39,936 bases of DNA, taken from contig CALWXG010000019.1 of NCBI GenBank assembly GCA_944385435.1, forward strand, positions 1 to 39,936. Reading direction: 5' to 3'. The notes under the pieces were generated by a model. It saw only the letters and a program-made list of their open reading frames with translations. It was not told the origin of the DNA and searched no databases. Source of the stretch: an uncultured Oscillospiraceae bacterium. GTDB lineage: Bacteria > Bacillota > Clostridia > Oscillospirales > Oscillospiraceae. Position numbers and translations under genes: made by a program. Position 1 is the stretch's first letter. The number at the start of each line of letters is the position of its first letter. Shown here piece after piece: positions 1 through 39,936 of this stretch.

Positions 1-2291
1 TGTTCGCCGGCAACGAGACCACCCCCGCCGACGACGAGGCCTTCCGCATCTGGAACGAGGAGATCGGCATCCCCGCCCAGCGCATCTTCAAGTTCGGCAA
101 GGAGGACAACTTCTGGGAGCACGGCTCCGGCCCCTGCGGCCCCTGCTCCGAGATCTACTACGACCGGGGCCCCGAGTGGGGCTGCGGCAAGCCCGGCTGC
201 ACCGTGGGCTGCGACTGCGACCGGTATATCGAGGTGTGGAACATCGTCTTCTCCCAGTTCGACAACGACGGCGAGGGCCACTACACCGAGCTCAAGCAGA
301 AGAACATCGACACCGGCATGGGCCTGGAGCGCCTGGCCTGCGTGTGCCAGAAGGTGCCCTCCCTGTTTGACGTGGACACGGTGATGAACATCACCCACAA
401 GGTCACCGAGCTCACCGGGGCCTCCTACGGCCAGAGCCACGGTGTGGACGTGTCCCTGCGGGTCATCACCGACCACATCCGCTCCGCCACCTTTATGATC
501 TGCGACGGCGTGCTCCCCTCCAACGAGGGCCGGGGCTATGTGCTGCGCCGCCTGCTGCGCCGGGCCGCCCGCCACGGCAAGCTGCTGGGGGTGAACGAGC
601 CCTTCCTGTACAAGGTGTGCGACACCGTCATCCACGAGAACGAGGGCCACTACCCCGAGCTGCGGGAGCGCCAGGACTATATCACCAAGGTCATCCGGGT
701 GGAGGAGGAGAACTTTGCCAAGACCATCGACGGCGGCCTGCGCATCTTCAACGACATGCTCTCCGGCCACAAGGCCAAGGGGGAGCAGGTGTTCTCCGGC
801 GCCGACGCCTTCAAGCTCTATGACACCTACGGCTTCCCCATCGACCTGACCATGGAGATGGTGGCCGAGCAGGGCATGGAGGTGGACGAGGACGGCTTCC
901 ACCAGCTCATGGAGGAGCAGCGCCAGCGGGCCCGGAAGGCCCGGGAGGCCCTGGGTGACCTGGGCTGGGCCGGCGTGGAGTTCGGCAAGGACGTGCCCGA
1001 GACCGAATTTGTGGGCTATACCGAGAACACCATCACCGGCGCCAAGGTGGTGGCTCTGGTGGTGGAAAACGAGCAGGCCGAGGAGCTCATGCCCGGCGTG
1101 GAGGGCATCGTGGTGCTGGACAAGACCCCCTTCTACGCCGAGATGGGCGGCCAGGTGGCCGACCACGGCACCATCGCCGTCAGCGGGGAGAGCGGCTGCC
1201 TGTTCCAGGTGACCGACGTGCAGAAGAACAAGGGCGGCAAGTATATGCACTACGGCAAGGTGACCGAGGGCGTCCTCAAGCTGGGGGACACCGTCACCGC
1301 CGCCATCGACCAGGACCGCCGGAAGGCGGTCATGCGGGCCCACTCCGCCACCCACCTGCTGGACAAGGCCCTGCGCACCGTGCTGGGTGACCACGTCCAC
1401 CAGGCCGGCTCCCTGGTGGAGGCCGACCGGCTGCGCTTTGACTTTACCCACTTCTCCGCCATGACCGCCCAGGAACTGGGGGAGGTCAACCGCATCGTCA
1501 ACGAGGCCATCCTGGAGGGATACGACATCCAGACCAAAATGCTGCCCATTGAAGAGGCCAAAAAGACCGGGGCCATCGCCCTGTTCGGCGAGAAATACGG
1601 CGACACGGTCCGGGTGGTGGACATGGGCGACGGATACTCTGTGGAGTTCTGCGGCGGCACCCATCTGGACAACACCGCCAAAGTGGGTGTGTTCCACATC
1701 CAGAGCGAGTTCTCCGTGGCCAGCGGCGTGCGCCGGATTGAGGCCACCACCGGCCGGGTCTCCCTGGAGGTAATGAACCATAACCAGGATCTGATCTTCC
1801 AGACTGCCGCAGTGCTGAAGACCAAGCCCGGTGAGCTGCGGGAGCGGGCTGAGTCCATCATGGGCGAGATCAAGCAGCTGCATCAGACAGTGGAGCATTT
1901 CAAGGCCCGGGAGGCGGTAAGCGAGGCTGAGCGGTTCCTGTTCTCCGCCCATGATCTGGGTGGTTTGAAGGTGCTCACCGCTGTGGTGCCTGACGCCGAC
2001 GGCGATCGCCTGCGGAAGATGGGCGACTTCCTCCGGGACAAGGACAGCACGGTAGTGGCGGTTCTGGCGGCGGTGAACGGCGGCAAGATCACCTTCCTGG
2101 CCGCCTGCGGCAAGGACGCGGTGGCCAAGGGCGTCAAGGCCGGCGATATCATCAAGGCCGTGGCTCCCATCTGCGGCGGCAAGGGCGGCGGCAAGCCCGA
2201 CTCCGCCATGGGCGGCGGCTCTGATGTACTGAAGCTGGACAATGCCCTGGCAACGGTGGACGATTTCGTGTCCCAGAAACTTGGACTGTAA
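1..2291 (+). CDS. alaS: Alanyl-tRNA synthetase, 5' end cut by the window
   Basis: Charges tRNA-Ala with alanine and hydrolyses mischarged Ser/Gly-tRNA-Ala in the cytoplasm. The open frame runs from base 3 with no stop, so the start codon and the first part of the class II catalytic core lie outside the window. About 763 codons of a family usually near 870-880 residues are present. Visible are the rest of the catalytic domain, the editing-domain zinc motif HSATH (about 1341-1355), the partner motif CGGTH (about 1650), and a C-terminal DHHA1 segment with a glycine-rich GGKGGGKPD stretch (about 2176-2205). It ends with TAA. A small-gene cluster follows on the same strand after a 27-base gap. Identity is secure. 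Confidence 0.98.
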   Translation, partial: FAGNETTPADDEAFRIWNEEIGIPAQRIFKFGKEDNFWEHGSGPCGPCSEIYYDRGPEWGCGKPGCTVGCDCDRYIEVWNIVFSQFDNDGEGHYTELKQKNIDTGMGLERLACVCQKVPSLFDVDTVMNITHKVTELTGASYGQSHGVDVSLRVITDHIRSATFMICDGVLPSNEGRGYVLRRLLRRAARHGKLLGVNEPFLYKVCDTVIHENEGHYPELRERQDYITKVIRVEEENFAKTIDGGLRIFNDMLSGHKAKGEQVFSGADAFKLYDTYGFPIDLTMEMVAEQGMEVDEDGFHQLMEEQRQRARKAREALGDLGWAGVEFGKDVPETEFVGYTENTITGAKVVALVVENEQAEELMPGVEGIVVLDKTPFYAEMGGQVADHGTIAVSGESGCLFQVTDVQKNKGGKYMHYGKVTEGVLKLGDTVTAAIDQDRRKAVMRAHSATHLLDKALRTVLGDHVHQAGSLVEADRLRFDFTHFSAMTAQELGEVNRIVNEAILEGYDIQTKMLPIEEAKKTGAIALFGEKYGDTVRVVDMGDGYSVEFCGGTHLDNTAKVGVFHIQSEFSVASGVRRIEATTGRVSLEVMNHNQDLIFQTAAVLKTKPGELRERAESIMGEIKQLHQTVEHFKAREAVSEAERFLFSAHDLGGLKVLTAVVPDADGDRLRKMGDFLRDKDSTVVAVLAAVNGGKITFLAACGKDAVAKGVKAGDIIKAVAPICGGKGGGKPDSAMGGGSDVLKLDNALATVDDFVSQKLGL

Positions 2292-2318
2292 GTTCAGTCT
2301 GTCAGAAGGAGAAGAGAC

Positions 2319-2855
2319 ATGTCGACCCGGGATGATCTGGCGCGGTTCGCCGCTCTGCCCATCGACCATGAAGCCATCGGCCTGATGGAGCCCGGTGTGC
2401 CGCAGGAGCCCTATTTTTGCGACCCGGTGGACCGGGAGGATGTGGGCCGGCTGGGCTGTGACGGCATTCACTTCATCCTCCTGCCGGGGGATGAGCGGGT
2501 GTTCTGCGTGGACCCCGCCATGGGGGAGCCGGGGACCTATGTGCTGCCGGTAGCGGAGGACTTCCGGCAGTTCCTGTCCTTCGTCTTGTTCTGCGGCGGT
2601 GCCAGCCCCATCGCCCAGATCTGGTGGCTTTCCCGGAGCCGGTTCGACGCGCTGCTGACGGAGGACCGCCGGACAGCGTGGCCGGAGCGGGATGCGGCCC
2701 TGGGGGCCGTCTCCGCCGCCTTTGGCCTGGAGGCCGCCGACCCCTATGAGGCGGTGAAGGAGCTGCAGGCAGGCTTCAACCCGACCTGCCTGCGCTTCGC
2801 CGCGGAATACTATGATACCCTGGGCCTGGAGGGCCCGGAACAGGAGGAGCCATGA
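2319..2855 (+). CDS. Conserved hypothetical protein, 178 aa
   Basis: Function not recognised. It is a soluble, acidic protein with no signal peptide or obvious membrane segment. The centre carries a compact alpha/beta-looking stretch (FILLPGDERVFCVDP, then an aromatic QIWWLSRSRF segment), and the C-terminus ends in Glu/Pro. The ATG start is preceded by an AGAAGGAG ribosome binding site. The stop overlaps the start of the next gene (ATGA), so the two are probably translationally coupled. It lies directly downstream of alaS and may be cotranscribed with it. A loose resemblance to SUKH/SMI1-type folds was considered, but nothing diagnostic is visible. Confidence 0.8.
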   Translation: MSTRDDLARFAALPIDHEAIGLMEPGVPQEPYFCDPVDREDVGRLGCDGIHFILLPGDERVFCVDPAMGEPGTYVLPVAEDFRQFLSFVLFCGGASPIAQIWWLSRSRFDALLTEDRRTAWPERDAALGAVSAAFGLEAADPYEAVKELQAGFNPTCLRFAAEYYDTLGLEGPEQEEP

Positions 2856-3025
2856 TCCCACAGGACCCTGTCATCCTGCTGAGCTTTGTGAATACCAAGC
2901 TCAGGGATGAATATCCCAGCCTGGATGAGCTGTGCGCCAGCCTGGGAGAGAACCGGGCGGCGCTGGAGGCAAAATTGGCCGCCATCGGCTATGTCTATGA
3001 CCCTGCGGCCAACCAGTTCCGCTGA
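2852..3025 (+). CDS. DUF4250 family small protein, 57 aa
   Basis: A short gene starting with the ATGA overlap at the end of the preceding gene. The product begins MIPQDPVILLSFVNTKLRD and continues with a YPSLDELC segment, ending IGYVYDPAANQF-R. This matches the DUF4250 family of roughly 55-60 residue cytoplasmic proteins of Clostridia. The function of the family is unknown. The full length fits the family and the stop is TGA. A start codon overlapping its neighbour and the shared strand argue for coupled expression with the 178-aa protein. Recognition rests on the N-terminal MIPxDPxxLLSxVNTKLRD pattern. Confidence 0.88.
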   Translation: MIPQDPVILLSFVNTKLRDEYPSLDELCASLGENRAALEAKLAAIGYVYDPAANQFR

Positions 3026-3040
3026 TGGAGAGGAAAACGT

Positions 3041-3385
3041 ATGAACAAAGTCAAAATCACGGTTTTGAAAACTACTTTGGATGAGGAGCTGGCCCGGGAA
3101 TATGGGGCTGCGGGGCTGGGGCCCTGCCCCATGCTGAAGGCGGGCCAGGTATTCTATGCCGACTACGCCAAGCCGGAGGGACTGTGCGACGAGGCTTGGA
3201 AGGCCATCTACCAGTATGTGTTTGCCCTGGCCCACGGGACGGGGGAAAACCTGTTCTACTACGGAGACTGGATCCGCACCCCCGGGGTGGCCATCTGCTC
3301 CTGCAACGACGGTCTGCGGCCGGTGATCTTCAAGCTGGAGGCCACCGACGAGCCCTCGGTGATCGACTACACCCCGGTGCGGTGA
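3041..3385 (+). CDS. TIGR04076 family protein, 114 aa
   Basis: A small cytoplasmic protein of unknown function. Its sequence closely follows the TIGR04076 pattern: an N-terminal KVKITVLKT strand, a GLGPCPMLKAGQ segment with a conserved Cys, and a C-terminal PGVAICSCNDGLRPVIFKLE block with a second conserved Cys pair. The conserved cysteines suggest metal or redox chemistry, but this is not established. A GAGAGG ribosome binding site precedes the ATG. It sits 15 bases after the DUF4250 gene and 14 bases before the cupin gene, so an operon is likely. The family often occurs near small redox or cupin proteins in anaerobes (inference). Confidence 0.88.
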   Translation: MNKVKITVLKTTLDEELAREYGAAGLGPCPMLKAGQVFYADYAKPEGLCDEAWKAIYQYVFALAHGTGENLFYYGDWIRTPGVAICSCNDGLRPVIFKLEATDEPSVIDYTPVR

Positions 3386-3399
3386 GAGGAGGAAAACGC

Positions 3400-3729
3400 A
3401 TGAAAGTGGAATTTTCCCAGCTGGAAGAGACGGTGATCCCCAACTTCATGGGGGGTGAAGGGCATATCCGGGCCCGGATGCGGGTGGACAGCAACGGTAA
3501 GATCATGCGCGGGAGCCTGGAGCCTGGGGCGTCCATCGGTCTGCACACCCATACCACCAGCAGTGAGATCATCTATATTCTGTCCGGAACGGGCAAGGCT
3601 CTGTACGACGACGGGGTGGATCTGCTGGCCATCGGCGACTGCCACTACTGCCCCAAGGGTCACAGCCACAGCCTCATCAACGATGGGACGGAGCCGCTGG
3701 AGTTCTTCGCGGTGGTCCCTGAGCAATAG
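3400..3729 (+). CDS. Single-domain cupin protein, 109 aa
   Basis: A small beta-barrel metal-binding protein. Cupin motif 1 is seen around residues 43-63, with His49, His51 and Glu56 as candidate metal ligands. Motif 2 is around residues 79-94 (PKGHSHSLIN), with His90 as the fourth ligand. The length is normal for a single-domain cupin. A GGAGGAAAA ribosome binding site precedes ATG 3400, and this start matches the family better than an upstream in-frame one that would read through the previous gene. The substrate cannot be told from sequence; proteins of this type include isomerases, dioxygenases and sugar or small-molecule sensors. It is flanked by the TIGR04076 and HIT genes. Confidence 0.88.
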   Translation: MKVEFSQLEETVIPNFMGGEGHIRARMRVDSNGKIMRGSLEPGASIGLHTHTTSSEIIYILSGTGKALYDDGVDLLAIGDCHYCPKGHSHSLINDGTEPLEFFAVVPEQ

Positions 3730-3755
3730 CATCCAATACCAAGGAGGGAAACCAC

Positions 3756-4094
3756 ATGTCCGACTGCTTATTCTGCAAGATTGCCAACGGGGAGATCCCG
3801 TCCAACAAGGTGTATGAGGACGACACCGTCTTCGCCTTTTACGACATTGACCCCCAGGCGCCCACCCACTTCCTGGTGATCCCCAAGGCCCACATCGGCT
3901 CCTGCGGAGAGATCACGGCAGAGAACGCCCCGGTGGTGGCCCACTGCTTTGAGGTTATCTCCCAGGTCACCAAGGGACTGGGCATCACCGACTTCCGGGT
4001 GGTGTCCAACTGCGGCGAGCAGGCCGGCCAGAGCGTGCCCCACCTGCACTTCCACGTGCTGGCGGGACGGGATATGACCTGGCCGCCGGGCTGA
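3756..4094 (+). CDS. hinT: HIT family nucleotide hydrolase (HinT-like)
   Basis: A purine nucleoside phosphoramidase-type HIT protein of 112 residues, the family's normal length. The histidine triad HLHFHVL is at residues 96-102, with His98 and His100 as the catalytic pair. The N-terminal CLFCKIANGEIP segment, typical of bacterial HinT, carries two Cys of a possible structural site. Such enzymes hydrolyse AMP-lysine or aminoacyl-AMP type substrates, which makes the linkage to alaS suggestive but unproven. An AAGGAGG ribosome binding site precedes the ATG. It is the last gene before a strong terminator, so it closes the alaS-proximal cluster. Confidence 0.95.
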   Translation: MSDCLFCKIANGEIPSNKVYEDDTVFAFYDIDPQAPTHFLVIPKAHIGSCGEITAENAPVVAHCFEVISQVTKGLGITDFRVVSNCGEQAGQSVPHLHFHVLAGRDMTWPPG

Positions 4095-4115
4095 TGACAA
4101 CAGAATCGAAACAGG

Positions 4116-4146
4116 GCCCCGGCGCATCTGCGCCGGGGCTGCCTTT
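4116..4146 (+). terminator. Intrinsic terminator after hinT
   Basis: Perfect inverted repeat GCCCCGGCGCA (4116-4126) and TGCGCCGGGGC (4129-4139), followed by a short T-rich run (TGCCTTTTG). It separates the alaS-proximal cluster from sdpR. Confidence 0.85.
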
Positions 4147-4164
4147 TGTCCGGATGACAGGTAC

Positions 4165-4192
4165 TTGACATATTTAGCTAAATAGCTATAAT
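4165..4192 (+). promoter_or_regulatory. sdpRI promoter with palindromic operator in the spacer
   Basis: The -35 box TTGACA (4165-4170) and -10 box TATAAT (4187-4192) are both full consensus, with a 16-base spacer. The spacer holds a perfect 14-bp palindrome TATTTAGCTAAATA (4171-4184). ArsR/SdpR-type repressors bind such palindromes, so this is the likely autorepression site of the SdpR-like protein encoded 34 bases downstream. Confidence 0.85.
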
Positions 4193-4225
4193 AGAAATAT
4201 CAAGGCAGCAAAGGAGGAACACATC

Positions 4226-4516
4226 GTGAAGGACGACTTTTTCCAGGCCCTGTCTCACCCCTGCCGCCGGGAGATCATCCGGTTGCTGAAGTGGCGGGAT
4301 CTGAGCGCGGGAGAGATCGCCGGCCATTTCGACATCGCCCAGCCCACAGTGTCCCGGCATCTGGACGTGCTTAAGAACGCCGGCATCGTCACCAGTCGCC
4401 GCCGGGCCAACCAGGTCATCTACTCCCTGGACCTGACCGCGGTACAGGGGATGCTGGTGGAGATCCTGGACTTGCTGGGCAGAGGAGAGGGGGAGCGCCG
4501 TGAGTCTGAGGCATAA
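4226..4516 (+). CDS. sdpR: SdpR-like ArsR-family transcriptional repressor
   Basis: A 96-aa winged-helix regulator. The N-terminus FFQALSHPCRREIIRLL and the recognition region DIAQPTVSRHLDVLKNAGIV (about residues 35-54) are the hallmark of the SdpR/ArsR autorepressor group. The metal-binding Cys motifs of classical ArsR are absent. The start is GTG at 4226, positioned by AGGAGG at 4212-4217. The gene overlaps the downstream sdpI-like gene by 17 bases. In Bacillus subtilis SdpR represses the sdpRI operon and is titrated by membrane SdpI when the SdpC toxin is bound. The same circuit is likely here, with the palindrome in the promoter as operator. No sdpC-like toxin gene is in the window. Confidence 0.88.
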   Translation: MKDDFFQALSHPCRREIIRLLKWRDLSAGEIAGHFDIAQPTVSRHLDVLKNAGIVTSRRRANQVIYSLDLTAVQGMLVEILDLLGRGEGERRESEA

Positions 4517-5099
4517 GCGCTGGGTGCTGTTCCTGGGCAGCCTGGCCTTTATGGCCGCCGCCCTTCTCCTGCCGGGAGAGCAGAGCAAACTGGCAGCGCT
4601 GGTCCTGGGAGCGGTAGCCCTGCTGATCTTCTTATATTGTAATATGGGGGAGCTGACCCAGGTGGAGGCGGACAGCCCCCGGCTGGGGCTGTTGAAGCAG
4701 ACGGTGATCTTCTCTTTTGTGTTTCTGGCTCTGGCTATGGGGGCGGTGTGGCTGGTCAAGACGAATCATGTGAGCCAGCGCCAGGAGGAACTGCTGACGG
4801 CTGGGCTGGTATGCGTTCTGGTGTTGTATATCGGGAATGTCTCTCCCCGTCTGCCCTTCAACCGTTACGTGGGTTTCCGCCTGCCCTGGACGGTGGCGGA
4901 CGAGGACACTTGGGTCCTGTGCCACCGGCTGATCGGCTGTCTGACCCTGCCGGTTGTGGTGCTCTACATCGCGGCCGTTCTGACCCTGCCAGGAAGGATT
5001 GTCCAGGTGAGTGTCGGACTGGTGCTGGTGGTATGGATGGGGATACCCGGAGTGTTGTCTGGCCTATTCTATCACCGGAAGTTCCGTCCCAAGGCCTGA
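4500..5099 (+). CDS. sdpI: SdpI family membrane protein
   Basis: A 199-aa polytopic membrane protein with about six hydrophobic segments. The diagnostic SdpI signature is near residues 119-133 (FNRYVGFRLPWTVAD, then DTWVLCHRLIG), equivalent to the IGxRxPWT...W..TH motif. SdpI proteins act as immunity proteins and signal transducers against SdpC-type killing factors, sequestering the SdpR repressor at the membrane. The start is GTG 4500, inside the end of sdpR, which implies translational coupling. The C-terminus is short and basic (FYHRKFRPKA). A GC-rich inverted repeat follows at about 5103-5128. Family assignment is firm; the identity of the toxin sensed is unknown. Confidence 0.88.
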   Translation: MSLRHKRWVLFLGSLAFMAAALLLPGEQSKLAALVLGAVALLIFLYCNMGELTQVEADSPRLGLLKQTVIFSFVFLALAMGAVWLVKTNHVSQRQEELLTAGLVCVLVLYIGNVSPRLPFNRYVGFRLPWTVADEDTWVLCHRLIGCLTLPVVVLYIAAVLTLPGRIVQVSVGLVLVVWMGIPGVLSGLFYHRKFRPKA

Positions 5100-5132
5100 A
5101 ATGCCGCCCTGGGCAGTGCCCCGGGCGGCTGT

Positions 5133-5187
5133 ATCGGTCAGACAGGTTGTTTCTGCTGGCGCTTCAGATGGTGTTTCCAGGTGTGGA
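5133..5187 (-). pseudogene. Relic of the acetyltransferase 3' end
   Basis: On the minus strand this stretch encodes HTWKHHLKRQQKQPV followed by TGA. That is almost the C-terminus of the acetyltransferase at 13812-14363 (HTWEQYLKRQQKQPV, stop). By eye the 55 bases 5133-5187 align without gaps to 13807-13861 with about 48 identities, including the stop codon and about five bases beyond it. No start or hexapeptide repeats are present, so it is a fragment, either a duplication relic or a copy of a dispersed repeat. It lies between convergent sdpI and purF. Confidence 0.7.
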
Positions 5188-5191
5188 GGGA

Positions 5192-5224
5192 CAAGAGCGC
5201 TGCGGCATGGCCGCAGCGCTCTTG
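5192..5224. terminator. 15-bp perfect inverted repeat between sdpI and purF
   Basis: CAAGAGCGCTGCGGC (5192-5206) pairs perfectly with 5210-5224, with a 3-base loop. It lies between two convergent genes and is probably a transcription end structure for purF and/or sdpI. No clear T-run follows on either strand, so a role as an RNA 3'-end stabiliser is equally possible. Confidence 0.5.
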
Positions 5225-5279
5225 AGGAACATGACGGTTGTGCCATCCCGGTGGACAGGAAAAGGTTTGGCAGGCCGCC

Positions 5280-6644
5280 TCAGAGACGGATGGGGTAGGT
5301 GCCGGTGAAGCACCCATCGCAGAAACCGCAGGCGGCGTCCGGGGCAATCTGGTGCAGTACCTCCAGGGGCAGAAAACCCAGGCTGTCTGCGCCGATGAGA
5401 GCCCGGATCTCCTCCGGGGAGCGGCCATGGGCGATCAGATGCTCCCGGTCCGGGATGTCTGTCCCGAAGTAGCAGGGTGCGATGAAGGGGGGCGCGGACA
5501 CCCGCAGATGGACCTGGGCAGCGCCGGCCTCCCGCAGCAGGGCCACGATCTGGCGGGAGGTGGTGCCCCGAACGATGGAGTCGTCGATCATCACCACCCG
5601 CTTTCCCTCCACGCAGCTGCGCAGCGCGCCCAGCTTGATGCGCACCGCCTGTTCCCGGCTGCGCTGATCCGGTGTGATGAAGGTGCGGCCGATATAGCGG
5701 TTCTTCACCAGTCCCACCCCATAGGGGATGCCCGATTCCTCCGCATAGCCCATGGCCGCGTCCAGGCCGGAGTCCGGCACGCCGATGACCACGTCCGCCT
5801 CCACCGGCCAGGCCCGGGCCAGCAGTTGGCCTGCCCGCCGCCGGGCCTCGTGGACGGACTGGCCGCAGAGCACGGAGTCCGGTCGGGCGAAATAGATGTA
5901 CTCGAAGATGCACATATGGCTGGCGGCGTGCTCGCAGTTTTCCCGGATGGAGGTGATCTGCCCGTTCTCCACGGCCACCACCTCGCCGGGGTCCAGCTCC
6001 CGGACGAACTGTGCCCCCACCGCGCTCAAAGCGCAGCTCTCCGAGGCGAACAGCACGGCCTCCCCCCGCCGGCCCATGCACAGGGGGCGGAAGCCCCAGG
6101 GGTCCCGGGCGGCGATGAGCTTTTGCGGAGACATGACCAGCAGGGACCAGGCTCCGCGCAGACTCTTCGTGGCCTGGCAGACCGCCTCCTCCACGCTGCC
6201 GCACCGCAGCCGCTCCTGGGCAATGGCGTAGGCGATGAGCTCTGAGTCGGTGGTGGTCTGGAAGATGGCCCCCCGGTACTCGAAGGCGGTGCGCAGCTGC
6301 CTGGTGTTGACCAGATTCCCGTTGTGGGCCACCGCCAGGGTTCCCTTCACATAGTTCAGGGTCAGGGGCTGGGCATTCTCCCGCCGGGTATCCCCTGTGG
6401 TGGAGTAGCGCACATGGCCCAGGGCCATGGTGCCCCCCAGCCGGTCCAGAAGTTCCGGTGTAAAGACCTCCCCCACCAGACCCACATCCTTGTGGAAGGA
6501 GAGCTCCCGGTCGTGGATGGCGGCGATGCCGCAGGCCTCCTGTCCCCGATGCTGGAGGGCATACAGGCCGTAATAGACGGTGCGGGCGCAGTCCCCGGCC
6601 GGGTCCCAGATGCCGAACACACCGCACTCCTCGTGGATGGACAA
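5280..6644 (-). CDS. purF: Amidophosphoribosyltransferase (Fe-S type)
   Basis: First step of de novo purine synthesis: glutamine plus PRPP gives 5-phosphoribosylamine. The protein has 454 residues. The N-terminal Ntn glutaminase begins after a short propeptide, with Cys7 (EECGVFG) as the predicted catalytic residue after processing. The PRPP-binding motif VMIDDSIVRGTTS is at about residues 351-363. Cys245, Cys391, Cys442 and Cys445 match the 4Fe-4S ligand arrangement of the Bacillus-type enzyme. The start is TTG 6644 with a GGGGGAG site just upstream, and it gives the canonical short leader before Cys7. It stands alone, away from other pur genes, downstream of amtB and after a leader with hairpins. 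Confidence 0.97.
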   Translation of the reverse strand: MSIHEECGVFGIWDPAGDCARTVYYGLYALQHRGQEACGIAAIHDRELSFHKDVGLVGEVFTPELLDRLGGTMALGHVRYSTTGDTRRENAQPLTLNYVKGTLAVAHNGNLVNTRQLRTAFEYRGAIFQTTTDSELIAYAIAQERLRCGSVEEAVCQATKSLRGAWSLLVMSPQKLIAARDPWGFRPLCMGRRGEAVLFASESCALSAVGAQFVRELDPGEVVAVENGQITSIRENCEHAASHMCIFEYIYFARPDSVLCGQSVHEARRRAGQLLARAWPVEADVVIGVPDSGLDAAMGYAEESGIPYGVGLVKNRYIGRTFITPDQRSREQAVRIKLGALRSCVEGKRVVMIDDSIVRGTTSRQIVALLREAGAAQVHLRVSAPPFIAPCYFGTDIPDREHLIAHGRSPEEIRALIGADSLGFLPLEVLHQIAPDAACGFCDGCFTGTYPIRL

Positions 6645-6664
6645 AACAATCTCCCCCTGTTCCC

Positions 6665-6719
6665 AAAAAACGCAGGGCGCCGCAGCGTTCCTGCTGACAG
6701 CGAAGCTGTTGTCCTGCGT
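6665..6719 (-). promoter_or_regulatory. Hairpin and U-run in the purF leader, possible attenuator
   Basis: Reading the minus strand towards purF, ACGCAGG (6719-6713) can pair with CCTGCGT (6676-6670), directly followed by a T-run (6670-6665). Inside the loop is a stable UUCG-capped hairpin (ACAGC-TTCG-CTGT, 6709-6697). The element ends about 20 bases before the purF start. It looks like an intrinsic terminator used as an attenuator, but no competing antiterminator was worked out. Confidence 0.4.
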
Positions 6720-6911
6720 CCGCCGCCTCTTTATAGTTGCAAGCGGCCAGGATGGCCGGTTTCAGAAAGCCGGTGTCAGAGTTTCCGACCAAAGGTGCAG
6801 AGCGGCCGTTCCTTCCGTCTGCAGGACAAAATAATCCGGCCTGGCTGACAACCTGCGGCCCGGAGCCCGCATCGGTGGGCGCCGGGCCTTGGTGTATGCC
6901 TGTTCAGACGG

Positions 6912-8660
6912 TCAGTCGGCGCCGGCCTCCTCGTCCTGGAGGGCATCGTAGCCGGTCTCTCCGGTGCGGACCTTGACCACGTCCTCCACATCGTAGACGA
7001 AGATCTTGCCGTCGCCCACCTTTCCGGTGTACAATGCCTCCTTTGCGGTGTCCACCAGAGTCTGGACGGGGATCTTGGAGATGACCACATCGATCTTCAC
7101 CTTGGGAAGCAGCCGGGCTTCCACCGGCGCACCCCGGTAGTATGTGGTCGCATGGCCCTTCTGCACGCCGTAGCCGAACACGTTGGTCACCGTCATGCCG
7201 GTGACGCCCAGCCGCTCCAGAGCGTCCTGAAGCTGGGCGAACCGGGACTGGTTGGTGATGATGGATACCTTGGTCAGCTTGGGGCCGCCGCTCACAGCGG
7301 GTGCGGCCCGATGGATCACGGGAACTGCCTGGTCGGCGTCGGCCATCGGGGCAGTTGTGTGTTTTATGGATTCTTCCGCGGCGAATTCCCCGATCGAGGC
7401 CGGAGCGGCAAAGTCGGGATAGGCCATGTTGCCGTGCTCGCCGATGTCCAGGCCGGCCAGCTCCTCCTCCCGGGACACCCGGATGCCCACCGTGTGCTTC
7501 AGCACCAGCCACACCAGGCCGGAGGAGAGGAATACGAAGGCGCCGATGGCGGCGATCCCCAGCAGCTGGACCCCCAGCAGGGAGAACCCGCCGCCGTAGA
7601 ACAGGCCGTTGGCCGTGGACAGCGCGGTGACCCCCTCTTTGGCGAACAGCCCCACGCAGAGCGTGCCGAACACTCCGCACCCCAGATGGACCGAAGTGGC
7701 GCCCACAGGGTCATCGATGTGGATGCGGTCGAAGAGCACTACCAGAACTACTACGAGAGCGCCGGCGATGGCCCCCACCAGCAGGGATACCTCCACCGTG
7801 AAGTAGGCGCAGCCGCCGGTGATGCCCACCAAGCCGGCCAGGCATCCGTTGACGGTCATGCCCAGGTCCGGTTTGCCCAGGAACACCCAGGCGGTGATGG
7901 TGGAGGTGAGCACCGCCGCGATGGCGGAGGTGTTGGTGGTCATCAGAATGTGCATGACATCAGAGGGATTCTGAAAGCTCATGGTGGAGCCGGGGTTGAA
8001 CCCGAACCAGCCCAGCCACAGGACGAACAGACCGATCACCGCCAGGGACATGCTGTGGCCGGGAATGGCCCGGGGCTTGCCGTCCCGGCCGTATTTTCCG
8101 ATGCGCGGGCCCAGGATCAGCGCGCCGGCCAATGCCGCCCAGCCGCCCACGGAGTGTACTGCGCTGTCGCCGGCAAAGTCCAGGAACCCCAGCTGGCTCA
8201 GCCAGCCGCCGCCCCAGATCCAGTGGCCCACGATGGGGTAGATCACCAGGGTGAGCACAAAGGAGAACAGGATAAAGGAAATGTACTTGACCCGCTCGGC
8301 CACCGCGCCGGAGACGATGGTGGCCGCCGTGCCGCAGAACACCAGCTGGAAGAAGAATTTTCCCCAGAAGGGCACGGACGCGGTGAGGGTGCCGTCGTAA
8401 AAGGACAGGTCCGACTGCCCCAGGAGAAAGAGGTGTTCCGTCCCCATAAAGGGGGCGTCCCCGCCGAACATCAGCCCCCAGCCCAGCAGCAAGAAGCCCA
8501 GGGACGACACGGCGAACACGATGAAGTTCTTGGACAGGATATTGACTGTGTTTTTGGCCCGGGCAAAGCCGGCCTCCACGGCCGCGAAGCCCAGATTCAT
8601 AAAAAACACCAGGATAGCGGCCAGAAAGACCCACAGGGTGTCTGTGATGGAATATGTCAT
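6912..8660 (-). CDS. amtB: Ammonium transporter fused to a PII signalling domain
   Basis: A 582-aa fusion. Residues 1 to about 405 form an Amt/Rh channel of about eleven transmembrane helices (MNLGFAAVEAGFARAKN near the N-terminus, FDFAGD-like motif at LGFLDFAGDSAVHSVGG, and conserved pore histidines). A polar linker follows (about 405-465). Residues about 466-582 form a complete GlnB/GlnK PII protein with T-loop segment VQKGHATTYYRGA and the C-terminal GKIFVYDVEDVVKVRTGE motif. Free GlnK proteins plug AmtB from the cytoplasm; here the regulator is covalently attached. The start is ATG 8660 behind GGGGGAGG. The T-loop seems one residue longer than E. coli GlnK between His and the Tyr-Arg-Gly. 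It has its own promoter and a hairpin-first leader. Confidence 0.95.
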   Translation of the reverse strand: MTYSITDTLWVFLAAILVFFMNLGFAAVEAGFARAKNTVNILSKNFIVFAVSSLGFLLLGWGLMFGGDAPFMGTEHLFLLGQSDLSFYDGTLTASVPFWGKFFFQLVFCGTAATIVSGAVAERVKYISFILFSFVLTLVIYPIVGHWIWGGGWLSQLGFLDFAGDSAVHSVGGWAALAGALILGPRIGKYGRDGKPRAIPGHSMSLAVIGLFVLWLGWFGFNPGSTMSFQNPSDVMHILMTTNTSAIAAVLTSTITAWVFLGKPDLGMTVNGCLAGLVGITGGCAYFTVEVSLLVGAIAGALVVVLVVLFDRIHIDDPVGATSVHLGCGVFGTLCVGLFAKEGVTALSTANGLFYGGGFSLLGVQLLGIAAIGAFVFLSSGLVWLVLKHTVGIRVSREEELAGLDIGEHGNMAYPDFAAPASIGEFAAEESIKHTTAPMADADQAVPVIHRAAPAVSGGPKLTKVSIITNQSRFAQLQDALERLGVTGMTVTNVFGYGVQKGHATTYYRGAPVEARLLPKVKIDVVISKIPVQTLVDTAKEALYTGKVGDGKIFVYDVEDVVKVRTGETGYDALQDEEAGAD

Positions 8661-8753
8661 TTCTCATACCTCCCCCGTATGATTATGCAGTGATCTGTCC
8701 CGCCGGGTGCGCCCGTCCTCCGCGGCGGCCGAAGCGCGCCAGGCGGATAAAAT

Positions 8754-8799
8754 AAAAAAGAGGGCGAAGGTGCTCACTCAGAACACCTTCGTCCTCTTT
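8754..8799 (-). terminator. Terminator hairpin at the start of the amtB leader
   Basis: On the minus strand a 16-bp stem (8799-8784 with 8772-8757, one G-T pair) with an 11-base loop is followed by a T-rich run (TTTTTTATTTTATC). It is a strong intrinsic terminator. It lies downstream of trpF, and could end that operon, but also only a few bases after the predicted amtB transcription start, so it would attenuate amtB. Confidence 0.8.
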
Positions 8800-8805
8800 G
8801 AGGGC

Positions 8806-8834
8806 AGTATAGCACGGGACATGGATTGCGTCAA
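8806..8834 (-). promoter_or_regulatory. Promoter for amtB
   Basis: Minus-strand -35 TTGACG (8834-8829), 17-base spacer, -10 TATACT (8811-8806) preceded by TGC (extended -10). The predicted start, near 8799, falls at the foot of the terminator hairpin. Confidence 0.75.
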
Positions 8835-8910
8835 TTGGCCCAAGTGCCGGAATTTTCACGATTCAGCGCGCTGAAATTCGTGGAGTTGATTGGGAAATGC
8901 GCCGTGCAGA

Positions 8911-9594
8911 TCAACGGGATGGTCCCTGAAGCGCGCTCACCAGCGCCGTCAGCTTTTTCCGGGACTTGCGTCCGGGGGCGTCCTCCACGCCTGTCATCAC
9001 GTCCAGAAGGGCGGGGCGCACAGCTTCCGCAATGGCCCGGCAGTTGTCAGCTGTGATCCCGCCGCCGATGGCCACCGGGCGGGAGGCCGCCCCGCATACC
9101 GCCTGGCAAAAGCGGAGATCCAGCATCCCGCTGTGGGCGGCGTTTTCCGGCCCCCGGCTGTCGGCCAGGACGGCGCTCACCCCGGCGGCGCACAGGGCCC
9201 GGACGCAGTCCTCCAGCGATTGCGTCCCGAACTGCCGCATTCGCTCCTCCGGAGAGACGGGGATGGTCTTGATGATCCCGATCCCATAGGGGGCCAGGGC
9301 CTGCATCAGCCCGGCGGTATCTGCCAGAGTTTCATGAAAATGGAGCTGGACCAGGTCGGGGCGCAGGTCCAGTGCCAGGGAGAGAATCTTCTCCGGCGGG
9401 CCGCCAGTGACGAGGCAGCCTTTGACCGGGGGCACCGCATGAGTCAGCAGGTTCCGGCAGTCTGCCCTGGACAGATTCCAGGGCACGTCCAGAGGGTACT
9501 CGGTGACAAAGCCGCAGATGTCCACCCCCAAGCCGCAGCACAGATCCACATCAGACTCCTTCATGAGACCGCAGATTTTCAGCCGCGGCCTCAT
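8911..9594 (-). CDS. trpF: Phosphoribosylanthranilate isomerase
   Basis: Converts phosphoribosylanthranilate to CdRP in tryptophan synthesis. A 227-aa TIM barrel, slightly longer than usual. The N-terminal KICGLM motif carries the catalytic Cys8, and the C-terminal phosphate-binding loops PVAIGGGITADN and LLDVMTGVED are clear. The catalytic Asp is probably in VLADSRG; this is a variant of the usual (L/V)LD(T/S) context. The start codon overlaps the trpC stop (ATGA). It is the last gene of the operon, ending about 110 bases before the terminator at 8754-8799. Confidence 0.93.
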   Translation of the reverse strand: MRPRLKICGLMKESDVDLCCGLGVDICGFVTEYPLDVPWNLSRADCRNLLTHAVPPVKGCLVTGGPPEKILSLALDLRPDLVQLHFHETLADTAGLMQALAPYGIGIIKTIPVSPEERMRQFGTQSLEDCVRALCAAGVSAVLADSRGPENAAHSGMLDLRFCQAVCGAASRPVAIGGGITADNCRAIAEAVRPALLDVMTGVEDAPGRKSRKKLTALVSALQGPSR

Positions 9595-10295
9595 ACTGTG
9601 GCCCCCCCGGCGGCGGAGAGCTCCCGGTAGAAGGATACGGGGGCCTCTGCCCGCCAGACGGCAGTTCCAACCAGCACCGCATCGGCCCCGGCGGCCAGGG
9701 CTGCACGCACGTCGGCGGGGGACCGGATGCCGCTCTCGCTGATGAGTACGGCCCCCTCCGGTTTGCCCGCCGCCAGCGCCGATGTGGTGGACACGGTGCC
9801 GCCGTCCCGCTCCAGGGTCAAGATGTCCCGGTTGTTGATGCCCACCAATCTGGCACCCAGATTCCCTGCCCGCCGCAGCTCCTGCGCTGTGTGGGCCTCC
9901 ACCAGCGGCTCCAGGCCGCAGGAGATGGCGGCCCGGTACAGCGAGCCGAGGGCTGCCTCATCCAGACAGGAGCAGATCAGCAGGACAGCCGCCGCCCCCC
10001 GGCGGGCAGTCTCCTCGATGTCGGCAACGGTGCGGATGAAATCCTTGCGCAGCACAGGGATGTCCACCGCCTTCACAATATCGGAGAGAAGGTTCAGGGA
10101 ACCGCCGAACTCCCGCTCTTCCGTGACCACGGACAGGGCGGGGGCGCCGGCCTCCTCCAGGGCCTTTGCCGCCCGGAGCACGTCCCGCCCGGAGAAGAGG
10201 GGGCCCTCCGCCGGGGATATCATCTTGAAGTCCGGGATGACCGGCACATACCCTGCCCGCCGGCGCTCCAGCAGGCGCTCAGACAGGCGGTTCAT
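9591..10295 (-). CDS. trpC: Indole-3-glycerol phosphate synthase, variant subfamily
   Basis: Closes the indole ring from CdRP. The protein has 234 residues, shorter than the usual 250-270, because the N-terminal extension is reduced. The active-site strand reads VIPDFKMISPAEG, so the catalytic Lys24 is kept but the Glu of the canonical (A/L)EXK motif is Asp22. Lys84 (LRKDF), Glu133 (LVEAHT) and Asn154-Asn155 (INNRD) correspond to the other catalytic or substrate-binding positions, and ISESGI and AVLVGTAVWR form the phosphate site. It overlaps trpD and trpF by 4 bases each. Function is well supported by context; the Asp substitution appears to mark a natural subfamily. Confidence 0.93.
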   Translation of the reverse strand: MNRLSERLLERRRAGYVPVIPDFKMISPAEGPLFSGRDVLRAAKALEEAGAPALSVVTEEREFGGSLNLLSDIVKAVDIPVLRKDFIRTVADIEETARRGAAAVLLICSCLDEAALGSLYRAAISCGLEPLVEAHTAQELRRAGNLGARLVGINNRDILTLERDGGTVSTTSALAAGKPEGAVLISESGIRSPADVRAALAAGADAVLVGTAVWRAEAPVSFYRELSAAGGATV

Positions 10296-11326
10296 GCGCT
10301 CGCCTCCGCCACGGCGTTGGAGCAGGCTGCCAGCTGCGCAAGCTTTTGCTCCGCCCGACCGCTCTCAATGATCTCCCGGGCCAGACGGATGCCGTCAGGA
10401 AACTCTTTGGCTTTGCCGCCCACCACCAGGGCGCCTGCCGCGTTGAGCACGATGGCATCCTTTCTGGGGCCGGTGATCGCCCCGCTGAACACCCCCCGTA
10501 TGGTGTCTGCGTTCTCGGCAGGGGTCCCGGTCTTGATGTCGTCCAGGGTGCAGGACTTCATGCCGAAGTCCTCGGGAGCGATCTCGAAGGTGCGCACCAC
10601 ACCGTCCTTCAGGTGGTTGATCCGGGTCCGGCCCAGCAGGGAGATCTCGTCCAGCCCGTCCAGGCCGTGGACGAACATGGCGTTGGTGTAGCCCAGTTCC
10701 CTGGCCACGCAGGTCACGGTGTCCAGCAGCTCCGGCTTGTAGACGCCCAGCAGATGCCGGGGGGCGAAGGCCGGATTGATGAGAGGACCGATGATGGTGT
10801 AGAAGATAGTCTTGATCCCCAGCTCTGTTTCGGGAGGCAGCACCTTGCACATAACCGGGTGGAAGAGAGGCGCGTAAATGAAGGCGATGCCGATGTCCTC
10901 GATGAGCCGCTCCGCCTGGCGGGGCGTGAGCTGAATGTTGACGCCCAGGGCCTCCAGGACATCGGCGCTGCCGGAGAGGCTGGAGATGGAGCGGCTGCCG
11001 TGCTTGGCCACCGGGATGCCCGCGGCAGCGGCCACCAGGGCGGTGGCGGTGGAGATGTTGAAGGTGGACAGCCCGCCGCCGGTGCCGCAGGTATCCATCA
11101 GCTCCGCGGTGACACGGGGCCGCAGGGGCACGCAGTTGGCCCGCATGGCCTTTGCAAAGGCGGACAGCTCTTCCAGGCTGGTGCCCTTCATGAGCAGGCC
11201 CACCTGAAAGCCGGCGATCTGCACGTCGCTGACCTTGCCCTGGTTGATGGCGGAAATCAGGGAGAAGATCTCCTCCCCGGTGAGCTTCTGGCTGGTGGTG
11301 ATTTTCGTCATGATCTGCTTATACAT
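10292..11326 (-). CDS. trpD: Anthranilate phosphoribosyltransferase
   Basis: Transfers phosphoribose from PRPP to anthranilate. The protein has 344 residues, normal length. The PRPP/glycine-rich motif DTCGTGGG is at about residues 78-85, followed by FNISTATAL and the KHGSRSISSLSGSADVLEALG region, which binds anthranilate and magnesium-PRPP. It is a free-standing TrpD, not fused to a TrpG amidotransferase. Its stop overlaps the trpC start by 4 bases. It lies 43 bases after trpA, with a GGAGG site before the ATG. Anthranilate must come from a TrpE/TrpG pair outside the window. Confidence 0.96.
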   Translation of the reverse strand: MYKQIMTKITTSQKLTGEEIFSLISAINQGKVSDVQIAGFQVGLLMKGTSLEELSAFAKAMRANCVPLRPRVTAELMDTCGTGGGLSTFNISTATALVAAAAGIPVAKHGSRSISSLSGSADVLEALGVNIQLTPRQAERLIEDIGIAFIYAPLFHPVMCKVLPPETELGIKTIFYTIIGPLINPAFAPRHLLGVYKPELLDTVTCVARELGYTNAMFVHGLDGLDEISLLGRTRINHLKDGVVRTFEIAPEDFGMKSCTLDDIKTGTPAENADTIRGVFSGAITGPRKDAIVLNAAGALVVGGKAKEFPDGIRLAREIIESGRAEQKLAQLAACSNAVAEASA

Positions 11327-11369
11327 GGCAGGAACCTCCTCTGGCAGACAGATGAATGGATGGGACAGG

Positions 11370-12146
11370 TCAGCGGCTGTTCACAGCCTGTTTCATGGTG
11401 CGGACATACTCCGCCACATGGGGGACGGCCTGTGTTGCGTACTGTTCCATGAGTTTGACAATGGCGCTGCCCACGATGGCCCCGTCCGAGAGGGCGGCCA
11501 TGCGGGCGGCCTGCTCCGGGGAGGAGATGCCGAAGCCAACGGCGCAGGGGATCTGCGTATGTTTCCGAATCTTTCCGACCATTGCGCCGATGTCTGTGGT
11601 GATGGTCCCCCGTACGCCGGTGACGCCCAGGCTGGAGACCACATAGAGGAAGCCCCGGGCCTCTTTTGCGATTGTGGCGATTCTCAACTCGGAAGTGGGG
11701 GCGATCATGGAGATCAGGTCCAGGCCGTGCCGGCGGCAGGCCGGCTCGAACTCGCCCTTCTCCTCATAGGGGACATCCGGCAGGATGAGGCCGTCTGCCC
11801 CGATTTCCCCGCAGGCGGCGCAGAAGCGCTGCGTGCCGTAGGAAAACACCACGTTGGCGTAGGTCATGAAGACCAGGGGGACCGTCACGTCCCGGCGCAG
11901 CCGCCGGACCATCTCAAAAATCTTGTCGGTGGTGGCTCCGGCGGACAGGGCGCGCTGGTTGGCCGCCTGGATCACCGGACCCTCGGCGGTGGGGTCGGAA
12001 AAGGGAATGCCCAGCTCAATGAGGTCGGCTCCGGCCCGGGCCATGGCCCGGACAGCCGCCTCGGTGGTCTCCAGGTCCGGATCGCCGCAGGTGAGGAAGG
12101 GAATAAACGCCTTGCCGTTGGCGAAAGCCTGTGCGAGATTACTCAT
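11370..12146 (-). CDS. trpA: Tryptophan synthase alpha chain
   Basis: Cleaves indole-3-glycerol phosphate to indole and glyceraldehyde 3-phosphate, and hands indole to TrpB. The protein has 258 residues. The active-site loop reads [17 protein letters not shown]: the first catalytic Glu is kept (Glu44, equivalent to E. coli Glu49), but the second catalytic position, Asp60 in E. coli, is Glu55. The phosphate loop is [10 protein letters not shown]. The chosen start is ATG 12146, overlapping the end of trpB by 8 bases, which implies translational coupling. A longer upstream in-frame extension would read through trpB and is not real. Confidence 0.95.
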
Positions 12147-13329
12147 GAAGATCCTCCCCTCTGTAGCGGGCGATGGCTGCGCAGTCCTTGTCCCCCCGCC
12201 CGGAGAGGGTGACAACAAGGATCTGATCCTTTCCCATGGTGGGGGCCAGTTTTTTGGCACAGGCCACGGCGTGGGCCGACTCGATGGCCGGGATGATGCC
12301 CTCTGTCCGGGCCAGGTACTCGAAGGCGTCCACCGCCTCCTCATCGGTGACGGCCACGTACTCCGCCCGGCCGGTGTCGTGGAGTATGGCGTGCTCCGGC
12401 CCGATCCCAGGGTAATCCAGGCCGGCGGAGATGGAGTACACCGGGGCGATCTGGCCGTACTCATCCTGGCAGAAGTAGGACTTCATACCGTGGAAGATGC
12501 CCAGCTTTCCGGTGGCGATGGTGGCGGCGGTGTCCGGGGTGTCCACTCCCCGGCCCGCCGCCTCGCAGCCGATGAGCCGGACGGAGGAGTCGGGGAGAAA
12601 GTGATGGAAGGAGCCGATGGCGTTGGAGCCGCCGCCCACGCAGGCCAGCGCTGCGTCCGGAAGACGGCCCTCCTTCTCCAGGATCTGAGCCCGGATCTCC
12701 CGGGAGATCACCGCCTGGAAGTCCCGCACCATAGTGGGGAAGGGGTGGGGTCCCATGACCGAACCCAGGCAGTAGTGGGTGTCGTCGATCCGGCGGGTCC
12801 ACTCCCGGAAGGCGGCGGAGCAGGCGTCCTTCAGAGTGCCGGTGCCCTCGGTAACCGGCACCACCTCCGCCCCCAGCAGGCGCATCCGGTAGACGTTCAG
12901 GGCCTGGCGGATGGTGTCCTCCTTTCCCATAAAGACCACGCACTCCATGTCCATCAGGGCGGCGGCGGTGGCGGTGGCCACCCCGTGCTGTCCGGCGCCG
13001 GTCTCAGCAATGAGGCGCGTTTTGCCCATCTTCCTGGCCAGCAGGGCCTGACCCAGCACATTGTTGATCTTGTGGGCGCCGGTGTGGTTCAGATCCTCCC
13101 GCTTGAGGTAGATCTTTGCCCCACCCAGGTCCCGGGTCATCTTTCCGGCGAAGTACAGCCGGGAAGGCCGGCCTGCGTAGTCGTTGAACAGTGCGGTCAG
13201 CTCCGCCTGAAAGCCGGGGGCGGCCCTCCAGCGGCTGTAGGCCTGTTCCAATTCAATCACTGCGTTCATCAGCGTCTCGGGGATATACTGACCGCCGTGG
13301 ATGCCGAATCTTCCAGCTCTGCCTGCCAT
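12139..13329 (-). CDS. trpB: Tryptophan synthase beta chain
   Basis: PLP enzyme joining indole and serine to make tryptophan. The protein has 396 residues, typical of TrpB1. The PLP lysine is Lys87 in [11 protein letters not shown]; catalytic Glu109 lies in [10 protein letters not shown]; the phosphate-binding loop is VGGGSNAIG. The start ATG 13329 ([15 protein letters not shown]) is set by an AAGGAGG site; an in-frame extension upstream would run into the T-box terminator and is rejected. It is the first gene after the T-box leader, so it is the gene closest to tryptophan-tRNA control, in contrast with the usual trpE-first operons. Confidence 0.97.
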
Positions 13330-13363
13330 GTGAAAAACCTCCTTGCCCCATTGATTGTGAAAT

Positions 13364-13405
13364 AAAAAAACGCCCTTGAGAGACCAATACGATCTCTCAA
13401 GGGCG
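13364..13405 (-). terminator. T-box terminator
   Basis: Minus-strand CGCCCTTGAGAGA-type stem (13405-13393 with 13383-13371, 13 bp, 9-base loop) followed by a run of seven Ts. It is the terminator form of the trp T-box. Confidence 0.9.
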
Positions 13406-13652
13406 AATCCAAACGATCCGCGGTGCCACCTTGATTCACGGCTATGACGCCGTGCGCTCGACGGGATACCAACATATCCCCGGCAACTGACGTATGCCCA
13501 CACGTCGCAGAATACTCGGCCAAGGCCTTTGACTGCGCCCTCAGCGGTCCATTTGACAAGTTGTTTCTCACCCGGCTCTCAGCACCGCGGGCTCTCTGTA
13601 GAGGCATCCTTGCCGTTATCTCCGCTTCAACGGTTTAACTTGTTCAACTATG
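13371..13652 (-). ncRNA. Tryptophan-specific T-box leader
   Basis: The roughly 280-base leader of the trp operon. The conserved T-box sequence AAGGTGGCACCGCGGATCG (minus strand, 13432-13414) pairs with the uncharged tRNA acceptor end, and an intrinsic terminator follows. In the specifier region a TGG codon in the context AAATGGACC lies at 13551-13549, consistent with tRNA-Trp. When tRNA-Trp is uncharged, it stabilises the antiterminator and the operon is read. The codon choice agrees with the genes controlled. The stem I structure was not folded in full. Confidence 0.93.
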
Positions 13653-13657
13653 GGTGC

Positions 13658-13686
13658 AGTATACCATCGGGAAATCCACTTGTCAA
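13658..13686 (-). promoter_or_regulatory. Promoter of the trp operon
   Basis: Minus-strand -35 TTGACA (13686-13681), 17-base spacer, -10 TATACT (13663-13658). It lies directly upstream of the T-box leader. Confidence 0.9.
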
Positions 13687-13811
13687 GAAAAATCTCATGC
13701 GGATACTGCCATGGTTGGCCAAGGAAATGAGGCCTGTTGAATGGTTCGGATATTTTACGGATGTCTTGGAGCGTGGTGCGGCGGACTCTCCCGGGCCGCG
13801 GCTGGGATCGG

Positions 13812-14363
13812 TCAGACCGGCTGTTTCTGCTGGCGTTTCAGATACTGCTCCCAGGTGTGGAAGGTGTTGTCCCGCGGGGTGTCCCGGAGGATGACCCGGG
13901 GAGTCTCCATCACCACGGTGGCGTTGGCGGGCACGTCGAAGGTGACGGCGCAGTTGGCGCCGATGCGGGCGTTGTCTCCGATGGTGACGCCCCCGATGAT
14001 CTTGGCCCCCGCACCGATGTACACATTCCGGCCGATCACCGGCGCCCCCTGGCCCCGGCTGTCCGGCAGCGTGTTGGAACCGATGGTCACCTGGTGGAAG
14101 ATGGTGCACCCGGGACCCACCTTGGCCCCGTAGGAGATGAAGATACCCGCAATGCCGTGGGGAGTGGCAAAGGGAGAGATGGTATCCAGGCAGGGGATCA
14201 GGGCATTGTGCCGGTCGGCGATCTTCTGGTTGGCGTGGACGTACAGGGGGATGAACCACCGCCGCCAGCCGGTGGGATGGACGATGTACTCCCGGTTGCG
14301 CCAGAACCGGGCTACCGGGTCCGGCCGGAGCCGGCGCTTGATTTTACGCAGCAGATTCCACAT
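13812..14363 (-). CDS. Hexapeptide-repeat acetyltransferase, serine acetyltransferase-like
   Basis: A 183-aa left-handed beta-helix acyltransferase. Hexapeptide repeats run from about residue 75 to 160 (ISYGAKVGPGCTIFH, IGRNVYIGAGAKIIGG, VTIGDNARIGANCAV). His70 and His90 are candidate catalytic residues. The layout resembles serine O-acetyltransferase (CysE/EpsC) and capsule acetyltransferases, but it is shorter than CysE and lacks the usual DHGTG motif, so the acceptor is uncertain. No cysK is adjacent. The start ATG 14363 is set by GGAGG eight bases upstream; a longer in-frame reading would begin upstream of the promoter. The last 16 residues reappear as a relic at 5133-5187. Confidence 0.82.
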   Translation of the reverse strand: MWNLLRKIKRRLRPDPVARFWRNREYIVHPTGWRRWFIPLYVHANQKIADRHNALIPCLDTISPFATPHGIAGIFISYGAKVGPGCTIFHQVTIGSNTLPDSRGQGAPVIGRNVYIGAGAKIIGGVTIGDNARIGANCAVTFDVPANATVVMETPRVILRDTPRDNTFHTWEQYLKRQQKQPV

Positions 14364-14427
14364 GAGGATACCTCCATCCCACTGTTTTCCCAGCCATGGG
14401 CGCCGGGGGATTGCACGGTCAGGATAT

Positions 14428-14456
14428 ATCCTATCCAATTTGTGGTGCGATGTCAA
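14428..14456 (-). promoter_or_regulatory. Promoter for the acetyltransferase gene
   Basis: Minus-strand -35 TTGACA (14456-14451), 17-base spacer, -10 TAGGAT (14433-14428). Confidence 0.7.
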
Positions 14457-14504
14457 TGGAAAGCGGTTGGAAAAAAGAGCAGGGCAAAAATATGGGAATA
14501 GCTC

Positions 14505-14533
14505 TTGCATCTCTGCGAAAAATGGAGTAAAAT
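14505..14533 (+). promoter_or_regulatory. Promoter for the aminotransferase gene
   Basis: -35 TTGCAT (14505-14510), 17-base spacer, -10 TAAAAT (14528-14533), divergent from the acetyltransferase promoter. Confidence 0.65.
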
Positions 14534-14583
14534 GACGCCACAACACTCTAACGCTTTAATGCGACAGAAGGAAGGAAACGTAT

Positions 14584-15780
14584 ATGGTCTCAGAATCCAT
14601 GCGCCAGCTGGGTGCCCAGGGCAATCCCATGCGGGTGCTGTTCGAATACGGCAAGCAGCGGGAGGCGGTGGTAGGCCCGGAGAATGTCTTTGACTTCGCT
14701 TTGGGCAATCCCTCTGTGCCACCACCCGCCCGGGTGAATGAGGTGATCCGGGAGATCATCAACGGGCCCCGGGCGGACTCCATCCACGCCTATACCAGCG
14801 CCGCCGGTGATCTGGAGGTGCGCCGGACCATTGCCGCCTCCCTGAACCGGCGGTTTGACGCGGGCTGCCGGGGAGAGGATCTGTTTCTCACCACCGGTGC
14901 GGCGCCTGCGCTGTGCGCCTGCCTGAAGGGACTGTGCTGTCCCGGGGATCAGTTTATCGTCATCGCCCCCTATTTCACGGAATACCGCATCTTTATTGAG
15001 GGAGCGGGAGCGGAGACGGTGGAAGTGCCTGCGGCGGAGGGGACCTTCCTGCTGGACATCCCCGCCATCGAGGCGGCTCTGACGCCCCGGATCAAGGGGG
15101 TTGTCATCAACTCGCCCAACAACCCCAGCGGGGTGGTCTATCCCCGGGAGAACCTGAATGCCCTGGCAGAACTGCTGCGGCGCAAGGGGAGGGAATTCGG
15201 CAATCCCATCTATCTCATTTCCGATGAGCCCTATCGGGAAGTGGTGTACGACGGGGTGGAGGTGCCCTGGGTACCCAGCTGTTACGAGAACACCCTGGTG
15301 TGCTACTCCTACAGCAAGGCCATCTCTCTGCCCGGAGAGCGCATCGGCTATGTGCTGGTGCCGCCTGCCATGGAGGATCACGACACGGTATACCAGGCGG
15401 TGGCGGGGGCGGGGCGGTGCACCGGCCATATCAACGCCCCCAGCCTGTTCCAGCAGGTGGCGGCGGCCTGCGACGGCATGGTCAGCGATCTCACCGCCTA
15501 CACCATCAACCGCAACCTGCTCTACAACAGCCTGACGGAGATGGGCTTTACCTGCGTCAAGCCGGAGGGAACCTTCTATCTGCTGATGAAGTCACCGGAG
15601 CCCGATGCCGCCGCCTTCAGCCAGCGGGCCAAGGAGCTGGATCTGCTCTTCCCGGACACCGGCAGCTTCTCCTATCCGGGCTATGTGCGCATCGCCTACT
15701 GTGTTCCCACCAGCCGGGTGGAGCAGTCCTTGCCCCGGTTCCGGGAGCTGGCGCAGATGTATGGACTGAAGGGCAACTGA
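14584..15780 (+). CDS. Class I/II PLP aminotransferase (aspartate/aromatic type)
   Basis: A 398-aa fold-type I aminotransferase. PLP-binding residues are visible: Asn180 in INSPNNPSG, Asp214 and Tyr217 in LISDEPY, and the Schiff-base Lys245 in SYSKAISLPGERIGY. The C-terminal YVRIAYC segment carries the substrate-carboxylate Arg. The N-terminal FALGNPSVPPP substrate-binding motif is typical of aspartate or aromatic aminotransferases of Clostridia. The amino donor cannot be decided; an aromatic role would fit the nearby trp operon but is only inference. The start is ATG 14584 with a GGAAGG site. It is a single-gene unit with its own promoter and terminator. Confidence 0.93.
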   Translation: MVSESMRQLGAQGNPMRVLFEYGKQREAVVGPENVFDFALGNPSVPPPARVNEVIREIINGPRADSIHAYTSAAGDLEVRRTIAASLNRRFDAGCRGEDLFLTTGAAPALCACLKGLCCPGDQFIVIAPYFTEYRIFIEGAGAETVEVPAAEGTFLLDIPAIEAALTPRIKGVVINSPNNPSGVVYPRENLNALAELLRRKGREFGNPIYLISDEPYREVVYDGVEVPWVPSCYENTLVCYSYSKAISLPGERIGYVLVPPAMEDHDTVYQAVAGAGRCTGHINAPSLFQQVAAACDGMVSDLTAYTINRNLLYNSLTEMGFTCVKPEGTFYLLMKSPEPDAAAFSQRAKELDLLFPDTGSFSYPGYVRIAYCVPTSRVEQSLPRFRELAQMYGLKGN

Positions 15781-15795
15781 ACTGCATGCTTTTTC

Positions 15796-15831
15796 AAAAT
15801 TCACGGGGCGGACTGTCCCGTGAATTTTTTT
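15796..15831 (+). terminator. Terminator after the aminotransferase gene
   Basis: Stem AAAATTCACGGG (15796-15807) with CCCGTGAATTTT (15817-15828), 9-base loop, T-run through 15831. Confidence 0.9.
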
Positions 15832-15872
15832 GGGGATGCCAGGCCTTCAAAGAATTTTAATCTTTTTCCCAG

Positions 15873-15901
15873 TTGCAACTTAAAGGACAGCTTGGTAGGA
15901 T
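15873..15901 (+). promoter_or_regulatory. Promoter of the first two-component operon
   Basis: -35 TTGCAA (15873-15878), 17-base spacer, -10 TAGGAT (15896-15901). Confidence 0.65.
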
Positions 15902-15934
15902 AGAGGAGAAAACGGAACAAGGGGGAGATCTGCT

Positions 15935-16630
15935 GTGCACACCATTCTCATCTGCGATGATGACCGGGACATTGTCTCGGCCTTGAACATATATCTCACC
16001 AGTGAGGGCTATCAGACCGTGGAGGCCTACAATGGGGAGGAGGCTCTGGCCGCCGTGCGGGCAGGAGGCATTGACCTGATCCTCATGGATATCATGATGC
16101 CCAAGCTGGACGGCATCCGGGCCACCGCCAAACTCCGGGAGGAGGGGAACATCCCCATCATCCTGCTCACCGCCAAGAGCGAGGACTCGGACAAGGTGCT
16201 GGGGCTGAATATCGGAGCCGACGACTACATCACCAAACCCTTCAATCCCATTGAAGTGCTGGCCCGGGTCAAGAGCCAGCTGCGGCGGTATACCAGTCTG
16301 GGCGGGAAGGCCCAGGGGGAGGGACAGGGGGTGCTGCGCAACGGCGCCCTGGTGATGGACGACAGCGCGAAGGCGGTGACGGTGGACGGGGAGAGCGTGA
16401 GCCTCACCCCCATTGAATACAACATACTGCGCCTGCTGATGAAGAATCCCGGCCGGGTGTACTCCACCGCCCAGATCTACGAGCAGGTGTGGAACGATCC
16501 GGCTTTGGGCTCGGAGAACACAGTGGCGGTACATATCCGGCACCTGCGGGAGAAGATTGAAATTGACCCGGCCAATCCCCGGTACCTGAAGGTGGTGTGG
16601 GGGCTGGGCTACAAGATGGAGAAGATGTGA
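15935..16630 (+). CDS. OmpR-family response regulator
   Basis: A 231-aa cytoplasmic DNA-binding regulator. The receiver domain is residues 1 to about 120, with the acidic pocket CDDD (8-10), phospho-acceptor Asp52 in LILMDIMMP and the conserved Lys in YITKPF. A winged-helix trans_reg_C domain (about 135-231) ends HLREKIEIDP...VWGLGYKME. It resembles VanR/WalR-type regulators of the cell envelope. The start is GTG 15935, set by GGGGGAG. Its stop TGA directly abuts the ATG of the kinase gene, so the two are coupled. Phased TTAC repeats upstream of the deacetylase gene are candidate target sites. Confidence 0.95.
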   Translation: MHTILICDDDRDIVSALNIYLTSEGYQTVEAYNGEEALAAVRAGGIDLILMDIMMPKLDGIRATAKLREEGNIPIILLTAKSEDSDKVLGLNIGADDYITKPFNPIEVLARVKSQLRRYTSLGGKAQGEGQGVLRNGALVMDDSAKAVTVDGESVSLTPIEYNILRLLMKNPGRVYSTAQIYEQVWNDPALGSENTVAVHIRHLREKIEIDPANPRYLKVVWGLGYKMEKM

Positions 16631-18928
16631 ATGAAGCTGCGGGAAAATCCCGCGATGAAGGCCCTGGCCTTCATCGCGGCGGTGGCGGCGTTCGCCGCCA
16701 CCGCCATCATGGGCTGGTATCAGCTGGTGAACTACGATGCCCTCTGGAATCCGGACTACGATGCAGGGGACGGATACTCCATCTACTTTCTGGAACAGGC
16801 AGATGTCAATGACATCAGCTATCTGCTGGCCCTCTCTGAGATAGAGCGGTCCGGGGAGGAGTTGACCCTGTATCAGGAGCAGGAGCTGGCCAGGCTGGAG
16901 GAGGAGCTGAGCCCGGAGCAGACCAACCTGCGCTGGCAGCTGCTCTCCCATGAGAAGGAAATCCTGGCGGGGAACACCCAGGACAGCCTGCCGGTCCGGG
17001 CCGTGGGGTTGTACTGGACCTTTCTGGAGCCCATATCGCCGGAGGACAGCGCGGAATTTCTCACCGATGTGGTGTGGGAGCGCATTGCCGCCTCCTCGGT
17101 CAATGTGGCCGATTCCTCCAACGCGGTGTATACCGACAACTGGCAGGAGTATCTGACGCTGTATGTCCGCTGGCACAACGGCGAGGCGCAGGCGCAGACC
17201 GAGGCGGCAGAGCTGGGCTTTGACCTCAGCCAGGTGAATCCGGACACGGTGTTCCTGGCCGCCGACGGCACCTCAGATCTGCTGATGGTGGAGGGGAGCG
17301 ACGGGATGTACCTCTTCGGTCCCTGCCTGAGCGCGGTGTTGGAGGCCAACCAGTTCGGCTATCAGTATTCGGTGGATCAGGGCTGGCAGAATAACCAGGA
17401 ACCGCAGCCCAGTCTGGAACTGGTGATGTGGCTGGACAGCTCCTTCCCGGTGGACGACGAGTACCGGGAGGCATACCAGAGCCTGAAGCAGTGGAAGGGG
17501 GACCGGGGGCTGCTGCTGGGGGGAACCATCGTGTGCGGGGTGCTGGGCATCCTGCTCACCGCCTACCTGTGCGCCGCCTGCGGCCACCGTAGAAACCGGC
17601 AGGGCATTGTGCTCAACTGGTTCCACCGCATTCCGGCGGACCTGCTGATCTTCCTGCTGCTGTGCGGGGAGTCCATCGCCCTGTCCATGACCTGGGAGAT
17701 TGTGGATTACTATGCCTACACCGACCTGTCCATGGCCTGGCAGCTGGCCCTCATGGGGGTGCTGTCCGCGGCGGTGGCGGCCATGGGCCTGGGCGGACTG
17801 CTGACCATTGTGGTTCGGTGCAAGGCCCGGTGCTTCTGGCGCAATACGCTGGTGTGGATGTTGTGCCGGGGAATTTTCGGGGCGGCCCGGGCGCTGCCCC
17901 TGATCTGGAAGGCGGTGCTGTTTTCCTTGGCCTATCTGCTGTTTACGATTCTGTTTTTCCAGCAGTACGGAGGTCTGTGGCTGCTGGGCACGGCCTTGTG
18001 CATCGCGCTGCTGTGCCTGTGGGCCTACCAGTGGAAGAAGATCCGCCGGGGGGCAAAGGAGATCATCGGAGGCAACCCGGACTATCACATCGACACCAGC
18101 CGCATGCTTCCGGATCTGCGGCAGCACGCCGATGAACTGAACAACCTGGGCCAGGCCATCTCCGCGGCGGTGGAGGACCGGATGCGCTCGGAGCACTTCA
18201 AGGCGGAGCTCATCACCAACGTGTCCCACGACCTGAAGACGCCCCTGACCTCCATCATCAACTACGTGGACCTGCTGAAAAAGGAGCACATCGACAACCC
18301 CAAGGCGGCGGAATACATCGAGGTGCTGGACCGGAAAAGCCAGCGGCTGAAAAAACTCACGGAAGATCTGGTGGAGGCGTCCAAGGCGTCCACGGGAAAC
18401 CTGACCGTGACGCTGGAGCGGCTGGACCTGGGCCAGCTGTTGGACCAGGCAGTGGCGGAATACCTGGATCGGCTGGAGAGCAAGGGGCTGACGGTGGTGT
18501 CCACCCTGCCGGACCACCCGGTGTGGGTGATGGCGGACGGGCGGCACCTGTGGCGGGTGATCGACAATCTGCTGGGCAACTGCGCCAAATACGCCCTGGA
18601 GGGGACCCGAGTCTATCTGGAGATCCAGGAGTTCAGCGACAGCGCCTGCTTTTCCATCAAGAATATCTCCAGAGATGAGCTGAATATGCCGCCGGAGCGG
18701 CTGCTGGAGCGGTTTGTCCGGGGGGATGAGTCCAGAACGGCGGAGGGCAGCGGGCTGGGGCTCTCCATTGCCCAGTCCCTCACCGACCTGCAGCACGGCC
18801 GATTTGAAATCAGCATTGACGGGGATCTCTTCAAAGCCACGGTCACCTTGCCCAAGGCGGAGCCGCCGGACATGAACGGATACGTGGACGTTCCCGGAGC
18901 GGAGGTGCCGGCAGGCAGACCGCAGTGA
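16631..18928 (+). CDS. Sensor histidine kinase with large extracytoplasmic domain and six predicted helices
   Basis: A 765-aa kinase. One membrane helix lies at about residues 10-28, followed by a long extracytoplasmic sensor (about 30-290) of no recognised family. It is rich in acidic and aromatic residues, with a Glu-rich, coiled-coil-like stretch near 60-95. Five more helices follow between about 298 and 470, then a charged linker in place of a clear HAMP domain. The kinase core has the H-box VSHDLKTPLTS with phospho-His533, the N-box NLLGNCAKYA and a glycine box EGSGLGLSIAQS. It is cotranscribed with the response regulator without any gap. The signal is unknown, but the neighbouring polysaccharide deacetylase suggests cell-wall sensing. 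Confidence 0.93.
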   Translation: MKLRENPAMKALAFIAAVAAFAATAIMGWYQLVNYDALWNPDYDAGDGYSIYFLEQADVNDISYLLALSEIERSGEELTLYQEQELARLEEELSPEQTNLRWQLLSHEKEILAGNTQDSLPVRAVGLYWTFLEPISPEDSAEFLTDVVWERIAASSVNVADSSNAVYTDNWQEYLTLYVRWHNGEAQAQTEAAELGFDLSQVNPDTVFLAADGTSDLLMVEGSDGMYLFGPCLSAVLEANQFGYQYSVDQGWQNNQEPQPSLELVMWLDSSFPVDDEYREAYQSLKQWKGDRGLLLGGTIVCGVLGILLTAYLCAACGHRRNRQGIVLNWFHRIPADLLIFLLLCGESIALSMTWEIVDYYAYTDLSMAWQLALMGVLSAAVAAMGLGGLLTIVVRCKARCFWRNTLVWMLCRGIFGAARALPLIWKAVLFSLAYLLFTILFFQQYGGLWLLGTALCIALLCLWAYQWKKIRRGAKEIIGGNPDYHIDTSRMLPDLRQHADELNNLGQAISAAVEDRMRSEHFKAELITNVSHDLKTPLTSIINYVDLLKKEHIDNPKAAEYIEVLDRKSQRLKKLTEDLVEASKASTGNLTVTLERLDLGQLLDQAVAEYLDRLESKGLTVVSTLPDHPVWVMADGRHLWRVIDNLLGNCAKYALEGTRVYLEIQEFSDSACFSIKNISRDELNMPPERLLERFVRGDESRTAEGSGLGLSIAQSLTDLQHGRFEISIDGDLFKATVTLPKAEPPDMNGYVDVPGAEVPAGRPQ

Positions 18929-18994
18929 TCTGGTCCAAACGGGACATCTCGAACCCGGCGCCGCCTCTCTCGGGAGGCAGCGCCGCGGGAAAGA

Positions 18995-19041
18995 GTTACA
19001 GTTCAGGAACAAAGGGTTACGAGCCGTCGTCAAATGATTAC
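18995..19041 (+). promoter_or_regulatory. Three TTAC repeats at exact 21-base spacing upstream of the deacetylase promoter
   Basis: GTTAC at 18995 and 19016 and ATTAC at 19037 are spaced exactly 21 bases apart, two helical turns, and the -35 box begins a further 21 bases on at 19058. They therefore all sit on one face of the helix. This is the layout of an activator site for an OmpR-family regulator such as the one encoded upstream. Binding is inference. Confidence 0.5.
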
Positions 19042-19057
19042 AAGTTAACATAACGCA

Positions 19058-19086
19058 TTGACTTGTGGCTGCGAATTTCCTATACT
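19058..19086 (+). promoter_or_regulatory. Promoter of the polysaccharide deacetylase gene
   Basis: -35 TTGACT (19058-19063), 17-base spacer, -10 TATACT (19081-19086). A GC-rich hairpin (GCGCCCGC 19096-19103 with GCGGGCGC 19111-19118) begins at the predicted transcript start and may protect the mRNA 5' end. Confidence 0.8.
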
Positions 19087-19147
19087 GAGAACAGGGCGCC
19101 CGCAGGGAGAGCGGGCGCAACGTTTCTTGGCGGCGGGGGCTGGAGAC

Positions 19148-20125
19148 ATGGCAGAGCGCACAGGGGAAGAGAGAAAAACAGGCCGGGGACGCAGATGGGT
19201 TTGCCGGCTGCTGCTGCTGGCGGCGGCGGTGGCGGTATGTCTGGGGGCGGCGGCCCGGTTTCGGGCGGAGCTGGCCCGGGAGGATGCCCTGCGGGCCCAG
19301 CTGGCCGGCTACGAGGAGCAGACGCAGCAGCTTCGTCAGGCGCTCACCCGGAACCAGGCAGCCCTGGACGCGGCCCGGGACACCATTGCGCGGATGGAGG
19401 AGTACACGCTGCTGGCCCCGGACGGGACGCCCCCGGCCTACACGCAGCTCTACCCGGAGCTGTACGCCCCGGCCTGGGACGGAGCGCAGGCGGAGTATGA
19501 GAAGGCAGTCTGCCTCACCTTTGACGACGGGCCCTCCGCCAATACCGACCAGATTCTGGACATCCTGGAGCGGTACGGGGTAAAGGCCACCTTCTTTGTT
19601 GTGGGCAGGACGGGCGAGGCGGACCAGCAGCGGCTGCGGGATATTGTGGCCGCCGGCCACACCCTGGGGATCCACAGCTGGAGTCACGACTACCGGAAGA
19701 TCTATGCCTCGGTGGAGGCGTATCTGGAAGATTTCAACCAGCTCTACCAGTGGATCCACCAGGTCACCGGAGTCTATCCCCGGGTATTCCGGTTTCCCGG
19801 GGGAAGCATCAACGCCTACAATGCCGGGGTCTATCAGGAGATCATCGCCGAGATGACCCGGCGGGGGTTTGTCTACTTCGACTGGAACGTCTCCGCCCAG
19901 GACGCCACCGCCACTCCCCGCCCGGCGGCGGACATCGCCGCCGACTGTCTGAAGGGGGTGGGGTACAATCTGGCCGTCGTGCTATCCCATGACAGCGCCG
20001 CCCGGTGCACCACGGTGCAGGCTCTGCCCGCCGTCATCGAGGGTTACCGGGACGCGGGGTACACCTTTCTTCCCCTCAACCCGGGGATAACGCCCATCAT
20101 TATGGGCTACCGGATGTCAAGGTAG
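19148..20125 (+). CDS. Membrane-anchored polysaccharide deacetylase (CE4/NodB, PgdA-like)
   Basis: Probably removes acetyl groups from peptidoglycan N-acetylglucosamine outside the cell, a modification that gives lysozyme resistance. The protein has 325 residues. A basic N-terminus, one transmembrane anchor (about 20-37) and a short coiled coil (about 40-85) precede the NodB domain (about 118-310). Motif 1 TFDDGP (Asp126, Asp127), motif 2 HSWSH (His176, His180), motif 3 RFPGGS (215-220), a DWN segment and motif 5 LSHD (His281) are all present. The chosen start, ATG 19148, has an upstream GGAG; the in-frame reading from 19058 would begin at the promoter. It lies between two two-component systems and is likely controlled by the first. 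Confidence 0.93.
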   Translation: MAERTGEERKTGRGRRWVCRLLLLAAAVAVCLGAAARFRAELAREDALRAQLAGYEEQTQQLRQALTRNQAALDAARDTIARMEEYTLLAPDGTPPAYTQLYPELYAPAWDGAQAEYEKAVCLTFDDGPSANTDQILDILERYGVKATFFVVGRTGEADQQRLRDIVAAGHTLGIHSWSHDYRKIYASVEAYLEDFNQLYQWIHQVTGVYPRVFRFPGGSINAYNAGVYQEIIAEMTRRGFVYFDWNVSAQDATATPRPAADIAADCLKGVGYNLAVVLSHDSAARCTTVQALPAVIEGYRDAGYTFLPLNPGITPIIMGYRMSR

Positions 20126-20156
20126 CGCCGGATCAGGCAGGAAAAAAGGACTGAGG

Positions 20157-20199
20157 TCAGCCCGTCCCATTGAATTGGGGCGGGCTGATATGGTATACT
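20157..20199 (+). promoter_or_regulatory. Inverted repeat with the -35 box in its loop; promoter of the second two-component/ABC operon
   Basis: A 13-bp stem (20157-20169 with 20176-20188, one G-T pair) has the 6-base loop TTGAAT, which is also the -35 box (20170-20175). The -10 TATACT (20194-20199) follows after 18 bases and is preceded by TGG. The repeat may end the deacetylase transcript while starting the next one. Confidence 0.65.
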
Positions 20200-20234
20200 T
20201 CCAGAAGAATCCTACAAAATGAGGTGAACACACC

Positions 20235-20939
20235 ATGGAGAACATTCACATCCTGGTGGTGGAGGACGACGCCGACATCAACCGCCTGCTGTGCACCATC
20301 CTGGAGGGGGCGGGCTACTCCTGCCGGTCGGCTTTCTCCGGCAGCGAGGCCATGCTCTGGGCGGAGAAATACGACTATGACCTGGTGCTGCTGGATCTGA
20401 TGCTCCCCGGTCTGACGGGGGAGGAGTTCATCCACCGGATCCGGGCGGGCAAGACCATGCCCATCATTGTGCTCTCCGCCAAGGTGGCGGTGGAAGACCG
20501 GGTGAATGCCCTGGGCCTGGGGGCGGACGACTATATCACCAAGCCGTTCGACAACCGGGAGGTGCTGGCCCGGGTGGAGGCTCAGCTCCGGCGCAGCCGG
20601 AGTTTTTCCCCGGCCGGAGGGGGACAGGAACTGGCCTGCGGCCCGCTGCATCTGAGCCGGGAGGACCACACCGTCAGCGTAGACGGAGTGGACGTTTCTC
20701 TTACCAGCCGGGAGTTCGCCATCCTGGCGCTGCTGATGGAGCACCCCAAGCGGGCATTTTCCCGGGCACAGATCTACGAGTCGGTGTGGGGGGAGGAATT
20801 CATGGGGGACGACAACACGGTGAATGTCCACGTGAGCAACCTGCGCTCCAAGCTGGCCAAGGCCGGGCCGGGCCGGGAATACATCAAAACCGTGTGGGGG
20901 ATCGGATTCAAACTGGGCAGCTGCGAGGCAGAGGCCTGA
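20235..20939 (+). CDS. OmpR-family response regulator of the ABC-transporter cluster
   Basis: A 234-aa regulator with receiver domain (Asp11, Asp12, phospho-acceptor Asp54 in VLLDLMLPG, Lys in YITKPF) and C-terminal winged helix (NTVNVHVSNLRSKL...VWGIGFKLG). It is of the type found next to lantibiotic-immunity and peptide-resistance ABC transporters (SpaR, NisR, CprR, VirR-like). Its kinase is probably the one encoded at 23580, on the far side of the transporter genes. The likely target is the 11-bp direct repeat just downstream of its own stop codon. The ATG start has a GAGGTG site. Confidence 0.94.
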   Translation: MENIHILVVEDDADINRLLCTILEGAGYSCRSAFSGSEAMLWAEKYDYDLVLLDLMLPGLTGEEFIHRIRAGKTMPIIVLSAKVAVEDRVNALGLGADDYITKPFDNREVLARVEAQLRRSRSFSPAGGGQELACGPLHLSREDHTVSVDGVDVSLTSREFAILALLMEHPKRAFSRAQIYESVWGEEFMGDDNTVNVHVSNLRSKLAKAGPGREYIKTVWGIGFKLGSCEAEA

Positions 20940-20952
20940 GCCGGGAAACGAG

Positions 20953-21006
20953 TTAAGACTTTCTTCACACTTTCTTTCGGCGCCTTTGAGATCTTTTCCC
21001 TACAAT
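20953..21006 (+). promoter_or_regulatory. Predicted activator-dependent promoter of the ABC operon with direct repeats
   Basis: TTAAGA (20953-20958), five bases, then TTCACAC (20964-20970). ACTTTCTT is repeated 11 bases apart (20958 and 20969), a spacing typical of OmpR-family sites. A -10 box TACAAT lies at 21001-21006 but there is no good -35 box, as expected for a promoter that needs a regulator. The same TTAAGA-N5-TTCAYAC box recurs at 24580. Confidence 0.65.
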
Positions 21007-21039
21007 GGGACCATCCTCAAAGGAAAGGCAGGAGTCAAC

Positions 21040-21957
21040 ATGAGTGAAAACGTACTGGTCACCCACGGCCTCAGCCGGGCCTACGGGCACAGCAAAGCGC
21101 TGGACGGGGTGAGCGTGGCCGTGCGCAAGGGAGAGATTTACGGTCTGGTGGGCCGCAACGGGGCGGGCAAGACCACCCTGATGCGGCTGGTCACCGGCCA
21201 GTCCGCGCCCACGGCGGGGTCGGTGGAGCTGTTTGGTCAGACAGGCCGTGAGCTGCTCCAGGCCCGGCGGCGCACCGGGGCCATGATCGAGACCCCTTCC
21301 TTCGCGCCCTTTCTCACCGCCCGGGAAAATCTGGAGTACTACCGCCTCCAGCGGGGGATCCCCGGAAAACAGGCGGTGGACGAGGTGCTGGAGCTGGTGG
21401 ACCTGCGGGAGACAGGAAAAAAGAAGTTCAAGACCTTCTCCCTGGGCATGAAGCAGCGGCTGGGGCTGGCCCTGGCCCTGATGAACCACCCGGACTTTCT
21501 CATCCTGGACGAGCCCATCAACGGCCTGGACCCGGAGGGAGTGGCGGAGTTCCGCAGCTTGCTGCGCCGGCTCAACCGGGAGCGGGAGACCACTATCCTC
21601 ATCTCCAGCCACATTCTCACCGAGCTGTCCAGTGTGGCCACCTGCTACGGCTTTCTGGAGCAGGGGCAGCTGCTGGAGGAGATCACGGCCCAGACGCTCC
21701 ATGACAAGTGCCGGACCTGCCTGCGTCTGAGTGTGGACGACGCGCCCCGGGCGGCCATGCTCCTCCAGACCAGGCTGGGCACCGACAACTTCCAGGTGCT
21801 CCCCGGCAGCGTCATCGAGCTGTACGACTGCCTGGACCGGCCCCAGGAGGTGTCCGGCACCCTGGCCTCCGGCGGGGTGGCCATCCTGGGCATGGAGCAG
21901 AAGAGCGCCGATCTGGAGGCCTACTTCCTGAACCTGATCGGAGGTGGGCGGAAATGA
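21040..21957 (+). CDS. ABC transporter ATP-binding protein (lantibiotic immunity/BcrA-like)
   Basis: A 305-aa ATPase. Walker A GRNGAGKTT is at about residues 40-48, the signature is FSLGMKQRLGLA, Walker B is LILDEPINGLDP, and the switch His is in ISSHILTEL. The C-terminal 90 residues form the extension found in the LanF/BcrA/CprA group. It energises the two small permeases that follow, presumably exporting or removing a membrane-active peptide. The start ATG 21040 (MSENVLVTHGL) has an AGGAG site; the upstream in-frame ATG at 20986 lies before the -10 box and is rejected. Its stop overlaps the next start. Confidence 0.93.
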   Translation: MSENVLVTHGLSRAYGHSKALDGVSVAVRKGEIYGLVGRNGAGKTTLMRLVTGQSAPTAGSVELFGQTGRELLQARRRTGAMIETPSFAPFLTARENLEYYRLQRGIPGKQAVDEVLELVDLRETGKKKFKTFSLGMKQRLGLALALMNHPDFLILDEPINGLDPEGVAEFRSLLRRLNRERETTILISSHILTELSSVATCYGFLEQGQLLEEITAQTLHDKCRTCLRLSVDDAPRAAMLLQTRLGTDNFQVLPGSVIELYDCLDRPQEVSGTLASGGVAILGMEQKSADLEAYFLNLIGGGRK

Positions 21958-22724
21958 TGAGCTACATCCGGGCGGAGTTTTATAAAGTGTTCCGCAGAAC
22001 GTACACCTGGGCTGCCCTCCTCGTCCTGCTGGCGCTGGAGGGTTTGCTGGTGGCGGGCTGGGCGTTCACCAACGCCAACGGCAACCACGTGGACTTCTAC
22101 ACCGGGGCGGGGATGCTGCTCGCCATGCTGTCCCTGGGCTTCTACGCCACCCTGCTCACCTGCGACATGGTGTTCGCCGACCAGTATAAAAACGGCACCA
22201 TGAAGAACGAGGTGGCCTTCGGCCTGCCCCGCAGCCGGATCTACCTGGGCAAGTTTGTGGTGGAGCTGGCGGTGTCCCTGCTGTTCATGGTGGTGATGGC
22301 GGGGTTCTATCTGGGACTGTGCTGGCTCTTCCTGTACCGGGACCCGGCCCAGGACGCCCTCATCATGCAGGTGGTGGGCTACTGCCTGCTCACCGCCCTG
22401 CCGTTGTGGATCGGGGTGCTTGCCTGCACCTGCGCCTTCTATTTCCTGGTGCGCAGCAACCTGTGGGCCTGCCTGGCCAGCCTGTGCATTTTTATGATTC
22501 TCCCCACCGCGATTGGGGTGGCAGGTTTGATTGTGGGTGATACGGGACTGCGACCGGTTCTGGATTTTCTCTATCAGCATATGCCCACTATTATGGTAGA
22601 GACAGCCCCCCAGATCGCCGGGGACTGGGCCACCTGCGGCCAGGCCTGGATTGTGGGGGCCATCTGGCTGGCGGTGTTCACCGCCGTGGGCCTTGCGGGC
22701 TTCCGAAAGAAGGAGATCCAGTAA
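21954..22724 (+). CDS. ABC-2 type permease 1 (LanE/G-like)
   Basis: A 256-aa integral membrane protein with six predicted helices. The N-terminus MSYIRAEFYKVFRRTYTW and the first-loop motif DMVFADQYKNGTMKNE are typical of ABC-2 permeases of bacteriocin immunity and resistance transporters. The start at 21954 overlaps the ATPase stop (AAATGATG) and is eight bases after GGAGG; the second ATG at 21957 is an alternative. It is a paralogue of the next gene, sharing the same layout and an exact stretch of DNA. It forms the channel with permease 2 and the ATPase. Confidence 0.9.
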   Translation: MMSYIRAEFYKVFRRTYTWAALLVLLALEGLLVAGWAFTNANGNHVDFYTGAGMLLAMLSLGFYATLLTCDMVFADQYKNGTMKNEVAFGLPRSRIYLGKFVVELAVSLLFMVVMAGFYLGLCWLFLYRDPAQDALIMQVVGYCLLTALPLWIGVLACTCAFYFLVRSNLWACLASLCIFMILPTAIGVAGLIVGDTGLRPVLDFLYQHMPTIMVETAPQIAGDWATCGQAWIVGAIWLAVFTAVGLAGFRKKEIQ

Positions 22725-22771
22725 TAGGCTCAGGGTCCCGGGACGGAAAATGGCACGAGAGGAGGCCTCCC

Positions 22772-23539
22772 ATGGTCAACTACCTGTATGCGGAATGGTA
22801 TAAGCTGCGGCGCCGGAAGTATCTGTGGATCACCGCCCTGATTGTGCTGGCGGCGGAGACTCTCATGTTCGCCGCCTATGGGATCCTCCACGACAGCCAG
22901 GCCGGGATGGACTTCCACACCGGCTGGACCAACCTGCTACCCCTGCTGTGGCTGGGCTTTTTCATGCCCCTACTCACCGGGGACATGGTGTTCGCCGACC
23001 AGTATAAAAACGGCACGCTGAAAAATGAGCTGTCTTTCGGCCTGAGTAGGGGGCTGGTCTACTGGGGCAAGCTGCTGACCCAGACGATTTTGTCCCTGGC
23101 CCTGTGCGCCCTGTTCGTGGGGTATTACTTTGCCGGGTGCTGGCTGCTGCCCCACGACCCGGCCCTGGACGCCCAGGCACTGGAGCTGGTGGGCCGGTGC
23201 CTGGCCACCGCCCTGCCTCTGTGGCTGGGCACCCAGGCCCTGGTGTGCTGTATGTATGTGTGCTTCCGCAGCGATCTGATTGGGGCCGTGGCGGCTGTGG
23301 CGCTTCAGGGCGGACTGCCGGTCATCTGCCTGATTGTCGGCGGGCTGGCTCAGGGTACTGTGGCGGGCCGCGGGGCGGAGCGGATGTACCGGCTGGCGCC
23401 CTGGGTGCTGCTGGACCGGACGCTGAACACTGCGGCGGACTGGGGCCTGTGTGCCCAGGCCTGGGCGGTGGGAATCGCCTGGTGGGTGATTTTTACCGCT
23501 GTGGGTCTGCTGGCCTTTTTCAGAAAGGAAATCCGGTGA
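22772..23539 (+). CDS. ABC-2 type permease 2 (LanE/G-like)
   Basis: A 255-aa membrane protein with six predicted helices, paralogous to permease 1 along its whole length: MVNYLYAEWYKLRRRKYLW at the start, DMVFADQYKNGTLKNE in the first loop, and the same final FFRKEIR-type C-terminus. An AGAGGAGG site precedes ATG 22772, 47 bases after permease 1. With the ATPase and permease 1 it completes a three-component exporter of the SpaFEG/NisFEG/CprABC kind. No lantibiotic precursor or modification enzyme was found, so defence against foreign peptides is more likely than self-immunity (inference). Confidence 0.9.
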   Translation: MVNYLYAEWYKLRRRKYLWITALIVLAAETLMFAAYGILHDSQAGMDFHTGWTNLLPLLWLGFFMPLLTGDMVFADQYKNGTLKNELSFGLSRGLVYWGKLLTQTILSLALCALFVGYYFAGCWLLPHDPALDAQALELVGRCLATALPLWLGTQALVCCMYVCFRSDLIGAVAAVALQGGLPVICLIVGGLAQGTVAGRGAERMYRLAPWVLLDRTLNTAADWGLCAQAWAVGIAWWVIFTAVGLLAFFRKEIR

Positions 23540-23579
23540 ACGCCGGATCATCACCTGCTGAGGGAAGGGGAAAGTGCGG

Positions 23580-24482
23580 ATGCAGATTGGAATCATTGTG
23601 ATATTGGCCGCCGTGTGTGCGATTTTGCTGATTGACCTGATCAGCCTGGAGCGGGGACTGCGCCGGGGCAGGCAGAAGATCCGGGAGCACATGGAGGGCA
23701 AATCTACTGCGCGGCTGACCTCGCCCTGCCCCAACGGGGCGGCGGAGGAGTTGTTCGAGACCATCAATGAGCTGCTGGAGCTGCGGCAGACGGAGCGGGC
23801 GGATTACCGCCGCAAGGAGCAGGACCTGCGCAGGCAGATCGCCGATGTGTCCCATGACCTGCGCACGCCGCTGACCTCCGTCCTGGGGTACCTTCAGCTG
23901 CTGGAAGAGGAGGATCTGACCCCGGAAAAGCGCGGGGAATATCTGGATGTGATCCGCAGCAGGGCGAACAACCTCCAGACCCTCATCACTTCCTTCTATG
24001 ACCTGTCCCGCATTGAGGGCGGGCAGTGGCAGCTGGAGCGGGAGCCGGTGGATCTGGGCAGGGAACTGGGAGATCAGCTGGCCATGGCCTATGAGCAGCT
24101 GGAGAGTCAGGGCATCCGGGTGGAGGTATCCATCCAGGAGGATTTGCCCCAGGTGTGGGGAGACCGGAAGGCGGTGGTGCGGGTGCTGTCCAATCTGCTC
24201 ACCAATGCGTACAAGCACGGCTCCGACTATCTGGCGGTCCGGGCCTGGCGGGAAAACGGAGCGGTGGCAACTTCTTTTTCCAATGGGGCCCGGGATATGA
24301 CTGCAGAGGATGCCTTCTATGTCTTTGATCGGTTCTATACCGCGGACCGCACCCGCTCGGGACAGAATACGGGGTTGGGCATGGCCATTGTCAAGGCCCT
24401 GGTTGAACAGATGGGACATCAGGTGTCCGCCTCACTGAAGGACGGAGAATTTACCGTGATTGTGACGTGGAAGTGCATATAG
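23580..24482 (+). CDS. Small sensor histidine kinase of the ABC cluster
   Basis: A 300-aa kinase with a single N-terminal membrane helix (about residues 3-21) and almost no extracytoplasmic region. The H-box VSHDLRTPLTS carries His92, the N-box is NLLTNAYKHG, and the ATP lid is GQNTGLGMAIV. Kinases of this form usually sense through a partner ABC transporter. The chosen start is ATG 23580, nine bases after GAAGGGG; a GTG at 23574 would be too close to that site. It is the last gene of the operon, followed by a terminator. Partner of the response regulator at 20235 by context. Confidence 0.92.
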   Translation: MQIGIIVILAAVCAILLIDLISLERGLRRGRQKIREHMEGKSTARLTSPCPNGAAEELFETINELLELRQTERADYRRKEQDLRRQIADVSHDLRTPLTSVLGYLQLLEEEDLTPEKRGEYLDVIRSRANNLQTLITSFYDLSRIEGGQWQLEREPVDLGRELGDQLAMAYEQLESQGIRVEVSIQEDLPQVWGDRKAVVRVLSNLLTNAYKHGSDYLAVRAWRENGAVATSFSNGARDMTAEDAFYVFDRFYTADRTRSGQNTGLGMAIVKALVEQMGHQVSASLKDGEFTVIVTWKCI

Positions 24483-24487
24483 AGCGG

Positions 24488-24518
24488 AAAACCGGGATGC
24501 TTTGCGCGCCCGGTTTTT
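24488..24518 (+). terminator. Terminator after the ABC/two-component operon
   Basis: Stem AAAACCGGG (24488-24496) with CCCGGTTTT (24509-24517), followed by T and G. The A-rich flank could let it act on both strands. Confidence 0.8.
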
Positions 24519-24579
24519 GCGATGTGTGGCTGGACAGAAAACGGGAGATGACAAAAAGAAAGGGAAACTTTTCCGAAAC

Positions 24580-24634
24580 TTAAGAAAACGTTCATACTCC
24601 TCTGCTTTACGCCGACGGCGGTTTGTGGTATGCT
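24580..24634 (+). promoter_or_regulatory. Promoter of the ArsC/Spx-like gene with TTAAGA box
   Basis: TTAAGA (24580-24585), five bases, TTCATAC (24591-24597), then -35 TTTACG (24606-24611), 17-base spacer and -10 TATGCT (24629-24634). The box starts 49 bases before the -10, against 48 bases in front of the ABC operon, so the same regulator probably acts on both. Confidence 0.6.
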
Positions 24635-24663
24635 GGAGAAAACTGACTGATGGAGGCAGAAGT

Positions 24664-25017
24664 ATGGAATTCATCTGTTACCAGAACTGTTCCACCTGCA
24701 AAAAAGCAGAGAAGTGGCTGAATGATCACGCGATTGCCTATGAGGCCCGGCCCATCCGGGAGCAGAATCCCAGCTACGAGGAGCTGGATGCCTGGAGCCA
24801 GGAGAGCGGGCTGCCGCTGAGACGGTTTTTCAATACCAGCGGACAGCAGTACCGCGCCCTGGGCCTGAAGGACAAACTGGACGGCATGAGCCGGGAGGAA
24901 CAGCTGCGTCTGCTCTCCTCGGACGGGATGCTGGTCAAGCGGCCCCTGCTCATCGGGCCCGGCGTGGTGCTGGTGGGATTCCGACCGGAGCAGTGGGAGG
25001 AAACCCTGCTGAAGTGA
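24664..25017 (+). CDS. ArsC/Spx-family thioredoxin-fold protein
   Basis: A 117-aa protein of the ArsC/Spx/YffB family. The CXXC redox motif is NCSTCKK (Cys9 and Cys12), the central helix region follows, and the conserved Arg sits in LVKRPLLI. Members are arsenate reductase-like proteins (YffB) or Spx-type regulators that bind RNA polymerase. The C-terminus PEQWEE fits the YffB/ArsC-like branch. GGAGG lies ten bases before the ATG. It may share the envelope-stress box with the ABC operon, which would fit an Spx-like stress role, but this is inference. The P-type ATPase gene follows after 37 bases and may be cotranscribed. Confidence 0.9.
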   Translation: MEFICYQNCSTCKKAEKWLNDHAIAYEARPIREQNPSYEELDAWSQESGLPLRRFFNTSGQQYRALGLKDKLDGMSREEQLRLLSSDGMLVKRPLLIGPGVVLVGFRPEQWEETLLK

Positions 25018-25054
25018 CGCAGACGATTTTATCACATCAAAGGACGGTTCAGGA

Positions 25055-27574
25055 ATGGGACAGGCACAATATCAGCGACAACCAGATCGGCACAAGCGGG
25101 AGGAGCTGCCTGCGCGCAGGAGCCGGAAGGCGCCGGCGCAGCCGGAGGAAACGGTGGTCTCCCGCAGAAAAATAGAGCGGATCTTTCCGGATCCGAAGCA
25201 GGGGCTGAGCTGTGCCCAGGCCTCTGAGCTGCTGGCCAACGGATACGGAAATGAGGCGGTGGCATCCAATGCCAAGACTACAAAGCAGATTGTCCGGGAG
25301 AACACCCTGACGTTCTTCAACCTGGTGTTTGTGGTGCTGGCGGTGCTGCTGGTGATTGCGGGAAATTTCCGGGATATGCTGTTTCTGGTCATTGCCGCGC
25401 TGAACTCCCTGATCGGCATTGTTCAGCAGCTGCGCTCCCGGGCTACGCTGGAAAAGCTGAACCTGATTTCCGAATCCCGGGTCAAGGTGCTGCGGGACGG
25501 CCAGCTGGGCACGGTACCCCTGCACAAACTGGTCCGTGAGGACATTGTGGAGCTGGGAGCGGGGGATCAGATCCCCGCCGACGGGCCCGTCATGTCCGGC
25601 CAGGTGACGGTGAACGAGGCCCTCATCACCGGTGAGGCGGATCCCATCACCAAAAATCCCGGGGACAAGCTGCTCTCCGGCAGCTTTGTGGTGTCCGGCA
25701 AATGCAGGGCCCGGATGGACCACGTGGGGGCGGAGAGCTATGCCTCCCGGCTGGCCCTGGAGGCCAAGGCTGATCAGGGCGCTGGCAAATCCCAGATGAT
25801 GCAGTCCCTGGACCGGCTGATCCGGGTGATCGGCTTTGCCCTCATTCCCATCGGCATTGCCCTGTTCTGGAACGAGTTTGTGGTGCAGGAGGGGAGCTTT
25901 TCCGAGTCGGTAAGCTCTGTGGTGGCCGCCCTCACCGGCATGATCCCTGAGGGGCTCTACCTGCTCACCAGCGTGGCTTTGGCCGTCTCTGTGATGCGCC
26001 TGGCCCAGCGCAAGACCCTGGTCCACGAGATGAGCGCGGTGGAGACCCTGGCCCGGGTGGACGTGCTGTGCGTGGACAAGACGGGCACCATCACCCTGCC
26101 GGAGATGTCGGTTCAGGACGTGGTGTGCCTGGACGAGGAGGAGTATCCCAGTGCCAAGGTGGAGGAAATCCTCAACGCCTATTACCGTGTGATGGACGCG
26201 GACAACGACACTGCCCGGGCGATGGCGGAACGGTTTGACAAGCCCTCTCCCTGGCAGGCGGAGCGCACGGTGCCCTTTACCTCTGCCAACAAGTGGTCCG
26301 CGGTGGTGTTCCGGGGACATGGCTCCTACGTGGTGGGGGCGCCGGAGTTCATTCTTCAGGAGGACTACAAACACATTCAGCCCCTGGTGGCCCCCTATCA
26401 GGCCCAGGGCAACCGTGTGCTGCTGCTGGCCAAATGCGATACCCCGCCCACCGCAGACGGGCTGAGCGGAATCATCCAGCCGGTCGCCCTGGCGGTGCTG
26501 GCCAACCCCATCCGGCCGGAGGCGCCGGACACCTTCCGGTATTTTACCCAGCAGGGAGTCCATGTGAAGGTGATCTCCGGCGACAACCCGGAGACGGTAT
26601 CCCAGGTGGCCCAGCAGGCGGGCATTGAGGGGGCGGACCGGTTTGTGGACGCAGCCAGCCTGCGCCAGCCGGAGGACTATGACCGGGCGGTGCGGGAGTT
26701 CACCGTGTTTGGCCGGGTGACGCCGGACCAGAAGCGGAAGCTGGTGAAAGCCCTGCAGAAGGCGGGGCACACCGTGGCCATGACCGGAGACGGCGTCAAC
26801 GATGTGCTGGCCCTGAAGGACGCCAACTGCGGCATTGCCATGGCCTCCGGCTCCGAGGCCGCCTGCCAGGTGGCCCAGCTGGTGCTACTGGACTCCAACT
26901 TCGCCGCCATGCCCCACGTGGTGGAGGAGGGGCGGCGGGTGATCAACAACATCCAGCGCTCGGCGGCCCTGTACCTGGTGAAGAATATCCTGTCCTTCTT
27001 CCTGTCCCTCATCACCCTGTTCGCCGGCTTCCCCTATCCCTTCAACCCCATTCAGATCACCCTGATCAGCGCGCTGACCATCGGAATCCCCTCTTTCGTG
27101 CTGGCTCTGGAGCCCAACCACGAGATGGTGCGGGGCAAGTTCATGCAGAATGTGCTGCGCCGCGCCCTGCCGGGAGGCCTGACCAACATTGTGCTCATTG
27201 TGGGCATCGAACTGTTTACCATGGCCTTCACCTTTGAGCGGGCGACACTGTCCACCCTGGCCACCATCATTATGGGCGAGGTGGGACTGTTGGTGCTCTA
27301 CTATATCTCCAAGCCCATGGACTGGAAGCGCTGGCTGCTGCTGGGGTCCATGGCCACCGCCTTTGTGGTGATTGTGCTGGGCTTCGGCTCTTTCTTCGAG
27401 ATTACCCCCCTGGACTTCCAGTCCGGTCTGGTGATTGTGGTATTCCTCATGCTGACGCCGTCGGTGATCTGGGTCTTCGAGCGGCTGTTTGAGCTGGGAG
27501 AGAACATCCTGGGTATCTGGTCCGGACGCCGGGCGGAACACAGGAAGCGGAGGGCGGCCCGCACAGGCAGGTAA
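25055..27574 (+). CDS. Cation-translocating P-type ATPase, CtpE-like
   Basis: An 839-aa membrane pump. The actuator motif ITGEADP is at 191-197, the phosphorylation motif DKTGT at 341-345 (Asp341), and the hinge motif GDGVND is in the second half. About ten helices are predicted. The fourth helix contains MIPEGL (297-301 region) in place of the PEGLP of most Ca2+ pumps. This variant is known from the CtpE group, for which calcium uptake has been proposed in mycobacteria. A basic, Arg/Pro-rich cytoplasmic N-terminal extension of about 40 residues precedes the core. The ion is not certain. The start has only a weak Shine-Dalgarno (AGGA). A 17-bp terminator closes the unit. Confidence 0.9.
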   Translation: MGQAQYQRQPDRHKREELPARRSRKAPAQPEETVVSRRKIERIFPDPKQGLSCAQASELLANGYGNEAVASNAKTTKQIVRENTLTFFNLVFVVLAVLLVIAGNFRDMLFLVIAALNSLIGIVQQLRSRATLEKLNLISESRVKVLRDGQLGTVPLHKLVREDIVELGAGDQIPADGPVMSGQVTVNEALITGEADPITKNPGDKLLSGSFVVSGKCRARMDHVGAESYASRLALEAKADQGAGKSQMMQSLDRLIRVIGFALIPIGIALFWNEFVVQEGSFSESVSSVVAALTGMIPEGLYLLTSVALAVSVMRLAQRKTLVHEMSAVETLARVDVLCVDKTGTITLPEMSVQDVVCLDEEEYPSAKVEEILNAYYRVMDADNDTARAMAERFDKPSPWQAERTVPFTSANKWSAVVFRGHGSYVVGAPEFILQEDYKHIQPLVAPYQAQGNRVLLLAKCDTPPTADGLSGIIQPVALAVLANPIRPEAPDTFRYFTQQGVHVKVISGDNPETVSQVAQQAGIEGADRFVDAASLRQPEDYDRAVREFTVFGRVTPDQKRKLVKALQKAGHTVAMTGDGVNDVLALKDANCGIAMASGSEAACQVAQLVLLDSNFAAMPHVVEEGRRVINNIQRSAALYLVKNILSFFLSLITLFAGFPYPFNPIQITLISALTIGIPSFVLALEPNHEMVRGKFMQNVLRRALPGGLTNIVLIVGIELFTMAFTFERATLSTLATIIMGEVGLLVLYYISKPMDWKRWLLLGSMATAFVVIVLGFGSFFEITPLDFQSGLVIVVFLMLTPSVIWVFERLFELGENILGIWSGRRAEHRKRRAARTGR

Positions 27575-27599
27575 GGGCCTGCGGGCATGAGACAAGGTT

Positions 27600-27639
27600 A
27601 AAAATTGACCGGCTCCCGGGAAGGAGCCGGTCAATTTTT
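27600..27639. terminator. Bidirectional-looking terminator after the P-type ATPase
   Basis: A perfect 17-bp inverted repeat (27600-27616 with 27623-27639) with a 6-base loop, five As on the left and five Ts on the right. Confidence 0.92.
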
Positions 27640-27691
27640 GGTACAGGACTGTAAAATCTTGGCGATTTTCAGCTGCAAGCCGTGAATTTTA

Positions 27692-27720
27692 TTGCTTTTC
27701 CAGACGGAATACGGTACAAT
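27692..27720 (+). promoter_or_regulatory. Promoter of the DUF975 gene
   Basis: -35 TTGCTT (27692-27697), 17-base spacer, -10 TACAAT (27715-27720). Confidence 0.75.
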
Positions 27721-27749
27721 ATGGCCAGAGAAAAGAAGGGAGTGTTTCG

Positions 27750-28970
27750 ATGGAATACCAGAGAGCACAATTGAAACAGAACGTAAAGAGAGCCATGAAG
27801 GTCACCCGGCCCAGGCCCATTTGGATCACGTTGCTGTATATGGTGGTGGCGGGATTGGGCGCCTGGCTCATCCAGACCCTGCTCAGCGGCCTGAACTGGA
27901 CCGGCAGCATTCTTGCGCAGTATTTTGCACTGGTCAGCCAGGGCTGGAGTGCGGAAGAGGCGACGCAGGCCCTGCTGGCCTGGCTGCTGAGGGATGCGGG
28001 CGGACTGCTGGGAATGGCCATATTGGGATCCGCGGTGATCTCCTTCGTGGTGTACCTGTGGCGCAGTCTGATGCTGGTGGGATATGAGGGCTACTGTCTG
28101 GACATGGTCCGGGGCAGGCAGCCCGGAGTAGCCACTCTGTTCCGTGCATTCCCCCGGGCCGGCGGCGTGCTGGTGACCCGGATTCTCAGCGGAGTGTTTT
28201 CCTTCCTTTGGTCGCTGCTGTTTACCCTGGGCATGATTGTCGTGATGATTCTGGGCGCCGGCCTGGCCACCGCGGTGCCCTTCCTGGGTGTGATCCTCAT
28301 GCTGGCCGGCATGGTCGCCTATGTGGTGGGCCTCATCTGGGTCACTCTGCGCTATTCCCTGGCAGACTACGCCCTGCTGGACGGCACCTCCGGCCTGGAG
28401 GCTATCCGCACCAGCAAGCGGCTGATGAAGGGCAACTACCGCCGGCTGTTCGTCCTGGAGCTGTCCTTTATCGGCTGGTATCTGATTATGTTTGCCGTGA
28501 TTTTTGTGGGCGCCTTGATCCTGGGCGGCATAATGGTCGGTGTGGGGGGAGCCTATGTGTCGGCATATGGCGACCTCAATCTGGGCGGAGTGATGGCGAT
28601 GATAGGAATCGTCTGGGTGGTTTTTTTCATCATTATGATTGCGGTGCTGATTATCAGCGTCTGGCTTACCCCGTATATCACCGGCTCCATCGCCTCGTTC
28701 TATGACTTCCTCCGGAGCAAGCAGGAACACGCGCCCTGGGTTGGCGGAGGAAACGGCGGCGGACAGCGGGATCCCTGGGGGAGAGAGCGCCAGGAGCAGC
28801 AGGATCCCTGGGACTACTCCTCCTACTCCTGGTCCGGGCAGCCGGGGCAATCCGGCCAGTCCGGAGATGCGGGCCAAAACTGGCAGCCGCCTCAGCCGCC
28901 CCGGAACGGGGAACAGTCCGGCGACTCCAAGGATACCCCGCCCAGAGGGCCGAATTATCCCAAGTATTAA
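27750..28970 (+). CDS. DUF975 family membrane protein with Gly/Gln/Pro-rich tail
   Basis: A 406-aa polytopic protein. About six hydrophobic segments span residues 25 to 310, with the DUF975 hallmarks RYSLADYALLD, a SKRLMKGNYRRLFVLELSF segment and IGWYLI. The last 85 residues are disordered and rich in Gly, Gln, Ser, Pro and Trp-containing repeats (QRDPWG, QQDPWD), an unusual extension for the family. The function of DUF975 proteins is unknown. A GGGAGTG site precedes the ATG, and the gene has its own promoter. It lies 56 bases before icd, but the two products have no evident link. Confidence 0.88.
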   Translation: MEYQRAQLKQNVKRAMKVTRPRPIWITLLYMVVAGLGAWLIQTLLSGLNWTGSILAQYFALVSQGWSAEEATQALLAWLLRDAGGLLGMAILGSAVISFVVYLWRSLMLVGYEGYCLDMVRGRQPGVATLFRAFPRAGGVLVTRILSGVFSFLWSLLFTLGMIVVMILGAGLATAVPFLGVILMLAGMVAYVVGLIWVTLRYSLADYALLDGTSGLEAIRTSKRLMKGNYRRLFVLELSFIGWYLIMFAVIFVGALILGGIMVGVGGAYVSAYGDLNLGGVMAMIGIVWVVFFIIMIAVLIISVWLTPYITGSIASFYDFLRSKQEHAPWVGGGNGGGQRDPWGRERQEQQDPWDYSSYSWSGQPGQSGQSGDAGQNWQPPQPPRNGEQSGDSKDTPPRGPNYPKY

Positions 28971-29026
28971 TTGCGCCGGAACCGGGAAAGCAGTGTCCTG
29001 TGGCGTTTGAAAGGAAGTAAAGACCC

Positions 29027-30226
29027 ATGAGCAAGATCAACATGAAGACACCTCTGGTGGAGATGGACGGGGACGAGATGACCCGCATCCTCTGGCAGCA
29101 GATCAAGGAGGAGCTGCTGGAGCCCTATGTCGAGCTGAAGACGAAATACTATGATCTGGGGCTGCCCAACCGGGAGGCCACCGGCGATCAGGTCACCGTG
29201 GACGCCGCCCAGGCCACCAAGAAATACGGCGTGGCGGTGAAGTGTGCCACCATCACCCCCAACGCCCAGCGGGTGGAGGAGTACAAGCTCTCCCAGATGT
29301 GGAAGTCTCCCAACGGCACCATCCGGGCCATCCTGGACGGCACGGTGTTCCGCGCCCCCATCATGGTGAACGGCATCTCCCCGGTGGTGAAGAACTGGAA
29401 GCAGCCCATCACCATCGCCCGTCACGCCTTTGGCGACGTGTACAAGGCCACGGAGTACCGGGTGACCGGCCCGGGGAAGGCGGAGCTGGTGTTCACCGCC
29501 GCCGACGGCACGGAGCACCGCCAGACCATCCAGGACTTCCAGGGCCCCGGCGTGCTCCAGGGCCAGTTCAACCTGGATCGGTCCATCACCTCCTTTGCCC
29601 GCTCCTGCTTCCAGTATGCCCTGGATACCAAGCAGGATCTGTGGTTCTCCACCAAGGACACCATCTCCAAGCAATATGACCACACCTTCAAGGACATCTT
29701 CGCAGACCTGTATGAGAAGGAGTACAAGGCCCGCTTCCAGGAGAAGGGGATCACCTACTTCTACACCCTCATTGACGACGCGGTGGCCCGGGTCATCCGC
29801 TCCCAGGGGGGCTTTATCTGGGCCTGCAAGAACTACGACGGGGACGTGATGAGCGACATGGTGTCCACCGCCTTCGGTTCCCTGGCCATGATGACCAGCG
29901 TGCTGGTGTCCCCGGAAGGCAACTATGAGTACGAGGCCGCCCACGGCACCGTCACCCAGCACTACTACCGCTATTTGAAGGGGGAGCAGGTGTCCACCAA
30001 CCCCATGGCCACCCTGTTTGCCTGGACGGGGGCCCTTGCCAAGCGGGGTGAGCTGGACGATATTCCGGAGCTGACCGCCTTTGCCCAGAAGCTGGAGCGG
30101 GCCGCCATCGACACCATTGAGTCCGGTGTCATGACCGGCGACCTGGCCGGCCTGTGGGAGGGGGAGAAGCCCGCACAGAAGGTGACCGGGCTGGAGTTCC
30201 TCCGGGCCATCCGGACTCGGATCTGA
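29027..30226 (+). CDS. icd: NADP-dependent isocitrate dehydrogenase, eukaryote-type
   Basis: Oxidises isocitrate to 2-oxoglutarate and CO2, giving NADPH and the carbon skeleton for ammonium assimilation. A 399-aa enzyme of the roughly 400-residue homodimeric clade shared with eukaryotic IDH1/2. The substrate loop SPNGTIRAILDGTVFRAP, the metal-binding NYDGDVMSDM segment and the NADP motif AAHGTVTQHYYRY are clear. A GAAAGGAAG site precedes the ATG. In an anaerobe it probably supplies 2-oxoglutarate for glutamate, linking it functionally, though not physically, to the Amt-PII fusion. It ends in a terminator. Confidence 0.97.
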   Translation: MSKINMKTPLVEMDGDEMTRILWQQIKEELLEPYVELKTKYYDLGLPNREATGDQVTVDAAQATKKYGVAVKCATITPNAQRVEEYKLSQMWKSPNGTIRAILDGTVFRAPIMVNGISPVVKNWKQPITIARHAFGDVYKATEYRVTGPGKAELVFTAADGTEHRQTIQDFQGPGVLQGQFNLDRSITSFARSCFQYALDTKQDLWFSTKDTISKQYDHTFKDIFADLYEKEYKARFQEKGITYFYTLIDDAVARVIRSQGGFIWACKNYDGDVMSDMVSTAFGSLAMMTSVLVSPEGNYEYEAAHGTVTQHYYRYLKGEQVSTNPMATLFAWTGALAKRGELDDIPELTAFAQKLERAAIDTIESGVMTGDLAGLWEGEKPAQKVTGLEFLRAIRTRI

Positions 30227-30240
30227 GCAGAAAAAAGCGA

Positions 30241-30293
30241 ATGCCCTCCGGCAGACTGTGCACAGGGACGGTCTGCCGGGGGGCATGGTTTTT
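30241..30293 (+). terminator. Terminator after icd
   Basis: A 16-bp stem (30241-30256 with 30271-30286, one G-T pair) followed by GGTTTTT. The rest of the gap to 30424 holds no gene; it carries the terminator of the convergent lipase gene. Confidence 0.88.
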
Positions 30294-30394
30294 AACGAAT
30301 TGTAATTCGGTATATTTTTGCCCGGCGCTTTTCGAGGTGCTGTCAAGAGCGGCGGCCAGTTACCATATCTGGAAGGGCTGCGCGTTGATCCCAC

Positions 30395-30428
30395 AGAAAA
30401 ACGATTGACCCGTTTTTTATGGGGTCAA
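30395..30428 (-). terminator. Terminator of the patatin-like gene, overlapping its stop codon
   Basis: Minus-strand TTGACCC (30428-30422) pairs with GGGTCAA (30411-30405) across an A-rich loop, followed by ATCGTTTTT. Confidence 0.6.
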
Positions 30429-31348
30429 GGTTGGGGAACTGGCTGCGCAGACCGGGAGAGAAATTCTGTCAGCTCTGCCTGTCGGGCCTGAAAATCCTGC
30501 AGGCCGAGGGCATACAGCTCCCGCTCTGCCTCCTCTTTCATGGAGTAGGTGCCCACATGGATCGGGCGGCTGGGGGCAAAGACAAAGGCCTGGCCGGAGC
30601 GCTCCAGGGCGAACACTTCCTTCAGATTTTCGTTGTAGGTAAGGTGCCTGTGGTCGATGGCGGCCACAATCTTGGGGTAGTTCCGGCAGGCGCGGGCGTA
30701 CAGGAACCGCATGCCCTGGGGTTTTCGGACATATCCCCGGGGCTTGGAGAGCAGGACAACCAGCCGGCTGCACCCGTCACTTAGCGCATGAGAGACGGGA
30801 ATCGCCTCCGAGATACCTCCGTCGAAGTAGGGGATGCCGTTGAGTTCCACCGGCTTGCACACCGCCGGAATGGCGCTGGAAGCCATGACCAGGCGGTAGT
30901 CGTCCTGCCGGAGGGTTTCCTTGCCGTAGTATTCTGCCTTGCCGGTGAGAGCATTGGTGACCACAACCTGATATTCCGTCGGGTTGTCCATCAGAGCCTG
31001 AAAGTTCAGCGGGTCTTTCCCTGTAGAGCGGGTGAGGGTGCCGTAAATGTACTGCAGGCCAAACAGGCTGCCGGTCTTGCGCAGACTTTTCAGACCGAAG
31101 TACTCCGGGGAATGAATGTGCTGGGTGAAAAACCGAAGGTTTCGGCCCCGCTGCCCAGCCAGGTAAGAGGCCAGGTTGCCAGCTCCGGCGGAGACTCCGA
31201 TGCAGTAGTCAAAAGTAATTTGATGGTCCAGGAAGGCGTCCAGGATTCCGGCGTTGTAGGCGCACTTCATTCCGCCGCCCTCCACGACCAGTCCGATTTT
31301 TTCTGAGGTTTTCACGGGATCTTGGGCTTGCGTCCACGGCGGGTGCAC
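30425..31348 (-). CDS. Patatin-like phospholipase
   Basis: A 307-aa serine acyl hydrolase of the patatin/RssA type. The oxyanion hole GGGMKCAY is at about 24-31, the nucleophile elbow GVSAGAG carries Ser53, and the dyad Asp176 is in YFDGGISEAIP. No signal peptide is seen, so it is probably cytoplasmic, acting on phospholipid or lysophospholipid acyl esters. The chosen start is GTG 31348, seven bases after an excellent AAAGGAGG site; a later GTG at 31315 lacks a site and the open frame upstream overlaps the end of the helicase gene region. It is 80 bases downstream of the helicase gene on the same strand. Confidence 0.92.
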   Translation of the reverse strand: MHPPWTQAQDPVKTSEKIGLVVEGGGMKCAYNAGILDAFLDHQITFDYCIGVSAGAGNLASYLAGQRGRNLRFFTQHIHSPEYFGLKSLRKTGSLFGLQYIYGTLTRSTGKDPLNFQALMDNPTEYQVVVTNALTGKAEYYGKETLRQDDYRLVMASSAIPAVCKPVELNGIPYFDGGISEAIPVSHALSDGCSRLVVLLSKPRGYVRKPQGMRFLYARACRNYPKIVAAIDHRHLTYNENLKEVFALERSGQAFVFAPSRPIHVGTYSMKEEAERELYALGLQDFQARQAELTEFLSRSAQPVPQP

Positions 31349-31428
31349 AGCCCGGCCTCCTTTCTGAGGGTAGAGTGGGGTCTGTGCGGCAGGACATGGT
31401 GGGGCTGCCGCAGGAAACAGGCAGGGCG

Positions 31429-33582
31429 TCAGCAACGGTCCAGCTTTGCCCGGAAGGAAATCTGCCGGGGTGTGTCCAGCGAATCGAATTTGATCCGATA
31501 TGCGTTCCGCTCCGGATCCACATCCAATACGCTGCCCGGGCCGAAGAGAGAGTGCCGGACCCGCTGCCCGGGGGAAAACAGCTGGGTGTCATCCGAAGGG
31601 GAGAGCAGCAGATCACTGGTTTCGATGTGGGCTCTGGCCTGCCGGATCAGGCTCTCCTGCAGAGGCAGGATGAAGGTGAGGCAGGCCGGATCAATGTCCA
31701 GCAGGAAACGGGAGGGGTAGCGGGGTGAGCCGTCGAAGTTGCGGCCGTCCGCTCCGGACAGGTACAGCCCCTTTTCGCCCCGGGTCATGGCCACAAAGGC
31801 CAGGCGCCGCTCCTCTTCCATGGCGGGGCGTGTGCGCACTTTCCGGGAGGGGAAAATCCCCTCGTTCATACCGCAGAGAAATACATGGGGAAATTCCAGG
31901 CCTTTGGCAGCGTGGACGGTCATCAGCTTGATCTTATCTCCAGGTTCTCCGGCATCGGAATTGGTGAACAGCGCCACATGGGACAGATAGTGCTCCAGGG
32001 TGCTCTCCTCTCCGCAGGTTGACTCGTACTCATAGACGGACTGTTTCAGCTCAGCCAGATTGTCCAGACGCTCCTGGCTGCCCTCGGTGCGCAGCATGCG
32101 CTCATATCCGCTTTGGTCCAGTATGGCGGAGAGCACTTCGGAGATGGGACGGCCCTGCCAGCGGACCGAGAAGGTGTCGATCAGGGAGAGGAAGGACTCC
32201 GCTTTTGTCCCTTTGAACAGAGGATCCTCTGCGCAGTTCCGCAATGCCTGATAGAGGCTGCACTGCTCCCGCTGGGCGTATTCCTGGAGAAAGGCCATGC
32301 GGCGCCGGCCAAGATTGCGTTTGGGCGTGTTGGCCACCCGCAGAAAGGACAGGTCGTCCTGGAAAACCATCATCCGCAGGTAACTCAAGGCGTCCTTGAT
32401 TTCCTTGCGGTCGAAAAACTGCACGCCGCTGTAGATGGTGTAGGGAAGTTTTTCCCGCAGCAGGGTCTCTTCCAAGGTGCGGGTGACGTAATGGGCCCGG
32501 TAGAGAATGGTGACATCCCGGTAGGGGATGCCCTGAGCGTGGAGTTCCTGGATCTGACGGACAATCCAGCCGGATTCCTCAGCCTGGTTGTCTGCGTAGC
32601 AGCACAGGACCGGTGCTCCGGAAGGCAGGGTGGGGATCAGGTCCTTTTTCATGCGGAACTGATTGTTGGAAATCAGCGAGTTGGCTGCAGCCAGGATTTC
32701 CGGTGTGGAGCGATAGTTTTCCATCATCAGGATGGTCTGCGCGCCGGGAAAACGGCGGTCGAACTCCAGAAGGTACTTCACATTGGCGCCTCGCCAGGTA
32801 TAGATCGTCTGATCCGGGTCGCCCACGATGAACAGATTCCGGTGGTAGCCGCACAGTACCTCCATGAGCTGATACTGGATCTCGTCGATGTCCTGGAATT
32901 CGTCGATCATGATGTATTCCAGGCGCTGCTGCCACTTCAGGCGGATGGCCTCGTCCTGCTGAAAGATATACAGCGTGAACTTGAGCAAATCGTTGTAGTC
33001 CAGGCCAAAGCATTTCTTTTCCTGATAGAGATAGCCGTAAAAGATGATATCCCGGGCACTGGAAGCCTGGGTGTACTTCTCTCTCAGGGTATCCAGGGAC
33101 AGGTTGATCATGTCCAGGTAGTAGTCTGGTCTGCGAACCAGTTTCTCCATCTCAATCATATCCCTGGCGGAGGAGTAAGTCATGTCCCGGAGGGTGAGGC
33201 CGCGCTCCTCATAGATGATCTGAAGCATGGTGTCGATGTCGGAGTTGTCCAGGACCAGAAAGCTTTTCGGATACTGGACCGCATGGCTGTCCTCCTGGAG
33301 CACGGATACGCAGAAGCCATGGAAGGTATTGATGTAACCGGTGTCATTGTCACCGGTGAGCTGATGGATGCGCTGGCGCATCTCATTTGCGGATTTGTTG
33401 GTGAAGGTGACACACAGGATATTGCCCGGGAGAATACCCAACTCATTGACCAGATAGGCAAAGCGATGGGACAGGGCGCGGGTTTTTCCGGTTCCTGCGC
33501 CGGCAATGACCCGGATATAGCCCTCAGTGGTGGTGACTGCCGTGCGCTGAGCCTCGTTGAGATTCTGCAGCAGGTCTGCCAT
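31429..33582 (-). CDS. UvrD/PcrA-type ATP-dependent 3'-5' DNA helicase
   Basis: A 717-aa superfamily 1 helicase. The Q motif LNEAQRTAV, Walker A AGAGTGKT (27-34), motif II DEFQDID, motif III GDPDQTIYTWRGA, motif IV ENYRST, motif V MTVHAAKGLEFPHVF and motif VI EEERRLAFVAMTR are all present, so it is an intact helicase. The C-terminal PGQRVRHSLFGPGSVLDVD resembles the Tudor-like RNA polymerase-binding domain of PcrA. It is about 20-60 residues shorter than PcrA of bacilli. The organism may carry other UvrD paralogues, so assignment as the main PcrA is not certain. It has its own promoter and ATG start. Confidence 0.93.
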   Translation of the reverse strand: MADLLQNLNEAQRTAVTTTEGYIRVIAGAGTGKTRALSHRFAYLVNELGILPGNILCVTFTNKSANEMRQRIHQLTGDNDTGYINTFHGFCVSVLQEDSHAVQYPKSFLVLDNSDIDTMLQIIYEERGLTLRDMTYSSARDMIEMEKLVRRPDYYLDMINLSLDTLREKYTQASSARDIIFYGYLYQEKKCFGLDYNDLLKFTLYIFQQDEAIRLKWQQRLEYIMIDEFQDIDEIQYQLMEVLCGYHRNLFIVGDPDQTIYTWRGANVKYLLEFDRRFPGAQTILMMENYRSTPEILAAANSLISNNQFRMKKDLIPTLPSGAPVLCCYADNQAEESGWIVRQIQELHAQGIPYRDVTILYRAHYVTRTLEETLLREKLPYTIYSGVQFFDRKEIKDALSYLRMMVFQDDLSFLRVANTPKRNLGRRRMAFLQEYAQREQCSLYQALRNCAEDPLFKGTKAESFLSLIDTFSVRWQGRPISEVLSAILDQSGYERMLRTEGSQERLDNLAELKQSVYEYESTCGEESTLEHYLSHVALFTNSDAGEPGDKIKLMTVHAAKGLEFPHVFLCGMNEGIFPSRKVRTRPAMEEERRLAFVAMTRGEKGLYLSGADGRNFDGSPRYPSRFLLDIDPACLTFILPLQESLIRQARAHIETSDLLLSPSDDTQLFSPGQRVRHSLFGPGSVLDVDPERNAYRIKFDSLDTPRQISFRAKLDRC

Positions 33583-33620
33583 GAAATCACCCCTTTGTCT
33601 GGTTGGAACATTTGTTTTTT

Positions 33621-33649
33621 ATTATAGCGGAGCCGGGGCAAAAGTGCAA
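33621..33649 (-). promoter_or_regulatory. Promoter of the helicase gene
   Basis: Minus-strand -35 TTGCAC (33649-33644), 17-base spacer, -10 TATAAT (33626-33621). Confidence 0.88.
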
Positions 33650-33721
33650 GGGTCCGCAAGACAATTCCTGAATTTTCAGACTGGACGGCGAATCTGGCAG
33701 GGCAGACATGCAGAAAAGCAG

Positions 33722-33752
33722 AAAAACAGCGCTCCGCACAGGCGGAACGCTG
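33722..33752 (-). terminator. Terminator of the ribosomal protein operon
   Basis: Minus-strand CAGCGTTCCGC (33752-33742) pairs with GCGGAGCGCTG (33737-33727), followed by five Ts. It closes the rplJL unit. Confidence 0.92.
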
Positions 33753-33780
33753 TTTTTTGAAAGACATATGGAGAAGCGAA

Positions 33781-34158
33781 TTACTTCAGCTCGACCTTGG
33801 CGCCGGCCTCTTCCAGCTTCTTCTTCAGCTCCTCGGCCTCGTCCTTGGACACGGCCTCCTTCAGGGTCTTGGGAGCGCCCTCCACAGTGGCCTTGGCCTC
33901 GGCCAGGCCCTGACCGGTGATCTCGCGCACGGCCTTGATGACCTTGATCTTGGCGGCGGCGTCAAAGCCGGCCAGAACCACGTCAAACTCGGTCTTCTCC
34001 TCCACGGGAGCAGCAGCGGCAGCGCCAGCGGCGGGAGCGGCCATAGCGGCGGCGGAAACGCCGAACTCTTCCTCCAGAGCCTTGACCAGGTCGTTCAGTT
34101 CCAGGACGGTCAGGGCCTTCACTTCTTCAATCAGAGCGGTGATCTTCTCACTAGCCAT
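33781..34158 (-). CDS. rplL: Ribosomal protein L7/L12
   Basis: The stalk protein of the large subunit, binding elongation factors. The protein has 125 residues. An N-terminal dimerisation domain, an Ala/Gly-rich hinge (about 37-55) and the C-terminal factor-binding domain ([12 protein letters not shown], then [20 protein letters not shown]) are all normal. The start ATG 34158 (MASEKITAL) has an AGGAGG site; an in-frame upstream start at 34194 lacks one and would add residues foreign to the family. Cotranscribed with rplJ, it is the last gene of the block. Confidence 0.98.
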
Positions 34159-34236
34159 GATAAATAACCTCCTATTATTGGTATGATCGTTCAAATGATG
34201 TGTTGCCCCACCTGGGGCGGGGGAAAGTGCCGAACC

Positions 34237-34794
34237 TTACTCGGCGGCGGGAGCCTCCTCGGCGGGGGCAGCGGCCTCCTCGGCAGCGGGAGCGGCTTCG
34301 CCGTTCTTCTCCGCGATGGCCTTGATGACGATGGCCAGGCTGGTAATGGGAGCCAGCATCATGCCGAGCACCTGACCCAGCAGAGCGTCCTTGGAGGGCA
34401 GCTCGGCCAGAGCGGCCACGTCGGACAGGGGGATGACCTTGCCGTCCATAAAGCCGGCCTTGATGTTGAAGCGGTCACCCAGCTGCTTGGAGTACTTGTT
34501 GATGATGCGCATGGGGGCGATGGGATCGTCCTTGGAGATGGCCAGAGAGGTAGTGCCGTTGAGCACCTCGTCCAGCTCCTGCATGCCCACCTTGTCGATG
34601 GCAAAACGGACCAGGGTGTTCTTCACCACGGAGTACTCCACACCGTTTTCCCGCAGCTCGTGCCGCAGAGCGGTGTCTTCCGCCACAGTGATGCCCTTGT
34701 AATCCACCAGCACACCGGATGCAGCGGACTGCAGGGTCTCGGTCAGCTTCTCCACAATGGCCTGCTTCTCACTGAGAACCTTTGCGTTAGGCAT
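34237..34794 (-). CDS. rplJ: Ribosomal protein L10
   Basis: Base of the L7/L12 stalk and autogenous regulator of the rplJL mRNA. The protein has 185 residues; the core is normal ([28 protein letters not shown]) and the C-terminus carries an Ala/Glu-rich tail of about 20 residues, somewhat longer than in bacilli. It has a GGAGG site before the ATG. The upstream leader with its attenuator indicates feedback by the L10-L7/L12 complex. Confidence 0.98.
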
Positions 34795-34856
34795 TGTTTC
34801 ATTTCACCTCCGGGATAATTGAATGGGCAGAGCCCTTCACTCACGGTGAAATACCG

Positions 34857-34973
34857 CAAATAAAAAGCACTGCTCTCGTGTCAAGACGAAAACAGCGCAG
34901 ACAAATTCTGTATGAGCTGCATTCTCGGCTGGATTTACTCCGGAAGCCCGGATACCGGCTGTCTTCGAACACG
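34857..34973 (-). ncRNA. Ribosomal protein L10 leader with attenuator
   Basis: The rplJ transcript leader. On the minus strand, 34898-34887 pairs with 34878-34867 over 12 positions (three G-T wobbles), followed by a T-rich run (TTTTTATTTG), forming a terminator. The region upstream is purine-rich and folded, as in the L10 leader family of Firmicutes, in which L10(L12)4 binding promotes termination. The limits are approximate. Confidence 0.82.
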
Positions 34974-34979
34974 ACAGAT

Positions 34980-35022
34980 ATTATATCGGTCCGGGAAGGT
35001 TTTGTCAAGCAAAACCTTCCCG
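34980..35022 (-). promoter_or_regulatory. rplJL promoter with its -35 box in the loop of an inverted repeat
   Basis: Minus-strand -35 TTGACA (35008-35003), 17-base spacer and -10 TATAAT (34985-34980) are full consensus. A perfect 13-bp inverted repeat (34992-35004 with 35010-35022) places the -35 box across its 5-base loop. It may end rplKA transcripts as well as start rplJL ones. Confidence 0.85.
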
Positions 35023-35083
35023 AATCGGATATAATTTTTGGAACCTTGCGGGAAAACGCTGGAAAGCGCTCCGCGCGTTTGCA

Positions 35084-35779
35084 TTACACGAACTTCGCGG
35101 CGTTGACCTTCACACCGGGGCCCATGGTGGAGGCTGCCACGCAGCTCTTCACATACTGGCCCTTGGCGGCGGCGGGCTTGGCCTTGATGATGGCGCCCAT
35201 CAGGGCGTTCAGGTTGTCGGCCAGCTTCTCGGGGCCGAAGGAGACCTTGCCGATGGGGCAGTGGATGATGTTGGTCTTGTCCAGACGATACTCCACCTTA
35301 CCGGCTTTGATCTCGTTGACGGCCTGGGTCACGTTGGGAGTGACGGTGCCGGCCTTGGGGGAGGGCATCAGGCCCTTGGGGCCCAGGATCTTACCCAGAC
35401 GGCCCACAGTACCCATCATGTCGGGAGTGGCGACCACCACGTCGAAGTCGAACCAGTTCTCTTTCTGGATCTTCTCCACCATGTCCATATCGCCCACGAA
35501 GTCGGCGCCGGCGGCGCGGGCCTCATCGGCCTTGTCGCCCTTGGCGAAGACCAGCACGCGGGCGGTCTTGCCGGTGCCGTGGGGGAGGACGATGGCGCCG
35601 CGCACCTGCTGGTCGGCGTGACGGGAGTCAACACCCAGCTTGACGTGGAGCTCCACGGTCTCATCGAACTTGGCGGTGGCGGTCTTGATGACCAGGTCCA
35701 TAGCCTCGGTCACATCGTACTGCGCGGAGCGGTCAATGAGCTTCGCGCTGTCCACATACTTCTTTCCTTTAGTAGCCAT
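35084..35779 (-). CDS. rplA: Ribosomal protein L1
   Basis: Large-subunit protein of the L1 stalk, and in many bacteria a translational repressor of rplKA. The protein has 231 residues, normal length. N-terminal [11 protein letters not shown], the central domain II, and the signature [18 protein letters not shown], plus the [21 protein letters not shown] region near the C-terminus, are clear. The ATG has a GGAAGGAGG site. It lies 18 bases after rplK on the same strand. Confidence 0.98.
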
Positions 35780-35797
35780 TGATTCTTCCTCCTTCCC

Positions 35798-36223
35798 TTA
35801 CTCTTCCACCAGCACGCCCATGGAGCGGGCAGTACCGGCGACCATGCTCATAGCGGCCTCCAGGCTGGCGGCGTTCAGGTCGGGCATCTTGGTCTCGGCG
35901 ATCTTCTGCAGATCAGCCTTGGACAGGGTGGCCACCTTGGTCTTGTTGGGCACACCGGAGCCGGACTGGATGTTGCAGGCCTTCTTGATGAGGACGGCGG
36001 CGGGAGGAGTTTTGGTGATGAAGGTAAAGGAACGGTCGGCGTACACAGTGATGACCACGGGGATAATCAGACCCATGTCCTTCTTGGTGCGCTCATTGAA
36101 TTCCTTGGTGAAAGCGGCGATGTTCACGCCGTGCTGACCCAGGGCAGGACCCACAGGAGGGGCGGGGGTTGCCTGACCGGCGGGGATTTGCAGTTTTACA
36201 TATCCAGTAACTTTCTGTGCCAT
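35798..36223 (-). CDS. rplK: Ribosomal protein L11
   Basis: Large-subunit protein of the GTPase-associated centre. The protein has 141 residues, exactly the family length. [20 protein letters not shown] and [11 protein letters not shown] are diagnostic. The start ATG 36223 is preceded by AGGAGG with a longish spacing; an in-frame reading from 36235 adds four atypical residues and is rejected. It is separated from nusG by a 260-base region with a structured repeat, unlike most Firmicutes, where the gap is short. Confidence 0.98.
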
Positions 36224-36323
36224 TTGAAACAGCACCTCCTACATGAAATGTGGTGGTGACGGAGCGGGAAACGCTCCTCCCACGTTCGCGGCAGATCAGG
36301 TCTGCCGGTGTCTGCGCGCGGCC

Positions 36324-36484
36324 GCTCACGACGGCCCGGCGCTTCTGGGTTGTCACGTCTCGCCTGTTCGCGACGCGGTCCTAAGCCCTGCGACTGCACC
36401 AAAATCCTTTTGGCCCTTCGGGCCCGCCGGATTTTGGGCTCCGCTCCGGTCTTAGTCCGCTGCTCACGACGGCTCGGCGCTTCT
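36324..36484. repeat. Structured intergenic repeat element between nusG and rplK
   Basis: A 23-base sequence (GCTCACGACGGC-YCGGCGCTTCT) occurs at 36324-36346 and 36462-36484 with one mismatch. Between the copies lies an imperfect outer stem (36375-36385 with 36451-36460), a perfect 9-bp stem CCAAAATCC/GGATTTTGG (36399-36407 with 36429-36437) and a small GGCCC/GGGCC hairpin at its tip. The right copy abuts the nusG stop codon. It looks like a dispersed MITE or REP-type element or a structured RNA. No coding frame is supported from 36236 to 36485. Confidence 0.65.
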
Positions 36485-36485
36485 T

Positions 36486-37004
36486 TTAGATCGGTTCGAC
36501 CTGATCCAGTTCCAGTTCCACGGGAGTCTCCCGGCCAAACATGGAAACAACCACGCGGACCTTACCGCGCTCCTTGTCCACCTCTTCCACGGTGCCGATG
36601 AAGGACTCCAGGGCGCCGTCGGTGATTTTCACGCTGTCGCCCACGTTATAGGAGACGATGACCTCGCGTTTCTCCACACCCAGGGCTGAGATTTCATCGT
36701 CCGTGAGGGGGATGGCCTTGTCCCCGGTTCCCACAAAGCCGGTGACGCCCCGGATGTTGCGCACCAGATGCCAGGTGTCGTCGGTCATCACCATCTTCAC
36801 CAGCACATAGCCGGGGAACACTTTGCGCTCCACGGTTTTGGGGCCGTTTTCCGTGATTTCCGTGACCGTTTCCAGGGGAATGGAGACCTCGGTGATCAGA
36901 TCGTGCATGTTGCGGTTTTCGACGGCCCGCTCAATGGAAGCGGCCACCGTGTTTTCATAGCCGGAGTAGGTGTGGGCTACATACCACTTCAATTCGTCAG
37001 CCAT
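36486..37004 (-). CDS. nusG: Transcription termination/antitermination factor NusG
   Basis: Binds RNA polymerase and modulates pausing and termination. The protein has 172 residues: the NGN domain (KWYVAHTYSGYENTVAASIE at the start, FPGYVLVKM, VRNIRGVTGFVG) and a KOW domain (VGDSVKITDGALESFIGTVEEV). The start ATG 37004 follows secE by 12 bases. It belongs to the rpmG-secE-nusG block, typical of Firmicutes. Confidence 0.98.
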   Translation of the reverse strand: MADELKWYVAHTYSGYENTVAASIERAVENRNMHDLITEVSIPLETVTEITENGPKTVERKVFPGYVLVKMVMTDDTWHLVRNIRGVTGFVGTGDKAIPLTDDEISALGVEKREVIVSYNVGDSVKITDGALESFIGTVEEVDKERGKVRVVVSMFGRETPVELELDQVEPI

Positions 37005-37016
37005 GGGAATGACCTC

Positions 37017-37313
37017 TTAACCGAAGAGATTGAGCAGAGCCTCGACAACCTGCCGGGCAATGAAGTCGAAAACCCAGATAAAGATACCCACGATGATGAC
37101 GCACAGGATCACGGTGCCCACATTCTTCATGGTGTCCTTGCCGGTGGGCCAGGTGACCTTCTTCAACTCACCCCGCAGATCCTTGAACCAGCGGGCGATC
37201 CGATTGGGTTTCTTATCCTTTTTCTTGGCAGGAGCTTTCGCTTTATCCTGGGCCTTTTTGGAGCTTACGGACTCCTGGGCGGCGGTTTCGACTCGCTTTT
37301 CCTGTTCAGACAT
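37017..37313 (-). CDS. secE: Preprotein translocase subunit SecE
   Basis: Essential SecYEG subunit. The protein has 98 residues: a Lys/Ala-rich hydrophilic N-terminal extension of about 40 residues, the amphipathic segment FKDLRGELKKVTWPT common to SecE, and one transmembrane helix (about 64-88) near the C-terminus. The extension is longer than in B. subtilis SecE (about 60 aa in total). It sits between rpmG and nusG on the same strand. Confidence 0.96.
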   Translation of the reverse strand: MSEQEKRVETAAQESVSSKKAQDKAKAPAKKKDKKPNRIARWFKDLRGELKKVTWPTGKDTMKNVGTVILCVIIVGIFIWVFDFIARQVVEALLNLFG

Positions 37314-37349
37314 TCAGATTTACCCTTCTTTCCTTTGAGCAGAGGCTCA

Positions 37350-37514
37350 TTACTTGGTTTCCACGTGCAGAGTGTGCTTTCTGCAGAAGGGGCAGTACTT
37401 GTTGAGCTCCAGACGCTCAGTGGTGTTGCGCTTGTTCTTGTTGGTGTTGTAATTGCGCTGCTTGCACTCGGAACAACGCAGCGTGATCTTCACACGGTTA
37501 CCGGCTTTCGCCAT
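37350..37514 (-). CDS. rpmG: Ribosomal protein L33, zinc-binding form
   Basis: A 54-aa large-subunit protein. The translation begins [17 protein letters not shown] and ends [15 protein letters not shown] and CPFC form the two halves of a zinc site, marking the zinc-containing (C+) paralogue. ATG 37514 is preceded by AAAGGAGG. It opens the block rpmG-secE-nusG. A 200-base leader with several hairpins and an intrinsic terminator separates it from its promoter. Confidence 0.97.
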
Positions 37515-37549
37515 ATTCGGCACCTCCTTTTGAATTTAGCCTGCCGACG

Positions 37550-37586
37550 AAAAAACGCCGGACCGGCCGTACCGGTTCCAGCGTTT
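37550..37586 (-). terminator. Intrinsic terminator in the rpmG leader
   Basis: Minus-strand arm 37586-37572 pairs with 37566-37553 (AAACGC...GCGTTT, one bulged A and one mismatch or wobble) with a short loop, followed by six Ts (37555-37550). It lies 36 bases before the rpmG start, between promoter and gene, so it must be conditional. Confidence 0.78.
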
Positions 37587-37587
37587 C

Positions 37588-37722
37588 AAAAGGGCGCGGC
37601 GCACCCTGTATGAAGGCTACGGGAAACCGGCATTTTGCCTCCCTGTGGCCACAAAATGGGGAAGAGGGTTTTTGCGCCCATCCCGTAAAAATGCGCACAA
37701 AAAGAAAGCCCTGCTCACAGGT
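37588..37722 (-). ncRNA. Structured rpmG leader RNA, candidate regulatory element
   Basis: Upstream of the terminator, the transcript can form a long-range stem TACGGGA/TCCCGTA (37687-37681 with 37624-37618) enclosing a stem CATTTTG/CAAAATG (37658-37652 with 37637-37631). A further hairpin GGGTGC/GCGCCC lies at 37605-37591. An alternative TGCGC/GCGCA pairing near 37693-37670 would hide the ACGGGA strand. This has the look of a cis-acting RNA switch. The family is not recognised. Confidence 0.5.
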
Positions 37723-37728
37723 GCCACC

Positions 37729-37757
37729 ATCTTAGCACACTGCAAGGGGCTTGTCAA
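37729..37757 (-). promoter_or_regulatory. Promoter of the rpmG-secE-nusG block
   Basis: Minus-strand -35 TTGACA (37757-37752), 17-base spacer, -10 TAAGAT (37734-37729). The -35 box overlaps that of the divergent ruvX promoter. Confidence 0.85.
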
Positions 37758-37779
37758 CCATAAATTTATTCTTTATAAT
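37751..37779 (+). promoter_or_regulatory. Promoter of ruvX
   Basis: -35 TTGTCA (37751-37756), 17-base spacer, -10 TATAAT (37774-37779). Confidence 0.8.
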
Positions 37780-37817
37780 GTAAATAAGTTTGAATGTCAG
37801 GAGAGGACGGGAAAGGC

Positions 37818-38240
37818 ATGAGAGTGATGGCCATTGACTACGGGGATGCCAGAACGGGGGTTGCGATCTCCGATGCCACCGGCATGCTGGCGGGGTTCAC
37901 CACGGTGATCCACAGCCGCAGGGAAGAACAGGTGCTGGACAGCCTGACCGAGCTGGCGCGGCAGCACGGGGTGGATGAGCTGGTGATGGGATTTCCCCGG
38001 AACATGGACGGCACGGAGGGCCCCCGGGCAGAACTCTGCCGCGCCTTTGCCGCCGGGCTGGAGGAGAGGACGGGGCTGGAGGTCCGATTGTGGGATGAGC
38101 GGCGGACCACCATTGAGGCCCACCAGATTCTTCACGCCAGCGGGAAAAAAATGAAGGTCCACAAAAAGACCGTGGACGCAGTGGCGGCCACCCTGATTCT
38201 GGAGGGGTATTTGACCAGAAAAAGGCTGGAGCGAACGTAA
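37818..38240 (+). CDS. ruvX: RuvX/YqgF family pre-16S rRNA nuclease
   Basis: A 140-aa RNase H-fold nuclease needed for 5' processing of pre-16S rRNA. MRVMAIDYGDARTGVAISD carries the catalytic Asp7; the conserved GFPRNMDGTEG and WDERRTT segments follow, and the acidic VDAVAATLILEGYL segment near the C-terminus supplies the last catalytic Asp. The start ATG 37818 gives the standard family N-terminus; an in-frame ATG at 37794 would lie only about eight bases after the predicted transcript start. A degraded copy of its 3' end lies about 40 bases downstream. Confidence 0.95.
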   Translation: MRVMAIDYGDARTGVAISDATGMLAGFTTVIHSRREEQVLDSLTELARQHGVDELVMGFPRNMDGTEGPRAELCRAFAAGLEERTGLEVRLWDERRTTIEAHQILHASGKKMKVHKKTVDAVAATLILEGYLTRKRLERT

Positions 38241-38280
38241 TCGGGCCGTGTGTCCACGGTGGGGCCCCATCGCAGATGGG

Positions 38281-38343
38281 GCGGACGCGGTGGCGGCGAC
38301 CCGGATTCTGGAGGGATATTCAACCTGGAGACGGCGGGAGCGG
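38281..38343 (+). pseudogene. Degenerate duplicate of the ruvX 3' end
   Basis: In the same reading phase this stretch encodes ADAVAATRILEGYSTWRRRER, against VDAVAATLILEGYLTRKRLER at the end of ruvX. The 63 bases align without gaps to 38172-38234 at roughly 80% identity by eye. There is no start and no domain, so it is a tandem partial duplication relic. Confidence 0.65.
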
Positions 38344-38385
38344 GGGGAATTCCCCCGCTCGTTGCTTGTCTTCCGAAGAGAACGG

Positions 38386-38850
38386 TTACAGCTTGCACAC
38401 GTCCACCCAGCCCAGAGCCTGGGAGGCCTGTTCCAATTCCTCCAGGTTCAGCCGCACCGCCGAATTGGAGGTCCCGGCGGCGGGATAGACGATGTCAAAC
38501 CGCCGCAGGCTTTCATCCAGCCAGACAGGGACGCCATCGTGGATACCGAAGGGGCACACACCGCCCACACCGTGCCCGATCAGCTCCTCCACCTGGTCGT
38601 GGGGGATCATCTTGGCCTTGGTGTGGAATTGGGCCTTGTACTTGCCGTTGTCGATGCGGGCATCCCCGGCAGCCAGAATGAGCACAGGGCCGTCGGGCAG
38701 CAGGAAGGACAGGGTTTTGGCGATGCGGGCAGGCTCGCACCCCACCGCCTGGGCGGCCAGCTCCACCGTGGCGCTGGACACGTCAAACAGTTTGATCCGG
38801 TCGGCCAGGCCGAACCGTTCCAGATGGGCCGTGGCCCGTTCCAGAGACAT
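38386..38850 (-). CDS. YbaK/EbsC family aminoacyl-tRNA deacylase
   Basis: A 154-aa single-domain editing protein. The INS-like fold shows the AAGDARIDNGKYK segment with the conserved Lys, the GGVCPFGI motif (equivalent to GG(I/V)SPxG) and VWLDESL. Such proteins hydrolyse misacylated tRNAs such as Cys-tRNA-Pro in trans. The start ATG 38850 is nine bases after AAGGAG; an upstream in-frame TTG at 38859 lies right against that site. Its partner alaS-like editing gene lies at the other end of the window, with no operon link. Confidence 0.92.
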   Translation of the reverse strand: MSLERATAHLERFGLADRIKLFDVSSATVELAAQAVGCEPARIAKTLSFLLPDGPVLILAAGDARIDNGKYKAQFHTKAKMIPHDQVEELIGHGVGGVCPFGIHDGVPVWLDESLRRFDIVYPAAGTSNSAVRLNLEELEQASQALGWVDVCKL

Positions 38851-38870
38851 GGAAATCAACTCCTTAAAAA

Positions 38871-39860
38871 TTACCGTCCTGCGTTATGATCGGAAAGCCC
38901 AGACTGCTTGTCTTGCTCTTGGGCTTCTTGGCGAGCTTCTTCAAGTCTGTTTTCAATTAAAGGTTGCCAACAATTTAAACACGGCTCGTATCCGAGATAT
39001 TCTGCGTATTCCGTATTGAAAATCCAATATGTGCTCATATTGCTAAGGTTTGGACAATCGTAGGTATGATACTTTTTTCCGCTTTCTGTAACAATACAGG
39101 CGTTATATCGATAGAAATTTCGCTCTGCTGTTATGCTGGAGTTCTCTCTTCGTTCATCCTCCAGCAGTTCACCTCTTACGTCGAATAATCTCTCCAGAGA
39201 TTCATACTCTGCCGCATAGTTCTGTTCGATGGTTTCTATTTTTTGCAAAAATGTTTGGTTACTATTCCACCATAAGACACACACCACAACCAACGAAATG
39301 GACAAGACCCCAGAGAGAGTTGCAAACAAAAACATGGGAACCTTAAATTTGCTTTTTTCGTGTCTTTCTGCTGACGACTCAGCAAATTTTTTTGCTTGAT
39401 TTTCTTTTTCCTGCTCTGTCATAATACGGGCGAGCAAATCAACAGAATTTTCATTTTCGCTATGTTCGGATGGATGATTATCTAAATGACTGAAGTGATT
39501 AGAACTTTGAACGGAACAAACCGGCCCTGCTGGAGGGAATAAGGTGTTGGGATTGGTATTGACAATCTGTGGTTTGCTGGATGTTGGGGCAGGGGTGGGG
39601 CCATAGAATAATTTTCTCCGCTTTCGATAGTAAAGAATATTAAGACAGACGAATATGAGATATGCAATCATTGCTCCGAGGGGTTGCGAGATTTGATTGT
39701 TAATTCCCACTTCGATATAGACGAAAATAAAATACAAACTATACAGTGCAGAAAGAAAATATGAAGTAATTCCAGAGACGGGGCCGTACCATTTTCTGAC
39801 TTTTGGGAGTCCTCCAATGAATGCGAGTGCAGAGAGAATAACAATTGCGATGTAATACAT
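38871..39860 (-). CDS. AT-rich membrane protein with C-terminal Cys/His zinc-like motif
   Basis: Function not recognised. The protein has 329 residues. Two or three N-terminal helices (about 1-75) are followed by a polar, Ser/Pro/Asn-rich cytoplasmic or external linker, another helix (about 173-197), a coiled-coil stretch rich in Glu (about 203-240) and a C-terminal motif YHTYDCPNL...LGYEPCLNCW. The His-x3-Cys...Cys-x2-Cys pattern resembles the small Ada-like or nuclease-associated zinc motif seen at the end of many Firmicute surface proteins. The base composition is much richer in A/T than all neighbours, suggesting horizontal transfer. No strong ribosome binding site precedes the ATG, so the start is uncertain. 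The last 76 bases of the window hold no clear feature. Confidence 0.75.
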   Translation of the reverse strand: MYYIAIVILSALAFIGGLPKVRKWYGPVSGITSYFLSALYSLYFIFVYIEVGINNQISQPLGAMIAYLIFVCLNILYYRKRRKLFYGPTPAPTSSKPQIVNTNPNTLFPPAGPVCSVQSSNHFSHLDNHPSEHSENENSVDLLARIMTEQEKENQAKKFAESSAERHEKSKFKVPMFLFATLSGVLSISLVVVCVLWWNSNQTFLQKIETIEQNYAAEYESLERLFDVRGELLEDERRENSSITAERNFYRYNACIVTESGKKYHTYDCPNLSNMSTYWIFNTEYAEYLGYEPCLNCWQPLIENRLEEARQEAQEQDKQSGLSDHNAGR

Positions 39861-39936
39861 ATGATTTGAGCGACAAAAGGGTATGATCCAAAGAGCTCTA
39901 TCCTAATTCACAGGCTTGATTTGGGAGATATTTCTA

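Follow-up and report, generated by a model that had tools for sequence, protein, structure and literature searches.

The operon rpmG-secE-nusG-rplK-rplA of an uncultured Oscillospiraceae bacterium appears to be controlled by transcription attenuation in a structured leader, and the most likely input is feedback by ribosomal protein L1. The leader lies in a 39,936-nucleotide stretch of DNA, hereafter the window. All of its features are on the minus strand, positions 37757 to 37515 holding the promoter, the leader and an intrinsic terminator (Table 1). Comparison with related leaders makes a real terminator/antiterminator switch well supported, with an intrinsic terminator standing between the promoter and a ribosomal protein gene and a covarying antiterminator that excludes it.

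The initial annotation of this DNA had described a consensus promoter followed by a leader of about 200 bases, which agrees with the 10 of 12 consensus matches found and with the distance of ~208 nt from the probable start at 37722 to the rpmG ATG at 37514. A −35 box of the TTGAC type was present at an equal distance in 49 leaders from outside the genus (in a few of which it was read without its first T). The genes rpmG, secE, nusG, rplK and rplA follow one another in that order, with rplJ and rplL further downstream (NCBIfam models). Because the neighbouring gene, ruvX, is divergent and on the plus strand, the terminator serves the rpmG operon alone.

Table 1. Features of the rpmG leader and its operon, in window coordinates.
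Feature	Position	Strand	Basis
Sigma-70 promoter, TTGACA-17-TAAGAT	37729..37757	-	10/12 consensus matches
Probable transcription start, A of ACCTG/ACCUG	37722	-	Inferred from promoter spacing and ACCU in 152/153 leaders (for 80 of them ACC was already part of the parse rule)
P0 5' strand CCUGUG, 5' end of the RNA itself	37716..37721	-	Covariation, order-wide pair test
P1 hairpin AGGG-[CUUUC]-UUUUUGUGCGCA / UGGGCGCAAAAA-CCCU, loop UUUUUACGGGA	37665..37712	-	Covariation
Pseudoknot 5' strand, P1 loop ACGGGA	37681..37686	-	Swap test, fold
P2, variable small junction hairpin	37649..37661	-	Both-side changes in 4/4 pairs (helix 5)
P0 3' strand CACAGG, directly 5' of GA-GGC	37642..37647	-	Covariation
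L1-like motif CACAGG-GA-GGC..GCC-GG with P3 (GGC/GCC); anti-antiterminator core	37627..37647	-	AGGGAGGC in 73/74 leaders
Antiterminator 5' strand GCCGGUUUCC	37622..37631	-	Swap test
Pseudoknot 3' strand CCCGUA	37618..37623	-	ACGGG/CCCGU changes to ACGGUG/CACCGU
P4, spacer hairpin within the antiterminator loop	37591..37608	-	Pair table and predicted fold
Antiterminator 3' strand, also terminator 5' arm, GGAACCGGU	37571..37579	-	Swap test, folds
Intrinsic terminator hairpin and six-U tract	37550..37583	-	Folding; relatives
Shine-Dalgarno region AAGGAGGUGCCG	37518..37529	-	Read from leader sequences
rpmG, ribosomal protein L33, four-cysteine form	37350..37514	-	TIGR01023
secE	37017..37313	-	TIGR00964
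nusG	36486..37004	-	TIGR00922
Second, canonical-looking L1 site before rplK, GUGG-GA-GGAGC..GCUCC-GUCA-CCAC	36250..36283	-	Sequence comparison
rplK, L11	35798..36223	-	TIGR01632
rplA, L1, proposed ligand	35084..35779	-	TIGR01169

The leader DNA was kept in all 24 other genomes of the genus, and the same search found it in none of 15 genomes from other families of the order; a 29-nt match in one genome (L025, G032) was discarded, its distance from rpmG there being large. The leader core was cast into a covariance model (R1) built from the 25 genus leaders. At E <= 0.1 this matched 18 of the order's 295 genomes, one of these matches (L042) being discarded as rpmG does not follow it; at E <= 0.01 it matched 52 of 250 in the family, distributed over 24 of 106 genera. 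Four low-scoring matches (L045-L048, 23.8 bits) were dropped as chance matches, the stretch that follows them reading as what we take to be a glycyl-tRNA synthetase T-box leader, and two sub-threshold matches inside L078 and L058 were also dropped. This gave 74 leaders (25 from the genus, 47 from elsewhere in the family and two from outside it, each of a different family), every one of them directly upstream of rpmG. Judged by sequence only, the exact core pattern occurred in 94 stretches of named genomes; among the matches listed (80 of 94) were Flavonifractor, Pseudoflavonifractor, Intestinimonas, Lawsonibacter and relatives. Rfam 15 gave no match to the leader at either gathering or permissive cut-offs, apart from a single chance match on the opposite strand, which bears out the earlier remark that no known leader class fits this locus; the analysis also supplies a covariance model of an RNA family that Rfam 15 lacks.

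Pairing was evaluated in 67 family leaders, 66 of them distinct. The proposed structure had 95.0% of cells paired compared to 85.6% for shuffled controls, in an alignment that was fitted to the tested structure and so favours it; both-side changes were seen in 17 of 28 pairs, in none of 500 shuffles did any measure come up to the observed value, and when the partners were slid as a control, pairing fell to <=53.5%. The check proposed in the initial annotation, that pairs should covary in homologous leaders, therefore came out in its favour. P0 was paired in 100% of cells across the 66 distinct leaders, with its fourth pair divided between GC (34) and AU (32), and P1 (helices 2-4) showed both-side changes in 11 of 15 pairs; its family form is AGGG-bulge-UUUUUGYGC.YA with the loop given in Table 1. 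These results support a three-helix junction of P0, P1 and P2, which would be closed by the 5' end of the transcript itself. P3 (GGC/GCC) is invariant, so that its pairing has no support from covariation. L026, the most diverged member of the genus, carries an additional P4-like hairpin, placed 3' of the aptamer and 5' of the terminator.

The comparison also supports a pseudoknot that joins the P1 loop to CCCGU. When partner strands were swapped between 67 leaders, own partners gave −9.4 kcal/mol and swapped partners −7.4 kcal/mol, and none of 5000 shuffles was as good (kinship retained). Outside the genus the gain was small (−9.44 compared to −9.18 kcal/mol, 22 of 5000 shuffles being as good). 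The fifth pair switches from G-C (25 leaders) to U-A (37), and the first is A.C in 7 of 67. A nested long-range stem had been noted at this place and is present, as UACGGG(A)/(U)CCCGUA, with 37681-37687 pairing to 37618-37624. The alternative pairing said to break this stem is the crossing hairpin UUUUUGUGCGCA/UGGGCGCAAAAA, and the comparative data allow the two to coexist as a pseudoknot.

The same swap test was applied to the switch, after six of the 74 leaders had been set aside for want of GCCG, a T-run or AGGGAGGC. For the antiterminator, formed by GCCGRNNUCC and the 5' arm of the terminator, own partners gave −14.1 and swapped partners −11.6 kcal/mol in 68 leaders (in L052 the terminator arm was wrongly picked), and the 43 from outside the genus gave −15.3 and −13.2; in both sets 0 of 5000 shuffles did as well, again with kinship retained. 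For P0 in the 68 leaders the result was likewise 0 of 5000. An antiterminator duplex of −10 kcal/mol or better was found in 67 of 68 leaders, L039 being the one that failed, as the best of sliding windows with no control; in L005 and L084 the best window was outside the expected arm. A generic terminator scan did not list 37583-37550, whose stem carries a bulge, whereas folding does show the hairpin, and relatives carry a terminator at the same place. Its six T end 35 nt before the rpmG ATG, one base from the 36 originally reported for a six-T intrinsic terminator. The further claim that this terminator must be conditional and regulated was strengthened, as the competing pairings covary in homologous leaders.

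P3 draws on the antiterminator strand, which overlaps the pseudoknot as well, and so aptamer plus terminator on the one hand and antiterminator on the other would be mutually exclusive. In RNA ending with the terminator 5' arm, the antiterminator fold was predicted at −56.4 kcal/mol, and the same RNA with the antiterminator forbidden at −42.6 kcal/mol with P0-P1-P2 intact; the leader to the U-tract folded as aptamer plus terminator at −72.4 (the pseudoknot was unscored in all three). The difference between the first two values suggests that read-through is likely the default state in these models, and that termination would need something that holds the aptamer. As a whole the leader is moderately unusual in fold energy (−82.3 compared to −71.9 +/- 4.7 kcal/mol when shuffled, z −2.2, 5 of 200 shuffles as good). 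The unconstrained minimum energy fold of the 208 nt pairs the 5' end elsewhere, whereas RNA cut at the terminator folds like the comparative model. The case for the leader is thus one of conservation and covariation, not of energy.

What might hold the aptamer is suggested by its core. An L1 site has a GA / C-R internal loop flanked by two helices, as in 23S rRNA H76-H77. The near-invariant GGGAGGC..GCCG of the leader resembles both the site upstream of rplK and helices 76-77 of 23S rRNA in the family, which read GGUGG-GA-G..C-R..AUA-CCACC in six family genomes, so that GGGAG..C-R..ACC is common to the three. In the leader the elements are AGG-GA-GGC..GCC-G and ACC, the ACC being the 5' end of the RNA and P0 the permuted helix. 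The core letters match the definition; helix II, however, is completed by the RNA 5' end where the definition has a contiguous strand, P3 is invariant, and helix I is followed by G in the leader but by A in the 23S rRNA of five of the six genomes. To our knowledge, no described L1 site takes helix II from the RNA 5' end instead of from a downstream strand. With rplA lying within the putatively controlled operon, L1 is the best candidate for the ligand, and on these sequence likenesses probably the right one.

The site before rplK was itself well represented: GTGGGAG preceded rplK in 67 of the 68 collected-leader loci with rplK in reach, and among 81 other order loci it was present in 66. The pattern misses an AA variant, which three f4 loci carry, and one of its 66 matches falls in coding sequence (L235). 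It is kept across the order with a varied helix I and had no Rfam match at gathering. The idea that every operon keeps at least one L1-like site was abandoned, since 0 of the 81 loci had neither and ~0.9 would be expected, which is not significant.

If L1 is the ligand, the antiterminator would form in its absence and the operon would be transcribed. L1 in excess over free 23S rRNA would bind the GG-GA-GGC/GCC-G motif at the P0/P3 junction, retain GCCG..CCCGU in the aptamer and free the terminator arm, so that transcription would stop. Several findings count against this model. R1 scores in just 52 of 250 family genomes, and with another L1-like site upstream of rplK the leader site is partly redundant; the permuted helix II, the invariant P3, the G that follows helix I, the small pseudoknot gain outside the genus, the exceptions in family f13 and the relatives without a terminator (see below) weigh on the same side.

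The switch could instead be real and respond to another product of the operon (L33, L11 or L10-L12) or to a complex. L33 is the product of the first gene, which in some leaders does encode the ligand; moreover, the P1/pseudoknot part exceeds a minimal L1 site and might serve to bind another molecule. However, according to Eckert and Weinberg (PMC7247131) the first gene predicts the ligand poorly, L10 seems to be served by a leader of its own before rplJ (sub-threshold RF00557), and the leader core resembles an L1 site, and we consider another ligand unlikely. The leader before rplJ, at 34852-34986 on the minus strand and with its own promoter by eye, scored 24.5 bits against RF00557, for which the cut-off is 44, and there was no RF00557 match elsewhere; it seems to be a diverged RF00557 member that annotation would miss.

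Autoregulation by NusG at a T-rich pause site in the leader, one of the inputs proposed initially, is considerably less probable. TTNTTT occurs in the first 60 nt of 69 of 74 and 76 of 85 leaders, counted without a chance control, inspection by eye shows a U-tract hairpin in many leaders from outside the order, and NusG-dependent pausing in leaders is known, as reported in the sections of PMC12288461 consulted. Such a motif is nevertheless cheap in U-rich RNA, the GGGAGG/ACC covariation and the antiterminator would be left unexplained, and nothing seen in the RNA points to NusG whereas its core resembles an L1 site. NusG pausing may act together with an L1 switch. An unregulated, partial terminator that merely sets the level of expression is more improbable again, as it needs no conserved and covarying antiterminator.

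The sequence AGGGAGG could also be read as the Shine-Dalgarno sequence of a leader peptide that controls the attenuator, and an ATG is found at a suitable distance in 27 of 73 leaders, that of the window included; but in 35 of 73 a start codon is missing at that place, and frames and lengths vary, so that the peptide was rejected and retains hardly any probability. The least credible input is zinc, acting through the zinc-form L33 as first proposed together with L33 itself: the encoded protein does have the four cysteines, but 111 of the 112 order genomes with an L33 match have a single one, the genome studied here among them (one PF00471 match and no zinc-free paralogue in an assembly 94% complete; G119 has two partial matches on separate contigs), with no sign of an alternative L33 form to switch to, nothing seen in the RNA hints at L33, and zinc-sensor sites were covered by the Rfam scan only.

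How far the proposed L1 site extends was addressed with another 87 rpmG loci, drawn from the 112 genomes of the order that had an L33 match. A promoter followed by ACC was parsed in 85 (in L216 one repeat early), and 80 of the 87 also had AGGGAG downstream. These 80 and 73 of the 74 collected leaders made a set of 153, chosen for AGGGAG. The base after ACCU formed a Watson-Crick pair with the base before AGGGAG in 143 of the 153, while the best of 2000 permutations gave 68; the permutations keep relatedness, yet the pair type changes between families, with G-C in 51, C-G in 45, A-T in 35 and T-A in 12, all four occurring across 18 families. The next two positions were also above the permutations (99, best 90; 101, best 84), and the fourth was not (33, mean 37). 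Family f13 is an exception at the diagnostic pair, with A.A in seven leaders and G.A in one. Within 260 nt before rpmG, AGGGAG was found in 0 of 25 loci from other orders of the class. Many of the loci outside the order (L277-L304) hold GGYUCUUUUUUUUGYGC with an A-rich return, a U-rich hairpin by eye, so that the L1-like part may be predated by the P1 hairpin or T-tract.

By our own rule no terminator was seen in 75 of the 80 order leaders, the other five having terminator-like hairpins. Most order leaders carry GCCG in the Shine-Dalgarno region GGAGGUGCCG, which suggests translational control in most of those without a terminator. This GCCG is likely the partner in the L1 site of such relatives, judging from its letters and position, and the same site would then block translation. 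In four family members (L041, L082, L083 and L085) no terminator was visible; AGGGAGGC and the ACC start were present, with GCCG at the Shine-Dalgarno sequence instead. Two close loci of family f20 (L187 and L188) have a convincing but different intrinsic terminator, AGCUUCUGUUUUU..AAACAGAAG-U6, and in these AAAAACAG, just 3' of the L1-like motif, can pair with the terminator 5' arm at −8.2 kcal/mol; this is perhaps an independently evolved attenuator.

Taken together, the order may have kept a circularly permuted L1 site across its families, to which the nascent RNA contributes its 5'-most five to seven nucleotides (ACCUN..) as the missing strand, with translational repression through the Shine-Dalgarno GCCG as output in most families and attenuation in part of the window's family (and perhaps, with an unrelated terminator, in f20), one aptamer having been re-plumbed between outputs; our own opinion on this broader proposal is evenly balanced. 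If it is true, the promoter-proximal end of the secE-nusG-rplKA operon, with its translocase, elongation-factor and ribosome genes, is under feedback from one ribosomal protein throughout an order to which Flavonifractor and other gut genera belong. Leaders that have the terminator and leaders that lack it both occur in nature, which makes the change of output of a regulatory RNA directly testable.

Elsewhere in the window, the nusG-rplK spacer (36284-36485, minus strand) is longer than in L003-L009 and contains GCGCCGRGCCGTCGTGAGC twice; longer spacers were also present in L002, L013, L016, L019 and L020 and not in others.

Leaders of ribosomal protein genes are a known kind of regulator, of which the rpmG leader is a variant absent from Rfam 15. 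A literature search by title and start of abstract returned neither an rpmG leader nor an L1 leader acting via transcription attenuation, either of which may be described in Fu 2013, Nevskaya 2005 or Meyer 2018. Like the leaders of Eckert and Weinberg 2020 (PMC7247131), ours is a conserved, covarying RNA before ribosomal protein genes; Table 1 of that paper, as distinct from its supplement of older leaders, which was outside the comparison, has no rpmG, L33 or L1 leader. With the B. subtilis infC-rpmI-rplT leader and its attenuation by L20, as outlined in part of PMC10931766, it shares the control of Firmicute ribosomal proteins by transcription attenuation, whereas protein, RNA and operon all differ. 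The B. subtilis rplJL leader, attenuated by L10(L12)4 according to the portion of PMC4538822 used, offers the same three states of anti-antiterminator, antiterminator and terminator, but has another ligand, RNA fold and gene, and no kink-turn site is claimed for the rpmG leader. The closest parallel in content is with the uL1 sites before rplK and rplA in Firmicutes, which the relevant part of PMC10931766 presents as irregular stem-loops with an internal bulge that control translation. The rpmG leader resembles these autogenous operators in its operon, in the GGGAG..C core of the rplK-proximal site and 23S H76-H77, and in the logic of feedback; it differs from them, as they are presented there, in that its site is promoter-proximal and before rpmG, is closed by the RNA 5' end, includes a pseudoknot and feeds a terminator.
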